Assembly: GCF_003985145.1 (NCBI RefSeq)
Contig: NZ_ML133521.1
Coordinates: 620,001 to 684,000, forward strand
Origin: Rhizobium anhuiense
Lineage (GTDB): Bacteria; Pseudomonadota; Alphaproteobacteria; Rhizobiales; Rhizobiaceae
Length of the DNA: 64,000 nt
Direction of reading: 5' to 3'
The position numbers were made by a program, and so were the translations under genes. Every line of letters begins with the position of its first letter. Position 1 is the first letter of the stretch. Below, piece by piece: positions 1-64,000 of the stretch. The notes under the pieces were generated by a model. That model did not search any database. It was not told the origin of the DNA and saw only the letters and a list, made by a program, of their open reading frames with translations.

Positions 1-1020
1 CAGACGGATGCCTTTTCGCGGCGGGAAGATTGGCGCGAGAAGCATATCGACCACCTCCTCAAGATTGGCAATTGCTGGCAGTGCTGACGGAACTGTCTTG
101 CTACGGGTGATCTGGCTGAAGTCGGCATACTTGACCTTGAGCGTCACCGTCTTGGCGCCGATTTCATTGGCCTCGCAATAGCCCCAGACCTTTTCGATCA
201 GCGACTGAAGCCCGTCGCGCGCGGGTTCATAAGAATGGATGTCGGCAGAGAAAGTGTCTTCCGCACCGACGGATTTCCGCACCCGGTCCGGTCTGACCTG
301 GCGATTGTCGATGCCGCGGGCGATGCCATAAAAATACGGCCCTGACTTTCCGAAATGTTCGACGAGGAAGTCGAGCGTTTTCTCCTTCAGGTCCGCTCCC
401 GTTTCGATCGCGAGCCGATGCATCTTCTCGGCCGTTGCCGGTCCCACGCCATGGAATTTCTTGACGGGAAGCTGTTCGACGAAGGCGGGGCCGTTCTTGG
501 GGGTGATGACGGCCTGGCCGTTCGGCTTGTTGAGGTCGCTTGCCATCTTGGCCAGAAACTTGTTGTAAGAAATTCCCGCCGACGCGTTGAGCCCCGTCGC
601 CGCCTTGATCCTCGCTCGGATCTCTTCGGCGATCTCGGTCGCAATCTCCATGCCCTTCAGGTTTTCGGTGACGTCGAGATAGGCCTCGTCGAGCGACAGT
701 GGCTCGATCATCGGCGTGTATTCGGCGAAAATCGAGCGGATCTGCAACGACACGGCTTTGTAAACATCAAAGCGCGGCTTGACGAAGACAAGGTCCGGGC
801 ATTTCCGCTGGGCGGTCACCGAAGGCATGGCGGAATGGACGCCGAATTTGCGTGCCTCGTAACTGGCGGCCGCCACGACCCCGCGGGCAGCAGGACTGCC
901 GACAGCAACCGGCACACCTCGCAGCTCCGGATTGTCGCGCTGCTCGACCGATGCGTAGAAGGCATCCATGTCGACATGCACGATCTTGCGCGGCCGTTCG
1001 CGGTTGTCTTCGCCTGTCAT
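1..1020 (-). CDS. dinB: DNA polymerase IV (partial, C-terminus off the window)
   Basis: Y-family translesion polymerase that copies damaged templates with low fidelity. The reading frame starts at the ATG at 1020 and reads MTGEDNRERPRKIVHVDMDAF, where the VHVDMDAFY block carries the first catalytic Asp of the family. Further in, a PLSLDEAYLD block supplies the second acidic pair, and helix-hairpin-helix and little-finger sequence follow up to the window edge. About 340 residues are visible, and only the last part of a typical protein is missing. It lies 3 bases downstream of a small Cys-rich gene on the same strand, so the two probably form one transcript that diverges from imuA and could share its LexA-controlled region. 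Family assignment is from clearly visible motifs; SOS control is inferred. Confidence 0.95.
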   Translation of the reverse strand, partial: MTGEDNRERPRKIVHVDMDAFYASVEQRDNPELRGVPVAVGSPAARGVVAAASYEARKFGVHSAMPSVTAQRKCPDLVFVKPRFDVYKAVSLQIRSIFAEYTPMIEPLSLDEAYLDVTENLKGMEIATEIAEEIRARIKAATGLNASAGISYNKFLAKMASDLNKPNGQAVITPKNGPAFVEQLPVKKFHGVGPATAEKMHRLAIETGADLKEKTLDFLVEHFGKSGPYFYGIARGIDNRQVRPDRVRKSVGAEDTFSADIHSYEPARDGLQSLIEKVWGYCEANEIGAKTVTLKVKYADFSQITRSKTVPSALPAIANLEEVVDMLLAPIFPPRKGIRL

Positions 1021-1023
1021 TAT

Positions 1024-1311
1024 CTAGCTTCCATCAGCAAGACCATCACTCAAACATGGGAAGTGTGCTCCACACTTGTCACCTCGCGGCGTCTGCATCC
1101 GCTCGCAGCCCATGGCCATGCGCCGGCGGATTTCCGCGAAGGTGACGCTTGCGCCAAACGCTTTGACCAACAGTTTGCGCTCATGTGTACAATGGCGATC
1201 GCAGAGGAGGCATATGAGTTCGACCACCGGGACCTGGTGATCTTGCAGTCTCGGGATCGTATCTTCCACAAGCCGCGTTCGGCGCATCCAAAAATATTCC
1301 TGTCTCAACAT
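1024..1311 (-). CDS. Small Cys-rich conserved hypothetical protein upstream of dinB
   Basis: Protein of 95 residues, or 87 if the second ATG at 1287 is the start. Its middle reads ICLLCDRHCTHERKLLVKAF and its end contains GCERM and DKCGAHFPCL, so six or seven Cys and His residues could bind zinc or form a compact fold. I do not recognise a named domain. It ends 3 bases before dinB on the same strand, and its upstream side faces imuA across about 145 bases containing a LexA box. The context suggests a damage-induced accessory protein, but no function is shown. No strong ribosome binding site is seen before either start. Confidence 0.6.
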   Translation of the reverse strand: MLRQEYFWMRRTRLVEDTIPRLQDHQVPVVELICLLCDRHCTHERKLLVKAFGASVTFAEIRRRMAMGCERMQTPRGDKCGAHFPCLSDGLADGS

Positions 1312-1398
1312 CCGATTGAATCCGCTGGCGATTTTTATCTTTTGTACCGGCGCTCAACTTCAGCGGGTCATATGCGCATTGACTCATTTATCTCTTCG

Positions 1399-1413
1399 GA
1401 ACAAATACAGAAC
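1399..1413. promoter_or_regulatory. LexA box (alphaproteobacterial type)
   Basis: The sequence is GAAC, seven bases, GAAC, an exact match to the known direct-repeat LexA operator of alphaproteobacteria (GTTC-N7-GTTC on the other strand). It lies 42 bases before the imuA ATG and also upstream of the leftward Cys-rich gene and dinB, so one operator could control both directions. Confidence 0.85.
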
Positions 1414-1454
1414 ATATTGCTGTTACTCAAGCCGAAAACGGGTTGCCCGAGATC

Positions 1455-2213
1455 ATGAAGTCAGCCGTCGCCCCAAACGCCGTCCTCGACGGGCTGCGCG
1501 AGCAGATCGCGCACCTGGAAGGCGCCGGTCGGCGCAGCCGAGGCGTTTTGCCTTTCGGTGTCGCGCAGATCGACGAGCGGCTTCCGGGTGGTGGATTGGC
1601 CTATGGCGCGCTGCACGAATGCGCCGGCGGCGGGACCGGCACCGTCGACGGGGCGGCGGCCGCCCTGTTCGTGAGCGGGATTGCCGCCCGTACCAAAGGC
1701 AAGGTCGTCTGGTGCCTGACACGTCCTGACCTGTTCTTCCCGGCCTTGGCGCAGGCGGGTCTTCATCCGAACCGGGTCGTCTTCGTCGAGTCCGACAAGG
1801 AGGAGGACGTCCTTGCCAATATGGAGGAGGGCCTTTCATACGGCGGCCTCGGGGCGGTGATCGGCGAGATCGTCCGGCTGCCGATGGCCGCGTCCCGGCG
1901 GCTGCAACTCGCAGCCGAGAAGAGCGGCACGATGGCGCTTGCAGTGCGGCGGTGGCGACGGCAGACCGAGGCCAGCGACTTCGGCCAGCCGACGGCGTCG
2001 ACCACGCGCTGGAGGGTGAGCGTCATCCCGAGCGAGGAACTGCCGGTTCCGGGCGTCGGGCGGGCGAGATGGCTTCTGGAACTGATGAGGGTGAAAGCGG
2101 GTGAGTGCGCCGAGTTCGAAGTAGGAGCCTGCGATGCCGAGGGTCGTATCGATATTTTTTCCCGATCTGGCGACGGACAGGATCAGGCGGGCCGATCCCG
2201 CCATTCCCGTTGA
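1455..2213 (+). CDS. imuA: ImuA, SOS mutasome RecA-like protein
   Basis: First gene of the imuA-imuB-dnaE2 cassette, which carries out damage-induced mutagenesis in many bacteria without umuDC. The 252-residue protein has the RecA/SulA-like layout: LPFGVAQIDERLPGGGLAYGALHE near residue 35, a degenerate nucleotide-binding loop, then KGKVVWCLTRPDLFFPALAQAGL. The ATG at 1455 is preferred over an in-frame TTG at 1443. The 3' end overlaps imuB by 80 bases in another frame, so the two are translated from one message. A LexA box lies just upstream. ImuA is thought to help recruit the mutasome to RecA or the replisome. Confidence 0.92.
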   Translation: MKSAVAPNAVLDGLREQIAHLEGAGRRSRGVLPFGVAQIDERLPGGGLAYGALHECAGGGTGTVDGAAAALFVSGIAARTKGKVVWCLTRPDLFFPALAQAGLHPNRVVFVESDKEEDVLANMEEGLSYGGLGAVIGEIVRLPMAASRRLQLAAEKSGTMALAVRRWRRQTEASDFGQPTASTTRWRVSVIPSEELPVPGVGRARWLLELMRVKAGECAEFEVGACDAEGRIDIFSRSGDGQDQAGRSRHSR

Positions 2214-3645
2214 GGAGGCGATCGCCGTCATTTCGAAGAGCGGTTCCAAACGCTGGGTGTCGGCCGCCGATCCCGCGGCCAGAAAGGCTGGCGTTCACGT
2301 GGGCATGCCGGCCGCCAAGGCGCAGGCGCTCTTCCAGGGCCTCCGGATGATCGACGCCGATGCCGCCGCCGATGCAGCGGCGCTCGATCGCATCACCATG
2401 TGGGCGCTCAGCCAGTATTCGCCGATCGTCGCCGTCGACGCGCCGGACGGCATCGTCATGGACACGGAGGGCGCGGACCATCTACAGGGCGGCGAGGAGC
2501 GAATGTTGACGAGCATCGCCAACCGCTTCCGCGCCAAGGGCCTGACGACACGGGTCGCCATCGCCGACACGTGGGGTGCCGCCCACGCATGCGCCAGAGC
2601 GACCAGCCGCGAGACCGTCATGGTTCCGAGGGGCGAGACCCTCCGGGCAGTGGAAAAGCTGCCGATCTCTCTTCTACGGCTTCCTGAGAAGATCGTCGGC
2701 GACCTGCGGACGCTCGGCTTCAAGACAATCGGCGAGCTTGCCAATACTGCTCGCCCACCGCTTACGCTCCGCTTCGGGCCGGAGGTCGGCCGCCGCTTCG
2801 ACCAGATGTTCGGCCGCACGCCTGAGCCGATCGATCCCATTCGAACAGCCGAACTTGTCGAAGTCAGCAGGGCGTTCGCCGAACCTATCGGCGCCGCCGA
2901 GACCATCAACAAGTATGTCGCCCGACTGGTCGTCCAGCTTGTCGATGCGCTGCAGAGAAGGGGGCTCGGCGTCCGTCGCGCAGACCTCATTGTCGAGAAG
3001 GTCGACGGCACCCGGCAAGCCATCCGCGCCGGGACCGCCAAACCCGTGCGCGATGTCGCCTGGCTGACGAAACTGTTCAAAGACAGAACCGAGAAGATCG
3101 AACCCGGCTTCGGTATCGAGAAGATGACGCTAGTGGCGGTCATGGCGGAGCCGCTAGAGGAAGCCCAGAAGACGTCGTCGCTGGTCGAAGACGAGGGTGT
3201 GGACCTCACGCCGCTCATCGACATCTACGGCAACCGTGGCCAGCGGGTCTATCGCGTCGCCCCCTTTGCTTCCGACGTTCCCGAGCGCTCGGTCCGGAGG
3301 ATCAGTGCCGCATCCGATCCGATAGAGGCTGCCTGGGTCAATCACTGGCGCCGGCCCGTCCGCCTGCTTGCGCGACCAGAGCAGGTCGACGTGATGGCGC
3401 TGCTGCCAGACCATCCGCCCGTCTGGATCATGTGGCGGGGCAAGCGCCGGAAGGTGAAGAACGCCGATGGTCCAGAGCGGATCTTCGGCGAATGGTGGGA
3501 ACGCAACTCCGAGATGGCCGCGGTCCGCGACTACTTCGTCATCGAAGATGATGCGGGCGAGCGTCTGTGGATTTTCCGTTCCGGCGACGGCGTGGATCCT
3601 GAAACCGGGAACCATCGGTGGTTCATGCACGGGATCTTTGGCTGA
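2134..3645 (+). CDS. imuB: ImuB, catalytically inactive Y-family polymerase-like protein
   Basis: 503 residues. The start reads [19 protein letters not shown], where active Y-family enzymes have an Asp-centred VDMDAF block, so the catalytic acid is missing as expected for ImuB. Later parts follow the Y-family order: palm/finger region with [17 protein letters not shown], helix-hairpin-helix [13 protein letters not shown] near residue 190, little finger, and a C-terminal tail probably used for beta-clamp and partner contacts. In characterised systems ImuB is the hub that links DnaE2 to the clamp. It overlaps imuA by 80 bases, and its stop codon overlaps the dnaE2 start (TGATG), giving tight translational coupling. 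Confidence 0.93.
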
Positions 3646-6600
3646 TGAGATATGCCGAACTCCAGGTCACGACGCATTTCAGCTTTCTCCGGGGAGCGAG
3701 TTCTGCGCAGGAGCTATTCGAGACTGCGAAGATACTGGGAATTGGTGCCGTTGGTGTCGTTGACCGGAATTCGCTTGCCGGGATAGTCCGCGCACTGGAG
3801 GCGTCGCGGTCGACCGGGATCCGGCTCGTCGTCGGCTGTCGGCTCGATCTGCAGGACGGGATGTCGATACTGGTCTATCCCACCGACCGCGTCGCGTACT
3901 CCCGGCTCACGCGCCTGATCACGCTTGGGAAGTCCCGTGGAGGCAAGAACAACTGCATTCTGCATTGGAACGACGTGGTCGCATATGCCGATGGCATGAT
4001 TGGAATCCTCGTGCCGGATCTTGCCGACGAGACCTGTGCCGTCCAGCTTCGGAAGTTGGCCGAGATATTCGGCGATCGCGCCTACCTGTCGCTCTGCCTT
4101 CGACGACGTCCGAACGATCAGCTCCGGCTCCATGAGCTGTCGAACCTCGCAATCCGCTTCAAGGTGAAGACCGTCGTGACCAATGACGTGCTTTTCCATG
4201 AGGCCGGGAGGCGGCAGCTTCAGGATATTGTCACGTGCATCCGGCACAATACGACCATCGATGCCGTTGGTTTCGAGCGCGAGCGCCATGCGGATCGGTA
4301 TCTCAAGCCTCCCGACGAGATGGAGCGCCTGTTCCCGCGCTATCCGGAAGCGCTCAGGCGCACGATCGAGATCGCCGATCGATGCAAGTTCAGCCTCGAA
4401 GAGCTTACCTACCAGTATCCGGAAGAAGCCATCGTCCCCGGCAAGACCGCGCAGGAATCCCTTGAGCACTATCTCTGGGAATGCGTGCCGAACCGCTATC
4501 CGGAAGGCCTGCCGCCGGAGGTGCTGAAGACTGTCCGGCACGAGCTCGCCCTCATCCAGATAATGAAGTATGCCCCGTATTTTTTGACGGTCTTCAGCAT
4601 CGTCAAATATGCGCGCAGCCAAGGTATTCTGTGTCAGGGACGCGGATCGGCGGCGAACTCGGCCGTCTGCTACATCCTCGGTATCACGAGCATTGATCCC
4701 TCGACCAACGATCTTCTGTTCGAGCGCTTCGTTTCGCAGGAACGGGACGAGCCGCCGGATATCGACGTCGACTTCGAGCATGAACGTCGCGAGGAGGTGA
4801 TCCAATGGATCTACAAAACCTATACGCGCGAGAAGGCCGCTCTGTGTGCGACGGTCACCCGCTACCGGGCCAAGGGCGCCATCCGCGATGTCGGCAGGGC
4901 TCTGGGGCTGCCAGAGGACGTGATCAAGGCGCTGTCATCTGGCATGTGGTCATGGTCGGAGGAGGTTCCTGATCAAAACATCCGCGACCTTGGCCTGAAC
5001 CCCGATGATCGCCGTCTTGCACTCACCTTGAGGTTAGCGCAGCAGCTTATGGGCGCGCCTCGACATCTGGGCCAGCATCCAGGCGGCTTTGTGTTGACGC
5101 ATGACAGACTGGACGACCTTGTGCCGATAGAACCCGCCTCGATGAAGGATCGCCAGATCATCGAGTGGGATAAGGATGACGTGGAGGCGTTGAAATTCAT
5201 GAAGGTCGATGTGCTGGCGCTCGGCATGCTCACCTGCATGTCGAAGGCTTTCGACCTGATCCGGGAACACAAGGAGGTCGACCTCGATCTCGCGAAGATC
5301 GAGCAGGAAGACTCGAAGACCTACGCGATGATCAGGCGCGCGGACACGCTCGGAACTTTCCAAATCGAATCCCGCGCGCAGATGTCGATGCTCCCAAGGC
5401 TCCGGCCGCAGACGTTCTACGATCTCGTGGTTCAGGTTGCTATCGTTAGGCCGGGGCCAATCCAAGGCGACATGGTGCACCCCTATCTCCGCCGCCGTGA
5501 AGGCAAGGAAAAGATCGAATACCCGACACCGGAACTGGAGGCCGTTCTCGGGAAGACCCTCGGAGTGCCACTCTTCCAAGAGAGCGCGATGCGCGTGGCT
5601 ATGGTCTGCGCCGGGTTCACGGGCGGGGAAGCCGACCAGCTCCGGAAGAGCATGGCAACCTTCAAGTTCACGGGCGGCGTATCGAGGTTCAAGGACAAGC
5701 TGGTATCCGGGATGGTCAAGAATGGCTACACCGCAGAATTCGCAGAGAAGACCTTCTCACAGCTCGAGGGATTCGGATCCTATGGTTTCCCCGAAAGCCA
5801 TGCGGCCTCGTTCGCTCTCATCGCCTACGCCTCCAGCTTCGTGAAGTGCCATTTTCCGGATGCCTTCTGCGCGGCGCTCCTGAATTCCCAGCCCATGGGC
5901 TTCTATGCTCCCGCGCAGATCGTCGGATGTGCCAAGAACCACGGTGTGCAAATTCTACCGGTCTGTGTGAACCGATCTCGCTGGGATTGCACGCTTGAAC
6001 GCGTCGGCAACGGCGACCGCCATGCCGTTCGTCTCGGGATGCGGATGGTCAAGGGACTGGCGGCCGCCGATGCCGCTCGGATTGTCGCCGCCCGGATGGA
6101 TACGGTATTCGAGAGCATCGACGACATGTGGCGGCGTTCGGCCGTTCCGTCCGAGGCTCTGAAGCAACTCGCCGATGCCGATGCATATCTGCCGTCTCTG
6201 GGGCTTGAGAGACGTGATGCGATTTGGGCGATCAAGGCCCTCCGTGACGAGCCGCTACCTCTGTTCGCGGCCGCTGCCGAGCGCGAGATGAAAGCGATCG
6301 CGGAGCAGCAGGAACCGGAGGTCGCACTCCGGCAGATGACCGACGGGCACAATGTCATCGCCGACTACAGCCACGTCGGGCTGACGCTACGCGAGCATCC
6401 GCTCGCCTTCCTGCGGAAGGATCTGCAGAAGAAGAACATCGTCACGTGCGCGGCAGCGATGAACGCTCGCGACGGCCGCTGGCTGATGACCGCGGGCCTT
6501 GTCCTCGTCAGGCAGAAGCCAGGATCGGCGAAGGGCGTGATGTTCATCACCATCGAGGATGAGACGGGTGCTGCCAACCTGGTCGTCTGGCCATCCTTGT

Positions 6601-6908
6601 TCGAAAAGCGCCGTCGCGTGGTGCTCGGATCATCAATGATGGCGATCAATGGGAAGATCCAGAGGGAGGGTGACGTCGTCCATCTTGTTGCACAGCAGCT
6701 CTTCGACCTGTCCGGCGATCTATCCGGTCTGGCGGATCGCGACACAGGTTTCAGGCTACCGACAGGCAGGGGCGACGAGTTTGCGCATGGCTCTCCCGGA
6801 AGTTCGGATTCGCGGGATCGACCGAAGCCTCTGCCCGAGCCGAGGGATATCTTCGTCAGAGATCTGCACATCGATACGCTGAAAGTGAAGGCGCGAAACT
6901 TCAACTGA
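3645..6908 (+). CDS. dnaE2: Error-prone DNA polymerase DnaE2 (ImuC)
   Basis: C-family polymerase alpha paralogue of 1087 residues, close to the usual DnaE2 length, which performs the mutagenic synthesis step of the ImuA-ImuB-DnaE2 mutasome. The N-terminus [20 protein letters not shown] is the PHP domain. The palm holds [16 protein letters not shown] and, near residue 370, [12 protein letters not shown] with the catalytic Asp pair. An OB-fold follows near residue 940 ([22 protein letters not shown]). The start at 3645 overlaps the imuB stop and is preferred to in-frame codons further upstream. Control by the LexA box at 1399 is inferred from its position. Confidence 0.96.
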
Positions 6909-6918
6909 AACGGCAATC

Positions 6919-7557
6919 CTACCGAAGGAGACCGTCGCTCCCGAATTCGTCCCATCCGCTCAAGCCGATCGCGGCTTCATCGGCTCGTTCGTTCTGTTTG
7001 GCTTTTTCCTTTTTCTTCAGCGAACGCGTCAGCTTCGCCTGATACGCGGCCCGCCTGCGATTTTCCGCTTTCGCCGCTGCGTCGTCCTCTCGCCATTCAT
7101 CCACTGCGCCACGGTCGAGCAGATCTTCGACGACTCGGGGGTCGAATACGTGAAAGGTGATCTTCCTTGCGCGCCCTTGCAGCCTCACCGTTCGCGTTCC
7201 GGCGCTGGGCAGGCGACCGTCTTCGAGCCAGCGCTTCCGCTCTGATGCCGTGATCGTCAGGATATCCTCGATCTCACGAGGGATGATCGGAAGGTCTGCG
7301 ATGCCGTCCAGTGCGCAGGAAACGGCCGATGCCGTCGCCCTGAATGCTGTCTTCGCAGTCTCTGGCATGACGAGGATGAGCGTGCCTGCCTGCATATCGA
7401 GCGACTTCCGCACCGGGGATGGTAGTCGCGAGCGGATTTCCTGCAGAATTCCCTTCACCCTGACACCAGATCCGAGGGTCGCCACCACGGGAAGTAGCCA
7501 CTCCCTGATCAGCTCGGGATCGTCGGTTTCCTTGCTTTTCGTCTTCGTCTTGGGCAT
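6919..7557 (-). CDS. Conserved hypothetical protein facing dnaE2
   Basis: About 212 residues from the ATG at 7557 (MPKTKTKSKETDDPELIREW). The middle reads like an ordered domain (ELIREWLLPVVATLGSGVRVKGILQEI, then REIEDILTITASERKRWLEDGRLPSAGTRTVRLQGRARKITFHVFD), and the C-terminal third is basic and highly charged with a likely helix (LTRSLKKKEKAKQNERADEA). The ERKRWLEDGRLPSAG stretch looks like a helix-turn-helix or DNA-contacting segment, but I do not recognise the family. It converges on dnaE2, with stops 10 bases apart, and diverges from the small stress-type gene at 7640. An earlier in-frame start would run into that gene, so the ATG at 7557 was chosen. Confidence 0.7.
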   Translation of the reverse strand: MPKTKTKSKETDDPELIREWLLPVVATLGSGVRVKGILQEIRSRLPSPVRKSLDMQAGTLILVMPETAKTAFRATASAVSCALDGIADLPIIPREIEDILTITASERKRWLEDGRLPSAGTRTVRLQGRARKITFHVFDPRVVEDLLDRGAVDEWREDDAAAKAENRRRAAYQAKLTRSLKKKEKAKQNERADEAAIGLSGWDEFGSDGLLR

Positions 7558-7594
7558 GTCGAAGCAAATGGTGTCCAAGGGGTCAAGCGTCAAC

Positions 7595-7619
7595 GGAACT
7601 CGGGAGGATTTCCCACGTT
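7595..7619 (+). promoter_or_regulatory. General-stress (EcfG-type) promoter
   Basis: GGAAC at 7595-7599 and CGTT at 7616-7619, separated by 16 bases, match exactly the known promoter of rhizobial EcfG/RpoE2 sigma factors (GGAAC-N16/17-CGTT). The gene at 7640 starts 20 bases later. Confidence 0.75.
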
Positions 7620-7639
7620 CTCGCAGCGAGGAGGACCCC

Positions 7640-7852
7640 ATGTCTGTGCCAAACGAACCCATCGTGCCGCCGCCATCGCCACCGCCCGTCGACACGCCAC
7701 CGCGCGATCCTGACCGGATACCCGGCGAGGAACCGCTTCCCGATCCCGAGCCCGACGAGGGCGCTTCTCCAAGAACACGCGCTTCCGTACATCGCCCGAC
7801 GTGGGACCTTCTTTGCAGAGGCATTCGTCTTCAGCCGGAGAACGGGCAATGA
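7640..7852 (+). CDS. Small proline-rich hypothetical protein
   Basis: 70 residues, starting MSVPNEPIVPPPSPPPVDTP. The first two thirds are rich in Pro, Asp and Glu and probably unstructured. A strong ribosome binding site (GAGGAGGA) lies 5 bases before the ATG. The stop overlaps the next start (ATGA), so the two genes are coupled. The consensus EcfG-type promoter just upstream suggests induction in the general stress response. Similar short Pro/Asp-rich proteins are common in rhizobia, and no function is known to me. Confidence 0.7.
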   Translation: MSVPNEPIVPPPSPPPVDTPPRDPDRIPGEEPLPDPEPDEGASPRTRASVHRPTWDLLCRGIRLQPENGQ

Positions 7853-8049
7853 CCAAGGACTGGCGCGACGACCTGAGCCTGAAGCTCGAAGATTTCGTCG
7901 ACACGTTCGTGGTTAAAGGCGCAAAGGCAACGGAGGTCTACGATGCCATACAGAACGAACTTGACCGCCTGAGGGTCGCGTACGACCGGGACCCGGATCC
8001 CGCAGACGACCAATCGGACGACGTTGTCGAGGAACCGTCAAACGACTAG
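7849..8049 (+). CDS. Small acidic hypothetical protein
   Basis: 66 residues: MTKDWRDDLSLKLEDFVDTF, a probable helix, then an Asp/Glu-rich tail. The start overlaps the previous stop (ATGA), with GGAG about 9 bases upstream. Being the second gene of a two-gene unit behind an EcfG-type promoter, it is probably a stress-induced protein. No domain is recognised. Confidence 0.7.
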   Translation: MTKDWRDDLSLKLEDFVDTFVVKGAKATEVYDAIQNELDRLRVAYDRDPDPADDQSDDVVEEPSND

Positions 8050-8147
8050 CCGGCTTCCCAGGCCTGACCCACGCGCGGGAAGACGGCCGGCAATCCTTCG
8101 GGAAATTTTCTAGTTGAGACTTGTTGCGGACACACTTCAGGTAGAAC

Positions 8148-8284
8148 TCTCCCACAGGCCTTGCTGATGCGCGCTGAATTCGCTGCTCGCAACGCCGCAT
8201 CGCTGAAATGCTTTTGATCGCGGATGTACTGGCACTGGTCAGAAGGCGATGATGGGTCGGTGCGGTTTCTACCCGGCCTTTTTT
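8148..8284 (+). ncRNA. Candidate small RNA, copy A, with Rho-independent terminator
   Basis: The last ~75 bases closely match the reverse strand at 32955-33040. The shared parts are a GGATGTACTGGCACTGGT block at 8223-8240, then a terminator made of GGTCGG, a short loop, CCGGCC and six T (8255-8284). In the final 36 bases, 32 are identical. Weaker similarity extends up to about 8158. No open reading frame is shared. The 5' end is a guess, since only poor -35/-10 matches are seen near 8114-8145. Two diverged copies that both keep a terminator argue for a trans-acting RNA. It may belong to one of the plasmid-borne alphaproteobacterial sRNA families, but I cannot confirm which. Confidence 0.6.
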
Positions 8285-8299
8285 GTTGCCTGAGAGGCC

Positions 8300-8312
8300 G
8301 GGGGGGGGGGGG
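8300..8312. repeat. Homopolymer of 13 G
   Basis: Uninterrupted run of 13 G between the copy A terminator and the stop of the leftward small gene at 8326. It is prone to slippage or sequencing error and does not disturb a recognised gene. Confidence 0.9.
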
Positions 8313-8325
8313 TCCTCAGGGCGGA

Positions 8326-8589
8326 TCAGTGCCACGTATCCAACGACGGCTCGTCGTCCTCGAAGTTTCCATTGCTGGCAGCATCGTACGAGTTGATGCT
8401 GCGGCCGCCGCCACGCGTGCCATATGCCGTCAACTGAACCATGACCTCTTTCGCACGCTCAATGGCCTCGTCTTCGCTTGCAGCGTGACCGTCTGCGACC
8501 TTGATCGACACCACTTCACCGTCGTCGCCGACGAAATCTATCCGCCAGCCCGTCCTCTCGTGTGCAACCTTGGTTTCCAGCAAGTGCAT
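8326..8589 (-). CDS. Small conserved protein downstream of ku
   Basis: 87 residues from MHLLETKVAHERTGWRIDFV. The pattern of a short beta strand (GWRIDFVGDDGEVVSIKVAD), then a helix (SEDEAIERAKEVMVQLTAYG), resembles the small DUF2188/YdaS-like alpha-beta proteins often found beside ku or ligD, but I cannot name the family with certainty. The start lies inside the last codons of the first ku gene, so it is probably the third gene of the ku operon. A longer frame exists upstream but overlaps ku further. Confidence 0.65.
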   Translation of the reverse strand: MHLLETKVAHERTGWRIDFVGDDGEVVSIKVADGHAASEDEAIERAKEVMVQLTAYGTRGGGRSINSYDAASNGNFEDDEPSLDTWH

Positions 8590-8593
8590 GTGA

Positions 8594-9406
8594 CTACCCG
8601 GCCTTCCTGCCTTTGAGATCGGCCTCGACGCTCTTCCGGAGCGCATCCATGATACTGACCACATTCGACTTCGGTGCGGATTCGGCCGCTTTCCCCGTCG
8701 CCGTTTTTTTCGGTTTCAACGCCTTTTTCTTCTCGTCGATGAGCTTCAGCAGGCTGGTCTGGATGGGATCGCTGACCATGTCCGGCGACCAGCGCGCGGT
8801 CTTCTGCTTGATGAGCTTCTGGACGAGCGGAATGAGATCCGGATCTGCGTGCTCGTCGATTTGCTCGAAGTAATTCTCCTCCGGTCGAACCTCGTCGCCG
8901 AAACGCAGCGTCCAGAGCACGATTCCTTCGCCGCGCGGTTCCAGGACGACCGCCCGCTCTCGGCGGCCTATCACGAGCTTCGACACACCGAAAACCTTGT
9001 CGGCCTTCATGGCATCCCTGATCACCGCAAATGCCTCGTTGCCGACGGCGTCGCCCGGCATCAGGTAATGCGGCTTCTCAAGGTAGATCCACTCGATGCT
9101 GTCGGCCGGGACGAACTTGTCGATGTCGATCGTCTTCACCGTGTCGAGCGCAACGGCATCCAGATCGTCCTCGGTGAGGATAACGTAGTCGTTCTCTCCG
9201 CGAGCGTAGCCCTTGGCTTCGTTCTCGTCCTTGACGGGCTTGCCCGTGACGGAATCGATGTATCGGGAGACGATGCGGTTGCCCGTCTCCTTGTTAAGTG
9301 TATGGAAGCGAACCTTCTCGCTTTCGCTCGTGGCCGGGGTCATGGCCACGGGGCAGGTGACCAGGGAGAGTTTGAGATAGCCTTTCCAGTAATATTTCGG
9401 AGCCAT
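8594..9406 (-). CDS. ku: Ku protein, non-homologous end joining
   Basis: 270 residues, a normal length for bacterial Ku, which forms a dimer that encircles DNA ends and recruits LigD. The start MAPKYYWKGYLKLSLVTCPV is the standard opening of the core. RFHTLNKETGNRIVSRYIDS, DIDKFVPADSIEWIYLEKPHYL and VGRRERAVVLEPRGEGIVLWTLRF-type blocks follow. The C-terminus is short and Lys-rich (KKKALKPKK...LKGRKAG), as expected for LigD recruitment and DNA threading. It lies 12 bases after a second ku gene in the same direction. Rhizobia often carry paired ku genes whose products form heterodimers, so this pair probably acts together with the ligD at 34206. Confidence 0.96.
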   Translation of the reverse strand: MAPKYYWKGYLKLSLVTCPVAMTPATSESEKVRFHTLNKETGNRIVSRYIDSVTGKPVKDENEAKGYARGENDYVILTEDDLDAVALDTVKTIDIDKFVPADSIEWIYLEKPHYLMPGDAVGNEAFAVIRDAMKADKVFGVSKLVIGRRERAVVLEPRGEGIVLWTLRFGDEVRPEENYFEQIDEHADPDLIPLVQKLIKQKTARWSPDMVSDPIQTSLLKLIDEKKKALKPKKTATGKAAESAPKSNVVSIMDALRKSVEADLKGRKAG

Positions 9407-9418
9407 CGTCTAATCTCC

Positions 9419-10327
9419 CTAGCTGGCTTTGCGCTGCGGGGCAGCCTTTGAAGCGGCGGACTTCGCTGCCGCCCCGCGCGCGGCGCGCTGCCTCCCAGTG
9501 CCGGTGTTGGCGTTGGCGGCAGTGCGTTTCGGTTTGTCCGCAGCGGCCTTCATGATGCCTGCGCTCTCGCGCAGCGCGGCCAGCAGATCGTTGGGCTTCG
9601 AGACCTGCACCTTCTTCGGCTTTGGAAGCGACTTGCCTTCCAGCTTCGCCTTCACCAGATCGGCGAGGGCGGCTTCGTAGCGGTCGTCGAAGGTCGCCGG
9701 ATCGAACTCGCCCTTCTTGGTGCTGATGATGTGCTTGGCGAGCTCGAGCATCTCGCCCTGTATCTTGAGCTTGGGCATCTCCTCGAAAGCCTTCTCGGAG
9801 GAACGAACCTCGTAGTCGTAGTTGAGCGTGCTGGCGATTAGGCCCTTGCCGTGCGGCCGTATCAGCACCGTGCGCATTCGACGGAATAGGACGGTGCGGG
9901 CGATGGCTGCGACCATCGACTTCTTCATCGCATCGCGGAGAGCCGCGAACGCGTCTCCGCCCATCTTGTCGGGCGTGAGGTAGTACGGTTTGTCGAAATA
10001 GACGTCGTCGACGTCGGAGCAGGGGATGAACGCCTCGATCTCGAGCGTCTTGTTGCTCTCAGGAATCGCGGCGGAAACTTCCTCAGGATCGATGATGATG
10101 TACTGGCCGTTCTCGATCTCGAAGCCCTTGGTCTGGGCTTCCTTCGGCACCGGATCCTCGGTCTGGCTGTCTATGAAGATGCGGTTGACGCGGTTGCCCG
10201 TGGCCTTGTTGATGGTGTTGAAGGTGATGCGCTCGCTAGTCGAGGCTGCCGTGTAGAGAGCGACGCCGCAGCTTACCTCGCCGAACTTCAGAAAGCCTTT
10301 CCACTGCGCACGCTGTCCTGACGGCAT
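9419..10327 (-). CDS. ku: Second Ku protein with long basic tail
   Basis: 302 residues. The core runs from MPSGQRAQWKGFLKFGEVSC through RITFNTINKATGNRVNRIFID, DVDDVYFDKPYYLTPD and VLFRRMRTVLIRPHGKGLIA. The C-terminal 50 residues are Lys, Arg and Ala rich (RQRAARGAAAKSAASKAAPQRKAS), longer than in the neighbouring paralogue, and would give extra DNA binding. It is the first gene of the leftward operon ku-ku-small gene. The upstream region (10340-10400) resembles the region in front of the ku fragment at 38114. It differs enough from the partner ku to be an old duplicate rather than a recent one. Confidence 0.96.
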   Translation of the reverse strand: MPSGQRAQWKGFLKFGEVSCGVALYTAASTSERITFNTINKATGNRVNRIFIDSQTEDPVPKEAQTKGFEIENGQYIIIDPEEVSAAIPESNKTLEIEAFIPCSDVDDVYFDKPYYLTPDKMGGDAFAALRDAMKKSMVAAIARTVLFRRMRTVLIRPHGKGLIASTLNYDYEVRSSEKAFEEMPKLKIQGEMLELAKHIISTKKGEFDPATFDDRYEAALADLVKAKLEGKSLPKPKKVQVSKPNDLLAALRESAGIMKAAADKPKRTAANANTGTGRQRAARGAAAKSAASKAAPQRKAS

Positions 10328-10376
10328 GACAAATACTCCGAATCATTAATACGCGACTCAAAGACGTGTTAGGGTG

Positions 10377-10400
10377 ATTCGTTCCGACTCAAAACGAATC
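10377..10400. repeat. Inverted repeat upstream of the ku operon
   Basis: Eight-base arms GATTCGTT and AACGAATC are separated by 8 bases, about 50 bases before the ku ATG at 10327. Reading leftwards, the segment includes GGAAC (10381-10385), but the base group 16 further on is TCTT, a poor EcfG -10. A related arrangement lies at 38168-38190. It could be an operator or part of a stress promoter. Confidence 0.45.
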
Positions 10401-10603
10401 ATTTTTCAATACTTTACGGAAATTCTCTCTCAAATTGATTCCGCCGTCACCGCTGGCCGAATTGCGCCCGACAGTAGTGGAAAGGTGGAGATTTGTTCAG
10501 TTCGAGCGCCACGGTAACCACCTTCCTCCCAGCACAATGGCGGGCACCGCTTAGGGAATTCCGCAGCCGCTTCAAGCGCAGCATCGCCATCCACTGTCTC
10601 CCG

Positions 10604-10628
10604 GGAACCACCGGAATCCTTGTGAGTT
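10604..10628 (+). promoter_or_regulatory. Probable EcfG-type promoter of the DUF3606 gene
   Basis: GGAAC at 10604-10608, 16 bases, then AGTT at 10625-10628, which is three of four matches to the CGTT -10 element. The start codon at 10663 is 34 bases downstream, a normal leader length. Confidence 0.45.
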
Positions 10629-10662
10629 TGTACTGCGAACGTTCATTCGAAGGAGAAGCCCG

Positions 10663-10845
10663 ATGGCACAGACACCGACATCCCGCGGCCGCGCACAGGA
10701 TCGAGCTCGCGTGGCCGGCGGTCAGGATCACGAGGTCAAGTACGAAGCAACGAAGGAAGGCGTCTCGAAAGATGCTGTCAAGAAGGCCGTGAAGAGCGCT
10801 GGAAACGCACGGAAGAAGGTCGAGGCCGAGATTGGTCGCCGTTAG
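10663..10845 (+). CDS. Small DUF3606-type protein
   Basis: 60 residues, basic: MAQTPTSRGRAQDRARVAGG, then VKYEATKEGVSKDAVKKAVKSAG. The pattern of a short N-terminal strand, helix (KEGVSKDAVKKAVKSAG) and basic end is the DUF3606 signature, seen in many small rhizobial stress proteins. A GGAG ribosome binding site lies about 8 bases before the ATG. A GGAAC-type promoter lies upstream. It faces away from the ku operon and may be part of the same stress regulon. Function unknown. Confidence 0.8.
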   Translation: MAQTPTSRGRAQDRARVAGGQDHEVKYEATKEGVSKDAVKKAVKSAGNARKKVEAEIGRR

Positions 10846-10993
10846 ACGGCCAAGCGGTGTTGCCCTATCCATGGACGAGGCAGGTTCCCGTGAAGTCCTG
10901 TCTTTGTTAGTCTGAATGATGGCGACCCCGCTGTGGTCGGAACGAAGCAGTCATAGCCGCGCACGCCTGCCGCCGCCATGTCTGGGGTAACGC

Positions 10994-11230
10994 ATGTCCA
11001 AGTGCTTACAGGAAGACCACCTGCTGATGTCGAAGGCCGTCCGTGAATGGTATCGGTACTACGAGGTGGAGTGGGACGATCAAGCGTCCTCCTTTTTGTG
11101 TGATGCCGCCATCGAACTCTACAACGAGGGCTGTCGCTCTTTAGAGGAGATGGCGACCGTTCTGATCGGCACTTACGTCGGGCTGGCCGCCACGCGCGTA
11201 AACGCGCCATCTTCGAGCTCAGTGCATTGA
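10994..11230 (+). CDS. Small conserved hypothetical protein
   Basis: 78 residues (67 if translation begins at the second Met at 11027). The body reads AVREWYRYYEVEWDDQASSFLCDAAIELYNEGCRSLEEMATVLIG, with two amphipathic helices and two Cys. The amino acid composition and codon use are those of a real gene. I recognise no domain. Short acidic-aromatic proteins of this kind are frequent on rhizobial plasmids. Confidence 0.6.
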   Translation: MSKCLQEDHLLMSKAVREWYRYYEVEWDDQASSFLCDAAIELYNEGCRSLEEMATVLIGTYVGLAATRVNAPSSSSVH

Positions 11231-11488
11231 CAGGCCAAATCAGATCGGGCTGCACTCGGCGAATTCGCACTGCATGTGATCCGAGCGCGTCTTCTTCCAG
11301 CCGTAGACATATTCTCCTGGTCGATTGCGGTCGCGCGCATGTTTCGTCGCACCGCTTAAACGAAGCGCTGGCGGCAAAAATCGCCGCGCTGCTCACGCGT
11401 CTTCCTGTTGAGTATTGCCAACGTCCGGGCTATCACCTGCCTGCTGACCGGGCCTCACCCGACCTTTGTCCTGATCCGATTGATGCCA

Positions 11489-11761
11489 TTACTGGGCGGG
11501 AAACCGGCTCAGCATCCGGTCCTGGACGTTCTCCTCGCCGACGATCATCGCCGCAAGCGAGATGGCTTTATCACGGTCCGCAACGTTTGTTATGTAGCCT
11601 TCGAGCAGGACCACAGGGCCGAGCATCCTGATCTCGATCGCACTGCTGTCGATATCCTGAGCGGCGGAAAGGGTCGCTTTGATCGTCGCCATGGTCGAGG
11701 CCGAACTATGGCCCTGGGAGCAGCACTCTTGGTGGCTGGCATTGTCGGAACCGAACTTCAT
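11489..11761 (-). CDS. BON-domain protein
   Basis: 90 residues from MKFGSDNASHQECC. The ATG at 11761 follows AGGAGGAC closely and is preferred to an upstream in-frame start. Residues 30-85 (TIKATLSAAQDIDSSAIEIRMLGPVVLLEGYITNVADRDKAISLAA) form one BON repeat, with the conserved Gly after the hydrophobic strand. BON domains bind lipid or glycan surfaces and are common in osmotic-stress proteins such as OsmY. No signal peptide is seen, so this one is probably cytoplasmic. Single-repeat BON proteins occur widely in rhizobia. Confidence 0.75.
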   Translation of the reverse strand: MKFGSDNASHQECCSQGHSSASTMATIKATLSAAQDIDSSAIEIRMLGPVVLLEGYITNVADRDKAISLAAMIVGEENVQDRMLSRFPAQ

Positions 11762-11910
11762 ATCGTCCTCCTGGTCGTTGCCCTCCACGAACCGTCATAT
11801 TACCTCAGAACCTAATATGAGAAGCGGGCTATGGAGTCGCCAGTCCGACTTAGGTCCGTCTTCCCCTCGGCGCGATCCAGCTTAGATTTTCCTCATCCTT
11901 GTTAAAAGGA

Positions 11911-11962
11911 CACCAGGGAGGTTTTAGCAATGTTGCCGTTCCCAGTCAGAACCTCCCTGGTG
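11911..11962 (+). promoter_or_regulatory. Hairpin sequestering a ribosome binding site
   Basis: A perfect 13-base inverted repeat (CACCAGGGAGGTT at 11911-11923 and AACCTCCCTGGTG at 11950-11962, 26-base loop). The left arm contains AGGGAGG, which sits 8 bases before the ATG at 11930, and the right arm is the complementary anti-ribosome-binding sequence inside the mini-ORF. Confidence 0.6.
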
Positions 11963-11995
11963 AAGCTTTGTCGATCCATGTCGGGCGTCGCATAA
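11930..11995 (+). CDS. 21-codon mini-ORF with hidden ribosome binding site
   Basis: Reads MLPFPVRTSLVKLCRSMSGVA and ends at TAA (11993-11995). The AGGGAGG sequence at ideal spacing upstream is unusually strong for a chance ORF, yet it is locked in the stem described at 11911-11962. No larger gene follows in the same direction within 1 kb; the next rightward gene starts at 13917. It could be a regulated small peptide, the remains of a leader, or a structured RNA in which the ORF is accidental. Confidence 0.35.
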   Translation: MLPFPVRTSLVKLCRSMSGVA

Positions 11996-12036
11996 AAAGC
12001 GAAGATTCGCCCTGTGAAAACCTGCCTGGATGCCAT

Positions 12037-12330
12037 TCAGGACAATATTCCCCCGAAGACCGTCTGCATGATCTCATTCATGCGCTGGGCCACGAGCGAG
12101 ATGAGCTTGTCCCCGTCGGGTGCCCGAAAGTATCGTTGACCGCTTTGACTCGATCGAGGTCTATGAACAGTACGCAGTGGCTCTGGCCTTGGGAGCCGCC
12201 GCAAGCCGGACGGCGAGTTCGGTGCTGAATGAGCTCGGTTTGAAAGACCGGTCAGAGGATCGCGCGAGGCGAGATGCTGGAGCTCCTCACGAGTTGAGGC
12301 AAGCCGTGCTGAACGTCTCACCCTCACCAA
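12037..12330 (-). pseudogene. Broken diguanylate cyclase (GGDEF) fragment
   Basis: One frame gives REELQHLASRDPLTGLSNRA, the classic entry of a GGDEF domain. A second frame then gives CVLFIDLDRVKAVNDTFGHPTG, the Mg-binding strand region, and the first frame resumes with DKLISLVAQRM. The two frameshifts, the absence of the GGDEF loop itself and of any N-terminal sensor, and the stop at 12037 show a decayed gene. It lies between a BON gene and a DUF982 gene, both intact. Confidence 0.75.
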
Positions 12331-12352
12331 CCACCGCTTCTTTTACTCGTTG

Positions 12353-12619
12353 TCATCGCTGAACGACGGTCAGCGCAGCGATACCTGCCTCATCGGCCGC
12401 ACGCAAGAACGCGTCCCAAAATTGCTCCGGAGCGATCTCACCGCTGATCGCATCGACGCAAGCCTTCACCGCAGTGACATATTCTTCGCCGTCATCGGAA
12501 GGCCAGTCCCTGAGCAGCATATATGCCGCGTCGCCGAGGGTGCGAACGATCCTGTGAGCTGGCTGACCGCGCAGAGCCAGCCCGACGGGTGTGAATGCAG
12601 ACGTTGCGTCCCAGTTCAT
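12353..12619 (-). CDS. DUF982-family protein
   Basis: 88 residues from MNWDATSAFTPVGLAL, chosen because GAGGT precedes this ATG at good spacing. RTLGDAAYMLLRDWPSDDGEEYVTAVKACVDAISGEIAPEQFWDAFLRAADEAGI is the DUF982 pattern: a conserved LxDAaxxLLxxWP segment followed by a long helical half. The family is small, mostly rhizobial and of unknown function, often in many plasmid copies. A second member is at 28222. Confidence 0.85.
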   Translation of the reverse strand: MNWDATSAFTPVGLALRGQPAHRIVRTLGDAAYMLLRDWPSDDGEEYVTAVKACVDAISGEIAPEQFWDAFLRAADEAGIAALTVVQR

Positions 12620-12965
12620 TGTCGTCGACCTCAGGTCAGACATCGCTATTCGCGGGATAATATACGCGTGTATTCCAAAATCGTAATTGACGATTGGTTA
12701 CCCGGAGTGACCGGGTGTGAAGGTATGCCGCTGGAAAGGATTGGGCGCTCTACGATTTCGTATCGGAGCGCGCTGAGCAGCATCGGCTATTGTTGCGATA
12801 GATGACGACAGCGGCAGGGCATCGAGGTCACTCGCCCAAGGTTTTGAAACTCTGTGAGCAAGGGATGTCGAGGGTAAAGATGAGGCCGATCGATATCATT
12901 TCGACGGCCTCCAAAATTCGGATTAGTTTAACGCATCGGCGATTGCCAGAATAAGAAGAGCCGGT
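12620..12965. other. Gene-free spacer
   Basis: I see no gene, clear promoter, terminator or repeat in these 346 bases. Confidence 0.5.
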
Positions 12966-13205
12966 TCAAGTTGAACGTGGCCGACCGAGGAGTGCCCAAG
13001 CTCGACGTAACTTCTGAAGGCGGGAGGAAATCCGCTGTGGAGGAGGGGCCGATATTCCATTGCGAAAATCAGCTAAGGCTTGAGCCTCCAGCCTCGTTCT
13101 CTCGCTTGACCATTGCTGGTCAACTATTGGCTTGCCGGTCTGGTGGTCTATGACCGACCACCTTCCGTTCTCGAGTGCTTGTATCTGGTAGCGCTGCATT
13201 CTCAA
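12966..13205 (-). CDS. Small hypothetical protein
   Basis: Up to 79 residues, with candidate starts at 13205 and 13199. The N-terminal half (MQRYQIQALENGRWSVIDHQTGKPIVDQQWSSERTRLEAQALADFRNG) reads as a strand-turn-strand followed by a helix and resembles other short rhizobial proteins with a GxWxVxDxxTGxP motif. The basic C-terminal end looks less ordered. No strong ribosome binding site is visible. Moderately likely to be real. Confidence 0.45.
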   Translation of the reverse strand: MRMQRYQIQALENGRWSVIDHQTGKPIVDQQWSSERTRLEAQALADFRNGISAPPPQRISSRLQKLRRAWALLGRPRST

Positions 13206-13916
13206 GCCATAGATTTAGATGTGCCTACATCAGCCTGAAATCTCATTGAAATCAACTGGAACGGAACGCTGCTTCACACATACTTCGGTTAGATGGTGAA
13301 CCCCCGGTTACCCGAGGGCAAGCGGCAACTTCCATATGGCGTCGAACTATCGACCTTACTACATTGTAGCGGCAATGTTCCCATCGGATATATCGCTTGT
13401 TATACGGTGATCAGGTACTTCTGAAGCCCTCAGGGATATCGCGTCTGTCCGGAAGCTACCTGGGAGCGAAATCGGACTCTTTGATCCCGCCAACCTAGCA
13501 CCTGCGCTCAGGGGCGATCCGCAATATCGCCAGTAAAGCCGTCGGCGGGCCGCCCTCGACTATGGGTATCGGACGAACGTACATCATTTGTTACTTCGCA
13601 CATGCGGTAATTGTCATACGATTCAAAACGCAAAAAAATAACAAAAATCAGTTGCTTACTCGAAGTTTCTCGACTACGTTTTTTACAGAAAAATTCCGAA
13701 ATAACCGGCCTCGCCGGCGATACTCAGCGGTCGTTTGATCTCGCTTGAGAAGGATCATGACGTTGTTTGTCCGACTTCGTTTCTTCGCAATGATGCAGCG
13801 AGCGCGTGATCTCGTCTCGATCCGATACGGACCTACGACGGCAATCTGACGCGTCGGAAACCCTTTGTCCCACTTTTGTAAGATGGTGCTCCGGTGTGGT
13901 GCGCCCGAGGTTTGTT
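13206..13916. other. Gene-poor, partly AT-rich spacer
   Basis: About 710 bases without a convincing gene. The part 13620-13700 is noticeably AT-rich compared with its surroundings (runs of A and T), unlike coding DNA of this replicon. No terminator or repeat is recognised. Confidence 0.5.
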
Positions 13917-14111
13917 ATGCAAAAGCAAGCTGTCGTATTCAACGGTCAGGAAGTCGGGATCGCGGTCCCAGTCGAAAACCGCCTCAAATTCATCGCTGTC
14001 CGCTTCAATGTCATTGACCTGGACAACAGGCTCTTCGACACGGTTACCGAAATCCGGCGCGCCATTACAGAGCATCTCGCGTCCAGCGGTCGTGCGATAA
14101 CCTCGCACTGA
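13917..14111 (+). CDS. Small conserved hypothetical protein
   Basis: 64 residues from MQKQAVVFNGQEVGIAVPVE. The ATG at 13917 has GAGG 7 bases upstream and is preferred to an in-frame start at 13806, whose extra residues look non-coding. The sequence NRLKFIAVRFNVIDLDNRLFDTVTEIRRAITEHLA has strand-strand-helix character, and short proteins of this pattern are common in rhizobia. Function unknown. Confidence 0.6.
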   Translation: MQKQAVVFNGQEVGIAVPVENRLKFIAVRFNVIDLDNRLFDTVTEIRRAITEHLASSGRAITSH

Positions 14112-14832
14112 ATGGCAGAAGATATTCTTCTACGTCATGCGGCGTCCGTCATGGGAGGCCGACATGAACGCAATCCCATCTGCTTCACAACGCTACCCAC
14201 CCAGGGCTGCAGGGCAATCGGACGCCGGCCAGCTGCGTCTGCCGCCATGCGATAGGCACTTTCGACGTCACGGCACTGTAGCGATTTCGCGTGTCGTTGA
14301 TCCCACGTTCAATTCGATTGGCGACATTGAAATTTCGCCCGATCGCCCCGCCTCGTATGACGCTCCCGTGGGGATGTAAAATGATGCCATGAAGCCGGCA
14401 CCGAGATCGAATGTTGGCCCGCAAAAGAGGACCGCGAAGAAACGTTCGTGCCTAAGCTTGAGCCTCGGCCGGCCGACCTGTCTTCGATTTGTCGAACGTG
14501 ATGCGCTGCCACTCGCATCCTTGGAATTCTAGCCGGTCCATACCGAGCCGACTGCCTCCTGCGCCTGCCGCCGGTCAGACGAAGCGGAACCAGCACAGCG
14601 ACGCGAATGCTCCCGTCGGCGCCAGGTTGGCATTGTCACGATTCGCAATTGGCGCTGGATGCAACCCCCTGATGGTACGCGCGGACGGCTTTGCTATGTG
14701 TCGTTTGTAAGCAACGAGAATAATCAGGCCCACGGCGACCGAAGTAAATAAAGTTAATTCTAAATTAGCCAATCGGGCGAATTCTCGCAGCTACGTGACC
14801 CGCGCGGTCGTCCTCAGGAGCTGGAGATCCGA
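14112..14832. other. Spacer upstream of the chemoreceptor
   Basis: About 720 bases. A frame from ATG 14164 to 14379 has a good GGGAGG upstream, but its product has a composition not typical of a protein. A leftward TTG frame ending at 14575 would begin with a hydrophobic helix but lacks a ribosome binding site. Neither is called. The last ~130 bases before 14833 are AT-rich and probably hold the chemoreceptor promoter. Confidence 0.4.
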
Positions 14833-16668
14833 ATGAAGCGCCCGAATGTCAAGCAGGCCCTTGTTGCGGTTTTATCCGTCATTTGTGCCTTCCTCGTTGT
14901 CCTGTCCTACAGTTCCCTCAGCACGATCTCGACCTTGAACGACAACACCCAGCAAATTGGTGGCTTCTGGATGAAACGCCTGGTTACCGCGAGGGATATC
15001 AAGGGGAATTTCTCCGATTTGAAGCTTGCTTACGCGCGCTATCTGTTGGAGTCTTCACCAGAAAATCAAGCCGTTGAAGCTAAACTGGTCGACGACGCCA
15101 AGTCCGCTGTCCAGACCGCGATCGATGAATATGTGAAAGGCGTGCGTACCGAGCGGGGCCGGGAACTGATCACTCAGGTCAACTCGGAACTCAAGAAGTA
15201 CGGCGAGCTTGCTGAGCATATGGCTAAATTACAGGACGGCGGAAAGGGCGCCGAGGCGGTCAGCTTTTTCCGCGAGAGTATGGAGCCGCAATCCGATCTG
15301 GTCGGCCAGAAGATTTCTGATCTCGTGGCCTTCATCTTGAGCCAGACCGAGACCTATGTGGCGGCAAGCGAGGGCGCCGCACGCACGGCATTCGTAATCA
15401 CAGCAATAATTGCAACTCTTGCCGTTCTGGTCGCTTTAGCCGGCACGATATTCGCCGTGCTCGGCGTCGCGAGCCCGATCCGCCGCATCGCCTCAGCCAT
15501 GAAGATCTTGTCCGACGGGGATCTGCAAAGCGAGATCCCTTATGCCGGCCGCGCCGACGAGATTGGCGCAATGGCAGCAGCGGTCGAAGTGTTCCGACAG
15601 AACGCCATACATGTCCTCCGCCTGGAACAGGAAGCGTCGGCATCGCGAAGCCAGTCGGAGGCCGCACGTGCAGCTGCACAGGAGCGCGCCGAGCATGAGG
15701 CGCAACAATTACGGTTTGCGACGACCACTCTAGGTGACGGACTGAGACGTCTTGCAGGCGGCGATGTCTCTTTCCAGCTGGCGGAGCCCTTCGCTGAGGA
15801 ATACGAGCAACTGCGGGAAGATTTCAACACGTCCCTCAAGCAACTCGGGACGGCAATCGGTGCTGTCCTGCAAACGGTGCACAGCATCGACAATGGAACG
15901 CGCGAAATCGCGTCCGGTGCGCAAGATCTTTCCAAGCGTACGGAGCAGCAGGCCGCGTCTTTGGAAGAGACGGCGGCAGCTCTCGATGAGATTACCACCA
16001 ACGTTGCCACCGCGTCCAAACGAACCGACGAGGCCCGCAATGTCGCGCAGGAGGCTAATGTCAGTGCGGAACGTTCCGCTGCCGTCGTGTCTCAAGCCGA
16101 ACAGGCTATGAGGCGCATTGAGGACAGCTCGGAGCAAATCTCCAATATCATCGGCGTGATCGACGAAATCGCTTTCCAGACAAACCTTCTGGCGCTGAAT
16201 GCAGGCGTCGAGGCAGCCCGCGCCGGAGAAGCCGGTAAAGGCTTTGCCGTTGTCGCACAGGAGGTACGCGAACTCGCCCAGCGCGCAGCGACGGCGGCGA
16301 AGGAAATCAAGGGACTCATCGAAAAGTCATCAGTCGAAGTCGGCACGGGTGTGAAATTAGTCCTCGAAACGGGCCAGTCGCTTAAGTCTATCGGCGACCA
16401 AGTCTCTCAGATCAATCAGCTGATGGCAGCCATCGCAACGTCGGCGCGAGAGCAGTCCACGGGGCTCGCCGAAATCAACACCGCCGTCAATCAAATGGAT
16501 CAGTCCACCCAGCAGAACGCGGCGATGGTCGAGCAATCGACCGCAGCGGCGGCGTCTTTGTCGAGTGAGGCGAGCAGACTGCGTGAACTCGTCAACCAAT
16601 TTCATCTCGACAGCGCCGCCGGCCATGTGGCCGCGTTGAGAAGTAATGTCAGGATCAGGGCGGCATGA
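14833..16668 (+). CDS. mcp: Methyl-accepting chemotaxis protein
   Basis: Transmembrane chemoreceptor of 611 residues that would control a CheA kinase. Membrane helix 1 lies at about residues 10-31 ([19 protein letters not shown]) and helix 2 at about 182-210. They flank a ~150-residue periplasmic, largely helical domain of the four-helix-bundle type. HAMP sequence ([19 protein letters not shown]) follows, then a second HAMP-like stretch. The signalling tip reads [28 protein letters not shown]...[19 protein letters not shown], the highly conserved hairpin. Glu/Gln pairs in the flanking helices are likely methylation sites. No CheB/CheR-docking pentapeptide is seen at the RIRAA end. GGAG precedes the ATG. 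The ligand is unknown. Confidence 0.95.
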
Positions 16669-17162
16669 TAATGGCCCGGCCGTTTCGTCGAGCGGCGGTT
16701 GCTGAGACTGTCCTCGCGCAGATCTTGGCCTCTTTTCGACTGCAACCTCTCCAAGATCCGACGTGGAGGCCTCATTCGCCTCCATGCCGCTCGGCACAGC
16801 GGATGGCGGATTCGAGCGTGGGGAATGGGTGAGCGTGTCGGCACTTCCCGTATAGCCCATCAAAGGTTCGCTGAATGGCGCGCTGCGGCGGTCGAAAACA
16901 AGCCGCCAGCCCTTTCGGCTGTTCGGTCCCTAATGTCGTCACCGAGCGCGACGGTTTGAAAATCCTCGCAACGGTATTTTCGGGAAACAATGAGTGCGAG
17001 AAACAGGATAGCTCCACCGGTTGTCGCTTAAGACGCGCAAGCCGGAAGCCGTCGCTGTTCTCTCGTTATCTGTGTGTCTGCCAGTCTCCATCACTTGTCC
17101 TCCGCAGGGTGGCAAAGGATGCGCGGCGGGTGCAGATGGCCGCCGCCGCGCGTTCGTCTCGA
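16669..17162. other. Spacer between chemoreceptor and hsp20
   Basis: About 490 bases without a convincing gene. A short inverted repeat GGAGGC/GCCTCC at 16765-16783 lacks a following T-run. Both neighbours point towards this spacer, so it probably contains termination signals I cannot define. Confidence 0.4.
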
Positions 17163-17672
17163 TCAACTCTTGATGGCGATGCGCTTGACCTGCGACTGCG
17201 CCTCCTCGGTCTTCGGCAAGGTGATCGTCAGTATTCCGTTCTTGAAGGTGGCGTCGACCTGGTCTTCCTTGACCTTGACACCGAACGGGATGCGGCGCTC
17301 GAAGCGGCCGTAGTAGCGCTCGGAAAACCGGCGATCCTTATCCTCGCTCTCGGAGTGCTTTTCGCCCTTCAGCGTCAGCACGCCATCATTGAGCAGGACC
17401 TCGATGTCCTTCTCCTCAAGACCGGGGACTTCGGCCGTCACCTTGATCTCCTTGTCGGTGTCGGAGATCTCGACGCTTGGCCATCCACCCCCGAGGGCGG
17501 AGGCGTTGCCGAAGGACGGCAGGCCGGAGCCAAAGCCGCGGAAGACATCATCGAACAGACGGTTCACCTCACGATGAAGCGACAGGAAGGGATCACGGTC
17601 GTCATCGCGCAAGAGACTTGAAACCTGGTTGCCATTGTTGCGGCCCCAGGGAATCAGATCACGAACACTCAT
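17163..17672 (-). CDS. hsp20: Small heat-shock protein, Hsp20 family
   Basis: 169 residues. ATP-independent holdase that binds unfolding proteins in large oligomers. An N-terminal arm (MSVRDLIPWGRN...DPFLSLHREVNRLFDDVF) leads into the alpha-crystallin domain at about residues 65-160: WPSVEISDTDKEIKVTAEVPGLEEKDIEVLLNDGVLTLKGEK, FSERYYGRFERRIPFG, and the conserved GILTITLPK. This is the class with the AGGAGAAG start context, unlike the IbpA-like neighbour upstream. The two genes are in the same direction, separated by about 93 bases that contain a strong GC hairpin (17718-17740), so processing or attenuation between them is possible. Confidence 0.95.
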   Translation of the reverse strand: MSVRDLIPWGRNNGNQVSSLLRDDDRDPFLSLHREVNRLFDDVFRGFGSGLPSFGNASALGGGWPSVEISDTDKEIKVTAEVPGLEEKDIEVLLNDGVLTLKGEKHSESEDKDRRFSERYYGRFERRIPFGVKVKEDQVDATFKNGILTITLPKTEEAQSQVKRIAIKS

Positions 17673-17717
17673 GTTTCTTCTCCTTTCTGTTGGTTCGCTT
17701 GGCGAAACTTTGCTGCC

Positions 17718-17740
17718 GGCGCCGGACCAGGCCCGGCGCC
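17718..17740 (-). terminator. GC-rich hairpin between the two hsp20 genes
   Basis: Perfect 8-base arms GGCGCCGG and CCGGCGCC with a 7-base loop. No T-run follows, so it may stabilise or separate the two messages rather than terminate them. Confidence 0.4.
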
Positions 17741-17765
17741 TTGCTTGCGGTCTGCTGGGGAAGGC

Positions 17766-18239
17766 TTAAGCCGCCTGCTGCTTGCCCTCGATCTGCTTGG
17801 TCTCGGCCTTCGGCATCTGGCCGGTTCGGATCTCGATCTGGCGCGGCTTCATCTCTTCAGGGATTTCGCGCTTGAGATCGACGGTCAGCAGACCGTTGAC
17901 GAAACCCGCACTCACGACCCTGACATGGTCGGCTAGTTCGAAGCGACGCTGGAACGAGCCGCTGGCGATGCCGCGGTGCAGATATTGGAGGTCATCGTCG
18001 CTCGCCTTCTGTCCCGAGACGATGAGCATGTTCTGCTCTTGAGTCATCGCCAGCTCGTCCTGTGAGAAGCCCGCCAGTGCCATGACAATGCGGTAATCAT
18101 TCTCGCCAGCTTTGACGATATCGTAAGGCGGCCAACTGTCGCTCGTCTCGGCGCGGCTTGCAGCCTCGAGCGCGTTGAACATCCGGTCGAAGCCTATGCT
18201 CGATCGGAACAGGGGTGAGAAATCGAGGTTTGTCCTCAT
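17766..18239 (-). CDS. ibpA: Small heat-shock protein, IbpA-like
   Basis: 157 residues starting MRTNLDFSPLFRSSIGFDRM, the typical opening of rhizobial IbpA-like Hsp20 proteins. The alpha-crystallin domain spans about residues 30-130 (YDIVKAGENDYRIVMALAGFSQDELAMTQEQNMLIVSGQK, then IASGSFQRRFELADHVRV and GLLTVDLKREIP). The ATG at 18239 was chosen over the in-frame ATG at 18245 because AAGGAGG lies 8 bases before it but only 2 bases before 18245. The leader forms a ROSE-type thermometer, so translation should rise at high temperature, and an RpoH-like promoter lies further upstream. Confidence 0.95.
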   Translation of the reverse strand: MRTNLDFSPLFRSSIGFDRMFNALEAASRAETSDSWPPYDIVKAGENDYRIVMALAGFSQDELAMTQEQNMLIVSGQKASDDDLQYLHRGIASGSFQRRFELADHVRVVSAGFVNGLLTVDLKREIPEEMKPRQIEIRTGQMPKAETKQIEGKQQAA

Positions 18240-18245
18240 AGCCAT

Positions 18246-18300
18246 ATCCTCCTTATAAGCAACATGGATACAAGGAGACGCCAAGAGCAACGGCGTCTCC
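18246..18300 (-). promoter_or_regulatory. ROSE-type RNA thermometer
   Basis: In the leader of the IbpA-like gene, a perfect 9-base hairpin (GGAGACGCC, 9-base loop, GGCGTCTCC; 18274-18300) is followed by a second segment where TTGCT faces AAGGAGG just before the start. The known ROSE element of rhizobial small heat-shock genes has exactly this arrangement: upstream hairpins plus a final weak hairpin in which U(U/C)GCU pairs with the ribosome binding site. Confidence 0.75.
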
Positions 18301-18341
18301 TGGACCTGTGTCAATCCCCATTGGGCAATCGACTAATATCG

Positions 18342-18369
18342 ATATAATTCAGTGTCTTAGAATTTCAAG
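18342..18369 (-). promoter_or_regulatory. RpoH-like heat-shock promoter
   Basis: Reading leftwards, CTTGAA (18364-18369), 16 bases, then TTATAT (18342-18347). CTTGAA is the -35 of rhizobial RpoH promoters. The predicted transcript starts just before the ROSE leader. Confidence 0.6.
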
Positions 18370-18456
18370 GGGAGTGGAATTTCTCGGTGGAAAAAATTGA
18401 AAATTTTCCGAGGCGCCACCATATCTGGGCCGAGCGGGAGAGAGGAGAAAGTTGCT

Positions 18457-18681
18457 ATGATAATGACCGCAGACGACGTCATCGCCGTGCTTGGGCCTGC
18501 CGACGAAACGCTGGTGGCTGAAGTCATCGCGACAGGTGCGACCAAGACTGAACTTGCCGAGGCATTTGCGTGGGCCAACAACGACGAAGCCTTGATGGGC
18601 GAAGGTCGCCGTCTGCCGACAGGCAGGGTTGCCGCGCTCGTTGATCTGCTTTCCGCCGAGGAGGAAGAGCAGGATAGATGA
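18457..18681 (+). CDS. Small conserved hypothetical protein
   Basis: 74 residues: MIMTADDVIAVLGPADETLVAEVIATGATKTELAEAFAWANNDEALMGEGRRLPTGRVAALVDLLSAEEEEQDR. It is mostly helical with an acidic end. A GAGGAG sequence lies 9 bases before the ATG at 18457. The sequence type, often found beside heat-shock genes in rhizobia, is conserved but has no named domain that I know. It diverges from the IbpA-like gene. Confidence 0.75.
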   Translation: MIMTADDVIAVLGPADETLVAEVIATGATKTELAEAFAWANNDEALMGEGRRLPTGRVAALVDLLSAEEEEQDR

Positions 18682-18721
18682 CATCACTGGCCGCTGCTCC
18701 GGGCGCGATCGACGCAACCGG

Positions 18722-20926
18722 TCATGCCGTCGCGAGCACGCGGATGTTGCCCTTGCGATCGATCACGTCCACAACGACATTGAGTCCGGAACGTCGAATG
18801 GCGATGTCTGCCGAACCATTGCCGATTAACAGGTGTCGCAACGTGACCTCATCGAGGAAGCTCGGAAGGCGCGGCTCGTTCAAGCTGATCTGCAAGGCGT
18901 TCGGATCGAACTCAAGACCGAGACACGACTGCAATAACGACAAAGGCGTTGCCGCCGCCCATGCCTGCGGCGAGCAGGCGACCGGATAGAAGGTCGGTCC
19001 CTGCGCGCGCCTGCGCGGCAGGCCGCAGAAAAGTTCGGGAAGCCGCCGCAATTCGATATAGGTCGAAGCGGCAAAGAGTCCCTCAAAGATCCGCGCGGCT
19101 TCCGCGCGATAGCCATAGCGAGCAAGCCCCCTGGCGATCAGGGCGTTGTCGTGCGGCCAGATCGAGCCGTTGTGATAGCTCATGGGATTGTAGAGCGCCT
19201 CTGTGGAGGCAATGGTGCGGATGCCCCAGCCACAGAAGGACGAGGCACTCATCAGAGTGAGGGTGAGCTGTCTGGCCCGTTCGGGATAGGCGATGCCGGT
19301 GAACAGGGCATGGCCGGCATTGGAGGAGCGGACCCTGCAGGGTCGCTTGTCGCCATCGAGCGCCAGCACGTAGGTGCCAAGTTCCTCGTCGAAGAAGCTC
19401 GTATCAAAGGTGCTACGCAGCCCCTCCGCACGCGCTAAGAAGCCGGCGGCCCGTTCCGGCCGGCCGAGGCGCTGAAAGATCTCGGCCGCCGCCTGCCACG
19501 CGCCATAGACGTAGGCCTGAACTTCGGCGATCGCGATCGGACCCTTGGCGAGCGTCCCGTCCGCGTGGAAAATGGAGTCGTGGCTGTCCTTCCATGCCTG
19601 GTTGACCAACCCTTCTTCCGTCTGTCGCCCATATTCGACGAAGCCGTCGCCGTCGCGATCGCCATGGTCATCAATCCATGTCAGTGCGGCTTCGATATGC
19701 GGCAGGAGACGGTCGATGGTCGCAAAATCACCGGTTCGCCCGAGATATTCACCGGCCAACATCACGAACAACGGCGTCGAATCGATGCTGCCGTAATAGC
19801 GGCGAAAAGGAACCTCGCCGAGCTCGGCCATTTCGCCACAGCGCACCTCGTGCAGGATCTTGCCGGGTTCCGCATCTGCGACTGGATCGATCTCCGTTGC
19901 CTGGTTGGTTGCCAAGTGGCCAAGAACTCCGCGTGCGATCTCCGGATCGAGCCAGAGCGTCTCCAGCGCCGTAATCAGAGCATCGCGCCCGAAGACTGTG
20001 CTGAACCAGGGAATCCCGGCGTAGGGATAGGGGCCTTCTGGCTTGTCGGTCATCAGCATGTAGAGATCGGAGATGCTGCGTTGGGCGACTTCGTTGAAGA
20101 TTTCGTTCGACGTTGTGATCGAGGCGGCGCGCGACGAAGAGGCGCGCAGGGCTCTGCGCGAATCCCGCAGCGCAAGGAAGAACGAACGATGGCCGGGTTT
20201 TCGAGTCTCCTTCTGGTCACAGCCGATTTCTATGAACAGAGACCGGCTCTCGTGCGGCGCCAGCTGGAGATTATAAGTGACATGGCCGGTGGTGAGTTCG
20301 GTCGGCTTCGGATCGAAGGAAAGTTGCGTTGATCGATTTTGGTTGTCGAGGCCGATATAGGAGAGAAAGACACAATCCTGCTCAACGACAGGAGAAAGAT
20401 GGCGCCCTCTTTTTGCCCTTACGGTTCCGCGAACTTCGAAGAGATCGGCGAAATCCGCTCCGAAAGTCATCTCGATACGAATGGGCCGCGGGCGGTCATC
20501 AAAATTCCTTATCGACAGTCGCTCGTAGCACTGAGCATTCCAGAGGAAGCGAGACCTGCGCAGGTGGATGACGTCGTGGCCGAGGACAAGCCGACCCTTG
20601 TCGTCGAAGAGGTCGGGATTGGTGAGGTCGCAGGTGAGCGTCGCGTTGTCATCGCGCAGTATCGACGACAGCAGCATTGGGGGCTTGCCGTTGATCGTCA
20701 GGCTGAGATGCGAGAGATATCGGGTATCGCGATGAAACAGGCCTTCCGGGCTGTCTGGTCCCGAAACTGCATCGCCATTGTGATCAAAGACGGCGAAAGT
20801 ATCGCCGTGCTTTAGAGTGAGCGGCCGGCGCTCCTGCAGTGATGAGGTAGCCGGAATGAAAAATTTCTCGACCGTTGCCATCGGGCCGGACGATGCTGGC
20901 ACTGGGCTGCTGTCTATAGAAGACAT
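18722..20926 (-). CDS. Glycogen debranching / amylo-alpha-1,6-glucosidase family protein
   Basis: 734 residues, soluble. The N-terminal domain (LTLKHGDTFAVFDHNGDAVSGPDSPEGLFHRDTRYLSHLSLTINGK) is the GDE_N_bis fold. The C-terminal two thirds are an (alpha/alpha)6 toroid typical of GH15/GH63-like enzymes, with GIPWFSTVFGRDALITALETLWLDPEIA, RYYGSIDSTPLFVMLAGEYL, QAWKDSHDSI and YHNGSIWPHDNALIARGLARYG. Such enzymes release glucose from 1,6-branched oligosaccharides, although the exact substrate is unclear. A strong AGGAGGAG precedes the ATG at 20926. The glycosyltransferase gene ends 16 bases upstream, so the two are an operon, perhaps making and remodelling a storage or osmoprotectant glucan. Confidence 0.88.
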   Translation of the reverse strand: MSSIDSSPVPASSGPMATVEKFFIPATSSLQERRPLTLKHGDTFAVFDHNGDAVSGPDSPEGLFHRDTRYLSHLSLTINGKPPMLLSSILRDDNATLTCDLTNPDLFDDKGRLVLGHDVIHLRRSRFLWNAQCYERLSIRNFDDRPRPIRIEMTFGADFADLFEVRGTVRAKRGRHLSPVVEQDCVFLSYIGLDNQNRSTQLSFDPKPTELTTGHVTYNLQLAPHESRSLFIEIGCDQKETRKPGHRSFFLALRDSRRALRASSSRAASITTSNEIFNEVAQRSISDLYMLMTDKPEGPYPYAGIPWFSTVFGRDALITALETLWLDPEIARGVLGHLATNQATEIDPVADAEPGKILHEVRCGEMAELGEVPFRRYYGSIDSTPLFVMLAGEYLGRTGDFATIDRLLPHIEAALTWIDDHGDRDGDGFVEYGRQTEEGLVNQAWKDSHDSIFHADGTLAKGPIAIAEVQAYVYGAWQAAAEIFQRLGRPERAAGFLARAEGLRSTFDTSFFDEELGTYVLALDGDKRPCRVRSSNAGHALFTGIAYPERARQLTLTLMSASSFCGWGIRTIASTEALYNPMSYHNGSIWPHDNALIARGLARYGYRAEAARIFEGLFAASTYIELRRLPELFCGLPRRRAQGPTFYPVACSPQAWAAATPLSLLQSCLGLEFDPNALQISLNEPRLPSFLDEVTLRHLLIGNGSADIAIRRSGLNVVVDVIDRKGNIRVLATA

Positions 20927-20942
20927 TGCTCCTCCTGAAATC

Positions 20943-22037
20943 TCAGACGACGAGCTGCAAGTCGAGCGGCTGCCCGTTCGACCGGCGAACTGGAGCGACT
21001 TTGGAACGGACGCCGGGTAGGCTACGGTAGAGGTCGAGGTAGTCGTACGCCATCCTTTCCGCGGTAAAGCGCTTCTCGAACGTGGCCCGCACCTTGTGGC
21101 GATCCATCCGAAGCGCCCATTCGACGTTCTCGGCCGCGTCGGTGACGCTGTCGACCAGAATTCCGGACACGCCGTTGTCGATCACCTCCGGCACCGAGCC
21201 GCAGCCGAAGGCGACGACCGGAGTGCCGCAGGCCATTGCCTCGATCATCACCAGTCCGAACGGCTCCGGCCAATCGATCGGGAAAAGCAAGGCTCCTGCA
21301 TTTCCAAGGAAGGTTGCTTTCTGATGCTCATCGATCTCGCCGATGAACTCGACATTGGAATGACGTTTCATCATCGGCTCGATGACCGTTTCCCAGTAGG
21401 CCATGTCGGCATTGTCGATCTTGGCGGCGATCTTCAGCTGCATGCCGACTTTTGCCGCGATCTCTATTGCACGATCGGGTCGCTTTTCCGGCGAAATGCG
21501 GCCGAGAAACGCAAGGTAATCGCCCTTTGGCTTTTCCGTGAAAGGCAGCAGACCGGTGGGCAGACCGTGGTAAACCGTTCCCGCCCAATGGACCGGTGGC
21601 ATAGGCCTACGTTGGTCATTGGAGATCGAAACGACCGGAACATCTGCGAAGGTCTGGTAGAAGGGCTTGAGATCCGGCAGATCCAGACGGCCGTGCAAGG
21701 TTGTCAGCGTGCGGTCGGCAAAATTTCGGATCAGCGGGAAATGCAACAGATCGATATGGAAATGCAGGACATCAAACTCATGCGCGCGGCAGCGAATTTC
21801 CTCCAGCATCACAATCTGATGCGGCAGTTGGTCCTTGACCGCCGGGTTAAGCCGCAGCGCAACGTCCGCGCAGGATACGAGCCGGGCGTCGGTGACGGAG
21901 TCGCCGCTGGCAAAAAGCGTGACGTCGTGGCCCTGCGAGACAAGTTCTTCGGTGAGATAGGATACAATCCGCTCCGTTCCCCCATAGAGCTTCGGCGGAA
22001 CGCTTTCGGGGAGCGGCGCGATCTGAGCGATCTTCAT
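20943..22037 (-). CDS. Family 4 glycosyltransferase
   Basis: 364 residues. GT-B fold. The N-terminal half has MKIAQIAPLPESVPPKLYGGTERIVSYLTEEL (donor-domain loop with GGTE) and LHFHIDLLHFP. The C-terminal half has FLGRISPEKRPDRAIEIA, the KIAAKI nucleotide-sugar strand, and the retaining motif EPFGLVMIEAMACGTPVVAFGCGSVPEVI with its EX7E pair. The ATG at 22037 has GGAGG at good spacing and is preferred to a TTG two codons upstream. It transfers a sugar, probably glucose from a nucleotide donor. Paired with the debranching-type enzyme downstream, it may act in glucan metabolism. Confidence 0.92.
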   Translation of the reverse strand: MKIAQIAPLPESVPPKLYGGTERIVSYLTEELVSQGHDVTLFASGDSVTDARLVSCADVALRLNPAVKDQLPHQIVMLEEIRCRAHEFDVLHFHIDLLHFPLIRNFADRTLTTLHGRLDLPDLKPFYQTFADVPVVSISNDQRRPMPPVHWAGTVYHGLPTGLLPFTEKPKGDYLAFLGRISPEKRPDRAIEIAAKVGMQLKIAAKIDNADMAYWETVIEPMMKRHSNVEFIGEIDEHQKATFLGNAGALLFPIDWPEPFGLVMIEAMACGTPVVAFGCGSVPEVIDNGVSGILVDSVTDAAENVEWALRMDRHKVRATFEKRFTAERMAYDYLDLYRSLPGVRSKVAPVRRSNGQPLDLQLVV

Positions 22038-22124
22038 CGGCAAAACCTCCTCAGTTGAGCAAAGAGTCGTCGGTAAAAATCTTCTCCGCGTCCGAAACAG
22101 GCACGCGGCGGTCAGGGGGAGCGG

Positions 22125-22544
22125 TTAGATCTCGAATGGTTGTCTGAGTCCTCGTTTCCAGTAGCTGCACAGACCGAAGCCGCCGGATCGGTGCGACAGC
22201 GATCTACGGCGGCGGCTTTGGCTGTCATTGACGGAAGCCGTCTGCTTTTGCGCTGATGTGTTTTGATCGTCACCATCGAGAGCCTTCAAGGTCGCAAGAA
22301 CCTCATCATAGGAGACAATCCGTTCTGTCCCGGGATAGCGTCGCCAGGCTGGCATGGATTCGATTGCACATACGTCGGACGCCCAAGAGGCCAGAATAGC
22401 CCGCTTCTCGTCCTTGCTGATATTGTCCGCCAACAGCACGTGGCGGGGATGATCGAAATGCATGGCCGGGTGCAACAGATGCGCGGCGCTTATTGTTGCT
22501 GCGGCATGCTTGGCTGCAGAATTGCTATCAGTTTCCTTTCTCAT
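22125..22544 (-). CDS. Conserved hypothetical protein
   Basis: 139 residues from MRKETDSNSAAKHAAATISA, with GGAG upstream. The core (HLLHPAMHFDHPRHVLLADNISKDEKRAILASWASDVCAIESMPAWRRYPG) is a pattern I have seen in rhizobial proteins near stress genes: a His/Pro-rich strand, a helix starting ISKDEKRAILASWASD, and a conserved P-A-R-R-Y-P loop. The C-terminal third (Ser/Arg-rich) looks unstructured. Function unknown. Confidence 0.7.
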   Translation of the reverse strand: MRKETDSNSAAKHAAATISAAHLLHPAMHFDHPRHVLLADNISKDEKRAILASWASDVCAIESMPAWRRYPGTERIVSYDEVLATLKALDGDDQNTSAQKQTASVNDSQSRRRRSLSHRSGGFGLCSYWKRGLRQPFEI

Positions 22545-22594
22545 GTTCTGACTCCACGGATATAGGACCAATGGACGTTGTCGACTCTCCCATG

Positions 22595-22840
22595 TCACGC
22601 GGCCTGGGTGGGTTGCTTTTCGAACAGTCCGCGCGCGGCCCGAACCATGGTCTTCAGGTGTTCGGGATTGCGAACGCCCTGCCGATAAAGCTCCACGACG
22701 ATTGCCGCGATGCGTTCAGCTTCTTCAGAATTGCGAGGCAAGTCCGCCACAGTTCTGAGGTCATCGAAGACGTGTCGGCAGACTTCGAGGTCACGGGAAT
22801 CAAGCGGCGCTTGCGACTTCTTGATGATCGTTTGAACCAT
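22595..22840 (-). CDS. Small helical hypothetical protein
   Basis: 81 residues from MVQTIIKKSQAPLDSRDLEVC, with GGAGG 5 bases upstream. The rest (HVFDDLRTVADLPRNSEEAERIAAIVVELYRQGVRNPEHLKTMVRAARGLF) is two or three amphipathic helices. Same strand and close to groEL upstream (55 bases from its stop) and the hypothetical gene downstream, so it may ride on groESL transcripts. No named domain recognised. Confidence 0.75.
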   Translation of the reverse strand: MVQTIIKKSQAPLDSRDLEVCRHVFDDLRTVADLPRNSEEAERIAAIVVELYRQGVRNPEHLKTMVRAARGLFEKQPTQAA

Positions 22841-22894
22841 TTGTTCCTCCATTGCTGGAGGCCCGCCCTTCAAGAGCAGGGCGGGCCGGCGGCC

Positions 22895-24547
<1,653 letters not shown>

Positions 24548-24580
24548 CTATTTGACTGATAGATTGGTGGGGTGGACGGC

Positions 24581-24895
24581 TCAGGCGGCCTGCTTCTGCT
24601 CTGCCGGGGCTTCGATGACGCCCATGACATCGCTTTCTTTCATGATCAACAGGTCCTCGCCGTTGATCTTGATCTCTGTGCCGGACCATTTGCCGAACAG
24701 GATGCGATCGCCAGCCTTGACGTCAAGCACCTGGATCTGGCCGGCATCGTTGCGCGCGCCGGGGCCGACGGCGATGACCTCGCCTTCCTGAGGTTTTTCC
24801 TTGGCGGTATCGGGAATGATGATTCCGCCTTTGGTTTTCTCTTCAGACTCAACCCGGCGGACAAGAATGCGATCATGAAGCGGTCGGAACGACAT
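24581..24895 (-). CDS. groES: Co-chaperonin GroES
   Basis: 104 residues; forms the heptameric lid of Gro[48 protein letters not shown] contains the mobile loop that docks to GroEL ([11 protein letters not shown]), and [32 protein letters not shown] closes the barrel. GGAGGG lies 6 bases before the ATG. First gene of the groESL operon, with a CIRCE-like operator and an RpoH-like promoter upstream. Confidence 0.97.
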
Positions 24896-25000
24896 GTTTT
24901 CCCTCCGATGGACAAACAATGATGACGTTGTTCCCCCGCCCGGACCGGATGACTAGTCCGGGCGGGTGCAAAACCTCACTCGAGCGTTTTGCGCAAAATG

Positions 25001-25029
25001 ATCTGGTTTGTCGGTTTTTTGATTTCAAG
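25001..25029 (-). promoter_or_regulatory. RpoH-like promoter of groESL
   Basis: Reading leftwards, CTTGAA (25024-25029), 17 bases, CCAGAT (25001-25006). This resembles the rhizobial RpoH pattern (CTTGAA with a CYATNT-like -10), one base off in the -10. It lies about 105 bases before the groES start. Confidence 0.55.
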
Positions 25030-25046
25030 AGGTCAAAACAAAAAAA

Positions 25047-25073
25047 TTAGCACTCTTCATCGCCGGCTGCTAA
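25047..25073 (-). promoter_or_regulatory. CIRCE-like HrcA operator, imperfect
   Basis: TTAGCACTC, nine bases, GGCTGCTAA. The first arm matches CIRCE exactly, and the second matches seven of nine bases of GAGTGCTAA. CIRCE is the binding site of the HrcA repressor of groE operons. It sits upstream of, not over, the RpoH-like promoter. Confidence 0.7.
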
Positions 25074-25485
25074 CACACTGGAAAAACACAACAACAACGC
25101 CTCCGGTATTCAAAAATCGGTGATGACCGCAAAATTTACAGAACCCTGCAGGCTGTCGCGAAACCGAGATGAATCGGCATGATTGGCCTATGGCGACAGA
25201 TCTTTTCGCTTCCCGGCGATAGAGCGGTCACGAGCCACGGCGTGGGGCATGTTGCGTCTGCTGACCGACAATACGAATAGTGTCGGCAAGCATTAGGATC
25301 GGGGAAGACGCCGATCAACGGCACCCCAAGCGTTCAGTGGAAGGTGGGCCCGCCAATTCGGCCCGAGAACACAGCTAAGATCAACGATTGACGAGCATTT
25401 TGACTGGTCGACAAGGCAAGATCAGAAGTGGCCATGCACCAGGTTAACACTGGGAGCTGATCCCCACCAAATATACGCAAAAATC

Positions 25486-25505
25486 GCCCCGCGGAGACGC
25501 GGGGC
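25486..25505 (-). terminator. Rho-independent terminator, leftward
   Basis: Perfect 8-base arms GCCCCGCG and CGCGGGGC around GAGA, followed leftwards by GATTTTTGCG. It is the only clear terminator between the MFS gene, which ends at 25727, and the groESL promoter region, and probably stops transcripts coming from the MFS gene or an unseen small RNA. The remainder of 25074-25726 shows no gene. Confidence 0.6.
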
Positions 25506-25726
25506 GCAATGGTGAGCGGACATGGAAAGGCGGACGTTAGCGAAAAATCGCAATCACATCCGCGCTCAAAACGCGACGCTCCAGAAAAAGTTCCAGCAGT
25601 GACTAAGTAATTTGAACTGAAATAAATTCCGCGCGACAGAGGGGCACGACCTGCCTTTGACGCTGGCTATGCTCGGATCGGCCGCAAATTGGCGCTCGAC
25701 AGATCCACCTTTCGCTCGGCGACCGG

Positions 25727-26899
25727 TTAACGTTGGTTTGCGATGCTCCGCCAGGCTGGCCTCGCCAAATACGCTGTCAGGCCGATGGCGAGACAGCCTG
25801 CGGTACTGAACAAGATGATCTCAAACGTGGCGGAGGGTCCACCGGCACTTTGGGCGATCCATCCAAATACAGCCGAAGAGATCGCAACTCCGAAAAACAC
25901 AAGGGTGTTGAGAAAGCCCAACAAAAGGCCTCGGTGCTTGGAAGGTGCAAGTTCCTGCGCTTCGGCCATAACCAGGGGATGGAGGTTGCCGATTGAATAA
26001 AGCAGGCAGATCAGAGCGACGGCGGCGACAATACTGGAGCCGGGTGAAACGGCCATGGCGAAAGCGGCGATCGTCCCCGCGACCATCCCAGCCGTCACGA
26101 TGCTTCGCGGTGACACTTTGGATACGAGCGCGGGAATAGCAAAGGACGTCCCTATGCCGACGGCGCTCACGATCGTCAGCGCGAAACCTGAGACACGCTG
26201 ATCCGCGGAGAACACCCCGGACAGGTAAGGGGTCGCCCAAGCATTGCGAAAAGTCCCTCCGAGCGACAGGGTTAGGCATATTGGCAAGAGGTAGACTAAG
26301 CCCGCTGGCCTGCTCTCAGTCGCCTCTTCCGATTGTCCTTCTTGTGGCGTTGGTGCCATTTGAAAGGCGACGCCAACCGCGCAAAGCGCCATCGCTGACG
26401 CTGCAACAAGCATCGCCCCGCGCCACCCGAGGACTTCAGAAAGCCAAACCATAGGCGACGCCGATAGAAGGGCGCCGATGGTGCCAACAGCGCTGACGGC
26501 GGTGATCTTTCTCCGCGCGGCCACCCCGTCGCCAAGACTTCCGAACTGATAGACCACTCCCATGAAGATCGGCGCGCATCCCGCGCCCAGGACCGCCTGA
26601 CCGGCAACAAGCTGTCCGGCCGTTCGTGCCATGGCGACCAACGCGGCCCCCATGGCGCCGACGATCATTAAAACAGTCATAGGCGTTCCTGCGCCGAAGC
26701 GGTCGAAGGCTGAGCCCAGTGGCATCTGCAGCAGCCCGAACGAAATGAAGAAGGCCGACGCCGCGTATCCATAGCGGCTGGGGTCGAGATCGATGTCGGC
26801 AGCGACCATCGGACCGACCACGCCGAAATAGCTGCGAAAGAACATGCTCATCAGAAAGGCAAGAGCGAGGACGAAGAACTGCTTCCTGTTGTTGTGCAT
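25727..26899 (-). CDS. Major facilitator superfamily transporter
   Basis: About 390 residues and 12 predicted membrane helices from the ATG at 26899 (MHNNRKQFFVLALAFLMSMFFRSYFGVVGPMVAADIDLDPS). The first loop region GSAFDRFGAGTPMTVLMIVGAMGAA carries a motif-A-like sequence between helices 2 and 3, and helix 4 follows in LVAGQAVLGAGCAPIFMGVVYQFGSL. The second half begins about residue 200 after a charged loop (PQEGQSEEATESRPAG). The family resembles nitrate/cyanate-type or drug-efflux MFS carriers with GVVGPMVAADI; the substrate is unknown. The neighbours do not clarify it. Confidence 0.9.
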   Translation of the reverse strand: MHNNRKQFFVLALAFLMSMFFRSYFGVVGPMVAADIDLDPSRYGYAASAFFISFGLLQMPLGSAFDRFGAGTPMTVLMIVGAMGAALVAMARTAGQLVAGQAVLGAGCAPIFMGVVYQFGSLGDGVAARRKITAVSAVGTIGALLSASPMVWLSEVLGWRGAMLVAASAMALCAVGVAFQMAPTPQEGQSEEATESRPAGLVYLLPICLTLSLGGTFRNAWATPYLSGVFSADQRVSGFALTIVSAVGIGTSFAIPALVSKVSPRSIVTAGMVAGTIAAFAMAVSPGSSIVAAVALICLLYSIGNLHPLVMAEAQELAPSKHRGLLLGFLNTLVFFGVAISSAVFGWIAQSAGGPSATFEIILFSTAGCLAIGLTAYLARPAWRSIANQR

Positions 26900-27004
26900 C
26901 AAGCGTCCGCCGTTTGCGAGATCCAGAAGCAATGTCAATCGGTGCGAATGGTTCCGAACCGACGACGCCAAGCGCCCCTAACTCTTGCAGATCGTTCTCT
27001 CGAA

Positions 27005-28030
27005 TTATTCCTCAGCGTCGGAATACGTTTTGAATTGCAGTTTCAGAAGCGATGCGTCCACCGACAGGACGAAACCTGTCGGCGCGTAGCCAACAGTGAC
27101 ATCGCCGAAGGCGGAGAGACTGGAGTTGATGAGTCGAAAGCCGAACCCCTTCTTATCCGGCGCTTCTACCGCAGGGCCACCGACCTCCCGCCAACGGAAG
27201 TCTAGGCGCTTGTCACCCGCCTCGTCGCGCACAGACCAATCGATTTCGACTATCCCGGTCTCTCCCGATAGCGCACCATACTTGTTGGCGTTGGTGACAA
27301 GTTCGTGCAGCACGAGGGAGAAGCAAAGAGCCGCCTGAGGACCCAATTCAACAGCAGGACCGCTTGCTTTGAACCGTTCCGACGTCTCTAGTCCGAGATT
27401 GATAGCCGTCGCCTCGACAATCGCCGTCAGGGTAGCGCCCAGCCAATTCCGCTGTAGCAAAATTTCGTGCGCTTTGGCATATGCATTGATCCGTGCCGAG
27501 ATCGCCTGTTCCGCATCCTCTATAGAGCTCGCGTTTCGGAAGGATTGGCTGGTGATAGCCTGAATGACGGTGAGCGTATTCTTCATCCGGTGCGAGAGCT
27601 CGTGCATCAGAACGCGCTGTCGTTCCTCGTTCTCTCTCTGCTCTGTCTGATCTCTGAGAATCTTCACGAAGCCCTCGACTTCGCCGTCATCCGTCGTCAA
27701 TGCCATCATCTGACCCGACGCCCAAAACAACGAGCCGTCCTTGCGAACGTGCCAGCGCTCGTCATTGCCATGACCTTCGGTCAAAGCGGCGGTCATTTCC
27801 CGTTGAAGAACCCCCGCCTGCCGGTCTTCCTCGGTGAAAATCACGGCCGCAGGCCGGCCGACCATCTCGGCCTCATCCCATCCGAGGATCCGTCGCGCGC
27901 CCTCATTCCAGGTGGTCACCAGCCCATCCAGATCTGTCGAGATGATCGCATATTCGATCGCACTTTGGAGAATGGCTTCGAGAAAGCGCTCTCGGGAGCG
28001 ACTGGAGTTGGAAAAGAGTTTCATGATCAT
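27005..28030 (-). CDS. PAS-HWE histidine kinase, soluble
   Basis: 341 residues without a membrane helix. A PAS domain covers residues ~20-135 (AIISTDLDGLVTTWNEGARRILGWDEAEMVGRPAAVIF...FVKILRDQTEQ). It is followed by the HWE kinase core: HELSHRMKNTLTVIQAI carries the phosphorylated His (residue ~145), then HELVTNANKYGALS and WREVGGPAV. This kinase family often senses light, redox or general stress and, in rhizobia, feeds the PhyR-EcfG general stress response. Here it stands alone without a partner regulator nearby, so its output is unknown. A second ATG at 28024 is possible. Confidence 0.93.
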   Translation of the reverse strand: MIMKLFSNSSRSRERFLEAILQSAIEYAIISTDLDGLVTTWNEGARRILGWDEAEMVGRPAAVIFTEEDRQAGVLQREMTAALTEGHGNDERWHVRKDGSLFWASGQMMALTTDDGEVEGFVKILRDQTEQRENEERQRVLMHELSHRMKNTLTVIQAITSQSFRNASSIEDAEQAISARINAYAKAHEILLQRNWLGATLTAIVEATAINLGLETSERFKASGPAVELGPQAALCFSLVLHELVTNANKYGALSGETGIVEIDWSVRDEAGDKRLDFRWREVGGPAVEAPDKKGFGFRLINSSLSAFGDVTVGYAPTGFVLSVDASLLKLQFKTYSDAEE

Positions 28031-28221
28031 ATGATGGCCCGATCCTTCCCAGGGCCCGCAAGAAAAAGGGCCTCATCCTGTTTCTAGGACGCCGCCTGAC
28101 ATTGGGGACGGCGCTGGCGTTTGCAATGGGCTACTCGACGGTTCTGACGGTCCTTGAATGATCGGCTATCCCTAACAATATCATTTCGACAGGACCATTG
28201 GTGGCATGAAAGGAGGAAAAA

Positions 28222-28533
28222 ATGCCGCAGAACGATGTTCCATGGACCCAGCCGGTAAGAATCCGGCTGCAGTGCGGTTTGGAGCGCAGTTTCACAGGCG
28301 CATACGACGCCTTGGACTTTCTCGAAAACGAATGGCCGTTGCGTCACGGAGAGCGCCACGAGCGAGCAGTCAAGACGTGCCGTGGCGCCCTCAACGACAC
28401 CACCGCCGGCATTATCGCGCGGGAGGCCTTCGTGGCCGCCTGCTTGGAAGCCGGCATGCCGTCCGTTCTTGTTCCTTGGAAGAGAAAGCCGACCGCGCAT
28501 CCGGCTCGGCCTGCGCGCCTTGCTATCATCTAG
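28222..28533 (+). CDS. DUF982-family protein
   Basis: 103 residues. MPQNDVPWTQPVRIRLQCGLERSFTGAYDALDFLENEWPLRHGERHERAVKTCRGALNDTTAGIIAREAFVAACLEAGM shows the DUF982 pattern with the conserved YDALDFLxxxWP segment and a long helical half. A strong AAAGGAGG precedes the ATG. The last residues are Pro/Arg-rich and may be disordered. A paralogue is at 12353. A 10-base-stem hairpin (28547-28572) lies 14 bases beyond the stop. Confidence 0.85.
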   Translation: MPQNDVPWTQPVRIRLQCGLERSFTGAYDALDFLENEWPLRHGERHERAVKTCRGALNDTTAGIIAREAFVAACLEAGMPSVLVPWKRKPTAHPARPARLAII

Positions 28534-28546
28534 GGGTATCAGTGAC

Positions 28547-28572
28547 GACCTCGCCTCATCGGAGGCGAGGTC
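28547..28572. terminator. Hairpin after the DUF982 gene
   Basis: Arms GACCTCGCCT and AGGCGAGGTC (10 bases, perfect) around CATCGG. It lacks a following T-run on either strand, so it is only a possible terminator. Immediately beyond it, an orphan frame to 28661 ends GRAIFGTVAPVYDDIVVLGSPV and looks like the tail of a lost gene. Confidence 0.4.
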
Positions 28573-28686
28573 CGGCATAGCGCCTTCCCCGGCCGCGCTA
28601 TCTTCGGCACGGTCGCGCCGGTCTATGACGACATCGTGGTGCTGGGCTCGCCTGTCTAAGCAGCCTGGCAAATCTACGACAGCCGA

Positions 28687-29005
28687 TCAGAAGACCGAAA
28701 CGTTCTCAGCCTTCGACTTTCCGGTCTTGCGGTCCTCCGACCTCGAAGCTGACCTTATCGCCTTCGCGCAGCGAACGGCCGCGTTGCAAGGCAGAGACGT
28801 GAACAAACACATCCTGTCCGCCGCCCTCAGGCGTGATGAAGCCGAAGCCCTTGTCGCAGCGCTCAGCCGGCACGTTTCCGAGCACATCCGGCCGATGCGC
28901 CTCCAGCTCGCGGATGCGAACGATAAGGGCTCCACTATCCGCCCTGCCTCAAGAACAGGCGCCTGTTTGCCCCTGCTGGATTTTCGTTATCAGTGTCGTT
29001 GCCAT
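28687..29005 (-). pseudogene. Cold-shock domain protein, disrupted
   Basis: The ATG at 29005 gives MATTLITKIQQGQTGACS and then an in-frame TGA. The same frame continues to a clear cold-shock core, [42 protein letters not shown] one-base shift near 28735 then moves the conserved tail [16 protein letters not shown] into another frame. Translation from a GTG at 28885 would still make a 59-residue protein with the FGF and FVH RNA-binding motifs but no usual TGTVKWF strand and an altered end. So it is either a pseudogene or a shortened, divergent cold-shock protein. Confidence 0.65.
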
Positions 29006-29052
29006 CTCTGGTCTCCAACATTTGATACAACTGGAACTCAGTTCGATCTGAT

Positions 29053-29991
29053 TCAGCTTTCGAGAGCGGCATGTTCGGTCGCCGGCGCTCCTGACATGGC
29101 GAGACAGGCGCCACTCAGCATTACGATGATGCCGATCACATCCATCACTGTTATCCGCTCCGCGAAGACAGCAGCGCCGAGGGCGACAGCGATGACCGGC
29201 GAAACGAAGGCATAGCTACCGGCGCGGGATGCGCCGATATCCCGCAGCAAGCGCATGAAGGTCGTGTAGCCGATTAGCGAGCCAAAGATCACAAGGAAGA
29301 ACCAGCCAAGCCAGGCAATCATGCCCCAGTCGCCGGAGAGGGCGGAAACTGCCCCCGGTTCGAAAGCCAGGGCTACCATCAGCAGCACGAAGCCTCCGAA
29401 CGAGGTCGTCACACCTGAAACGAACAAGGCCGGATAGGATCGGAGAAGTGGACGGGCCAACACCGAGCCGTAACCATAGGTGAAGGCCGCTGATGCAACC
29501 GCCAATCCCCCCCATAGGCTCGCGCCTGGGAAGGCTTCAGGCAGACTTACATAGGCGGAAGCCGGCCAGAACAGGACGACCAGTCCACAGACCCCCAGAG
29601 CGATCGCGAAGATCCGCCGGCCATCCAATGTCTCTTCGCCTAGCAGGAGAGCAAATACCAGGAGCGCGATCGGAGTGAGCGACATTTCCAGAACGGCGGC
29701 AGTCCCGGAATTGATATACTGCATGCCCCAGAACAATGGGCCGTAGCAGAGCGTAATCATCAGCATACTGGCGGCGGTAAAGCGAATGCCATCTCTCACC
29801 TTCAGCCCCGCTATGTTGCCATTCGCCCAAGCGTAGAGAAGAAGCAACATGCCGGCAGCGGTGAACCGCGTGCCGGCGAACACGAGCGGCGGCACGGCTT
29901 GGATGCCGGCCTTGGTTCCGATCCAGGTGCTTCCCCAGATTATGCATAACATCAGAAAGCGCAGATGATTTTTGTTGGCACCGCTGGGCAT
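29053..29991 (-). CDS. EamA-family (DMT) transporter
   Basis: 312 residues and about ten membrane helices, two EamA repeats. First repeat: FLMLCIIWGSTWIGTKAGIQAVPPLVFAGTRFTAAGMLLLLYAWA. Second repeat begins around residue 160 (LWGGLAVASAAFTYGYGSVLARPLLRSYP) and contains IGYTTFMRLLRDIGASRAGSYAFVSPVIAVALG. These carriers export amino acids or related metabolites such as drugs. GGAG lies 5 bases before the ATG at 29991. It diverges from the CGNR protein gene at 30082 across 90 bases, a layout suggesting that protein controls it. Confidence 0.93.
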   Translation of the reverse strand: MPSGANKNHLRFLMLCIIWGSTWIGTKAGIQAVPPLVFAGTRFTAAGMLLLLYAWANGNIAGLKVRDGIRFTAASMLMITLCYGPLFWGMQYINSGTAAVLEMSLTPIALLVFALLLGEETLDGRRIFAIALGVCGLVVLFWPASAYVSLPEAFPGASLWGGLAVASAAFTYGYGSVLARPLLRSYPALFVSGVTTSFGGFVLLMVALAFEPGAVSALSGDWGMIAWLGWFFLVIFGSLIGYTTFMRLLRDIGASRAGSYAFVSPVIAVALGAAVFAERITVMDVIGIIVMLSGACLAMSGAPATEHAALES

Positions 29992-30081
29992 CGGGGCTCC
30001 GATCCGTGTAACGTGTAAAAATCATTTAGACCGTTACAACTCGCCCTTGCCCAAATCGTTCCCGGAAACGATATTCAAATT

Positions 30082-30699
30082 ATGAACACGCTAAAGACGA
30101 TCCATGACATCAGCCTTCTCGGCGGTCATCCAGCGCTCGACTTCGTCAACACGGTCGATAGTCGCGGTGAACGTTGGGGCCCGGATTTCCTGAATAGCTA
30201 CGATGACCTCGTGGCCTGGGCCCGTCGTCTCGATCTGATCGACGACAAAGAACGCGATACCTTACTAGCTAAGGCCGGCGGGTCGCCGTCCGACGCGAAA
30301 AAGGAACTCGGAGAAGCTAAGGAGTTGCGGGAGGCTCTTAGCCGCCTGTTTCTGTCCGAATATGATGCAAGCCCGATCAGCCGGGACGATCTCGACCTCG
30401 TTGCCGGCATGGCCCGGCGTGCGCAACTGCAGCAATCACTGAGCTGCGTTGGAGGCAGGATCCAGTGGCGTCCGGCGGATGCCAAAGATTTGGATGCAAT
30501 CAGTACTCGTATCGCCCAGTCAGCCGCCGAACTGCTGACGTCGCGACACGCACGCCGTCCTGTACGTGCGTGTCAAGGTCCAAATTGCGGCTGGCTCTTT
30601 CTGGATCAATCTCGTGGCGGCCTCAGACGATGGTGCTCGGACAAAACCTGCGGATCGCATGCTAGAGTGCGCAGGTTTCGGGCTATCCAAGCCAGTTGA
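30082..30699 (+). CDS. CGNR zinc-finger, ABATE-domain putative regulator
   Basis: 205 residues. N-terminal ABATE stress-associated domain (SLLGGHPALDFVNTVDSRGERWGPDFLNSYDDLVAWARRLDLID). The C-terminal zinc finger is built from CQGPNCGWLFLDQSRGGLRRWCSDKTCGSHARVRRFR, with four Cys spaced as in the family. The usual CGNR tetrad reads CGSH here. Proteins of this family are thought to bind DNA and act as local transcription regulators. The gene diverges from the EamA transporter gene, its likely target. Confidence 0.9.
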   Translation: MNTLKTIHDISLLGGHPALDFVNTVDSRGERWGPDFLNSYDDLVAWARRLDLIDDKERDTLLAKAGGSPSDAKKELGEAKELREALSRLFLSEYDASPISRDDLDLVAGMARRAQLQQSLSCVGGRIQWRPADAKDLDAISTRIAQSAAELLTSRHARRPVRACQGPNCGWLFLDQSRGGLRRWCSDKTCGSHARVRRFRAIQAS

Positions 30700-30721
30700 T
30701 CACCCAGGCTGACCGGCCAAA

Positions 30722-30750
30722 TTCGTCTTCGTCTTCGTCTTCGTCTTCGT
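30722..30750. repeat. TTCGTC hexamer tandem repeat
   Basis: Four full copies of TTCGTC plus a partial fifth just after the CGNR gene. Slippage-prone and outside any recognised gene. Confidence 0.85.
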
Positions 30751-30875
30751 TAGCGCAAACGCGAAAGTGGGTTACATGCACCCGCTGACGGCGAAGATCG
30801 CCGCGGTATCCTAACCGTGGGCTCGTCAGGGCTTGAGCATCACAAGCTGCTCCCCGCTTCCAGCGTCCCAGATCG

Positions 30876-31136
30876 TCAGGTCGACGACAAAGTCCCCCTC
30901 TTCGCTATCAGGTCGAGCAAGGCTGCGGCCAGCCGTCCCGCGCAGATCGGGTTGGTCGCAAGGTCGAGTGTCTCATTGCTGGTCAGCGCCAACCGAAACG
31001 AAAGGTCACTGTCTTCTAGAGGAGAAAATGCAGTGACGCTGTCAGATTCAAGATACGCGTCCGCTTCACCATCGGCATAAGGCCGGCGACGTTCGAAGGC
31101 TCGATGAAATTCACTCTTTTGTTCGGCGGAGAGCAT
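30876..31136 (-). CDS. Small hypothetical protein, C-terminus probably shifted
   Basis: 86 residues from MLSAEQKSEFHRAFERRRPY, with GAGGAA upstream. It reads SVTAFSPLEDSDLSFRLALTSNETLDLATNPICAGRLAAALLDLI, a strand-helix pattern. Translation ends soon after in KRGTLSST. A second frame continues in the same direction as DSEEGDFVVDLTIWDAGSGEQLVMLKP and stops at 30826. This is a natural-looking end, so a one-base indel near the run of five G at about 30890 probably split the original ~105-residue protein. No domain recognised. Confidence 0.55.
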   Translation of the reverse strand: MLSAEQKSEFHRAFERRRPYADGEADAYLESDSVTAFSPLEDSDLSFRLALTSNETLDLATNPICAGRLAAALLDLIAKRGTLSST

Positions 31137-31557
31137 TGTGATCCATTCCTCTATCGCGATTATCGGCCAGGCGCCGCTCCGTCGTTGTCGACGGAAAAAC
31201 ACAAGCCCATGGCAAACACAAGCCAATGTCCGTCACGGGCAGTGGAAACGCCGTCTCTTCAAAACAAGCTCGCCGCGGCAGCTCTGAGGTCAGAGCAACG
31301 TGCTATGATTCAAAATTCAGGAGATCGCACGTTATCGGCGTTGCTGCTCCAAGGCGAAGCACGCGGAAGCAGCTCTTCGCGATTTCATTGCCAGCCATGG
31401 CATACCACCGCGGCCATCGATCCCCGCGGCGGAAACGCCATCTCATCAAGCGACGTGTGGCTTTTGCCGCTATCGCAAGATGGTGCTCGATAGGGGAGAC
31501 GCCAGCTGCACTTCAACCCTCCTTGCGCAGCGCGAGGAGGGTTGAACTCGAAGCCGG
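31137..31557. other. Spacer with a strong hairpin
   Basis: About 420 bases without a convincing gene. At 31512-31546 it carries a perfect 12-base-stem inverted repeat (TTCAACCCTCCT / AGGAGGGTTGAA, 11-base loop), 12 bases beyond the stop of the leftward stress gene. No T-run follows, so it is a possible message-stabilising or termination structure. Confidence 0.5.
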
Positions 31558-32160
31558 TTAGATGGCGGTCCGCCGGTACCGGTCGCGCTCTTGCGCAATC
31601 TGTTCAGGGGCATATGGATCGAGCGTATCGTCAAACCGGGTCCATCCCTGCTCGTTATAGGCACGCCGACGTTCAACCGGGTCGACCCAGTTCGAACCCT
31701 GGAGAATGGCCTGCGCCTCGGAAGCGCGGGCGTCGTCGACCCGGGCCGTAACCAAGCTGCCACCACGGCGGACGCCTTCGGCATAAAGGTGGGCATCATC
31801 TTCCGAGACGCCGGAGTCGGTGAGGGCGCCGATTAGGCCACCAGCGGCACCACCAGCGACGGCGCCGGCAACAGCCCCGGCCGCAGTCGCGGCAAGCCAG
31901 CCTGCGGCAACCACCGGTCCGACACCGGGAATGGCCATCAGGCCCAGTCCGGTGAGCAGGCCGCCAGCGCCTCCGAGGGCAGCGCCAATGCCGGCACCGG
32001 TCGCGGCATCCTCTCCAACGTCGGAGTCGCGATCGATGCGGCCGGCCTTGTTGGAGACGATACTGATGTCGGTTGAGGGAACGCCTGCCGCTTCCAATTT
32101 GGTGACGGCGGAGCGAGCGTCAGAGTAGTCATCGAAAAGTCCGGTTACAGTTCTCATCAT
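31558..32160 (-). CDS. General-stress-protein-17M-like protein with glycine zipper
   Basis: 200 residues. Residues 1-45 (MMRTVTGLFDDYSDARSAVTKLEAAGVPSTDISIVSNK) are the YflT/GSP-17M-like fold. The centre (GAGIGAALGGAGGLLTGLGLMAIPGVGPVVAAGWLAATAAGAVAGAVAGGAAGGLIGAL) is a glycine-zipper membrane or association segment. The acidic-basic tail includes a repeated Asp-Pro pattern. It is probably a stress-induced membrane-associated protein. AAGGAG precedes the ATG. It follows the PepSY-like gene by 13 bases, so both likely share the EcfG-type promoter at 32537-32561. Confidence 0.85.
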   Translation of the reverse strand: MMRTVTGLFDDYSDARSAVTKLEAAGVPSTDISIVSNKAGRIDRDSDVGEDAATGAGIGAALGGAGGLLTGLGLMAIPGVGPVVAAGWLAATAAGAVAGAVAGGAAGGLIGALTDSGVSEDDAHLYAEGVRRGGSLVTARVDDARASEAQAILQGSNWVDPVERRRAYNEQGWTRFDDTLDPYAPEQIAQERDRYRRTAI

Positions 32161-32173
32161 GCTTCTCCTTGGG

Positions 32174-32491
32174 TTACTTGGCGACGATGTTGCCTTGATA
32201 ATCGAGGGCTATGGAGACGGCTTTGCCATCCTTCATGCCAGAGGCCATCCAGATCCCCTTGTCGTCGAGCTTGAGATCCTTGACGTCGGTGTAGCCGGCT
32301 TCCGCAATGCGATCCTTCGCCTGAGCTTCGGTAAAGCTGTTGGCACCCTCAACGGGCGCAGTCGGATTTTTGGTATCCGGGGTTGCAACTGCTGGTGTAT
32401 TTCCATCCGGAGATGGAGCCGGCGGTGTTTGGGCGAAAGTTGCGACGACAGAGGCGCCAAAAATTGCCGCTGCCAACATGATCTTCTTCAT
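32174..32491 (-). CDS. Exported PepSY-domain-like protein
   Basis: 105 residues. A signal peptide is visible (MKKIMLAAAIFGASVVATFAQ, likely cut after AQ), then a Pro/Thr-rich linker, then SFTEAQAKDRIAEAGYTDVKDLKLDDKGIWMASGMKDGKAVSIALDYQGNIVAK, which is one PepSY-like repeat ending in the typical xVxVDxxGxV strand. Such periplasmic domains inhibit proteases or bind other proteins. The ATG at 32491 has GGAGG 9 bases upstream. First gene of a pair with the glycine-zipper protein, behind a GGAAC-type promoter. Confidence 0.85.
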   Translation of the reverse strand: MKKIMLAAAIFGASVVATFAQTPPAPSPDGNTPAVATPDTKNPTAPVEGANSFTEAQAKDRIAEAGYTDVKDLKLDDKGIWMASGMKDGKAVSIALDYQGNIVAK

Positions 32492-32536
32492 ATGGTGTTT
32501 CCTCCGTTTGCGGATCAGGCAGATCCATGCTCTCAA

Positions 32537-32561
32537 AACCGCCAGAGAAGATTTTTGTTCC
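32537..32561 (-). promoter_or_regulatory. Probable EcfG-type promoter
   Basis: Leftward GGAAC (32557-32561), 16 bases, GGTT (32537-32540), a three-of-four match to the -10. It lies 45 bases before the PepSY-like start. Confidence 0.5.
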
Positions 32562-32954
32562 TCGCCGCCGCAGGGAAGTATGCAATTGATTTTTTTAAAT
32601 ATACGGCGACGAGACCCCGAAATAACACTATCCCTCCCGGTGCCGCGGCAAAACGAGCGGACAATGAGGCGTGGAGCGACCGACCTCCAATGAGCAATTC
32701 AAAAGCCTCACATAGGCGATGGGACTTTTAACTCCTAAAGTTGTGCTTTCCTTTGCACAGGAGATTAAGGCGAGACATTTTTTACCGGCCCAAAGAGTCT
32801 CGGCCCGGCCGAACCGCTGCCGATTTATTCGCCGAGGTCGCGGCGTGCCAACCGGACGTTACGGAGATGGTGAACGCACCGGTTTTTTCCGAATTCTCGG
32901 TGCGCGAGCGCCGTCAAACGCGGGGCCAAGCTCTCTACCCCGAGCAGCGGGCAA

Positions 32955-33095
32955 TAAAAAAGGCCGGGGCGAAATCGCACCGACCTTTCCAACATCGCTC
33001 TTCACACCAGTGCCAGTACATCCGTGGTCAAAAGCAGATAAGCGACTTCGGCAGTCGCGAACACTCGCGTGGAGCACTCACCAGCAACGCCGATG
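32955..33095 (-). ncRNA. Candidate small RNA, copy B, with promoter and terminator
   Basis: Leftward transcript predicted from a good promoter: CTTGAA (33125-33130), 17 bases, CTATCT (33102-33107). It ends at a terminator formed by GGTCGG, a loop, CCGGCC and TTTTTT (about 32956-32985). The body shares GGATGTACTGGCACTGGT (33009-33026) and adjacent bases with copy A at 8148-8284, and the last 36 bases differ at only four positions. Length about 140 nt. No shared reading frame exists. Distinct position and strand with conserved core and terminator make an RNA gene likely. Confidence 0.7.
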
Positions 33096-33181
33096 ATCCG
33101 TAGATAGCTTCGGGTTATGTTCAATTCAAGTCCCCCGGCAAAACGGGCGCATAAACCTGCCAACCATCAAATGGACGTCCG

Positions 33182-33206
33182 GGAACCAAATTGAAATGCG
33201 GAGGTT
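33182..33206 (+). promoter_or_regulatory. Probable EcfG-type promoter
   Basis: GGAAC (33182-33186), 16 bases, GGTT (33203-33206); three of four matches in the -10. The response-regulator gene starts 27 bases later. Confidence 0.5.
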
Positions 33207-33233
33207 CGCGGTTATGATTCACGGTAATACGGC

Positions 33234-33638
33234 ATGACGCATCCTCACGGAAGGCATGCAGTGCTCGTCGTCGAAGACGAGCCCCTGCTGATGATGATGG
33301 CGGTGGACGTTGTCGAAGCGGTCGGACTGGAAGCGCTCGAGGCGACGAACGCGGATGATGCGGTCCTCATCCTGGAACGCAGGAGCGATATCGCCATCGT
33401 CCTGACCGAGGTCGAGGTGCCGGGTACGATGGATGGCTTGGCGCTGGCCGCCTTGGTCCGCGAAAGATGGCCCCTGATCGAGATCGTCGTCGTGTCGGGG
33501 AGGGTGACGATCGGCAGGGAGGGCCTGCCCGAGCGTGGGGTGTTCTTCTCCAAACCATATGATGCCGACGAGCTCGCTTACACGCTTCGACGGCTGGCGA
33601 CTTACCAGGTTTGCATCCCACGCGCCGAGCGAATTTAA
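33234..33638 (+). CDS. CheY-like receiver protein with Glu at the phosphosite
   Basis: 134 residues, a single receiver domain. The acidic pocket VVEDEPLL (residues 12-19) and the Lys of FFSKPYD (107) are present. At the position of the phosphorylated Asp, the sequence reads VLTEVEVPGTMDG, giving Glu59 instead of Asp. A Glu can mimic the phosphorylated state, so this protein may be permanently active or bind partners without phosphotransfer. No output domain follows. A GGAAC-type promoter lies just upstream and the LigD gene about 570 bases downstream. The partner is unknown. Confidence 0.88.
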   Translation: MTHPHGRHAVLVVEDEPLLMMMAVDVVEAVGLEALEATNADDAVLILERRSDIAIVLTEVEVPGTMDGLALAALVRERWPLIEIVVVSGRVTIGREGLPERGVFFSKPYDADELAYTLRRLATYQVCIPRAERI

Positions 33639-33727
33639 TGCACCGAGTTTCCGCAAGGCCGAGCGCGGCGAAGCCAATCATCCTGTTCCGGTGATCCTCC
33701 GAAGGGAAAACTTGTCGGATTGGTGGT

Positions 33728-33955
33728 TCACTCGGCGGCATGACGGAGGGGGTATCCGTCTGCGAGCTCTGCCGAAGCGATGATCTCGAAGTCCGCGGGC
33801 ATGGCGTGCTGATCGGTTCCCACGAGCGCCAGCGTCCAGTAAGCAGGATCCTCCCCGAAAACCGTGGAGACCTGAACGATCGTTATTCGTCCGTCGAAGT
33901 GCTTCGAGGACTTCGCCCAGTAAAACGCATCCGGAACCAAACTTGCTGCAACCAT
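33728..33955 (-). CDS. Small conserved hypothetical protein
   Basis: 75 residues from MVAASLVPDAFYWAKSSKHFDGRITIVQVSTVFGEDPAYWTLALVGTDQHAMPADFEIIASAELADGYPLRHAAE. GGAG lies 8 bases upstream of the ATG at 33955; a start at 33970 is also possible. The middle (GRITIVQVSTVFGEDPAYWTLALVGTDQHA) is an ordered strand-rich segment seen in short rhizobial proteins. No named domain recognised. The long in-frame extension upstream to 34219 looks non-coding and overlaps the LigD start region. Confidence 0.6.
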   Translation of the reverse strand: MVAASLVPDAFYWAKSSKHFDGRITIVQVSTVFGEDPAYWTLALVGTDQHAMPADFEIIASAELADGYPLRHAAE

Positions 33956-34149
33956 GACGCCAACTCCCATGACAAGTGAACGATAGCAGAAATCCTGGAA
34001 ATGAGAATGCCTCAGCTTGTCGAGGTCGTCATCGGGTGGATAACGGTCACCCGTGGGCTGGCCGGCTTCCCATTGGCGTCTATGAAGCATCCAGGATGGC
34101 CAGGCCGCTGAACTAGCCCTCGCCCTAAGGTGCGTTGAGGCAACGCCAC

Positions 34150-34175
34150 GGAACTTCCAGCCACCTGCTGACATT
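34150..34175 (+). promoter_or_regulatory. Possible EcfG-type promoter of ligD
   Basis: GGAAC (34150-34154), 17 bases, CATT (34172-34175), a three-of-four -10 match. It is 30 bases before the ligD ATG. Confidence 0.35.
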
Positions 34176-34205
34176 TCATTGTCGGACCGCTTTTTGGGAA
34201 CGACC

Positions 34206-36851
34206 ATGGCCACGGACAAACTATCGACCTATCGGTCGAAGCGCGATTTTCAGAAAACCGCCGAACCGAGCGGTGAAAAGCGCCTCGCGCGCAGCAATCG
34301 TCGTCGCTTCGTCATCCAGAAACATGATGCTACCCGCCTGCATTACGACCTCAGGCTCGAGCTCGATGGCGTCTTCAAGTCGTGGGCCGTCACGAAGGGG
34401 CCGTCCCTCGATCCGCATGACAAGCGGCTGGCCGTCGAGGTCGAAGACCACCCGCTCGACTATGGTGATTTCGAAGGCACCATTCCGAAAGGCCAGTATG
34501 GCGGCGGCACGGTCATGCTCTGGGATCGGGGCTATTGGGAACCGGAAGGCAAGATGAGCCCGGAGCAGGCCCTGGCGAAAGGCGATTTCAAGTTTACGCT
34601 GGAGGGCAAACGGCTGCACGGCAGCTTCGTGCTGGTGCGCATGCGCAACGATCGCGACCGCGGCAAGCGGACAAACTGGCTGCTGATCAAACACCACGAC
34701 GAGTTCTCCGTCGACGAGAACGGCGCGGCCATACTTGAGGAAAACCAGACATCAGTTGCCTCCGGACGTACGATGGAGATGATTGCCACGGGAAGGGGAC
34801 GAAAACCCAAGCCTTTCATGGTCGAGGGCGGCGACGTTCAGGCCGATGCCGTCTGGGACAGCAATCAGGGACTGGCGGCCGAAGAGCGAAAAGAGGATGA
34901 CAGGGCCGGGCGAAAATCGAAGACGGTCACAACGGTCGATCTGCCTGATTTCATTGCGCCGCAGCTTTGCCAAACCGTGGAGCGCCCGCCCCCCGGCACC
35001 GGCTGGATTCACGAGATTAAGTTCGACGGCTACAGGATCCAGATGCGGGTGCTGGATGGCGAGACGACGCTGAAGACCAGGAAAGGACTCGACTGGACCG
35101 GCAAGTATCCCGAGATTGCCCAGGCAGCGTCGGCCCTGCCGGACGCCATCATCGATGGCGAGATCTGCGCACTCGATGAAAGCGGCGCGCCGGATTTTGC
35201 AGCCCTGCAGGCGGCTCTCTCGGAAGGCAGGACCGGCGAGCTCGTCTATTTCGCATTCGATCTTCTCTATGAGGGTGGCGAAGATTTGCGATCCTTGCCA
35301 CTCGTCGAGCGTAAGGAGCGGCTTCAAAGCCTTCTGTCCGACGCCGGCAGCGATCCGCGCATCCGTTTCGTCGAGCATTTCGAAACGGGCGGTGATGCGG
35401 TCCTTCGGTCTGCCTGCAAACTGTCACTGGAAGGCATCGTCTCGAAACAGGCGGATGCACCCTATCAATCCGGCCGCACCGAAAGCTGGGCAAAGTCGAA
35501 ATGCCGCGCTGGCCACGAAGTCGTGATCGGCGCCTATGCCAAGACCAACGGTAAATTCCGATCTCTGCTGGTCGGCGTCTACCGGGGCGACCACTTCGTT
35601 TATGTCGGCCGCGTCGGCACCGGATATGGTGCGAAGAAGGTGGAAACGCTGCTTCCGAAGCTGGAGGCGCTCGAGACGGTGAAATCGCCTTTCACCGGCA
35701 TCGGCGCGCCGAAAAAGGAGGCCGAGGTCAAGTGGCTGAAGCCGGAGCTCGTGGCGGAAATTGAATTCGCAGGCTGGACGGCCGACGGTATTGTCCGGCA
35801 GGCGGCGTTCAAGGGGCTGCGCACAGACAAGCCGGCCAAGGAGGTCAAGGCCGAACGGCCGGCGAAACCCGCGCAGACGGACGTGCCGCAGCCGGCGGCG
35901 GAGACGAAGGCCAGGCCGGTCAGGCGAAAGGGCGCCAAGGCGGAGGTCATGGACGTGCTGATCTCCAACCCTGACAAGCCGCTGTGGCCGGATGCCAATG
36001 ACGGCAAACACGTCACCAAGGAGGAGCTGGCCCGTTACTACGAAGCGGTCGGTTCCTGGCTGATCGAGCACATCAAGGGACGTCCATGTTCCATCATCCG
36101 GACACCCGACGGGGTCGGCGGCGAGCAGTTCTTCCAGCGCCATGCTATGCCCGGCACCTCCAACCTGCTCGAACTGGTCAAAGTCTTCGGCGACAAAAAG
36201 CCCTATCTGCAGATCGACCGGGTCGAGGGTCTGGCTGCCGTCGCGCAGATCGGCGCCGTCGAACTGCATCCCTGGAATTGCGAGCCGCATAAGCCTGAGG
36301 TGCCGGGACGACTGGTCTTCGACCTCGATCCAGGTCCGGGTGTGCCCTTCTCCGAGGTCGTTTCCGCAGCCCGCGAAATGCGCGACCGTCTCGACGAACT
36401 GGGCCTGATAAGCTTCTGCAAGACAACCGGCGGCAAGGGCCTGCACGTCGTCACCCCGCTTGCCGTCGACAAGAGCGAGCCGCTTTCTTGGGCGCAAGCG
36501 AAGGGCTTCGCGCATGACGTCTGCCAACAGATGGCGCGCGACAATCCGCAACTCTATCTGATCAAGATGACGAAGAGCCTGAGGAACGGCCGCATCTTCC
36601 TCGACTATCTTCGCAACGACCGAATGGCAACCGCGGTGGCGCCGTTGTCGCCGCGGGCTCGACCGGGCGCCACTGTCTCGATGCCGTTGAGCTGGACGCA
36701 GGTCAAATCCGGCCTCGACCCCAAGCGCTTTACCATCCGCACTGTTCCGGCGCTTCTGTCGAAATCGTCGGCTTGGGAGGACTATTGCGACGGCCAGCGG
36801 CCGCTGGAGCAGGCGATGAAGCGCCTCGCAAAGGCCCGGGTGGCGGCTTGA
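34206..36851 (+). CDS. ligD: LigD, multifunctional end-joining ligase
   Basis: 881 residues with the three-domain order phosphoesterase-ligase-polymerase. Residues ~20-175 are the 3'-phosphoesterase ([33 protein letters not shown], then [25 protein letters not shown]). The ATP-dependent ligase has its nucleotidyl Lys at 272 in [13 protein letters not shown]. The primase-like polymerase occupies ~580-870 ([28 protein letters not shown] with catalytic Asp706/708). With Ku it trims, fills and seals DNA ends in the cytoplasm. The ATG at 34206 is preferred to an upstream TTG. It probably works with the ku genes at 8594-10327. Confidence 0.97.
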
Positions 36852-36960
36852 TTGAGAAGTAGTTCATCGCGGATCTGGCTCGAGGTGGTAGCCGGCATTG
36901 CTTTGCGAATTCGGGGCCGGCCAAGATCTGCAGAGGACGACCAGCTGGCCAGGCGTCGGA

Positions 36961-38007
36961 TCATTCCGTCAAATCATACACTGCCGCGTTGTCCTGGATC
37001 TCCCGAAGCCCCTTGTACGATGCATGACGGAGGTTGCCGTCCCCAGTCCAGCCCCGAAACTCGATCTCAGCGATCAGCGTCGGCTGCACGAAGACGTAGC
37101 GCTTGCCCCTCAGCGGAACGACCGGCCGGTTCGTCTTCAACGGATCGAGCGTCTTTTTCAGGTGCTCGGCATCCTTCGCAGTGAATCCAGTCCCGACTGA
37201 TCCCACAAAAGCCCAATCGAATCCCTTCCTACCGGCCAACAGCAAGCTGCCGATGCCGCCCCGCGCGACTGCCGACTGCTCGTAGCCAACGATCATGAAG
37301 CTTTCGCTCTGGACACACTTGATCTTCAGCCAGTCACCGGTCCGGCCGCTTCGGTAAGGTCGGTCACGATGCTTGGCGATGATCCCTTCCAGTTGATGAT
37401 GGCAGGCGTGCTCGAGCAGGTCTTCGGCGGGCAGTTCTATCTCCTCGGAAAGACGGATCGCGCCGTCGCCGTCTTCCGGCACAAGGTCTTCAAGCAGGTG
37501 CCGGCGCACTGCAAGCTCGGTGCGGGTCAGATCATGCCCATCGAGATAGACCAGGTCGAACGCGAAAAGGCTGGACTCGGTCGATACCCGTTTGCCCCCC
37601 CGCCCGCCGAGCGAACGCTGCAGGGCGGCAAAATCAGATCGGCCCCGCTCGTCAAGAACGACCGCCTCACCATCGAGGATGGCAGTTGTTACCCCAAGGT
37701 CTTTTGCCGCAGCAGCGATGGTGGGGAAGCGGTGGGTCCAGTCATGGCCGCCGCGAGTGATGACCCGCACGCGCTTTGGCTCGATGTGGATTGCCAATCG
37801 ATAACCGTCCCACTTCACCTCATAGAGCCAATCCGATCCGATAGGCACGGTCGGCTTGAGCAGCGCGAGACATGGCTCGACGCGTGACGGCATTGGATCG
37901 AAGGGTAGACTCGGCTGGTCGGGGTCGCGCTTGCGGATCGGACGAGACAGCAGCGTTAAGCGTGACTCGTCGAGCAACGGCAGGGAGGGGCGACGTGGAC
38001 GCATCAT
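36961..38007 (-). CDS. ATP-dependent DNA ligase (LigD/LigC-like, ligase domain only)
   Basis: 348 residues from MMRPRRPSLPLLDESRLTLL. A short, basic N-terminal arm precedes the adenylation domain, with the catalytic Lys65 in LYEVKWDGYRLAIHIE. TAILDGEAVVLDERGRSDFAALQ, EGIIAKHRDRPYRSGRTGDWLKIK and the C-terminal OB-fold (EFRGWTGDGNLRHASYKGLRE) follow. No polymerase or phosphoesterase domain is present. It converges with ligD (stops 109 bases apart). Its ATG overlaps the stop of a 36-codon ku fragment (TGA inside ATGATG), so translation may be coupled to that fragment. A likely second end-joining ligase. An in-frame upstream extension overlapping the ku fragment is not favoured. Confidence 0.9.
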   Translation of the reverse strand: MMRPRRPSLPLLDESRLTLLSRPIRKRDPDQPSLPFDPMPSRVEPCLALLKPTVPIGSDWLYEVKWDGYRLAIHIEPKRVRVITRGGHDWTHRFPTIAAAAKDLGVTTAILDGEAVVLDERGRSDFAALQRSLGGRGGKRVSTESSLFAFDLVYLDGHDLTRTELAVRRHLLEDLVPEDGDGAIRLSEEIELPAEDLLEHACHHQLEGIIAKHRDRPYRSGRTGDWLKIKCVQSESFMIVGYEQSAVARGGIGSLLLAGRKGFDWAFVGSVGTGFTAKDAEHLKKTLDPLKTNRPVVPLRGKRYVFVQPTLIAEIEFRGWTGDGNLRHASYKGLREIQDNAAVYDLTE

Positions 38008-38114
38008 GTAAAGGCTATCCGTTCGCAGGACGATGCCGCTGTGTAAAAGGCAACAGGGAACGCGACCTCTCCAAACTTGATATAGCCTTTCCAATTCGCT
38101 CGCGGGGTAACCAT
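38004..38114 (-). pseudogene. ku: Ku N-terminal fragment fused ahead of the ligase gene
   Basis: The ATG at 38114 opens a 36-codon frame reading MVTPRANWKGYIKFGEVAF then PVAFYTAASSCERIAFT, then stops. It is unmistakably the first 36 residues of a Ku core (compare the ku at 10327: WKGFLKFGEVSCGVALYTAASTSERITF). Its stop overlaps the ligase start, and its upstream region resembles that of the intact ku. So a ku gene lost its body here, leaving promoter, ribosome binding site and a short leader peptide in front of the ligase. Confidence 0.8.
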
Positions 38115-38147
38115 CTTCGCGGACTCCTGACGCAACCAACCCGACTC

Positions 38148-38172
38148 AACCGAATCAGTGACGCTTTGTTCC
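38148..38172 (-). promoter_or_regulatory. Probable EcfG-type promoter inherited from ku
   Basis: Leftward GGAAC (38168-38172), 16 bases, GGTT (38148-38151). It lies 33 bases before the ku-fragment ATG and is part of a segment that resembles the region before the intact ku operon. Confidence 0.5.
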
Positions 38173-38329
38173 AAGTCGAAACGAATCTAGTTTCAATGAC
38201 TTAACGCTGATATCTCACTCGTATTGCGAGTCGGCAGATGCTCTTGATTCAATGCCTTTTTTGCGGCTCCGTGCGTTCTTGTGCGTTCGGCACATGCGAA
38301 CTGGTGCGATGAAAGGCGAAAGTGACAAT

Positions 38330-40423
38330 TCATGCCGGAAACAAAAGTTCAACGACGGTTCCCTTGCCCGGCACCGAGGCAATGCGAGCGTCGCCACCGC
38401 TTTGGCGTACGAATCCATAAACCACTGCTAGGCCAAGACCGACGCCGCCTTCCGCGTCGCGCGTGGTAAAGTAGGGTTCGAAGGCTTTGTCGACGGCCTC
38501 GGGTGTCATGCCGATGCCGTCGTCTGTCACACTGACGCTGACGCCGGCCTCACTGCGGGAACAACGTATGAGAATTGTTCCACCTGCCGGCATAGCCGCG
38601 GCGGCGTTGAGGCAGAGATTGAGGATCGATTGTTCGAAGAGCGCCGTGTCGATGAGGACGGTGGGCAGGTCGCCGGCTATTTCGAAGGCGAGCCGGCATT
38701 TTTCGCCGATGGCGATTTCCAATACGTCGGCCATGCCGCGCAGCACCGCGCCGATCTCCACCGCGCCGGGATGGATCGGCTGCTGGCTGCCGATGGAAAG
38801 CATACTCCCGGCCAGCGACCTGCCGCGGTCGGCAGCCTTACGGATGCGGGCGAGGTGTCGCTTTTGCCGCTCATTGAAGCCGGTTTCGCGCTCCAGCAGG
38901 CCGAGGCTGCCGGTGATGATGCCGATCATGTTGCCGACTTCGTGGCTCACCTGATGGGTCATACGCATGATGCCGTCGAGCCGTTGGATTTTTGCCGCCT
39001 CCGCCTCCTGCCGGTCCATGTCGGTGATATCGCGCGCCAGCAGCACGACGCCGCCGTCCGGTTGCCGCGATACCGACACTTCGGTTACCTGTCCGACATC
39101 GGAGCGATGGCGCAGCACACAGCGGTCGGTGAGCAGCCCCGCATCATCCTCAGCCGGCAGAAGGGCCCGATCAATCTCCGGCAGCGGCGTCACGAAGCTG
39201 CGAAGCGGCAATTTCCTGGCCGAACCAGACCAGCCCACCAGCTCGATGACACGCCGGTTCATGGTGATCGGCCGGCCGCGCGGATCGAATAGCGCGATGC
39301 CTTCGTTCATACTGCGGAAGGTGGAGCGGATGGTGCGTGCGGCGGCCTCCGCCGTACGCCGAAGCCGCGTCACGCGCTCGACGCTCTCCCGGAATGCGCG
39401 GAAAGCTTCGAGCAGGCGCACCAGCTCGGTTTCCGTGCCGTCATAGCGAGGCGTATCAACATCCTTGCGCCCTTCTGCCAGTGCGTTCATGCCGTTCGAA
39501 AGGGAGACGATGCCGCGTGAGACACGCATGACCGATCGGATCGAGACCACGGCCATTGCCAGGACCAACAGCGAGGCAACAGCGACGATGACGAGGATGC
39601 GGCTCAATGCATCGGAGGTCGAGACGAGGTCGTCACTGAGGTTGCGGGCAACGGCCTCGCTTTGGGTTTCCGTCGCATGCGACAGATCGCGTGAGACGCT
39701 GTGCAGGCGCGAGACTGCGGCGCGGATGGCGAACATTTCGAGCAGATAACGCGTCTGTGCCTCGAAGATCCGTTCGTAAGGCGCAAGCTCGGCGGCGGCG
39801 ACCCGGGTGTCCGGCGCGGCGCGTTCGAGTCGCGGGGCGGTCTCCGAGACGTAGCGCCGGCGCAATTCGCCGAGCTGGAAGAGGCTATCCGAATTGGAGG
39901 CGGATTGGACGATGGCGTTCAGCCGACTGCGGAAACCTGCATCCCCAATGCCGCTGCCGGTCGCGATCTCGCCGAGTGCTGCCGCGGCCTCCGCCTTGTG
40001 CTGCTGGGCCGATTCCGCGTCGCCCGCAAGCGTCGTCGTCTGCGTGCGGATGGTTTCCAGCAGCTCTACGATGCGGCTGCTGGCAAAACCCCGTACGGCA
40101 GCCCGGTCGTTTTCAGGTTGCATCGCGCGCAAAAGCGCATCGACCTGCAGGACGACCGAGCGGCTTTCGCTAGAGACCCGGTAGGGTGAGGTCGAATTCA
40201 TGAGGAAGGGTGCGCTGGAGACGAGGTCTGAAACCTGCCGCGAGACCAGCGAGGCCTTGGCGAGAGCCGAAAACGCCTGCAAGCCATAGGCGGCCATTTC
40301 TTGGCGCGCCCGCTGCAGGCCGTAGACGGCAATGGTCGCAAGGCTGAAGACGAGCACGCAGATGAAGGCGATGGCGAAGGGCAGCCGAAAGGCGATGGAG
40401 GAGAGGAACGGACGGCTGATCAC
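38330..40423 (-). CDS. Membrane sensor histidine kinase
   Basis: 697 residues. Membrane helix at ~12-34 (LPFAIAFICVLVFSLATIAVYG), a large periplasmic, mostly helical domain, and a second helix at ~280-305 (ILVIVAVASLLVLAMAVVSI). HAMP (SIRSVMRVSRGIVSLSNGMNALAEGRKDVDTPRY), a PAS domain near 365-460, then the kinase: phosphorylated His494 in MTHQVSHEVGNMIGII, the N-box NLCLNAAAAM, and the G-boxes DDGIGM and GVGLGLAVV. It resembles TorS-like sensors of periplasmic binding proteins. The start overlaps the stop of the regulator gene by 4 bases. It probably senses the ligand of the divergent uptake system, perhaps via its binding proteins. Confidence 0.94.
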   Translation of the reverse strand: MISRPFLSSIAFRLPFAIAFICVLVFSLATIAVYGLQRARQEMAAYGLQAFSALAKASLVSRQVSDLVSSAPFLMNSTSPYRVSSESRSVVLQVDALLRAMQPENDRAAVRGFASSRIVELLETIRTQTTTLAGDAESAQQHKAEAAAALGEIATGSGIGDAGFRSRLNAIVQSASNSDSLFQLGELRRRYVSETAPRLERAAPDTRVAAAELAPYERIFEAQTRYLLEMFAIRAAVSRLHSVSRDLSHATETQSEAVARNLSDDLVSTSDALSRILVIVAVASLLVLAMAVVSIRSVMRVSRGIVSLSNGMNALAEGRKDVDTPRYDGTETELVRLLEAFRAFRESVERVTRLRRTAEAAARTIRSTFRSMNEGIALFDPRGRPITMNRRVIELVGWSGSARKLPLRSFVTPLPEIDRALLPAEDDAGLLTDRCVLRHRSDVGQVTEVSVSRQPDGGVVLLARDITDMDRQEAEAAKIQRLDGIMRMTHQVSHEVGNMIGIITGSLGLLERETGFNERQKRHLARIRKAADRGRSLAGSMLSIGSQQPIHPGAVEIGAVLRGMADVLEIAIGEKCRLAFEIAGDLPTVLIDTALFEQSILNLCLNAAAAMPAGGTILIRCSRSEAGVSVSVTDDGIGMTPEAVDKAFEPYFTTRDAEGGVGLGLAVVYGFVRQSGGDARIASVPGKGTVVELLFPA

Positions 40424-41166
40424 GGTGCGGTCTCGCTATCGTCTGTGTCGAGAATATAGCCCTTGCCGCGGCGCGTCTTGATATGGCGCGGCAGGTCTGG
40501 ATTGCGCTCGATCTTGCGACGCAGACGCAGCACGAGCACGTCGACATTGCGGTCGATATAGCGCTCGCTTTCCGCGCCCAATCGATCGAGGATATGCGCG
40601 CGGCTAACGGGTGTGTTTGGCGTTTCGGCGAGGATTTCGAGCAGCGCGAATTCGGCGCTCGTGAGCGACTTGGCGGGGTCGGTACGGCAGATGGCGCGGC
40701 GGCTCTTGAGATCCACCGACCATTCGCCGAGCTTCAGGGATGTGGGTTCATGCTCCCGCTCGCTTTCGCGCTCCGGCTTCAGCGAGGGAATCGTCCGGCG
40801 CAGCACGGCTTTGATACGGGCCGTCAATTCGATGGGCTCGAAGGGTTTGACGACATAGTCGTCTGCCGCGGTTTCGAGACCCAGCACCCGGTCCACGGCG
40901 CTGCCTGCAGCGGTCACCATGACAATGCCGATATTGGCCTGCGCGCGCAGGCGCTGCGCGAAGGTGCGTCCGGATGTGCCGGGCAGGTTATGGTCGACGA
41001 GCACGAGATGCACGGTTTCGCGCGAAAGGACGATCGCGGCCTCTTCCGCGGATGGCGCGGTTAGAGCTGTCCAACCTTCCGCCTCTATGAGGTCGGAGAT
41101 AAGCTCCGCCATGTCCGGATCGTCCTCGACGATCAGGATGGTTATCCTCTCATTCAACACATGCAC
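40420..41166 (-). CDS. OmpR-family response regulator
   Basis: 248 residues. Receiver domain with ILIVEDDPDM, phosphorylated Asp58 in VLVDHNLPG and Lys in YVVKPFEP. The C-terminal winged helix (residues ~145-240: SLKLGEWSVDLKSRRAI...LTSAEFALLEILAETPNTPVSRAHIL...RNVDVLVLRLRRKI...IKTRRGKGYIL) is the OmpR/PhoB type. It pairs with the overlapping sensor kinase gene. The intergenic region towards the binding protein contains three 9-base direct repeats (41230-41255), a likely binding site. It would activate the divergent transport operon. Confidence 0.95.
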   Translation of the reverse strand: MHVLNERITILIVEDDPDMAELISDLIEAEGWTALTAPSAEEAAIVLSRETVHLVLVDHNLPGTSGRTFAQRLRAQANIGIVMVTAAGSAVDRVLGLETAADDYVVKPFEPIELTARIKAVLRRTIPSLKPERESEREHEPTSLKLGEWSVDLKSRRAICRTDPAKSLTSAEFALLEILAETPNTPVSRAHILDRLGAESERYIDRNVDVLVLRLRRKIERNPDLPRHIKTRRGKGYILDTDDSETAP

Positions 41167-41229
41167 GTCCTCCCGTGCCTATTATAGGCAGAGATGTCAC
41201 GATCTTCAAAGCGAGCTCGTGTTATGCGG

Positions 41230-41255
41230 TTTGTCACATTTGTAACCTTTGTCAT
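41230..41255 (+). promoter_or_regulatory. Three 9-base direct repeats, candidate response-regulator site
   Basis: TTTGTCAC at 41230, TTTGTAAC at 41239 and TTTGTCAT at 41248 repeat with a 9-base period between the regulator gene and the first binding-protein gene. OmpR-family dimers bind tandem repeats of this size, so this is a good candidate operator for the adjacent regulator. Confidence 0.55.
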
Positions 41256-41376
41256 TTTTTCGAGGGTGATACCGGCTCCGGCTGTAAGAACCGTAACCAT
41301 TCTTCGATTGCGCGGGGAAGCAGATGTGACATCCTGATTACGGAGATTGGGACGCAAGGTCCAATGGGAGGAAGTT

Positions 41377-42399
41377 GTGAGAGGCATCACCGCTTTCAGC
41401 GCGGTAGCAGCTTTGTGGCTGGCGAGCGCCAGCACCGGCATCGCAGCACCGTCGCTCACCGTTCTGTGCGGGGTGGACGAGACGTGGTGTGCCGCGATGA
41501 AGACGGCCTATGAGGCGAAGACCGGGCTCGAAATTTCGGTGACACGCAAGAGCACCGGCGATATTCTCAATCAGATCCGCGCGGAGAAAACAGCACCTAC
41601 CGTCGATGTCTGGTGGGGCGGCACGGGCGATACTCATCTGCAGGCCGGTTCTGAAAATCTGCTCGAACCCTACCAGCCGGCCCATGAGCGCGACATGCTG
41701 CCCTGGGCGCAGAACTTCTTCGCCATGTCTGGCGGCCGCTCAGCCGGCATTTATGCGGGGGCGCTCGGCTTTGCCTACAATGCCGACCTGCTGCGCGAGC
41801 TGAAGCTGCCCGCGCCGACCTGCTGGAAGGACCTCACGGATGTCGCCTATCGCGGCCGCATCCAGAGCGGTAATCCGAATTCGTCTGGCACCGCCTTCAC
41901 GACGCTTGCGACGCTGGTTCAGCTCTTCGGCGAGGATGAGGCTTTCCGTTATCTCGCTGCGCTCAATCGCAATATCGAACGTTACACACCCTCGGGGGCT
42001 GCGCCGATCAAGGCGGCGGCGCGAGGAGAAACGCTCATCGGCATTTCTTTCATGCATGATGCCGTGACGCAGAAGCAAGCGGGCTTTCCCCTCGTCATCG
42101 TCGCACCCTGCGAGGGCACCGGCTACGAGATCGGCGCCGTGAGCATCGTCAAAGGCGCAAGGCATATCGAGGAAGCAAAGCGCTTCGTCGATTTCGCGCT
42201 GAGCCCGGAAGGGCAGGGTACGGGCGCGGCGTCCGGCCAGAACCAAGTTCCATCCAACGCGAAATCCACCCTGCCGCTTGCAGCCCCGGATATCTCGATG
42301 ATCAAGATGGTCGACTATGACTTCGCCACCTTCGGCTCGCCGGATGAACGAAGCCGACTGCTCCGCAGGTTCGATGCGGAAATCGCCGCGACGAACTGA
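41377..42399 (+). CDS. Periplasmic binding protein, Fbp/AfuA family (copy 1)
   Basis: 340 residues from the GTG at 41377, which has GGGAGGAA at good spacing. Signal peptide MRGITAFSAVAALWLASASTGIAA. The mature part is the family-1 ABC binding fold: VDVWWGGTGDTHLQAGSENLLEPY, YAGALGFAYNADLL, SGNPNSSGTAFTTLATL and FMHDAVTQKQAGFPLVIVAPCEGTGYEIGAV. The iron-binding Tyr-Tyr of FbpA is not present; instead a His227-Asp228 pair and a later Glu occupy the site, as recalled for the hexose-phosphate binder AfuA. It captures the ligand for the permease and ATPase downstream. It is paralogous to the next gene. Confidence 0.9.
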   Translation: MRGITAFSAVAALWLASASTGIAAPSLTVLCGVDETWCAAMKTAYEAKTGLEISVTRKSTGDILNQIRAEKTAPTVDVWWGGTGDTHLQAGSENLLEPYQPAHERDMLPWAQNFFAMSGGRSAGIYAGALGFAYNADLLRELKLPAPTCWKDLTDVAYRGRIQSGNPNSSGTAFTTLATLVQLFGEDEAFRYLAALNRNIERYTPSGAAPIKAAARGETLIGISFMHDAVTQKQAGFPLVIVAPCEGTGYEIGAVSIVKGARHIEEAKRFVDFALSPEGQGTGAASGQNQVPSNAKSTLPLAAPDISMIKMVDYDFATFGSPDERSRLLRRFDAEIAATN

Positions 42400-42518
42400 T
42401 CAAGGCATTCAGACAAACCACAACCCAGAAACATGCACACGCCGACGCGGGCAGGCCGATGGCTCTGCTGTGTTTTGTTCGTGCGAAAATCTAACCCAGG
42501 CAACAAGGAGGATGCCCC

Positions 42519-43547
42519 ATGAAAATGAAGACCCTTTCCCTCGTGCTTTTCGCCGGCACGGCGCTCGGGGCGCTACCGGCGCAGGCGGCTGGCGAACTCA
42601 ACCTCATCTGCTCGGCAGACGTTGTCATCTGCGAGCAGATGAAGGGCGATTTCGAGAAGGCGCATAGCGACATCAAGGTGAACATGGTTCGCCTTTCGTC
42701 CGGCGAGACCTATGCCAAGGTGCGCGCCGAGGCTCGCAATCCGAAGACAGACATATGGTGGGCCGGCACGGGCGATCCGCATCTTCAGGCGGCTTCGGAA
42801 AATCTGACCCTCGAATACAAGTCGCCGAAGCTCGATGAACTCAACGACTGGGCGAAGAAGCAGGCCGAAAGCTCCGGTTACAAGACCGTCGGCGTTTATG
42901 CCGGCGCGCTGGGCTGGGGCTACAACACGGAAATCTTCAAGTCCAAAGGCTACAAGGAGCCAGTCTGCTGGGCCGACCTTTTGGCACCGGAACTGAAGGG
43001 CGAAATCCAAATTGCGAACCCGAATTCTTCTGGTACCGCTTATACGGCGCTCGCCTCTCTCGTGCAGATCATGGGCGAGGACCAGGCTTTCGACTACCTG
43101 AAGAAGCTGAACGGCAACATATCGCAATATACCAAGTCCGGATCGGCACCCGTCAAGGCCGCAGCACGCGGTGAGACGGCGCTCGGCATCGTCTTCGTCC
43201 ACGATGCTGTGGCGCAGACGGCCGAAGGCTTCCCGGTCAAGTCGATTACGCCTTGCGAAGGTACCGGCTACGAGATCGGCTCCATGTCGATCATCAAGGG
43301 CGCCCGCAATCTCGACAATGCGAGGATCTGGTACGACTGGGCGCTGACGGCGGAAGTTCAGTCGCGCATGAAGGATGCCAAGTCCTTCCAGCTGCCGTCC
43401 AACAAGAGCGCCGCAATCCCGAAGGAGGCGCCGCGCTTCGAGGACATCAAGCTGATCGACTACGACTTCAAGACCTATGGCGAGCCGACGAAGCGCAAGG
43501 CACTGCTGGAACGCTGGGATCGGGAAATAGGCGCCGCCGCCAACTGA
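42519..43547 (+). CDS. Periplasmic binding protein, Fbp/AfuA family (copy 2)
   Basis: 342 residues, signal peptide MKMKTLSLVLFAGTALGALPAQA. Same fold and the same signature blocks as copy 1: TDIWWAGTGDPHLQAASENLTLEY, YAGALGWGYNTEIF, IANPNSSGTAYTALASLVQ, FVHDAVAQTAEGFPVKSITPCEGTGYEIG. The His228-Asp229 pair and Glu247 are present. AAGGAGG lies before the ATG. Two binding proteins for one permease suggest two related ligands, or one being a sensor subunit. It is the closest partner of the permease gene, which follows after 67 bases. Confidence 0.93.
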   Translation: MKMKTLSLVLFAGTALGALPAQAAGELNLICSADVVICEQMKGDFEKAHSDIKVNMVRLSSGETYAKVRAEARNPKTDIWWAGTGDPHLQAASENLTLEYKSPKLDELNDWAKKQAESSGYKTVGVYAGALGWGYNTEIFKSKGYKEPVCWADLLAPELKGEIQIANPNSSGTAYTALASLVQIMGEDQAFDYLKKLNGNISQYTKSGSAPVKAAARGETALGIVFVHDAVAQTAEGFPVKSITPCEGTGYEIGSMSIIKGARNLDNARIWYDWALTAEVQSRMKDAKSFQLPSNKSAAIPKEAPRFEDIKLIDYDFKTYGEPTKRKALLERWDREIGAAAN

Positions 43548-43614
43548 TGTCCAGACCGGCGGCGCCCGTCTCCCCGGGCGCCGCCTCCTCACACTCAAGA
43601 CAGCGAGGTCAGCC

Positions 43615-45837
43615 ATGAGACATGGCAATCGCAGGCTGGACGTGGTCCTGATCCTGGGCGTGGTCGCATTGACCCTATTGCCCTGGTATCGGATCGAGAA
43701 CGGCTTCTTCGGACTCGGTTGGCTGGCCGGTTTCCCCCTTTCTCCGGAAGCCGCCCCCGGCGTCGTGCAGATTTTCGCGCACGGCCGGCTGTGGCTTGCC
43801 GCTGCGCTCGTGCTCCTTCTCCTGGCTATCGTGGCCCGCGGCACGGCAGACCCAATGCGCCGCGGCGCCGTGCTCGCCTGGACCGGCGCGATCGGCGTCC
43901 TCTTCCTGTCGCTCCAGGGCCTCGCCGTCGGCTTTTCCGGTTGGACCTGGACGGTGAGCGAAATGCTCTTCGGCCCGCTCTCGAACGGTCAGGCTTCGAT
44001 GGGGGCGGGTGCGGTGCTCTCTGCGATCACCTTCGTGCTGCTCTTCGCCTTCGGCCTTGCCGAACGCGGTGTCATGAAGGGCGATGCCTTTGTCGTCAGC
44101 GCGATCGCGCTGCTCGTCTTCCTCGTCGCGGTCTTCGTCTTCTACCCGATTGGCAGCATGTTCATCGGATCGGTGCAGGATTTCGACGGCTCGTTCAATG
44201 CGGATAACTTCATCCGGAACGTGCAGGATCCGAGCATCTGGAGCCTCAACTGTGTGATCGGCGCCGGTCGCTGCGGCGTCGCCTGGCGTACGCTCTGGCT
44301 CGCCATCATGACCGGCCTCGGCTCGACCCTGCTTGGCCTCGCCTTCGCGCTTGTCGCCACCCGCACGCGGTTTCCCTTCAAGAAGGGCCTGCGGCTGCTG
44401 ACGATCCTGCCGATCATCACTCCACCCTTCGTCATCGGTCTGGCGCTCACGCTGCTCTTCGGCCGCGCCGGTGTCGTCACGCAGGGGCTGTCGGGACTCT
44501 TCGGCATCGAGCCCGGCCGTTGGCTCTACGGTCTCACCGGCATCTGGATAGCGCAGGTGTTGTCTTTCACGCCGATCTCGTTCCTCGTGCTGATCGGAGT
44601 CGTCGAGGGCGTCAGCCCGTCGATGGAGGAGGCGTCCACGACGCTGCGCGCCGACCGTTGGCGCACGTTCCGGCGGGTGTCGCTGCCGCTGATGAAGCCC
44701 GGTCTGGCCAACGCCTTCCTCATCGGCTTCATCGAAAGCATGGCCGACTTCGGCAATCCGCTGGTGCTCGGCGGCAGCCATGGCGTGCTTTCGACCGAGA
44801 TCTTCTTCGCCGTGGTCGGGTCGCAGAACGATCCGTCGCGCGCCGCCGTACTCGCCACGGTGCTGTTGCTATTCACGCTCTCCGCCTTCCTCGCCCAACG
44901 CGTCTGGCTGTCGGGCAAAAACTACGCCACCGTCACCGGCAAGGGCGATAGCGGATCGCACATCGCTCTGCCGCGAGGGCTGTCGATCGGCGTTCACGCC
45001 GTCGTCATCCCGTGGATCCTCTTCACGCTCGTCATCTACGGCATGATCCTGGTCGGCGGCTTCGTGAAAACCTGGGGTCTCGACAACTCGCTGACGCTCG
45101 ACCACTACGCCAAGGCCTTCTCGATCAGCTTCGAAAATGGGATCGCCTGGACGGGCGTCGCTTGGAACTCGTTCTGGACGACGATCGAGATCGCGTTGGT
45201 CTCTGCTCCGCTGACTGCCGCCGTCGGCCTACTGACGGCTTATATTATCGTGCGTCAAAAATTCGTCGGGAAGAATGCCTTCGAATTCGCCCTCATGATG
45301 AGCTTTGCTATTCCCGGCACAGTCATCGGCGTCAGCTACATCATGGCCTTCAATCTGCCGCCCTTGGAAATGACCGGCTCGGCACTGATCTTGATCGCCT
45401 GCTTCGTCTTCCGCAACATGCCGGTCGGCGTGCGCGGAGGCATCGCGGCGATGAGCCAGCTCGACAAGAGCCTGGATGAGGCCTCCCTGACGCTGCGGGC
45501 CAACAGCTTCCGCACGATCCGCAAGGTCATCCTGCCGCTTTTACGCCCGGCCATCACCGCCGCGCTCGTCTATTCCTTCGTGCGCGCAATCACCTCCATC
45601 AGCGCCGTCATCTTCCTCGTCAGCGCCGAGTACAATATGGCGACCTCCTACATCGTCGGCCTCGTCGAGAACGGGGAATATGGCGTGGCCATCGCCTATT
45701 CCACCATGCTGATCGTCGTGATGATCACCGTCATCGCCTGCTTCCAGCTCATCGTGGGCGAACGGCGCCTGCGCCGTGAAAACCGCGTCGCCGGCCTTGC
45801 CACATCCGCTTCCTCTCGCCAGGAGAAAATCGCATGA
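43615..45837 (+). CDS. ABC permease, fused two-domain FbpB/AfuB type
   Basis: 740 residues. Four or five extra N-terminal membrane helices (~1-165) precede two inner-membrane permease domains. Each domain carries the ATPase-docking loop (EASTTLRADRWRTFRRVSLPLMKPG in the first and EASLTLRANSFRTIRKVILPLLRPA in the second). This is the long FbpB/AfuB-type fusion. It forms the translocation channel with the ATPase encoded 4 bases before its own stop. GAGG precedes the ATG. Confidence 0.94.
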   Translation: MRHGNRRLDVVLILGVVALTLLPWYRIENGFFGLGWLAGFPLSPEAAPGVVQIFAHGRLWLAAALVLLLLAIVARGTADPMRRGAVLAWTGAIGVLFLSLQGLAVGFSGWTWTVSEMLFGPLSNGQASMGAGAVLSAITFVLLFAFGLAERGVMKGDAFVVSAIALLVFLVAVFVFYPIGSMFIGSVQDFDGSFNADNFIRNVQDPSIWSLNCVIGAGRCGVAWRTLWLAIMTGLGSTLLGLAFALVATRTRFPFKKGLRLLTILPIITPPFVIGLALTLLFGRAGVVTQGLSGLFGIEPGRWLYGLTGIWIAQVLSFTPISFLVLIGVVEGVSPSMEEASTTLRADRWRTFRRVSLPLMKPGLANAFLIGFIESMADFGNPLVLGGSHGVLSTEIFFAVVGSQNDPSRAAVLATVLLLFTLSAFLAQRVWLSGKNYATVTGKGDSGSHIALPRGLSIGVHAVVIPWILFTLVIYGMILVGGFVKTWGLDNSLTLDHYAKAFSISFENGIAWTGVAWNSFWTTIEIALVSAPLTAAVGLLTAYIIVRQKFVGKNAFEFALMMSFAIPGTVIGVSYIMAFNLPPLEMTGSALILIACFVFRNMPVGVRGGIAAMSQLDKSLDEASLTLRANSFRTIRKVILPLLRPAITAALVYSFVRAITSISAVIFLVSAEYNMATSYIVGLVENGEYGVAIAYSTMLIVVMITVIACFQLIVGERRLRRENRVAGLATSASSRQEKIA

Positions 45838-46895
45838 TTAATCCCAAAGCCGGTTCCGTTGTCTTCCAGAACGTGCGCAAAACATTTGGAGCCTTCACTG
45901 CCATTCCCGACCTCTCGCTCACCATCGAGCGCGGTACGCTCGTCACCCTGCTTGGCCCCTCCGGCTGTGGTAAGACGACGACGCTGCGCATGCTTGCCGG
46001 CCTCGAACATCCTTCGGCCGGAAAAATACTGATCGGCGGCAAGGACGTCACCATGCTGCCGGCCAATGAGCGCGATGTCTCGATGGTCTTCCAGTCCTAT
46101 GCGCTCTTTCCGCACATGAATGCGCGCGACAACGTCGCCTATGGCCTGGAATCCTCGGGCTTCAGCCGCAAGGAAGCGCGCGAGAAGGCGGAGGAGGGGC
46201 TGGCACTGGTCGGCCTTGCCGGCATGGGCCATCGCCTGCCCGCCGAACTCTCCGGCGGCCAGCAACAGCGCGTCGCCGTCGCCCGCGCGCTGGTGCTGGA
46301 ACCGCAGGTGCTGCTGCTCGACGAGCCGCTTTCCAACCTCGATGCGCGCCTGCGCCGCAAGGTACGCACGGATATCCGCGAACTCCAGCAGCGCCTCGGC
46401 TTCACCGCCGTCTATGTCACGCACGATCAGGATGAGGCGCTTGCCGTGTCCGACCGCATCATCATCATGAAAGATGGCGAAGTCGCCCAGTCCGGCGCCC
46501 CGCGCGACCTCTATGAAGCGCCGGCTTCCGCCTTCATCGCGGATTTCATGGGAGAGGCGAATGTGATCCCCTGCGAGGTGGTTGGTATCGATGGCGCCGA
46601 TGCTGACATCCGCATTGGTGGTTTCCGACATCGTGTGCCGGCGGGTAGAGCGACGCCGGGTGCGGCGAGCCTTGCCGTTCGTCCCGGCGCCATCGCGCTT
46701 TCCGAGGGGCGGGGGCACGGGCTTGCCGGCCGCATCCTGCATTCGGCCTATCTCGGAGATCATGTCGAGTATGAGGTCGAAACCGACGTCGGCACGCTCT
46801 TCATCGTCGACCACGCCGTCGACCGCATTTTACCGGTCGCGTCCGACGCTACGCTCGGCTTCCGAAGTCGCGGCATCGCCCTTATCAGCACGTGA
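45834..46895 (+). CDS. ABC transporter ATPase, FbpC/AfuC type
   Basis: 353 residues. Walker A GPSGCGKTTTLRM (residue ~41), Q-loop FQSYALFPHM, signature LSGGQQQRVAVARAL, Walker B VLLLDEPLSNLD, then the switch His in YVTHDQDEAL. The C-terminal third is a TOBE domain (AGRILHSAYLGDHVEYEVETDVGTLFIV). It overlaps the permease stop by 4 bases (ATGA) and energises the same transporter. The family is used for iron, phosphonate or sugar-phosphate import, so the substrate is set by the binding proteins. Confidence 0.95.
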   Translation: MINPKAGSVVFQNVRKTFGAFTAIPDLSLTIERGTLVTLLGPSGCGKTTTLRMLAGLEHPSAGKILIGGKDVTMLPANERDVSMVFQSYALFPHMNARDNVAYGLESSGFSRKEAREKAEEGLALVGLAGMGHRLPAELSGGQQQRVAVARALVLEPQVLLLDEPLSNLDARLRRKVRTDIRELQQRLGFTAVYVTHDQDEALAVSDRIIIMKDGEVAQSGAPRDLYEAPASAFIADFMGEANVIPCEVVGIDGADADIRIGGFRHRVPAGRATPGAASLAVRPGAIALSEGRGHGLAGRILHSAYLGDHVEYEVETDVGTLFIVDHAVDRILPVASDATLGFRSRGIALIST

Positions 46896-47007
46896 GAGAC
46901 TCTGAGGCAAAATCCTGGGCCAGCCTGCGTTCGATGACCGCCTAACAGAACGAGCCTGTATGGAGCCCTTGCGTTAAACCGATGTTCGCCCGCCGGAAGG
47001 ATTAGGT

Positions 47008-47649
47008 ATGATTGATATTCTATCGCTGGAAAATGATTTCGAGGCCGTGATTTTTGATTGCGACGGCACACTTGTTCACACGCCCCCTGTCTATGCGGAC
47101 GCATGGGCAGCCGGCTTTGCCCATTCCGGCAAACCGATGAATCAGGCCTGGTATTTGATGCGGGCGGGAATGTCTGAAGGGGTCCTTATGGAGGCCTTTG
47201 AGCGAGAATTCGACGTTGTGCTCGATCGCGAATCCGTCATCGCCACCATGCGATCGCACTTTCTTCAGAATCTACACAGAGTGCGTGAAGTGCATGTGGT
47301 TGCTGCGACGGTTCGCCGGTTGGCCGGCGTGCGTCCCATGGCTGTTGCCTCCGGCGGTTCGCGGGAAATTGTCACTGCGACCCTGCATGGAACGGGCCTG
47401 CGGGAATATTTCGACGAGTTGGTCACGATCGATGACGTGGCAAATCCAAAGCCGGCCCCAGACCTGTTTCTGCAGGCGGCCGCTCTATTGGGAATAGAAC
47501 CAGCCCGGTGTGTCGTGTTCGAAGATAGCGAACAAGGTCTCGAAGCAGCTCGACGGGCGGGTATGAGCGCCATTGATGTGAATCGGCTTGATCTTCCTGA
47601 GCAGCAACGCGAGTTGAACATTCGCGACAGCTTGAAGATGAAGGCCTGA
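47008..47649 (+). CDS. HAD-family phosphatase, beta-phosphoglucomutase-like
   Basis: 213 residues. Motif 1 with the two catalytic Asp in IFDCDGTLVHTPPVYADAWAAGF (Asp17/Asp19), a helical cap, motif 2 in VASGGSREIV, motif 3 Lys in NPKPAPDLFL and motif 4 in VVFEDSEQGLEAAR. The arrangement is that of small sugar-phosphate phosphatases. It follows the ABC ATPase by 112 bases in the same direction and precedes the inositol-monophosphatase-family gene. It fits hydrolysis of an imported phosphorylated sugar, which is inference from context. Confidence 0.92.
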   Translation: MIDILSLENDFEAVIFDCDGTLVHTPPVYADAWAAGFAHSGKPMNQAWYLMRAGMSEGVLMEAFEREFDVVLDRESVIATMRSHFLQNLHRVREVHVVAATVRRLAGVRPMAVASGGSREIVTATLHGTGLREYFDELVTIDDVANPKPAPDLFLQAAALLGIEPARCVVFEDSEQGLEAARRAGMSAIDVNRLDLPEQQRELNIRDSLKMKA

Positions 47650-47812
47650 GATTCGGCTGCGCCTTTTCTTGCGCAGGTTCTTGATGTCCGTTGCCGATAC
47701 ATCTGAGCAGCGATTCTAATCACCCCCCTGATCGGCCGCTTCGCCCATCCACTTCGACGCCGACCTCTTAAACCACTCAACGACCTGAACTATTGCAAGG
47801 AGTACCAGCATT

Positions 47813-48607
47813 ATGTCGCAACAGACGGAACTTGATACACGCTTTGTCTTTGCCAAAGCCGTTGCGCGGGAGGCGGGCGCTATGGCGCTCGACTATTTCA
47901 ACGGGCGCGACAGACTCGTGATCGAAACGAAGCGGGATCTGCAGGACGTCGTGTCAATTGCCGACCGCAACGTCGAGACATTCATACGAGAGCGCGTGGC
48001 GGAAGCTTTTGGGGCAGACGGATTTCTCGGCGAGGAATACGGTTATCAGGAAGGGGGGTCGGGATTGACATGGGTTGTCGATCCGATTGACGGAACAGCG
48101 CCATTCGTCAATGGCATGCCGACATGGTGTGTATCGATTGCCGTTCTGCACCGCGGTATGCCCGTGATCGGCGTGATCCACGTCCCGTGCGATGATGAAC
48201 TCTACGCAGCGGCGGCGGGCATGGGCGCGAGCCTGAACGGCAAGAAACTCAGCCTCGATCCGTCACGGACTTTGCAGAATGCAATGACCGGCATTGGCTG
48301 CAATTCCTATGTAACCCCGGAGCGGGTAGGCGCAATTGTGTCTGCTTTGCTTGCCAAGGGTGGCAACTTCATCCGCAATGGCTCGGGCGCCTTGATGCTG
48401 GCCTATGTGGCCGCGGGGCGGCTTGTTGGCTACTACGAGCCCCACATGCGTGCCTGGGACTGCATGGCCGGCTACTGCCTCGTCAAGGAAGCCGGTGGAA
48501 CCCGTCTAGCCTTCCCGGCTGAGGGCGAAGCCTTGCTGCAGGGCCATCCGGTGCTGGCGAGCAATCCGACAGTTTATGCCGATTTGCTTGCAATCCACAC
48601 TGGCTGA
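47813..48607 (+). CDS. Inositol monophosphatase-family phosphatase
   Basis: 264 residues. The metal-binding motifs are present: GEEYGYQ, WVVDPIDGTAPFVNGMPTWCVSI and WDCMAGYCLVKEAGG. The family dephosphorylates inositol phosphate, histidinol phosphate, fructose-1,6-bisphosphate or other small phosphates in the cytoplasm. AAGGAG lies 11 bases before the ATG. It is the last gene of the apparent uptake and phosphatase cluster. The choice between sugar phosphate and histidinol phosphate cannot be made from sequence alone. Confidence 0.92.
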   Translation: MSQQTELDTRFVFAKAVAREAGAMALDYFNGRDRLVIETKRDLQDVVSIADRNVETFIRERVAEAFGADGFLGEEYGYQEGGSGLTWVVDPIDGTAPFVNGMPTWCVSIAVLHRGMPVIGVIHVPCDDELYAAAAGMGASLNGKKLSLDPSRTLQNAMTGIGCNSYVTPERVGAIVSALLAKGGNFIRNGSGALMLAYVAAGRLVGYYEPHMRAWDCMAGYCLVKEAGGTRLAFPAEGEALLQGHPVLASNPTVYADLLAIHTG

Positions 48608-49154
48608 CCTTCAAGGCCGCTCAGTGCACTTTTCTGGCCGATACGGCCAAGGCGGGCCAGACGCATGAGCTAACCCGTCCGGAGGCCTGGGCACAGGGCC
48701 AATGACTGGCAGTCCAACCTTGATGGGACGCTGCACTCCGTCCGCTATAGGCATCAGCGCCTGATCGGACCTGCCAAACTTGGCCTTCGAGCTGAAGCGG
48801 TGAGCGGCATCCACTTCAGGATCGTCTCGGCGTTGCGTGGCGACGTTGTCGATATCGCCGGGTTACTGGCGCGGCCGGCCAGGTGGGCCTCATTGCCGCG
48901 GTCCATCTGCGGCGTGAGCGACGGCCTGACACCTCGCAGATCTGCCACGTCTGCCTGCATCAACACTTGCCGATCCTATTGCGGCCATTGCGTCCTGCCT
49001 CGGCTTCTGGTCCTGCCAGGCTCGCGCCGCCCGCAACGGCCTTGCCGTCCTCCACTACGTTGCGGCCCTGCGGGTGCAGGCTGCGCTTGCAGCCTGGCTT
49101 TCGGACCGCCGTAGCAGGTCGCGATGGCCGCGACCTCGAAACGGAGGTTCAGAC
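48608..49154. other. Gene-poor spacer, boundary to plasmid-type DNA
   Basis: About 550 bases between the phosphatase cluster and the ArdC gene. No reading frame has the composition of a gene and none gives a recognisable product. It may be decayed sequence from a rearrangement joint. Confidence 0.4.
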
Positions 49155-50075
49155 ATGAGCAGGCAGCCATCCCATCAACGATCCGATATCTATAGCCGCA
49201 TCACCACCAAAATCATCGCCGATCTCGAACGTGGCGTGCGGCCGTGGACCAAGCCCTGGACGACGGGACATGCGACGGGCGAGGTCAGCCGGCCACTGCG
49301 CCATAACGGTCAACCCTATTCCGGGATCAACGTCCTTCTCCTCTGGTCCGAAGCCATCGCCCGTGGTTTTGCCTCATCAAGCTGGATGACGTTTCGCCAG
49401 GCAATCGAGCTCGGCGGCGCCGTCCGCAAGGGCGAAACCGGCACAACCGTGATCTTCGCCAGTTCGTTCATCCGCACTGAAACGACGGAGACTGGCACTG
49501 AGGTCGAACAGGATATTCCATTCCTCAAAGCTTACACAGTGTTCAACACCGATCAGATCGCCGGTCTCGACGGGCGTTTTGATGACATCGCACCTGTCGT
49601 CGATCCAATGAGCCGCATCGGCAATGCCGGCCGCTTCTTTGCCAATACCGGTGCGCTGATCCGGCACGGAGGTACGGCTGCCTATTATGCCGCTCAGCGT
49701 GATTACATCCAGATGCCATGCCTGGATGCCTTCAGGGACGATGCCTCCTATGTCGCCATCCTCAGTCACGAGATGACGCACTGGACCGGCGCACCACGAA
49801 GGCTTGATCGCGATCTCAGCCGCTACGCAAAAGGCAGGAGCGAACGTGCCCGTGAGGAGCTGATTGCCGAACTCGGCAGCGCGTTTCTCTGCGCCGATCT
49901 CGGCATCGTCCCCGAGCTCGAACCACGACCCGACCACGCAAGCTACCTCGACGGCTGGCTCAAGGTTCTGGGCAACGACAAGCGTGCCATCTTTTCAGCG
50001 GCAGCACATGCGCAGCGCGCCGTCGATTACCTGCATTCCTTGCAGCCGAACCGCGACGAGGAGGAGGCGGCGTGA
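49155..50075 (+). CDS. ardC: ArdC-family antirestriction protein / zincin
   Basis: 306 residues from MSRQPSHQRSDIYSRITTKI, with GGAGG 7 bases upstream. N-terminal single-strand DNA binding ArdC domain (IIADLERGVRPWTKPWTTG...RPLRHNGQPYSGINVLLLWSEA). The C-terminal metallopeptidase domain has SHEMTHWTGAPRRL, a HExxH zinc site, and AREELIAELGSAFLCADLGI supplying the third ligand. ArdC proteins protect incoming single-stranded plasmid DNA from restriction during conjugation, so this gene marks plasmid or conjugative-element DNA. Confidence 0.95.
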   Translation: MSRQPSHQRSDIYSRITTKIIADLERGVRPWTKPWTTGHATGEVSRPLRHNGQPYSGINVLLLWSEAIARGFASSSWMTFRQAIELGGAVRKGETGTTVIFASSFIRTETTETGTEVEQDIPFLKAYTVFNTDQIAGLDGRFDDIAPVVDPMSRIGNAGRFFANTGALIRHGGTAAYYAAQRDYIQMPCLDAFRDDASYVAILSHEMTHWTGAPRRLDRDLSRYAKGRSERAREELIAELGSAFLCADLGIVPELEPRPDHASYLDGWLKVLGNDKRAIFSAAAHAQRAVDYLHSLQPNRDEEEAA

Positions 50076-50544
50076 GCCGCCTCTGCCTCATCCATGAGAG
50101 ACGCGCATCACGGCAACGGTCCGCTAGCCACGCGACAAACGCGGCTAACCACCGTTGCTGTAGATATCGACGCGCTGACAGCCGCAGCTAGCAGAGGGTT
50201 CCTGACCTCTTGCTCCATCGCCTCCAAGTTCTCCAGACCACGTCCAAGCTCGACAGGCAGCCGGAGCAACAGGTTGAACCAGGAGCGACGAAAAGCCGAG
50301 GTGAAGCGAGCTCCTTAACTCCCCACGCACAGGTTCGATCCCTCACAAGACGCTGCCGGTCACCGGTCGAAAGACCTGAACTCCAGCAATCAGCCCCACA
50401 TAGCATGTCAGATACATCCGCCTGACGGATGGGCCAAATTTCGCTTGCATTCTTTGCGAGACGAGCCTGGGTCGGACTTCATCATAAAGCCCTCGCCACC
50501 GCCGATCACGAGAATGGGATCGGGATCAGTGCCGATTGGACTGA
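50076..50544. other. Spacer without recognised features
   Basis: About 470 bases. No gene, terminator or repeat is recognised. Confidence 0.45.
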
Positions 50545-51096
50545 TCAGCGCAAGATAAGACGGAGCGCCGCTGCCGCGTCGCTAGGCATTGGTCGTTCGA
50601 CGCGTCTGTAGACTCGTCCGTTCGGCGTCCGGGTCATCAGCCCGAGATCACAGAGCTCGCGGCGCAGAAGTGCGTAATCGCCGAAGTCATGGCGCTCATT
50701 GAGCAGGATGTTTACATCTGGCTCAGAGAACTCGCGTGCTGCCGGAATCTGCGCCCACAATATCCAAAGCGCAACGATCTGGTCAGTGCGTCGCGCCGGC
50801 CAACGCAGCAATCGGCCGCCCTTGTCAAAGCAGCGGGCAATTCTCTCCACCAGCCTCTGATTGATATCGGAAGGTTGCTGAAACAGTTTGTCGTCGGGTG
50901 GGCTTGGTGCCGGATCCCCCGCACCTTTCACCGTCGCTCGCAAATTCTGGAAATTGCCGAGCCCAGCAGCTTTGGCGAGGATATTCAACAATTCGAGGTG
51001 GGACGGGAGTCCATCTTGGTTGGACAATTGCGATCTCACCGATTTGGCAAACGTCGAAACGTCGCTCAGATTAAGCGGTATCAGTTTTCTGGACAT
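50545..51096 (-). CDS. DUF2087-domain protein, possible regulator
   Basis: 183 residues. N-terminal half (FAKSVRSQLSNQDGLPSHLELLNILAKAAGLGNFQNLRATVKG) resembles the glyoxalase-superfamily-like or helical region typical of plasmid DUF2087 proteins. The C-terminal half (RLLRWPARRTDQIVALWILWAQIPAAREFSEPDVNILLNERHDFGDYALLRRELCDLGLMTRTPNGRVYRR) is the DUF2087 winged-helix-like domain, often attached to regulators. It reads towards the ArdC gene and is a typical rhizobial plasmid gene. Confidence 0.88.
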   Translation of the reverse strand: MSRKLIPLNLSDVSTFAKSVRSQLSNQDGLPSHLELLNILAKAAGLGNFQNLRATVKGAGDPAPSPPDDKLFQQPSDINQRLVERIARCFDKGGRLLRWPARRTDQIVALWILWAQIPAAREFSEPDVNILLNERHDFGDYALLRRELCDLGLMTRTPNGRVYRRVERPMPSDAAAALRLILR

Positions 51097-51998
51097 GACC
51101 TATCCTTCGGTCGTGCCGTCCAAAAGGATCATCGGCGATCGCCCTTCCGACATGGCACGGATTGGTGTCCATATCTATCTTGACAGGCAGGTTTAGCGTG
51201 TTCGGGGGAACGGCGATGCCTGGGTGAACTGCGGACCCGGCGTCGCACATAGCATCCAGTATTAGAGAGTTCAAGTGGAACGGAGGACCCTTGACGGTTC
51301 TGCTACGGAGCGCGGAATGATGCGCGTCCATCCTGTCGATTGTAGACGGGCTCTAGTTGTCACCCGGATCATTATGCTGTCCCTCGCGACGATAAGCGGC
51401 TCATAATGATCTGATATACCAACCTAATGCGTCCTGATCTAAGGGCTTGCTTATTGAACCCCCGAACAAGGCCGCGCATACTGGAGATCCCCGCTGATTG
51501 CCTCGCAAGAGCGACCCAGCACAATCATACGCTTTCGGTCGTGTTTTGAAGCACGGACAGGACATCTCCCTCAACGTCGTGATGACTTCGAGCGGAGGAC
51601 GATCCGTCAGAGCCGTGTGCATGGCGGGGCGCGTCATGGGTCTAGACCGGCAGCGCGACAGCCGTTATCTACGGAGTCCGTCGCGGTGCTGAAGACATCG
51701 CTGGAACATCACCGCAGACACCCAAGGCCTCTTAGTGAAAAAACTCCAACGCAGTTTTGTTGTCGAACACAAATCGGGTCGGCGAAGAACCGAGAGCAAA
51801 TCGAATTCGATCTGGGGAGACATGGATCTCAAGTCCATCGCTCAAGATGTGCAGGAAGAGGCAATGCTCTTTCCGCCGGTAGGCTTCCAGGTTGGCAAAC
51901 CAGGCGGTGAGCTATCTCTGCCCGAACGGGGACAGCCGGGAGTGTTGACACTGCCGGCCCGACAGCGGACAACTGAAGCGGCTTTACAGGAGACCATA
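51097..51998. other. Long gene-poor spacer upstream of the SyrB-like gene
   Basis: About 900 bases without a convincing gene. An in-frame extension of the SyrB-like gene from 51735 (MDLKSIAQDVQEEAMLFPPVGF...) lacks family similarity. It may be a decayed region or an unusually long leader. Confidence 0.4.
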
Positions 51999-52400
51999 AT
52001 GGCCGACGAACGAGATACGACAATTGTTGCTGACGCCCCAGCGGTAACGGCTCCCGCGACGATTAAGAAGCAGCGCAAACCTCGCGCAAAAAAGGTGGCC
52101 GTTGAAACCCGGTCAGCCGAAGTTGCGGCAGAGCCCGCGGATGCTGCCAAGACGGCAGCCGGAAAACCGAAGAGAGGACGCAGGGTCAAGGCCGATGACG
52201 TCGTGAACAGCGCCAAGCGTGGGCGAATCAAACGGACTCCGAAGGCGGTGCAAATCGAGAGCGCACCTATAACGGGGGTGATCGATGAGATGGCGGACCT
52301 ACTGCAGCTGGAAGAGGAAAATCGAGGACTGCGTAAGCTGTTGGCTGAGAAGCTTCGCGCCGAAAATGCCGAATTGCGAAAGCGGCTCAACCTCGTTTGA
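51999..52400 (+). CDS. syrB: SyrB-like regulator
   Basis: 133 residues from MADERDTTIVADAPAVTAPA, with AGGAG 7 bases before the ATG. A long low-complexity Ala/Lys/Arg part (KKQRKPRAKKVAVETRSAEVAAEPADAAKTAAGKPKRGRRVKADD) is followed by a C-terminal coiled coil (EMADLLQLEEENRGLRKLLAEKLRAENAELRKRLNLV). This is the pattern of rhizobial SyrB proteins; SyrB of Sinorhizobium meliloti is a symbiosis regulator that inhibits SyrM. Such genes are widespread on rhizobial plasmids beside transposons. Confidence 0.85.
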   Translation: MADERDTTIVADAPAVTAPATIKKQRKPRAKKVAVETRSAEVAAEPADAAKTAAGKPKRGRRVKADDVVNSAKRGRIKRTPKAVQIESAPITGVIDEMADLLQLEEENRGLRKLLAEKLRAENAELRKRLNLV

Positions 52401-52515
52401 CCAACGGTTGCCGGCACATTTCCGTGTTTATGGAGATGTGCGTCTGGCGACAGTTCCCGTTGCCGCCAAGACTTGAATTCGCAACTGCATGTGGGGTAAC
52501 GCGAGGTCGAATAGA

Positions 52516-53049
52516 ATGGCGTCTCCATGGAAACTTCTTGCTCGGTTGGTGTCACCGCGACGGCTTCCGAAGGAAGAAAACAACTCGACCGGTGATGTGA
52601 CGCCGGAAATGTCGACCGTCGACAGGCCGACTGCACCGGCGGACGACGAAGGATTGCGATTCACAGACCGCCCAGCAGGCGAGGAGCTGCGGCCTCACGA
52701 TCAATCTGGTGCGAGGTCTGGTGAGCTGCAGGAACAGGGCGCGCCGGTTATTGAAGGCGCCAAGCCGCTGGAAGCTGCTAATTCGGTTGTATCTGATGAC
52801 ACCGACGTGCTCGCATACGACGCTTCGAGACCCTCGCAGACCCGCCGAGGCGCAACCCGAAAACGGGGCAGCCGCAGCAGGAAAGCCGAGACTGGGGTCG
52901 TTCGGCATGAGTCTCCAGGCGTTCCCGCACTGTCTGATGAAGCGATGAGCCTCGATAAAGAGATCAGCTTGCTCCGGGAGCAACTGGCGAACAAGCTTCA
53001 ACTGCAAAACGCACAACTGAAGCGGATGCTGGCGCGATTTGAACGTTGA
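52516..53049 (+). CDS. SyrB-associated coiled-coil protein
   Basis: 177 residues from MASPWKLLARLVSPRRLPKE. An unstructured charged middle with a basic stretch (QTRRGATRKRGSRSRKAET), then a C-terminal zipper (LDKEISLLREQLANKLQLQNAQLKRMLARFER). The zipper resembles that of the SyrB-like neighbour, so the two may form heterodimers. The pair occurs together on other rhizobial plasmids as far as I know. Function unknown. Confidence 0.75.
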   Translation: MASPWKLLARLVSPRRLPKEENNSTGDVTPEMSTVDRPTAPADDEGLRFTDRPAGEELRPHDQSGARSGELQEQGAPVIEGAKPLEAANSVVSDDTDVLAYDASRPSQTRRGATRKRGSRSRKAETGVVRHESPGVPALSDEAMSLDKEISLLREQLANKLQLQNAQLKRMLARFER

Positions 53050-53307
53050 AGCTGTCGGTGGCTCGAGCTCCAAGCAGAGGGGCTCGCCATTGCAGGAAGC
53101 ATTTTCCGCCGCGCGGTTGTGGGGGATGGCTTGGACGACCTAATTGTTGTCGGAGATACATCCGCACGCCAACGGGACCCCCCTTGCTGCGCAGCGGCAG
53201 ATCGTCTTTTTATGCTTTTTCCGTGATCGGCACATCGGCGGACGAGACACTTCAAACCAATCAAGCCTTTTCCGCATTGGACCATGAGTGCCGCGTGCAT
53301 CTCAAGG

Positions 53308-54195
53308 TTACTGCATGATCGAACGAAGCAAAGTCTCGCGGGCGGACGTCAGATGCAGTCGACAGGCGCGATCGATCGAGGCGACGTTGCGGCTTTCAAG
53401 GGCTTCGATCAACGCGAGATGTTCCCTGATGGCAACCTCGTTCCGCGCGCGTTCATCGCGCTTGTTCCACTGATAATGGTAGTGGAAGACCATGGCGATA
53501 ACGTCTTGGAAGCTTTCGATAAAGCGGTTTGGCGCGACTGCCGTAATCAGCCGGTGAAATCGGCTGTCCAGCTCCGAGAAATCCTGAAATCGAGCGTCAA
53601 TATCTGCGAGCAGCTCCAAATGCGCCGCTCGCATGGCCTGGATCTGTTTCCAGACGGGCGACCCGTCGGGCAGGGTGGCGAACAGCCGGGCGGAGCGCAT
53701 TTCGAACATCTCTCTGATCTCGAACAGTTCGAGCGCGAAACTGGCCGTGAACCCTTTAAAAACCCAGCCGGCATTCTGACGCTTCTCGATCAGCCCATAT
53801 TTCTGAAATCGGTTGAGAAATTCACGGATAATCGTTGTCGCGACGCCGAATTTCCGGGCCAATTCCGTCTCATTGATTTCTGTGCCCGGACAGGCATCAC
53901 CGCGCAGCATCCATTCCATGAAGCTCGTCTCGACCTGTTCCGAAATTGCCAAGGTCTCTTCCTTCGGATAGCGCTCTTTCTGCCGCGGCTGCTTGCGTAT
54001 AATCCGTCGGTGGGCTTCAGACATAATGATCCCACGTGCGGCCATCCCTGCCAGCACCTTTCGCACCGTTGTTCTGCTCACGCCAAGCTGGGCGCGCAGT
54101 GCGTTTTCGGACGGCAATTCCTCCCCAAGATCGAGTGTTCGAATGATCTCGATCATATCATTGAATGCCCGCTTGAATGTCGTATCGGTTCTCAT
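53308..54195 (-). CDS. GntR-type regulator with two winged helices
   Basis: 295 residues. Unusual for GntR: a first winged helix at residues ~10-65 (EELPSENALRAQLGVSRTTVRKVLAGMAARGII) is followed by a second at ~85-145 (PGTEINETELARKFGVATTIIREFLNRFQKYGLIEKRQNAGWVFKGF). An all-helical FCD effector domain follows (FALELFEIREMFEMRSARLFA...ELDSRFHRLITAVAPN...REHLALIEALESRNVASIDR). It is divergent from a sugar ABC operon, its likely target. Inverted repeats lie in the 100-base gap. Confidence 0.93.
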   Translation of the reverse strand: MRTDTTFKRAFNDMIEIIRTLDLGEELPSENALRAQLGVSRTTVRKVLAGMAARGIIMSEAHRRIIRKQPRQKERYPKEETLAISEQVETSFMEWMLRGDACPGTEINETELARKFGVATTIIREFLNRFQKYGLIEKRQNAGWVFKGFTASFALELFEIREMFEMRSARLFATLPDGSPVWKQIQAMRAAHLELLADIDARFQDFSELDSRFHRLITAVAPNRFIESFQDVIAMVFHYHYQWNKRDERARNEVAIREHLALIEALESRNVASIDRACRLHLTSARETLLRSIMQ

Positions 54196-54209
54196 GGCGC
54201 AACTCCAGG

Positions 54210-54227
54210 TATGGTTTGATATCCATA
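54210..54227. promoter_or_regulatory. Inverted repeat between the GntR regulator and ABC permease
   Basis: TATGG, eight bases, CCATA, and further AT-rich inverted sequence to 54280. A possible operator of the double-winged-helix regulator that controls both directions. Confidence 0.4.
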
Positions 54228-54294
54228 AAAAACAAGTTGACGTACGTGTATCATATGTTTCTTATGTATAAAAAACAGGGGAGGCTAGGGGAAA

Positions 54295-55350
54295 TTGGAA
54301 GACTCCGGGATTCTGCCTCAGAATTCGTCGCGGCCTGGTGGTTCGCAAGCAACCTTCCGCCCGAGACAATCTGGCATCTCATTGGGACTGAAGCTGTTGA
54401 GCCTTGGCCCGTTGTTGATCCTGATATTGCTCATCGCCGTCGTCAGTTTGATCACGCCGGCTTTTCTAAAGCCCGTTAACCTGGGGAACATCTTGGCGCA
54501 GACGGCAGTGATTGCCGTTGTGGCGATGGGGCAGCAGCTCGTTATCCTGACGCGAGGGATCGATCTGTCTGTCGGCTCGAATCTTGCGCTGGCGACAGTC
54601 ATCGGCGGACTCGTCTACCAGCAGGTTGATTCCTCAATCGTCGTCATTACGGCCATGCTGGTTGCGGGTACGGCTGTCGGTGCGGTCAACGGCGTGGTCT
54701 TTGTCTACGGGCGGCTGCCACATCCTTTTATCATTACCCTTGCAAGCTTGAGTATCTGCCGCGGCCTGGCACTTGCATTGGCGCCAGGCCACACCACCAT
54801 GCGCGGAATGCCCGACGCTGTGACGGCGATCGGCGGCGGTACGACGCTTGGCGTGCCCAATTCATTCTTTGTCGTCGGCATGTTCGGGCTTCTTTTTCTG
54901 ATCCTGACGAAGTCGATGGTCTGTGGCCGATGGATCTATGCGGTCGGCGGCTCGCCGAGTGCTGCCAGAAGCATGGGCATACCGGTAAGGGGCATTTTGC
55001 TTTCGACCTATATTATTTCCGGCTTTTGTGCAGGCCTCGGCTCGGTGCTGCTCGCGGGCCGGACCGCCGCCGCCTCGCCAATCTACGGCAATCTTTTGGA
55101 GCTCGACACGATTGCTGCGGTGATTATCGGTGGCGCTAGCTTCCTGGGCGGACGAGGTCATCTCGGCCACGCCCTGATCGGCGCCGTGCTGATCGGCGTC
55201 ATCCGCAACGCCCTTAACCTTCTCGGCGTCGACGTGTTCTTTCAAATGATCGCGATTGGGCTCGTTATCGTCATCGCCGTGGAGGCTGACGTGCTCCGTA
55301 ACCATCTTGAAGCACGCGCCCGCGTGCTTCAATCGGCGAGCGCACGATGA
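54295..55350 (+). CDS. Sugar ABC permease, CUT2 family (system 1)
   Basis: 351 residues. Starts at a TTG after AGGGGAAA; a purine-rich site lies further upstream. Eight to ten membrane helices. It carries the RbsC-type sequences AVIAVVAMGQQLVILTRGIDLSVGSNLALATVIGG and the docking segment YAVGGSPSAARSMGIPVRGILLSTYIISGFCAGLGSVLLAGR, then TIAAVIIGGASFLGGRG. It imports a monosaccharide or polyol with the ATPase whose ATG overlaps its stop. Confidence 0.93.
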   Translation: MEDSGILPQNSSRPGGSQATFRPRQSGISLGLKLLSLGPLLILILLIAVVSLITPAFLKPVNLGNILAQTAVIAVVAMGQQLVILTRGIDLSVGSNLALATVIGGLVYQQVDSSIVVITAMLVAGTAVGAVNGVVFVYGRLPHPFIITLASLSICRGLALALAPGHTTMRGMPDAVTAIGGGTTLGVPNSFFVVGMFGLLFLILTKSMVCGRWIYAVGGSPSAARSMGIPVRGILLSTYIISGFCAGLGSVLLAGRTAAASPIYGNLLELDTIAAVIIGGASFLGGRGHLGHALIGAVLIGVIRNALNLLGVDVFFQMIAIGLVIVIAVEADVLRNHLEARARVLQSASAR

Positions 55351-56111
55351 GCCCGACATCCATCACACCGGCACTTTCGGTTCGAAACGCCCAGAAGCGC
55401 TTCGGCGCAATACACGCCCTGAAAAATGTAAGCTTTGATGCCTATTCAGGTGAGGTAACCGCTCTCTTGGGTGACAACGGCGCCGGCAAGTCGACGCTCG
55501 TCAAATGCATTAGCGGGCTTCATAGCCTCGACGAAGGAGAAATCCTCGTGGATGGTGCTCCCGTATCGCTCCATTCGACGGCAGCCGCCCGCCGCGCCGG
55601 CATCGAAACCGTCTATCAGGATCTGGCGCTTTTCGACAACCTGACCCCCGTACAGAATTTCTATTGCGGACGGGAAGTCGCTTTTCCCTCTTGGTTGCCG
55701 CGTCCGCTCCGCTTCCTCAACACGGCCGCGATGAGGCAGGAAGCGGCGAGTGTTATCGATCGTCTGAAGGTTAAGCTGCCGAGATTCGATGCGCCGGTCG
55801 CGCTGATGTCCGGCGGACAACGACAGGCGATCACGGTCGCGCGCGCCATAGTTTTTGCGCGCAAGCTGGTGATTCTTGACGAACCGACGGCCGCCCTCGG
55901 TCTTCGCGAGTCTCGCCAGGTTCTTGACCTTATCAAACAGCTCAAAGCCGACGGCAACGCCGTGATCATCATCACGCACAACATGGAGCATGTGGTCGAA
56001 ATCGCCGATCGGGCGGTTGTGCTTCGGCAGGGTCGGAAGGTGGGCGAATTGAAGCCAACGGAAGCAAACAAGCAGGACGTTGTCGCGATGATTGTCGGCG
56101 CCGAGGCTTAA
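55347..56111 (+). CDS. Sugar ABC ATPase, single-domain FrcA type (system 1)
   Basis: 254 residues with one nucleotide-binding domain: Walker A GDNGAGKSTLVKC, signature LMSGGQRQAITVARAI, Walker B LVILDEPTAALG, His loop IIITHNMEHVVEIADR. CUT2 ATPases usually have two such domains in about 500 residues. The single-domain form is like rhizobial FrcA and must work as a homodimer. The start overlaps the permease stop (ATGA). Confidence 0.93.
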   Translation: MSPTSITPALSVRNAQKRFGAIHALKNVSFDAYSGEVTALLGDNGAGKSTLVKCISGLHSLDEGEILVDGAPVSLHSTAAARRAGIETVYQDLALFDNLTPVQNFYCGREVAFPSWLPRPLRFLNTAAMRQEAASVIDRLKVKLPRFDAPVALMSGGQRQAITVARAIVFARKLVILDEPTAALGLRESRQVLDLIKQLKADGNAVIIITHNMEHVVEIADRAVVLRQGRKVGELKPTEANKQDVVAMIVGAEA

Positions 56112-56190
56112 GGGAGATCGCTGCTTCGTGGGGGCAGCGGACAACGAGATCGCTCTAGAGGAGGGCGGTCGAAAACGTGGGAGGTGTATC

Positions 56191-57108
56191 ATGAAACCGC
56201 AATCCCTGCTGGGAGCTCTTGCGCTCCTGGCCGTCGCCGCAGTCCCGTCCTTGGCGCAGGAGCCGGTGAAACTCGGCTTTATAACGAAATTCCCCGTACC
56301 GTTCTTTGCAACAATGGAGAACGCAGCCAAAGAATATGCAAAGAGAAATCCCGGGGTAGAGATCATCTATGGCCAGGGTGCGTCCGCAACCGACATCGAG
56401 GGCCAGATTGCACAAATCGAATCAATGGTGACTCGAGGGGTGCAGGGCATCGCCCTCACGCCTGTCGATCCCACCGTGTCGACAGCCCTGGACAAGGCAG
56501 TGGCGGCCGGTATCAAGGTCGTGCTGATGGATAACAATATTCCGGATTGGAAAGGCAGGACGGCGCTTGCCACGACGGATAATTTCGCTGCAGGCAAAAT
56601 CGCCGGCGAATATCTCAAAACTGTTCTTAAGGCCGGCGACACCATGGGGATTCTTGAGGGCGTGCCCGGCGTGCCGGCGCTTGATGACCGTGTGAAGGGT
56701 ATGCTTGAGGGGCTCAACGGTCTTGACGTCAAGATCGTCGGGAAAGGCGCCACAAACTGCAGCGAGGAACTCGGGATCAGTGTCGCCGAGGATCTGCTGA
56801 CGAAGAACCCAGACCTGAAGGCCATTTATGCCGCTTGCGGCCCGCCCGCTGCCGGAGCGGCGCGCGCCATCAAGAACGCCGGCACTGCCAACGACAAGAT
56901 TGTGCTGGTCGGTTTCGACTTCTGTTGCGGTGAAGAGGAGGCGCTAAAGAGTGGAGTGGAGGATGCGTCGGTGGCGCAGTTCCCCACCAAGATGGCTGAA
57001 CTCGGTGTGGATGCACTGGTAAAGGCGATTCGCGGAGAGAAGGTCGAGTCTTTGATCGACTCCGGCGCGGCGCTGGTGACGCCTGAGAATATGGCAAAAT
57101 TCCAGTGA
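56191..57108 (+). CDS. Sugar-binding protein, RbsB-like (system 1)
   Basis: 305 residues. Signal peptide MKPQSLLGALALLAVAAVPSLAQ. The mature part is a periplasmic sugar-binding fold: KLGFITKFPVPFFATMENAAKEYAKRNPGVEIIYGQG, QIAQIESMVTRGVQGIALTPVDPT, KAAIAVLMDNN-like KVVLMDNNIPD, and VGFDFCCGEEEALKSGVEDASVAQFPTKMAELGVDALV. GGGAGG precedes the ATG. Gene order permease-ATPase-binding protein with no enzyme genes nearby, so the sugar is unknown. Confidence 0.92.
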   Translation: MKPQSLLGALALLAVAAVPSLAQEPVKLGFITKFPVPFFATMENAAKEYAKRNPGVEIIYGQGASATDIEGQIAQIESMVTRGVQGIALTPVDPTVSTALDKAVAAGIKVVLMDNNIPDWKGRTALATTDNFAAGKIAGEYLKTVLKAGDTMGILEGVPGVPALDDRVKGMLEGLNGLDVKIVGKGATNCSEELGISVAEDLLTKNPDLKAIYAACGPPAAGAARAIKNAGTANDKIVLVGFDFCCGEEEALKSGVEDASVAQFPTKMAELGVDALVKAIRGEKVESLIDSGAALVTPENMAKFQ

Positions 57109-57424
57109 ACCGTTGCTCCTGCGGGTATTGGATCAAGCAAACGGTCCGTCCTTCTCGGGCGGGCCGGACGTTTGACCACTCTTTGCGCCCTCTCCTCAGT
57201 TCGCTTGAATTTCCCTGGCAGGCTGGATGCCGATGCCCCGTACCGCAATCGACCTTCGTCGGTCGTCGACTTTTCGTCGCCGCAGCACCTATTGTCTCTT
57301 TCGGCTTTTTCAACCGGTGTCGTGACCGGTTCGGTCACGGCCATGTGGTCGCTGCGAACCAGGGAGAGCGGTCAATTTTCCGGCCCAGAGCCGGCCGTGT
57401 TTGGCGTTGGCGCAGACCCGAGAG
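57109..57424. other. Spacer between convergent sugar operons
   Basis: Holds a 7-base-stem hairpin at 57321-57339 (CGTGACC/GGTCACG) and a weaker one near 57145-57172 that may terminate the upstream operon. No gene recognised. Confidence 0.4.
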
Positions 57425-58534
57425 CTATGGCTGAGCATGCGCCCCATCGTGGATCAGCCGCGCTGCGGTTCGCGGCGCGGCGACGGAATGACGCTTCACG
57501 AGAGAGCATTCGAGCTTTGCGATCGGATAGCGCTTGCCGGGCACGCTTTCCGGGTTGAGATGTTCGATCGCCCATTGCCCCATGGCGAGATGTGGAAGAA
57601 CCGAAGTCGTCAGCGGAGGTACGAGATGTCGCGAAATCTCTTCGTCATCATAACCCACCACCGACATGTCCTGGGGAATGCGGAGCCCTGCGTCTTTCAG
57701 CGCTTCGTAGCACCCGATGGCCGTGCGGTCGTTCTGGCAGAAGATCGCGGTCGGCGGCTCTGCCAGGGCAAGCAGTTTCATCGTGGCGGCATAGCCGGCG
57801 CCAGCCGACCAGTCGCCTTCAACCACCAAGTCCGGATCGAAGGGTATATCGGCGGTGGCCAGCGCCCGGCGATATCCCGTCAGCCTATCCTGCGCAGCCT
57901 GCATCCAGATTTCGCCGGTGATCGTCGCGATGCGATGATGGCCGTGCATGATCAGATGCCGCGTCGAGCTTTGGCCTCCGGCGATCTCGCTCGGCACCAC
58001 GGCAGGAAAGGCATGGTCCGCCGTGTAGCAGTTCAGCAATACTGTCGGGATTTTCAGCTTGTAGATATAAGAAGGGAGCTCGATCTGGCGGGTATAGATC
58101 GTCATATAAATAAGGGCCGATATGCCCCCGTTCGTCAACGCCTCGATTGCCTTCGGCTCCATGACAGGATCGCCGAGCGTCTGTGTTACCAGCAGGACAT
58201 TGCCGGCGTTCCAGGAGGCTTGCCGTGCGCCTTCGATCGCGACGATCGCTTCCGGGCTGGTGGCAAGCTGATCCACCGCAAAACCGATCACATTGTCCGT
58301 TCCCGAATAGGAGGCCGTCGTCGTGTAAGTCGGTCCCACATAGCCGAGCGCACGCGCCGCCTCCCAAACCCGGTCGCGCGTCTGCTGCGAGATTCGGGTG
58401 CCGGGCGTATCATTGAGGACGAAGGAAACGGCTGCCTGCGAGCAGCCCGCCGCCGCGGCAATGTCTGTCATCGTCACGCGGGCAGGCTTTTCGGCGGGAT
58501 GCCTGTTCCGCTTTTGGACCGTTGGTTTTCGCAT
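57425..58534 (-). CDS. LacI-family transcriptional regulator
   Basis: About 369 residues from MRKPTVQKRNRHPAEKPARV; a GTG 12 codons upstream is possible. The N-terminal helix-turn-helix (TMTDIAAAAGCSQAAVSFVLNDTPGTRISQQTRDRVWEAARALGYV) is classic LacI. The sugar-binding core (DNVIGFAVDQLATSPEAIVAIEGARQASW...TAIFCQNDRTAIGCYEALKDAGLRIPQDMSVVGYDDEEIS) follows. Divergent from sugar ABC system 2, which it likely represses. Palindromic elements of the form GCTA-N7/8-TAGC lie in the intergenic region. Confidence 0.95.
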   Translation of the reverse strand: MRKPTVQKRNRHPAEKPARVTMTDIAAAAGCSQAAVSFVLNDTPGTRISQQTRDRVWEAARALGYVGPTYTTTASYSGTDNVIGFAVDQLATSPEAIVAIEGARQASWNAGNVLLVTQTLGDPVMEPKAIEALTNGGISALIYMTIYTRQIELPSYIYKLKIPTVLLNCYTADHAFPAVVPSEIAGGQSSTRHLIMHGHHRIATITGEIWMQAAQDRLTGYRRALATADIPFDPDLVVEGDWSAGAGYAATMKLLALAEPPTAIFCQNDRTAIGCYEALKDAGLRIPQDMSVVGYDDEEISRHLVPPLTTSVLPHLAMGQWAIEHLNPESVPGKRYPIAKLECSLVKRHSVAAPRTAARLIHDGAHAQP

Positions 58535-58574
58535 TCTTGGAAATTGTCTCCGATCGGGATTGATGGGCACGGCA

Positions 58575-58590
58575 GCTAATAAACATTAGC
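58575..58590. promoter_or_regulatory. Palindromic element 1, candidate LacI-type operator
   Basis: GCTAAT, AAAC, ATTAGC, a perfect dyad about 40 bases before the regulator ATG. A related dyad is at 58632-58646, which suggests two operators. Confidence 0.45.
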
Positions 58591-58631
58591 AGTCATTCGA
58601 AAGCGCTGACAATGGAGTGAACTGCCGTAAC

Positions 58632-58646
58632 GCTATATATTCTAGC
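58632..58646. promoter_or_regulatory. Palindromic element 2, candidate LacI-type operator
   Basis: GCTA, seven bases, TAGC in the same intergenic region. Its weaker symmetry and different spacing keep confidence low. The AT-rich stretch 58650-58740 nearby probably holds the transport promoter. Confidence 0.35.
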
Positions 58647-58867
58647 ATTTTCCAGTAAAAAAATTGCGCATGATATAAAGTATGATCAAATGTTTTGATG
58701 CAGGTTGATAATACTATTTACTAATTAAGATAATTGTATACCGTCGGGGAGCGATCGGAACATATGCCACTCGTCGCTCGCGCGACGGCCCCAGGGAGGG
58801 GGCGTGCATCCGGCCGGCCGCTCATCGCAAACGGGCCAATGCAACCGCGGCCCTCGGGAGGTATGTT

Positions 58868-59830
58868 ATGAAGAAGCTGAAACGCAATGCAGCCTTGTTC
58901 TTCGCCGGGTTGATGCTGAGCACGGCGCCGATTGCCGTATCCCATGCTGCCGACAAGCCGACACTTGCATTCGTCGTCAACGGCGCGTCCGACTTCTGGA
59001 AAGCTGCAGAAGCGGGCGTGAAGAAGGCCCAGGGCGAAATGCCAGACTACCAGATGGAGCTGAAATACCCTGAGCAGGCATCGGTCGCCGTTCAGCAACG
59101 CCTGATGGAAGACTTGGTCAGTGCTGGCGTCAAGGGTATCATGGTCTCTGCGGTCGATCCAAAGACGCAGACGGACGGCCTGAATAAAATTGGCTCGCAG
59201 ACCGCTCTCTTCACCACCGACAGTGACGCCCCGCAGACCAATCGCGTCGCCTATATCGGTTCATCCAACATCGACGCTGGCCTGCAGGCAGCCGAAATCG
59301 CCAAGAAGGCGATGCCGGACGGCGGCAAGTGCATCGGCTTCGTCGGCCTGCTCGGCGCCGACAACGCCAAGGAACGCATCCAGGGCATGAAGGATGGCCT
59401 GAAGGGCACGAAGATCGAGTTGACCGATGTACGCGGCGACGATATCGATCAAACGCGCGCAAAGAAGAACGTCGAGGACGCGCTGGTGGCCAGCCCTGAC
59501 GTCACTTGCATGGTCGGCTTCTACTCCTACAACACGCCACGCATCTATGAGGCGCTGCGCGACGCCGGCAAACTCGGCCAGATTACCGTCGTCGGCTTTG
59601 ATGACGATCCGATCACGCTCGGCGGCGTCAAGGAAGGCACCATCGCGGCGACCGTCGTGCAGCAGCCGTTCGAGTGGGCCTATCAGGGCATGAAGCTGAT
59701 GGCAGCCTATCTCAAGGGCGACAAATCAGGCGTTCCCAGCAACGGCTTGATCATCATTCCGACCGTGATCATCGGTAAAGATGACGTTGACAAATATGCC
59801 GCCAACCTGAAGGCCATGGCTGGTAAATAA
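58868..59830 (+). CDS. Sugar-binding protein, RbsB-like (system 2)
   Basis: 320 residues, signal peptide MKKLKRNAALFFAGLMLSTAPIAVSHA. The mature part has KPTLAFVVNGASDFWKAAEAGVKKAQGEMPDYQMELKYPEQ, QRLMEDLVSAGVKGIMVSAVDPKTQ, DSDAPQTNRVAYIGSSNIDAGLQAAEIA, and VGFDDDPITLGGVKEGTIAATVVQQPFEWAYQGMKLM. It binds the sugar for system 2. GGAGG lies 5 bases upstream of the ATG. Confidence 0.94.
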   Translation: MKKLKRNAALFFAGLMLSTAPIAVSHAADKPTLAFVVNGASDFWKAAEAGVKKAQGEMPDYQMELKYPEQASVAVQQRLMEDLVSAGVKGIMVSAVDPKTQTDGLNKIGSQTALFTTDSDAPQTNRVAYIGSSNIDAGLQAAEIAKKAMPDGGKCIGFVGLLGADNAKERIQGMKDGLKGTKIELTDVRGDDIDQTRAKKNVEDALVASPDVTCMVGFYSYNTPRIYEALRDAGKLGQITVVGFDDDPITLGGVKEGTIAATVVQQPFEWAYQGMKLMAAYLKGDKSGVPSNGLIIIPTVIIGKDDVDKYAANLKAMAGK

Positions 59831-59908
59831 CCCTCCTTCGCGGCGGGGCACTTGCCGCCGCCGCGAAAGACGTCTCATGCCGACAGCTTTAGCAGCCATG
59901 GACAGGCG

Positions 59909-61450
59909 ATGAACCACAGTTCCGACATTCCGTCACCGGACGCGCTTGCAACGCCGTTCCTTTCGCTTTCCGGCGTTGGCAAGACTTATCCAGGTGTCGT
60001 TGCCCTTGAGGGCCTGTCGATCGACATCATGCCTGGCGAGGTCATCGGCCTCGTTGGCGAGAACGGGGCTGGAAAATCGACGCTGATGAAGATTCTCGGC
60101 GGCGTGATTACCCCCGACCGAGGAACGATCATGCTCGACGGGGCAGAGCTTCGTTCCCTCACCGTGGAATCGAGCATCGCATCCGGCATTGCCTTCGTGC
60201 ACCAGGAACTCAATCTCTTTGAGAATCTCGACGTTGCCGCCAATATCTTCCTGGGCCGCGAACCGCTGAAGGCCGGACCTTTCAAGCTCGTCGATCGAGA
60301 TCGACTGCGAGACCTGGTCAAGCCGCTCCTGAAGCGCGTTGGGGCGCATTTTTCCGCCGACACACCAGTGGCATCGCTTTCCCTGGCCGAGCAGCAGATG
60401 GTGGAAATCGCCAAGGCGCTATCCATCAACGCCAGGCTCGTCATTTTCGACGAACCCACGTCGAGCCTGCCGCTGGCCGAAACCGAGCGGCTCCTGAGCA
60501 TTATCAAATTGCTGAAAGCGGATGGCATCAGTGTCATTTTTATCTCGCATCGCCTCCACGAGGTTGAGCGGGTCGCAGACCGGGTCGTGGTCCTGCGCGA
60601 CGGCACGCTGGTGGGCACACTCGCCAATCAAGACATCGGCCACGATCAGATGGTCAAGCTGATGATCGGTCGGGTGCTTGCGGCGCGAACCGCAAAACCG
60701 CAGCGCTCGCCCGGCTCGGTTGCGCTGAAGGCAATCGGCGTGCGCACCGAGGCCTATCCCGGCCGTCCCGTTGATCTGGAAATCCGGTATGGAGAAATCA
60801 TGGGGCTTGCAGGGCTCGTGGGCTCGGGCCGCACCGAGCTTGCAAGGGTCCTCTTCGGCATTGATCGGTGCTACGGCGGAGCCATCCTGCAGGACGGGCG
60901 GCAAATTGCGGTCAAATCTGCCCGGGACGCCGTCGACCGCGGCATTTTCCTCGTGCCGGAGGACCGCAAGCGCAACGGCATTCTTCTTGATTTCCCGATC
61001 GCCCAGAACATAACCCTTGCCGATCTCCCCAAACTCTCCAGCCGCTTCATGCTCTCCGCTGAACGGGAGAAGGCGGCGGCCGAAAAGCAGCGCGTTCGTC
61101 TCGGTATCAAGGCGCCCTCGGTTTCGACGCGAACCGGCACTCTGTCCGGCGGCAATCAGCAGAAGGTGGTGCTTGCCAAATGGCTATCGATGAGCCCCAA
61201 GGTGATGATCTTCGACGAGCCGACACGCGGCATCGATATCGGCGCGAAGAACGAGATCTACGGCCTGATGCGAGCGCTTGCCGATGCGGGAGTGGCGATC
61301 CTGATGATATCCAGCGACATGGAAGAGGTGATCGGCGTTTCGGACCGCATCGCCGTCATGCATGAGGGCCAAATCGCCGGCATATTGGAAGAGGACGAAA
61401 TCAGCCAGGAAAGCGTCCTTTTGCTTGCTGTTGGCAAACGGGTAAAATAG
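59909..61450 (+). CDS. Sugar ABC ATPase, RbsA-type double domain (system 2)
   Basis: 513 residues with two ATPase domains: first with GENGAGKSTLMKILGG, LSLAEQQMVEIAKAL, VIFDEPTSSL; second with GLVGSGRTELARVLFG, LSGGNQQKVVLAKWL, MIFDEPTRGIDIGAKNEIY. The degenerate second Walker A is normal for RbsA-type CUT2 ATPases. It drives sugar import with the permease that follows after 36 bases. The ATG at 59909 was chosen because family members begin there; an in-frame upstream start is possible. Confidence 0.95.
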   Translation: MNHSSDIPSPDALATPFLSLSGVGKTYPGVVALEGLSIDIMPGEVIGLVGENGAGKSTLMKILGGVITPDRGTIMLDGAELRSLTVESSIASGIAFVHQELNLFENLDVAANIFLGREPLKAGPFKLVDRDRLRDLVKPLLKRVGAHFSADTPVASLSLAEQQMVEIAKALSINARLVIFDEPTSSLPLAETERLLSIIKLLKADGISVIFISHRLHEVERVADRVVVLRDGTLVGTLANQDIGHDQMVKLMIGRVLAARTAKPQRSPGSVALKAIGVRTEAYPGRPVDLEIRYGEIMGLAGLVGSGRTELARVLFGIDRCYGGAILQDGRQIAVKSARDAVDRGIFLVPEDRKRNGILLDFPIAQNITLADLPKLSSRFMLSAEREKAAAEKQRVRLGIKAPSVSTRTGTLSGGNQQKVVLAKWLSMSPKVMIFDEPTRGIDIGAKNEIYGLMRALADAGVAILMISSDMEEVIGVSDRIAVMHEGQIAGILEEDEISQESVLLLAVGKRVK

Positions 61451-61486
61451 CGGCCTGTACAAATAAGTATCGGGGATGGATCTCGG

Positions 61487-62512
61487 ATGATCAAAAAAGA
61501 TCTCGGACTGCTGCTTTTGATCGTCGTCGTCGGCATCGTCGTCGCCATCATCAATCCGCGCTTCCTGCTGCCGATCAACCTGGCCAACACGGCCAACCTG
61601 ATCGGCCTGTTCGGCATCCTGTCGATCGGCCAAGCCTTCGTCATCATTACAGGTGGTATCGAGCTTTCCGTGGGCTCGCTCGTCGCGCTTCTCGGTGTGC
61701 TGTTCGTCGATTTCATCGCGGTCCAGGATATGTCATGGATGCTGGCGCTGCCGCTCATTCTCGTGCTCGGTGCGGTCATAGGTGCCGTCCACGGCTGGCT
61801 GATCACCCGGCTCAACCTGCAGCCCTTCGTCGTCACCCTCTGCGGCCTCCTGATTTATCGTGGGGCGGCGCGTTTCTATACCGCCGACGGAACGGCGGGT
61901 TTTGCTTTTGGCCAAAATTTCCCCGAGCTCGAATTCCTGACCGCTGGGCGGTTTTATGGCGTTCCCAACACTTTCATCGCGCTCGTCATCATTGCCGTGG
62001 CCATGTGGGTTGTGCTCCATCGCTCCGTCTTTGGGCGCTATCTTTACGCGATCGGCAAGAACGAGGAGGCGGCCCGCTATTCCGGTATACGCGCCGGCCG
62101 TATGGTCATGTCGGCCTATGTCATTTGCGGACTGCTGACGGCGCTTTCGGCGATTTACTTCGCCATGTACACGCGCTCGATCTCGCCGGCCAGCCACGGC
62201 CAGTTCTATGAACTCTACGCGATTGCCGCTGCCGTACTCGGCGGCTTTTCGCTCCGCGGTGGCGAGGGATCGATCGTCGGCGTCGTGCTGGGAACGGTCC
62301 TGCTCCAGGAGTTGCAGAATCTCGTGAATCTCCTTGGCATCCCTTCGTCGTTGAATTTCGCTGTCATGGGTGGCGTGATCCTCATCGGCGTCCTGATCGA
62401 CCAACAATGGCACGCGATCCGCGCAAGGCGTCGCCTCGTCTCTGCCGCCCGGCAGGCTGAAACTCGTCTTTCAAACGAAAGCAGCCTGCCGGTGGTCGCC
62501 AACCAGGACTAG
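61487..62512 (+). CDS. Sugar ABC permease, CUT2 family (system 2)
   Basis: 341 residues, about ten membrane helices. RbsC-type blocks are visible: NTANLIGLFGILSIGQAFVIITGGIELSVGSLVALLGVLFVD, then YAIGKNEEAARYSGIRAGRMVMSAYVICGLLTALSAIYFAMYTRS (docking loop) and YELYAIAAAVLGGFSLRGGEGSIVGVVLGTVLLQELQNLVNLLG. Last gene of the operon; a terminator with a bulged stem lies at 62637-62662. Confidence 0.94.
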   Translation: MIKKDLGLLLLIVVVGIVVAIINPRFLLPINLANTANLIGLFGILSIGQAFVIITGGIELSVGSLVALLGVLFVDFIAVQDMSWMLALPLILVLGAVIGAVHGWLITRLNLQPFVVTLCGLLIYRGAARFYTADGTAGFAFGQNFPELEFLTAGRFYGVPNTFIALVIIAVAMWVVLHRSVFGRYLYAIGKNEEAARYSGIRAGRMVMSAYVICGLLTALSAIYFAMYTRSISPASHGQFYELYAIAAAVLGGFSLRGGEGSIVGVVLGTVLLQELQNLVNLLGIPSSLNFAVMGGVILIGVLIDQQWHAIRARRRLVSAARQAETRLSNESSLPVVANQD

Positions 62513-62636
62513 GTCCGGGGACGGGCCACGGTATAGGTGATCTCCTCTTTGCCTCAGTCGAAGAGGGCAAGTGCGGCAAGACAGGCTGCCGCGAAAGAAA
62601 ACTTCCCTCATGCTTCGCTGCTGACGCAGAAAAATA

Positions 62637-62662
62637 GGGCCACTGGAAAACCAGGGCCCTTT
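62637..62662 (+). terminator. Rho-independent terminator of sugar operon 2
   Basis: Arms GGGCC, bulged A, CTGG and CCAG, GGCCC around AAAA, followed by TTT. Good rightward terminator about 125 bases after the permease stop. The rest of 62513-62908 shows no gene. Confidence 0.65.
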
Positions 62663-62908
62663 AAGGTGTGAAGGTCAATGAACCTCCAGAGGGGAACAGC
62701 TGATGCGATGGCACTGGGAGGAAAACCATCAGCTGCATCAACTGAAGGCAATATGCACATATTTTGACCGGCTGGTAAAATATTTATTATGCAGTGCAGC
62801 TATGCGGAAAAGGGAGAGCCGCATCATCCAGACGGGACGGAGCCCATGTGGAACTGTTCCTCCTACCATTCGCCAGCATACGCGCGCCGACGCAGTACCT
62901 GCCGGCGA

Positions 62909-64000
62909 TCACGGCAGTGGCGGCATTTCTCCCTCGGCGATGCGCCAGATCCATGGCGTCATCTCCGGTCTCGCGGCAATTATCTCATTCAGGGCGAGTT
63001 CGTAGTCTTTGCCGGCGCTTATCGGGACGATGAACATCGCGACGGGCGCGGGGCGTTGTTCCGGCAAGGTGATCGAGACCACCGGTTGTTCACGCGAGAG
63101 ATTGAAGCGCAGGCCTTTCACGCTCTTTCGCTTCAGCCTTGAAAGACGTTCCAGGAGATGTTGCTCATGGATGCTCTCGAACGGGATCCAGTTCTCGTTG
63201 ACCACCATCATGGCGATCTCCTCGATTGAAGCGATCCCCGCGGCGGATATCCCGAAGGTGGCGATCATGATCAGATGGAAGTCTTCGCTCGACCGCCAGA
63301 GCTCGAGTTCCGTCTCGTATCTGGCGCTCAATCGCCTCCATGTCCAGCCCTGGATCATGAAAGGAAAAGGGAGGTGGCGAACGACGATTTTCTGGCCGCC
63401 GCGGGCAACCGCGAAATCCTTAACCTCAGCCACGGTTACCATAAGCTTCCGGGGGCCATGACCGGCGTCAAGAGCATTTGCTAGCGCGTTTGCCCGGCGA
63501 GAAGCTATTCCCTCGCGGTCCTCCTGATGAAACACTTCCGGTACGAACAGAATGTCACTCAACGGTTCGCCGCGAGCGGTCATCTGTGAGGCGGCATTTA
63601 TGAGGCTTGTCCGAACCCGGCCCCAGCCGCGTTTTCCGGACCACGACGAGCGCCATTCCGTCAACTCTCCCGCCTCCCAGAGATAGTGCAGGACGGCGCG
63701 CAACGAGAGCTTCTTTGTCTCATTGCGCAGAGCCGACTCGGATGCCTCGGAAGAAGACGCGGGTGCGCCGCGAGTGCCTTTCTTGGTCAGGGCAAATTCG
63801 AGCTTTAGGGCTGCCTTCCCACTCGCGTCGATGTGGATCGCGTTGCCGATCAAGGATCCTAAGCCTGATAATTCGTAAGGCGGTTGGTAGGACGAACATG
63901 CGGGGTCATGGCCAGGCCCCGAAAGCGGCATGCGCTTGATGAAATAGAGGTCGTCGACGCGTGCGATGTACATGGGAAGCGGCGGGTTCTTGCACCGGCA
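62909..64000 (-). CDS. DUF1173 protein (partial, N-terminus off the window)
   Basis: The frame continues past the right edge, and 363 residues are visible. The edge reads CRCKNPPLPMYIARVDDLYFIKRMPLSG, matching the family's CxC...PPxxMYIA zinc-like motif; only about 30 N-terminal residues are missing. Further blocks: YELSGLGSLIGNAIHID, LRAVLHYLWEAGELTEWRSSW, QGIASRRANALA-like GIASRRANALA, then ENWIPFESIHEQHLLERLSRLKRKSVKGLRFN. DUF1173 genes sit on rhizobial plasmids near conjugation or replication functions. Function unknown. Confidence 0.88.
   Translation of the reverse strand, partial: CRCKNPPLPMYIARVDDLYFIKRMPLSGPGHDPACSSYQPPYELSGLGSLIGNAIHIDASGKAALKLEFALTKKGTRGAPASSSEASESALRNETKKLSLRAVLHYLWEAGELTEWRSSWSGKRGWGRVRTSLINAASQMTARGEPLSDILFVPEVFHQEDREGIASRRANALANALDAGHGPRKLMVTVAEVKDFAVARGGQKIVVRHLPFPFMIQGWTWRRLSARYETELELWRSSEDFHLIMIATFGISAAGIASIEEIAMMVVNENWIPFESIHEQHLLERLSRLKRKSVKGLRFNLSREQPVVSITLPEQRPAPVAMFIVPISAGKDYELALNEIIAARPEMTPWIWRIAEGEMPPLP

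Follow-up and report, generated by a model that had tools for sequence, protein, structure and literature searches.

The 64,000-nucleotide stretch of Rhizobium anhuiense DNA analysed here (the window) carries two similar intergenic segments, some 25 kb apart and on opposite strands, which raise the question of what kind of RNA such a pair encodes and what the part common to both might do. A sequence-only reading had proposed a two-copy family of trans-acting small RNAs, possibly belonging to one of the plasmid-borne alpha-r families of Alphaproteobacteria. Both segments are found at the positions given in that reading, and an Rfam scan of the whole window places both in the ar35 family (RF02346, gathering cutoff 45 bits), in agreement with the suspicion of a conserved alpha-r RNA. 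Copy A extends from 8154 to 8287 on the forward strand (59.5 bits, E 1.7e-8; 59.5 bits again when rescored in a small stretch) and copy B from 33094 to 32953 on the reverse strand (129.5 bits, E 1.9e-24, full length), both spanning model positions 1-144, and these E-values put the similarity of the two copies far beyond chance. The shared features noticed earlier are also in place, namely an identical 18-base block, GGATGTACTGGCACTGGT, and T6-tailed terminators (GGTCGGTGCGGTTTCTACCCGGCC-T6 in copy A, GGTCGGTGCGATTTCGCCCCGGCC-T6 in copy B). Both copies also have the GGAUGUA loop of the second hairpin.

Two ar35 loci of unequal quality

The ar35 family corresponds to SmrB35, also called SmelB053, of the Sinorhizobium meliloti megaplasmid pSymB. 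In the portions of the literature consulted, SmrB35 is described in a 2007 report as a 139-nt RNA whose level is raised about 4-fold by luteolin (PMC2780559), a second copy 3 kb away and 64% identical was added in 2008 (PMC2573895), smrB35 is stated to be overlapped to 97% by SmelB053 (PMC2873474), and a table row for SmelB053 names RpoD and RpoH1/2 (PMC7143759); no target of SmrB35 was found in these passages. A further passage describes a multicopy family with a GGAUGUA loop and and a set of 33 similar 3'UTRs, 29 of which belong to cold-shock genes, and puts forward the idea that the sRNAs sequester decay complexes (PMC3927594). Both window copies share with ar35/SmrB35 a covariance match over the full length of the model, the three-hairpin layout, the GGAUGUA loop, the terminator and the occurrence in several copies per genome; no difference was found for copy B, whereas copy A is divergent and has a wobble-paired apex.

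Copy B (32953-33094, reverse strand) has the features of a typical, intact ar35 gene. It lies between an unnamed ORF that follows a YflT-domain gene and a gene for a response-regulator receiver (named from Pfam) upstream of ligD, and the promoter credited to it earlier, CTTGAA-N17-CTATCT (33102-33130), is indeed there, separated by 7 nt from the start of the Rfam match, and is good by sequence. When 22 ar35 loci were scanned, with CTTGAA/CTATAT itself as the scoring standard, CTTGAA came out as the best -35 element at 10 of them. The intrinsic terminator (32956-32985) is supported by an RNAfold helix and by the Rfam alignment, and the stretch from promoter to terminator is about 93% identical in the Rhizobium leguminosarum plasmids listed as matches.

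Copy A (8154-8287, forward strand), which is flanked by an unnamed ORF (7801-8049) and, on its other side, by a second unnamed ORF followed by two ku genes identified with Pfam, is a divergent paralogue that looks partly decayed, perhaps still in the course of decay. Its promoter-like site, CTTGTT-N17-AGAACT (8120-8148), is a weak match to the consensus alone, the five bases before the terminator that are kept in five of six aligned relatives are absent, and the predicted fold is no better than that of shuffled sequences (z 0.29, against -3.16 for copy B). In addition, copy A has TGATCGCGG where four of six relatives have TGACCACGG, and its apical stem is held only through two wobbles, U-G and G-U. 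The terminator (8254-8284; row L052) consists of a hairpin of -11.9 kcal/mol and a T6 tail. The named record closest to the window is Rhizobium anhuiense T24, in which a single megaplasmid, pRA_T24_1, carries both copies (100% of a 251-base query and 96.1% of a 231-base query), and T24 likewise lacks the five bases of copy A. Shortly past the terminator, at 8300-8312, stands a run of 13 G, which could be a length-variable tract or a weakness of the assembly.

Copy-A-type ar35 adjoins ku on other Rhizobium plasmids too; ar35 with ku as a neighbour was noted at L329, L330, L362 and L363. Overall ku stands beside ar35 in four of five annotated Rhizobium plasmid regions and was not seen within 600 nt in the fifth (two more regions carry no annotation), and a tblastn search with the window neighbours recovered it at one other strong ar35 locus (L014). 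As a functional clue this linkage was set aside and taken as local synteny. The stress connection suggested earlier is plausible all the same, given the sigma factors named for SmelB053 and the recurrence of ku.

The hairpin module and its contexts

The description of a two-copy family does not hold, since the common core occurs in this genome at 11 places with at most two mismatches. The core is a 20-nt hairpin module with a bulged A and a GAUGUA-type loop, which stands in copy A as TGATCGCGGATGTACTGGCA (8215-8234, forward strand; one mismatch to the pattern; 32.5 bits with covariance model R1) and in copy B as the consensus TGACCACGGATGTACTGGCA (33011-33030, reverse strand; no mismatch; 44.6 bits), with a single R1 match in each window copy. 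At up to three mismatches, the pattern TTGACCRCGGATGNACTGGCA is met at 12 places, the reversed control being at 0 for both thresholds; the twelfth match (C1:438686), the sole one with three mismatches, is probably due to chance, being part of an open frame of repetitive sequence. Four of the 11 copies are in 3'UTRs of cold-shock (csp) genes (C1:1246896, C3:127323, C8:40005 and C8:193556), six stand free, each with a terminator (the two in the window, C2:329286, C2:541605, C15:72834 and C15:87659), and the remaining one precedes another operon (C3:24843). The ar35 model itself matches eight places in the 7.12 Mb genome, six above its cutoff; three of the eight are csp 3'UTRs, which the model also accepts above cutoff, for example at 49.6 bits. 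The idea that the shared core is that of an sRNA needs widening, in that the same hairpin belongs to cold-shock mRNAs and to another operon. Cold-shock domains are matched 11 times in the genome, two of the matches being within one protein. In the window, the two copies have between them a csp-like gene whose cold-shock domain is partial (28718-28858, reverse strand), with no module after it, and an R1 match at 14554-14589 (16.7 bits) was taken as chance. The csp 3'UTR at C3:127323 (L041) contains three tandem UGACCA-loop-UGGCA hairpins, the GGAUGUAC loop being confined to the central one.

Across the order, an even sample of 297 genomes was searched with the pattern TGACCRCGGATGNACYGGCA at no more than one mismatch, and 52 of them proved to carry the module, with 112 places in all (none for the control), sorted by script into 63 csp 3'UTRs, 29 free-standing copies with a terminator and 20 places without one. 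A terminator follows in 62 of the 63 csp 3'UTRs. A csp gene lies within 800 nt upstream on the same strand at 63 of the 112 places, on the opposite strand at two and downstream at none, a bias which, together with the excess of G-U over A-C described below, rules out a mobile or REP-like DNA repeat. Among the 81 occurrences in the 80 listed of 118 named stretches, 45 are csp 3'UTRs, 30 are free with a terminator, four are upstream of the small-protein (s1) operon discussed below (two assigned by script and two, L230 and L257, on reading the flanks) and two are other. The ar35 model has at least one match in all 37 genomes of the genus and in one of 24 genomes of other families, and ar35 proper (94 bits or more) is present in 20 of the 37. 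Two modules 86 nt apart occur in one region of Martelella radicis (L263), and in one family (L062, L063 and L091) the module is beside neither csp nor s1, with a thiM-like gene, named by eye, near L062 and L063.

Beyond the order, the pattern is matched in 10 of 289 genomes of the class, this one included; the nine others hold five exact matches, all in csp 3'UTRs, and four one-mismatch matches at which csp was not found. Model R1 reaches 19 of the 289 at E of 0.01 or less, again with this genome included, the weakest of these matches being probably chance. Exact matches in the phylum amount to 13 of 299 genomes, and all 13 are within the class. Since each of the five exact matches beyond the order is in a csp 3'UTR, ar35 probably descends from such 3'UTRs. 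Rfam returns no name at the module of seven upstream loci (L059, L061, L083, L230, L256, L257 and L274) or of the submitted csp 3'UTRs from outside the order.

The consensus of the hairpin is UG(A)CCR-C-G[GAUGUA]C-YGGCA, with the A bulged. Covariation was followed in an alignment (A1) of 75 rows, for which the 112 places were reduced to 74 by thinning near-duplicates, five csp 3'UTRs of genomes beyond the order were included and four places (L065, L073, L076 and L137), which have one mismatch and neither csp nor a terminator, were removed as probable chance matches, though they still figure in the counts over 112 places. The lower stem covaries: pairing holds in 83.0% of cells (shuffles 69.4%), and both sides have changed in 173 cells (shuffles 79.3), with none of 500 shuffles reaching either value. 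Two further measures do not discriminate, namely the number of pairs with change on both sides (8 against 7.6, with 283 of 500 shuffles as high) and that of further pair types (39 against 35.8, 13 of 500 as high). When the partner is slid by one to three columns, pairing falls to 26.6-45.2%, and seven lower-stem pairs display five or six standard pair types. Compensatory change among homologues, which the earlier reading had proposed to look for, is observed. In the lower stem G-U exceeds A-C (62 against 28, p 4e-4), which points to the sense RNA as the strand that folds.

The apex of the hairpin is nearly constant in the same 75 rows, with A15 and the G14-C31 pair in all 75, C16-G30 and C17-G29 in 74 each, and A18-U28 replaced by G-C in six; these rows were chosen by the apex pattern, at no more than one mismatch, and the constancy is thus partly selection. 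A better sign is the sharp drop in matches beyond two mismatches in this genome, and R1 matches in csp 3'UTRs outside the order include three (L186, L187 and L201) in which the apical U13-A32 pair has become C-G. In terms of predicted folding, the apex pairs with a probability above 0.5 at 99 of the 112 places in 80-nt windows; taken by itself the 26-nt core fails to adopt the hairpin, and for the whole window copies RNAfold prefers other folds, by 2.2 kcal/mol for copy B and 4.8 for copy A. With its bulge and certain paired bases fixed while the stem below varies freely, the hairpin looks like a site of base-specific recognition.

Small-protein genes beside the module

In the upstream class, the module caps a very long hairpin without a terminator (z -5.1 to -6.3 in three examples, none of 200 shuffles being as stable), which would be part of a transcribed leader. 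The operon that follows encodes a protein of about 87 residues, whose gene was not found in L089, and then one of about 108 residues, s1. On the other side, in divergent orientation, L059, L086, L088, L107 and L109 have a gene that by eye is groES-like; none was seen at L061 and L083. A search with s1 gave weak matches (E about 1e-4) just downstream of the csp-module-terminator unit in two genomes, which led to the subfamily s2; hhalign relates s1 and s2 with a probability of 96.8 and an E-value of 2.2e-10 over 64 columns.

A gene of this family lies downstream on the same strand at 17 of the 112 places in the order (12 s1, 5 s2) and in at least 17 of the 118 named stretches, of which 9 have s2 and 8 have s1, including one broken s1 gene (a broken copy, L319, was excluded from A4). 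Within module-bearing genomes 18 of 53 family members are located within 1 kb of a module, a share biased upwards by the fact that A3 and the s1 query were built from module-adjacent genes, and 17 of these 18 follow the module in the same orientation at a distance of 96-489 nt. The homology of s1 and s2, two separately placed subfamilies, is free of this bias. A family member is present in 35 of 52 module-bearing genomes, with no homologue found in the other 17, against seven of 28 module-free genomes chosen for larger size, at least 3.8 Mb (p 4e-4, uncorrected for kinship); when only the s1 query is used, at E 0.001, the figures are 29 of 52 and 29 of 245 others. The linkage between module and small-protein genes is real, and the family is neither universal with the module nor confined to it.

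As to what these proteins are, no named family of Pfam or NCBIfam fits s1 or its operon partner, and a sequence search of the PDB yields nothing (best E 0.92). Weak Pfam matches include DUF1918 in three of 21 members (best E 2.4e-4) and the MLV integrase C-terminal, RapA Tudor and BAH domains in one member each, all four of which are SH3-like barrels; the weak names PIRC1_2, C3_CUB2, FixH and AP5B1_C, from the same 21 cores, look unrelated and were taken as chance. A first AlphaFold model of s1, built from four sequences, was discarded (pLDDT 41.9), and one of s2 from 18 sequences attained 66.8 overall and 69-83 in blocks of residues 1-60. The structures closest to this s2 model are Tudor, chromo-barrel, R67 DHFR and Spt5 folds, with Z of at most 7.6, values that may mean only a common arrangement, and Foldseek gave no match at E 0.001 (best E 0.018). 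The s1/s2 protein may, on these weak indications, be an SH3-like barrel.

A proposed portable recognition element and competing accounts

The explanation that we tentatively favour, while granting it somewhat less than an even chance, is that ar35 sRNAs supply, in trans, the element by which a factor recognises csp and small-protein mRNAs. The common core would then be a portable RNA recognition element, placed shortly after the csp stop codon and before the terminator, upstream of the s1 operon, or between csp and s2. A trans-acting factor, probably an RNA-binding protein, would recognise the apex and set the stability or translation of these mRNAs, and ar35 sRNAs made from their own promoters would present the same element and titrate the factor as decoys. 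The s1 and s2 proteins would be the first candidate binders, on the ground of linkage and because RNA-binding proteins often regulate their own messages, and the Csp proteins themselves could also be the factor. The selection inherent in the choice of rows by apex pattern has slightly lowered our confidence in this proposal, and the single site per window copy, few for a decoy, counts against the titration step.

The logic of this proposal resembles that of CsrA/RsmA and the CsrB/RsmZ sponges, in which GGA-bearing hairpins occur in both mRNAs and sRNAs. The sponges carry several GGA hairpins per sRNA, whereas each window copy has one module, with a bulged A. CsrA itself was rejected as the binder: CACGGAUG fits the CsrA consensus CANGGANG, but the CsrA domain (PF02599) was found neither in this genome nor in any of the 297 genomes of the order, with three of 14 control genomes positive. 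If the favoured explanation is correct, rhizobia, in which no CsrA was found, have a hairpin-protein-sponge circuit of their own. Taken to its full extent, the proposal would be that in Alphaproteobacteria lacking CsrA, small SH3-barrel proteins bind the bulged-A GAUGUA hairpin, control their own and csp mRNAs, and are titrated by ar35 sRNAs, derived from csp 3'UTRs, under heat or other stress, tying the cold-shock to the heat-shock response; in this complete form it is improbable. Tying the SmrB35 core to a covarying csp hairpin and a small-protein family would take this RNA from 'function unknown' to a single binding assay.

A somewhat unlikely account, and the strongest competitor, is that of an antisense sRNA family, in which the loop and its flanks (CGGAUGUAC) would serve as the seed, in ar35 as well as in sRNAs released from csp 3'UTRs, and pair with translation-initiation regions. 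The conserved loop, the intrinsic terminators and the multiple copies are typical traits of sRNAs that act by seed pairing, and the GGAUGUA loop motif was remarked upon in the accessible text of PMC3927594. A seed does not need the G-C, C-G and C-G pairs or the bulged A, but these are as constant as the loop in the pattern-selected set, over a lower stem that is free; moreover, the element also stands upstream of an operon without a terminator. SmrB35 gave no signal in Hfq co-immunoprecipitation, an outcome that the passage concerned ascribes to absence or low affinity (PMC2848018). A related thought, that the core ACTGGCAC mimics the csp start, ATG-ACC-ACTGGCAC, was dropped without a count, the stem partner explaining the same letters.

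Less likely still is the proposal, contained in a passage of PMC3927594, that the module is an mRNA-decay element, in which hairpin and terminator stabilise csp mRNAs and ar35 soaks up the decay machinery. Published by analogy with cspA of Escherichia coli, it agrees with a position after the csp stop codon and with the near-universal terminator there, but leaves unexplained both the constancy of the apex and its presence on long, terminator-less hairpins upstream of another operon. The least probable of these accounts holds that ar35 copies are functionless duplicates of csp 3'UTRs spread with plasmids, of which copy A at least is decaying: the weak -10, wobble-held apex, shuffle-like fold and missing bases of copy A all fit, as do the 17 genomes of the genus that do without strong ar35 and the csp context of the exact matches outside the order, but copy B is of full length with a good promoter and its promoter-to-terminator stretch is about 93% identical in the Rhizobium leguminosarum plasmids listed, and SmrB35 is transcribed and responds to luteolin according to the portion of PMC2780559 consulted.

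The element-and-factor explanation that we favour builds on what was already available, that is, the ar35 family and its link to 3'UTRs, published in 2011 (PMC3927594, seen in part). The csp 3'UTR hairpins of Rhizobiales described in the accessible part of that paper, such as SmelC521, have the second and third stem-loop in common with ar35, whereas the module as found here also occurs outside the order, upstream of another operon and in linkage with small-protein genes, features absent from that part. New in the present analysis are the module at the head of a small-protein operon and its position between csp and a homologous gene; in the titles and abstract openings of the open-access papers listed by the literature searches, neither the upstream class nor the small-protein link was found.

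The rhizobial sRNAs of the AbcR (ar15) and NfeR types, which act by single-stranded seed motifs, are likewise multicopy alphaproteobacterial RNAs, but ar15 is an Rfam family separate from ar35. The window also contains an ar15 gene, of AbcR type (62631-62743, reverse strand, 112.4 bits), and the same Rfam search identifies, on the reverse strand, a ROSE heat-shock RNA thermometer (18233-18332, 62.8 bits) and a COG3860 cis-regulatory RNA (51185-51238, 66.3 bits).
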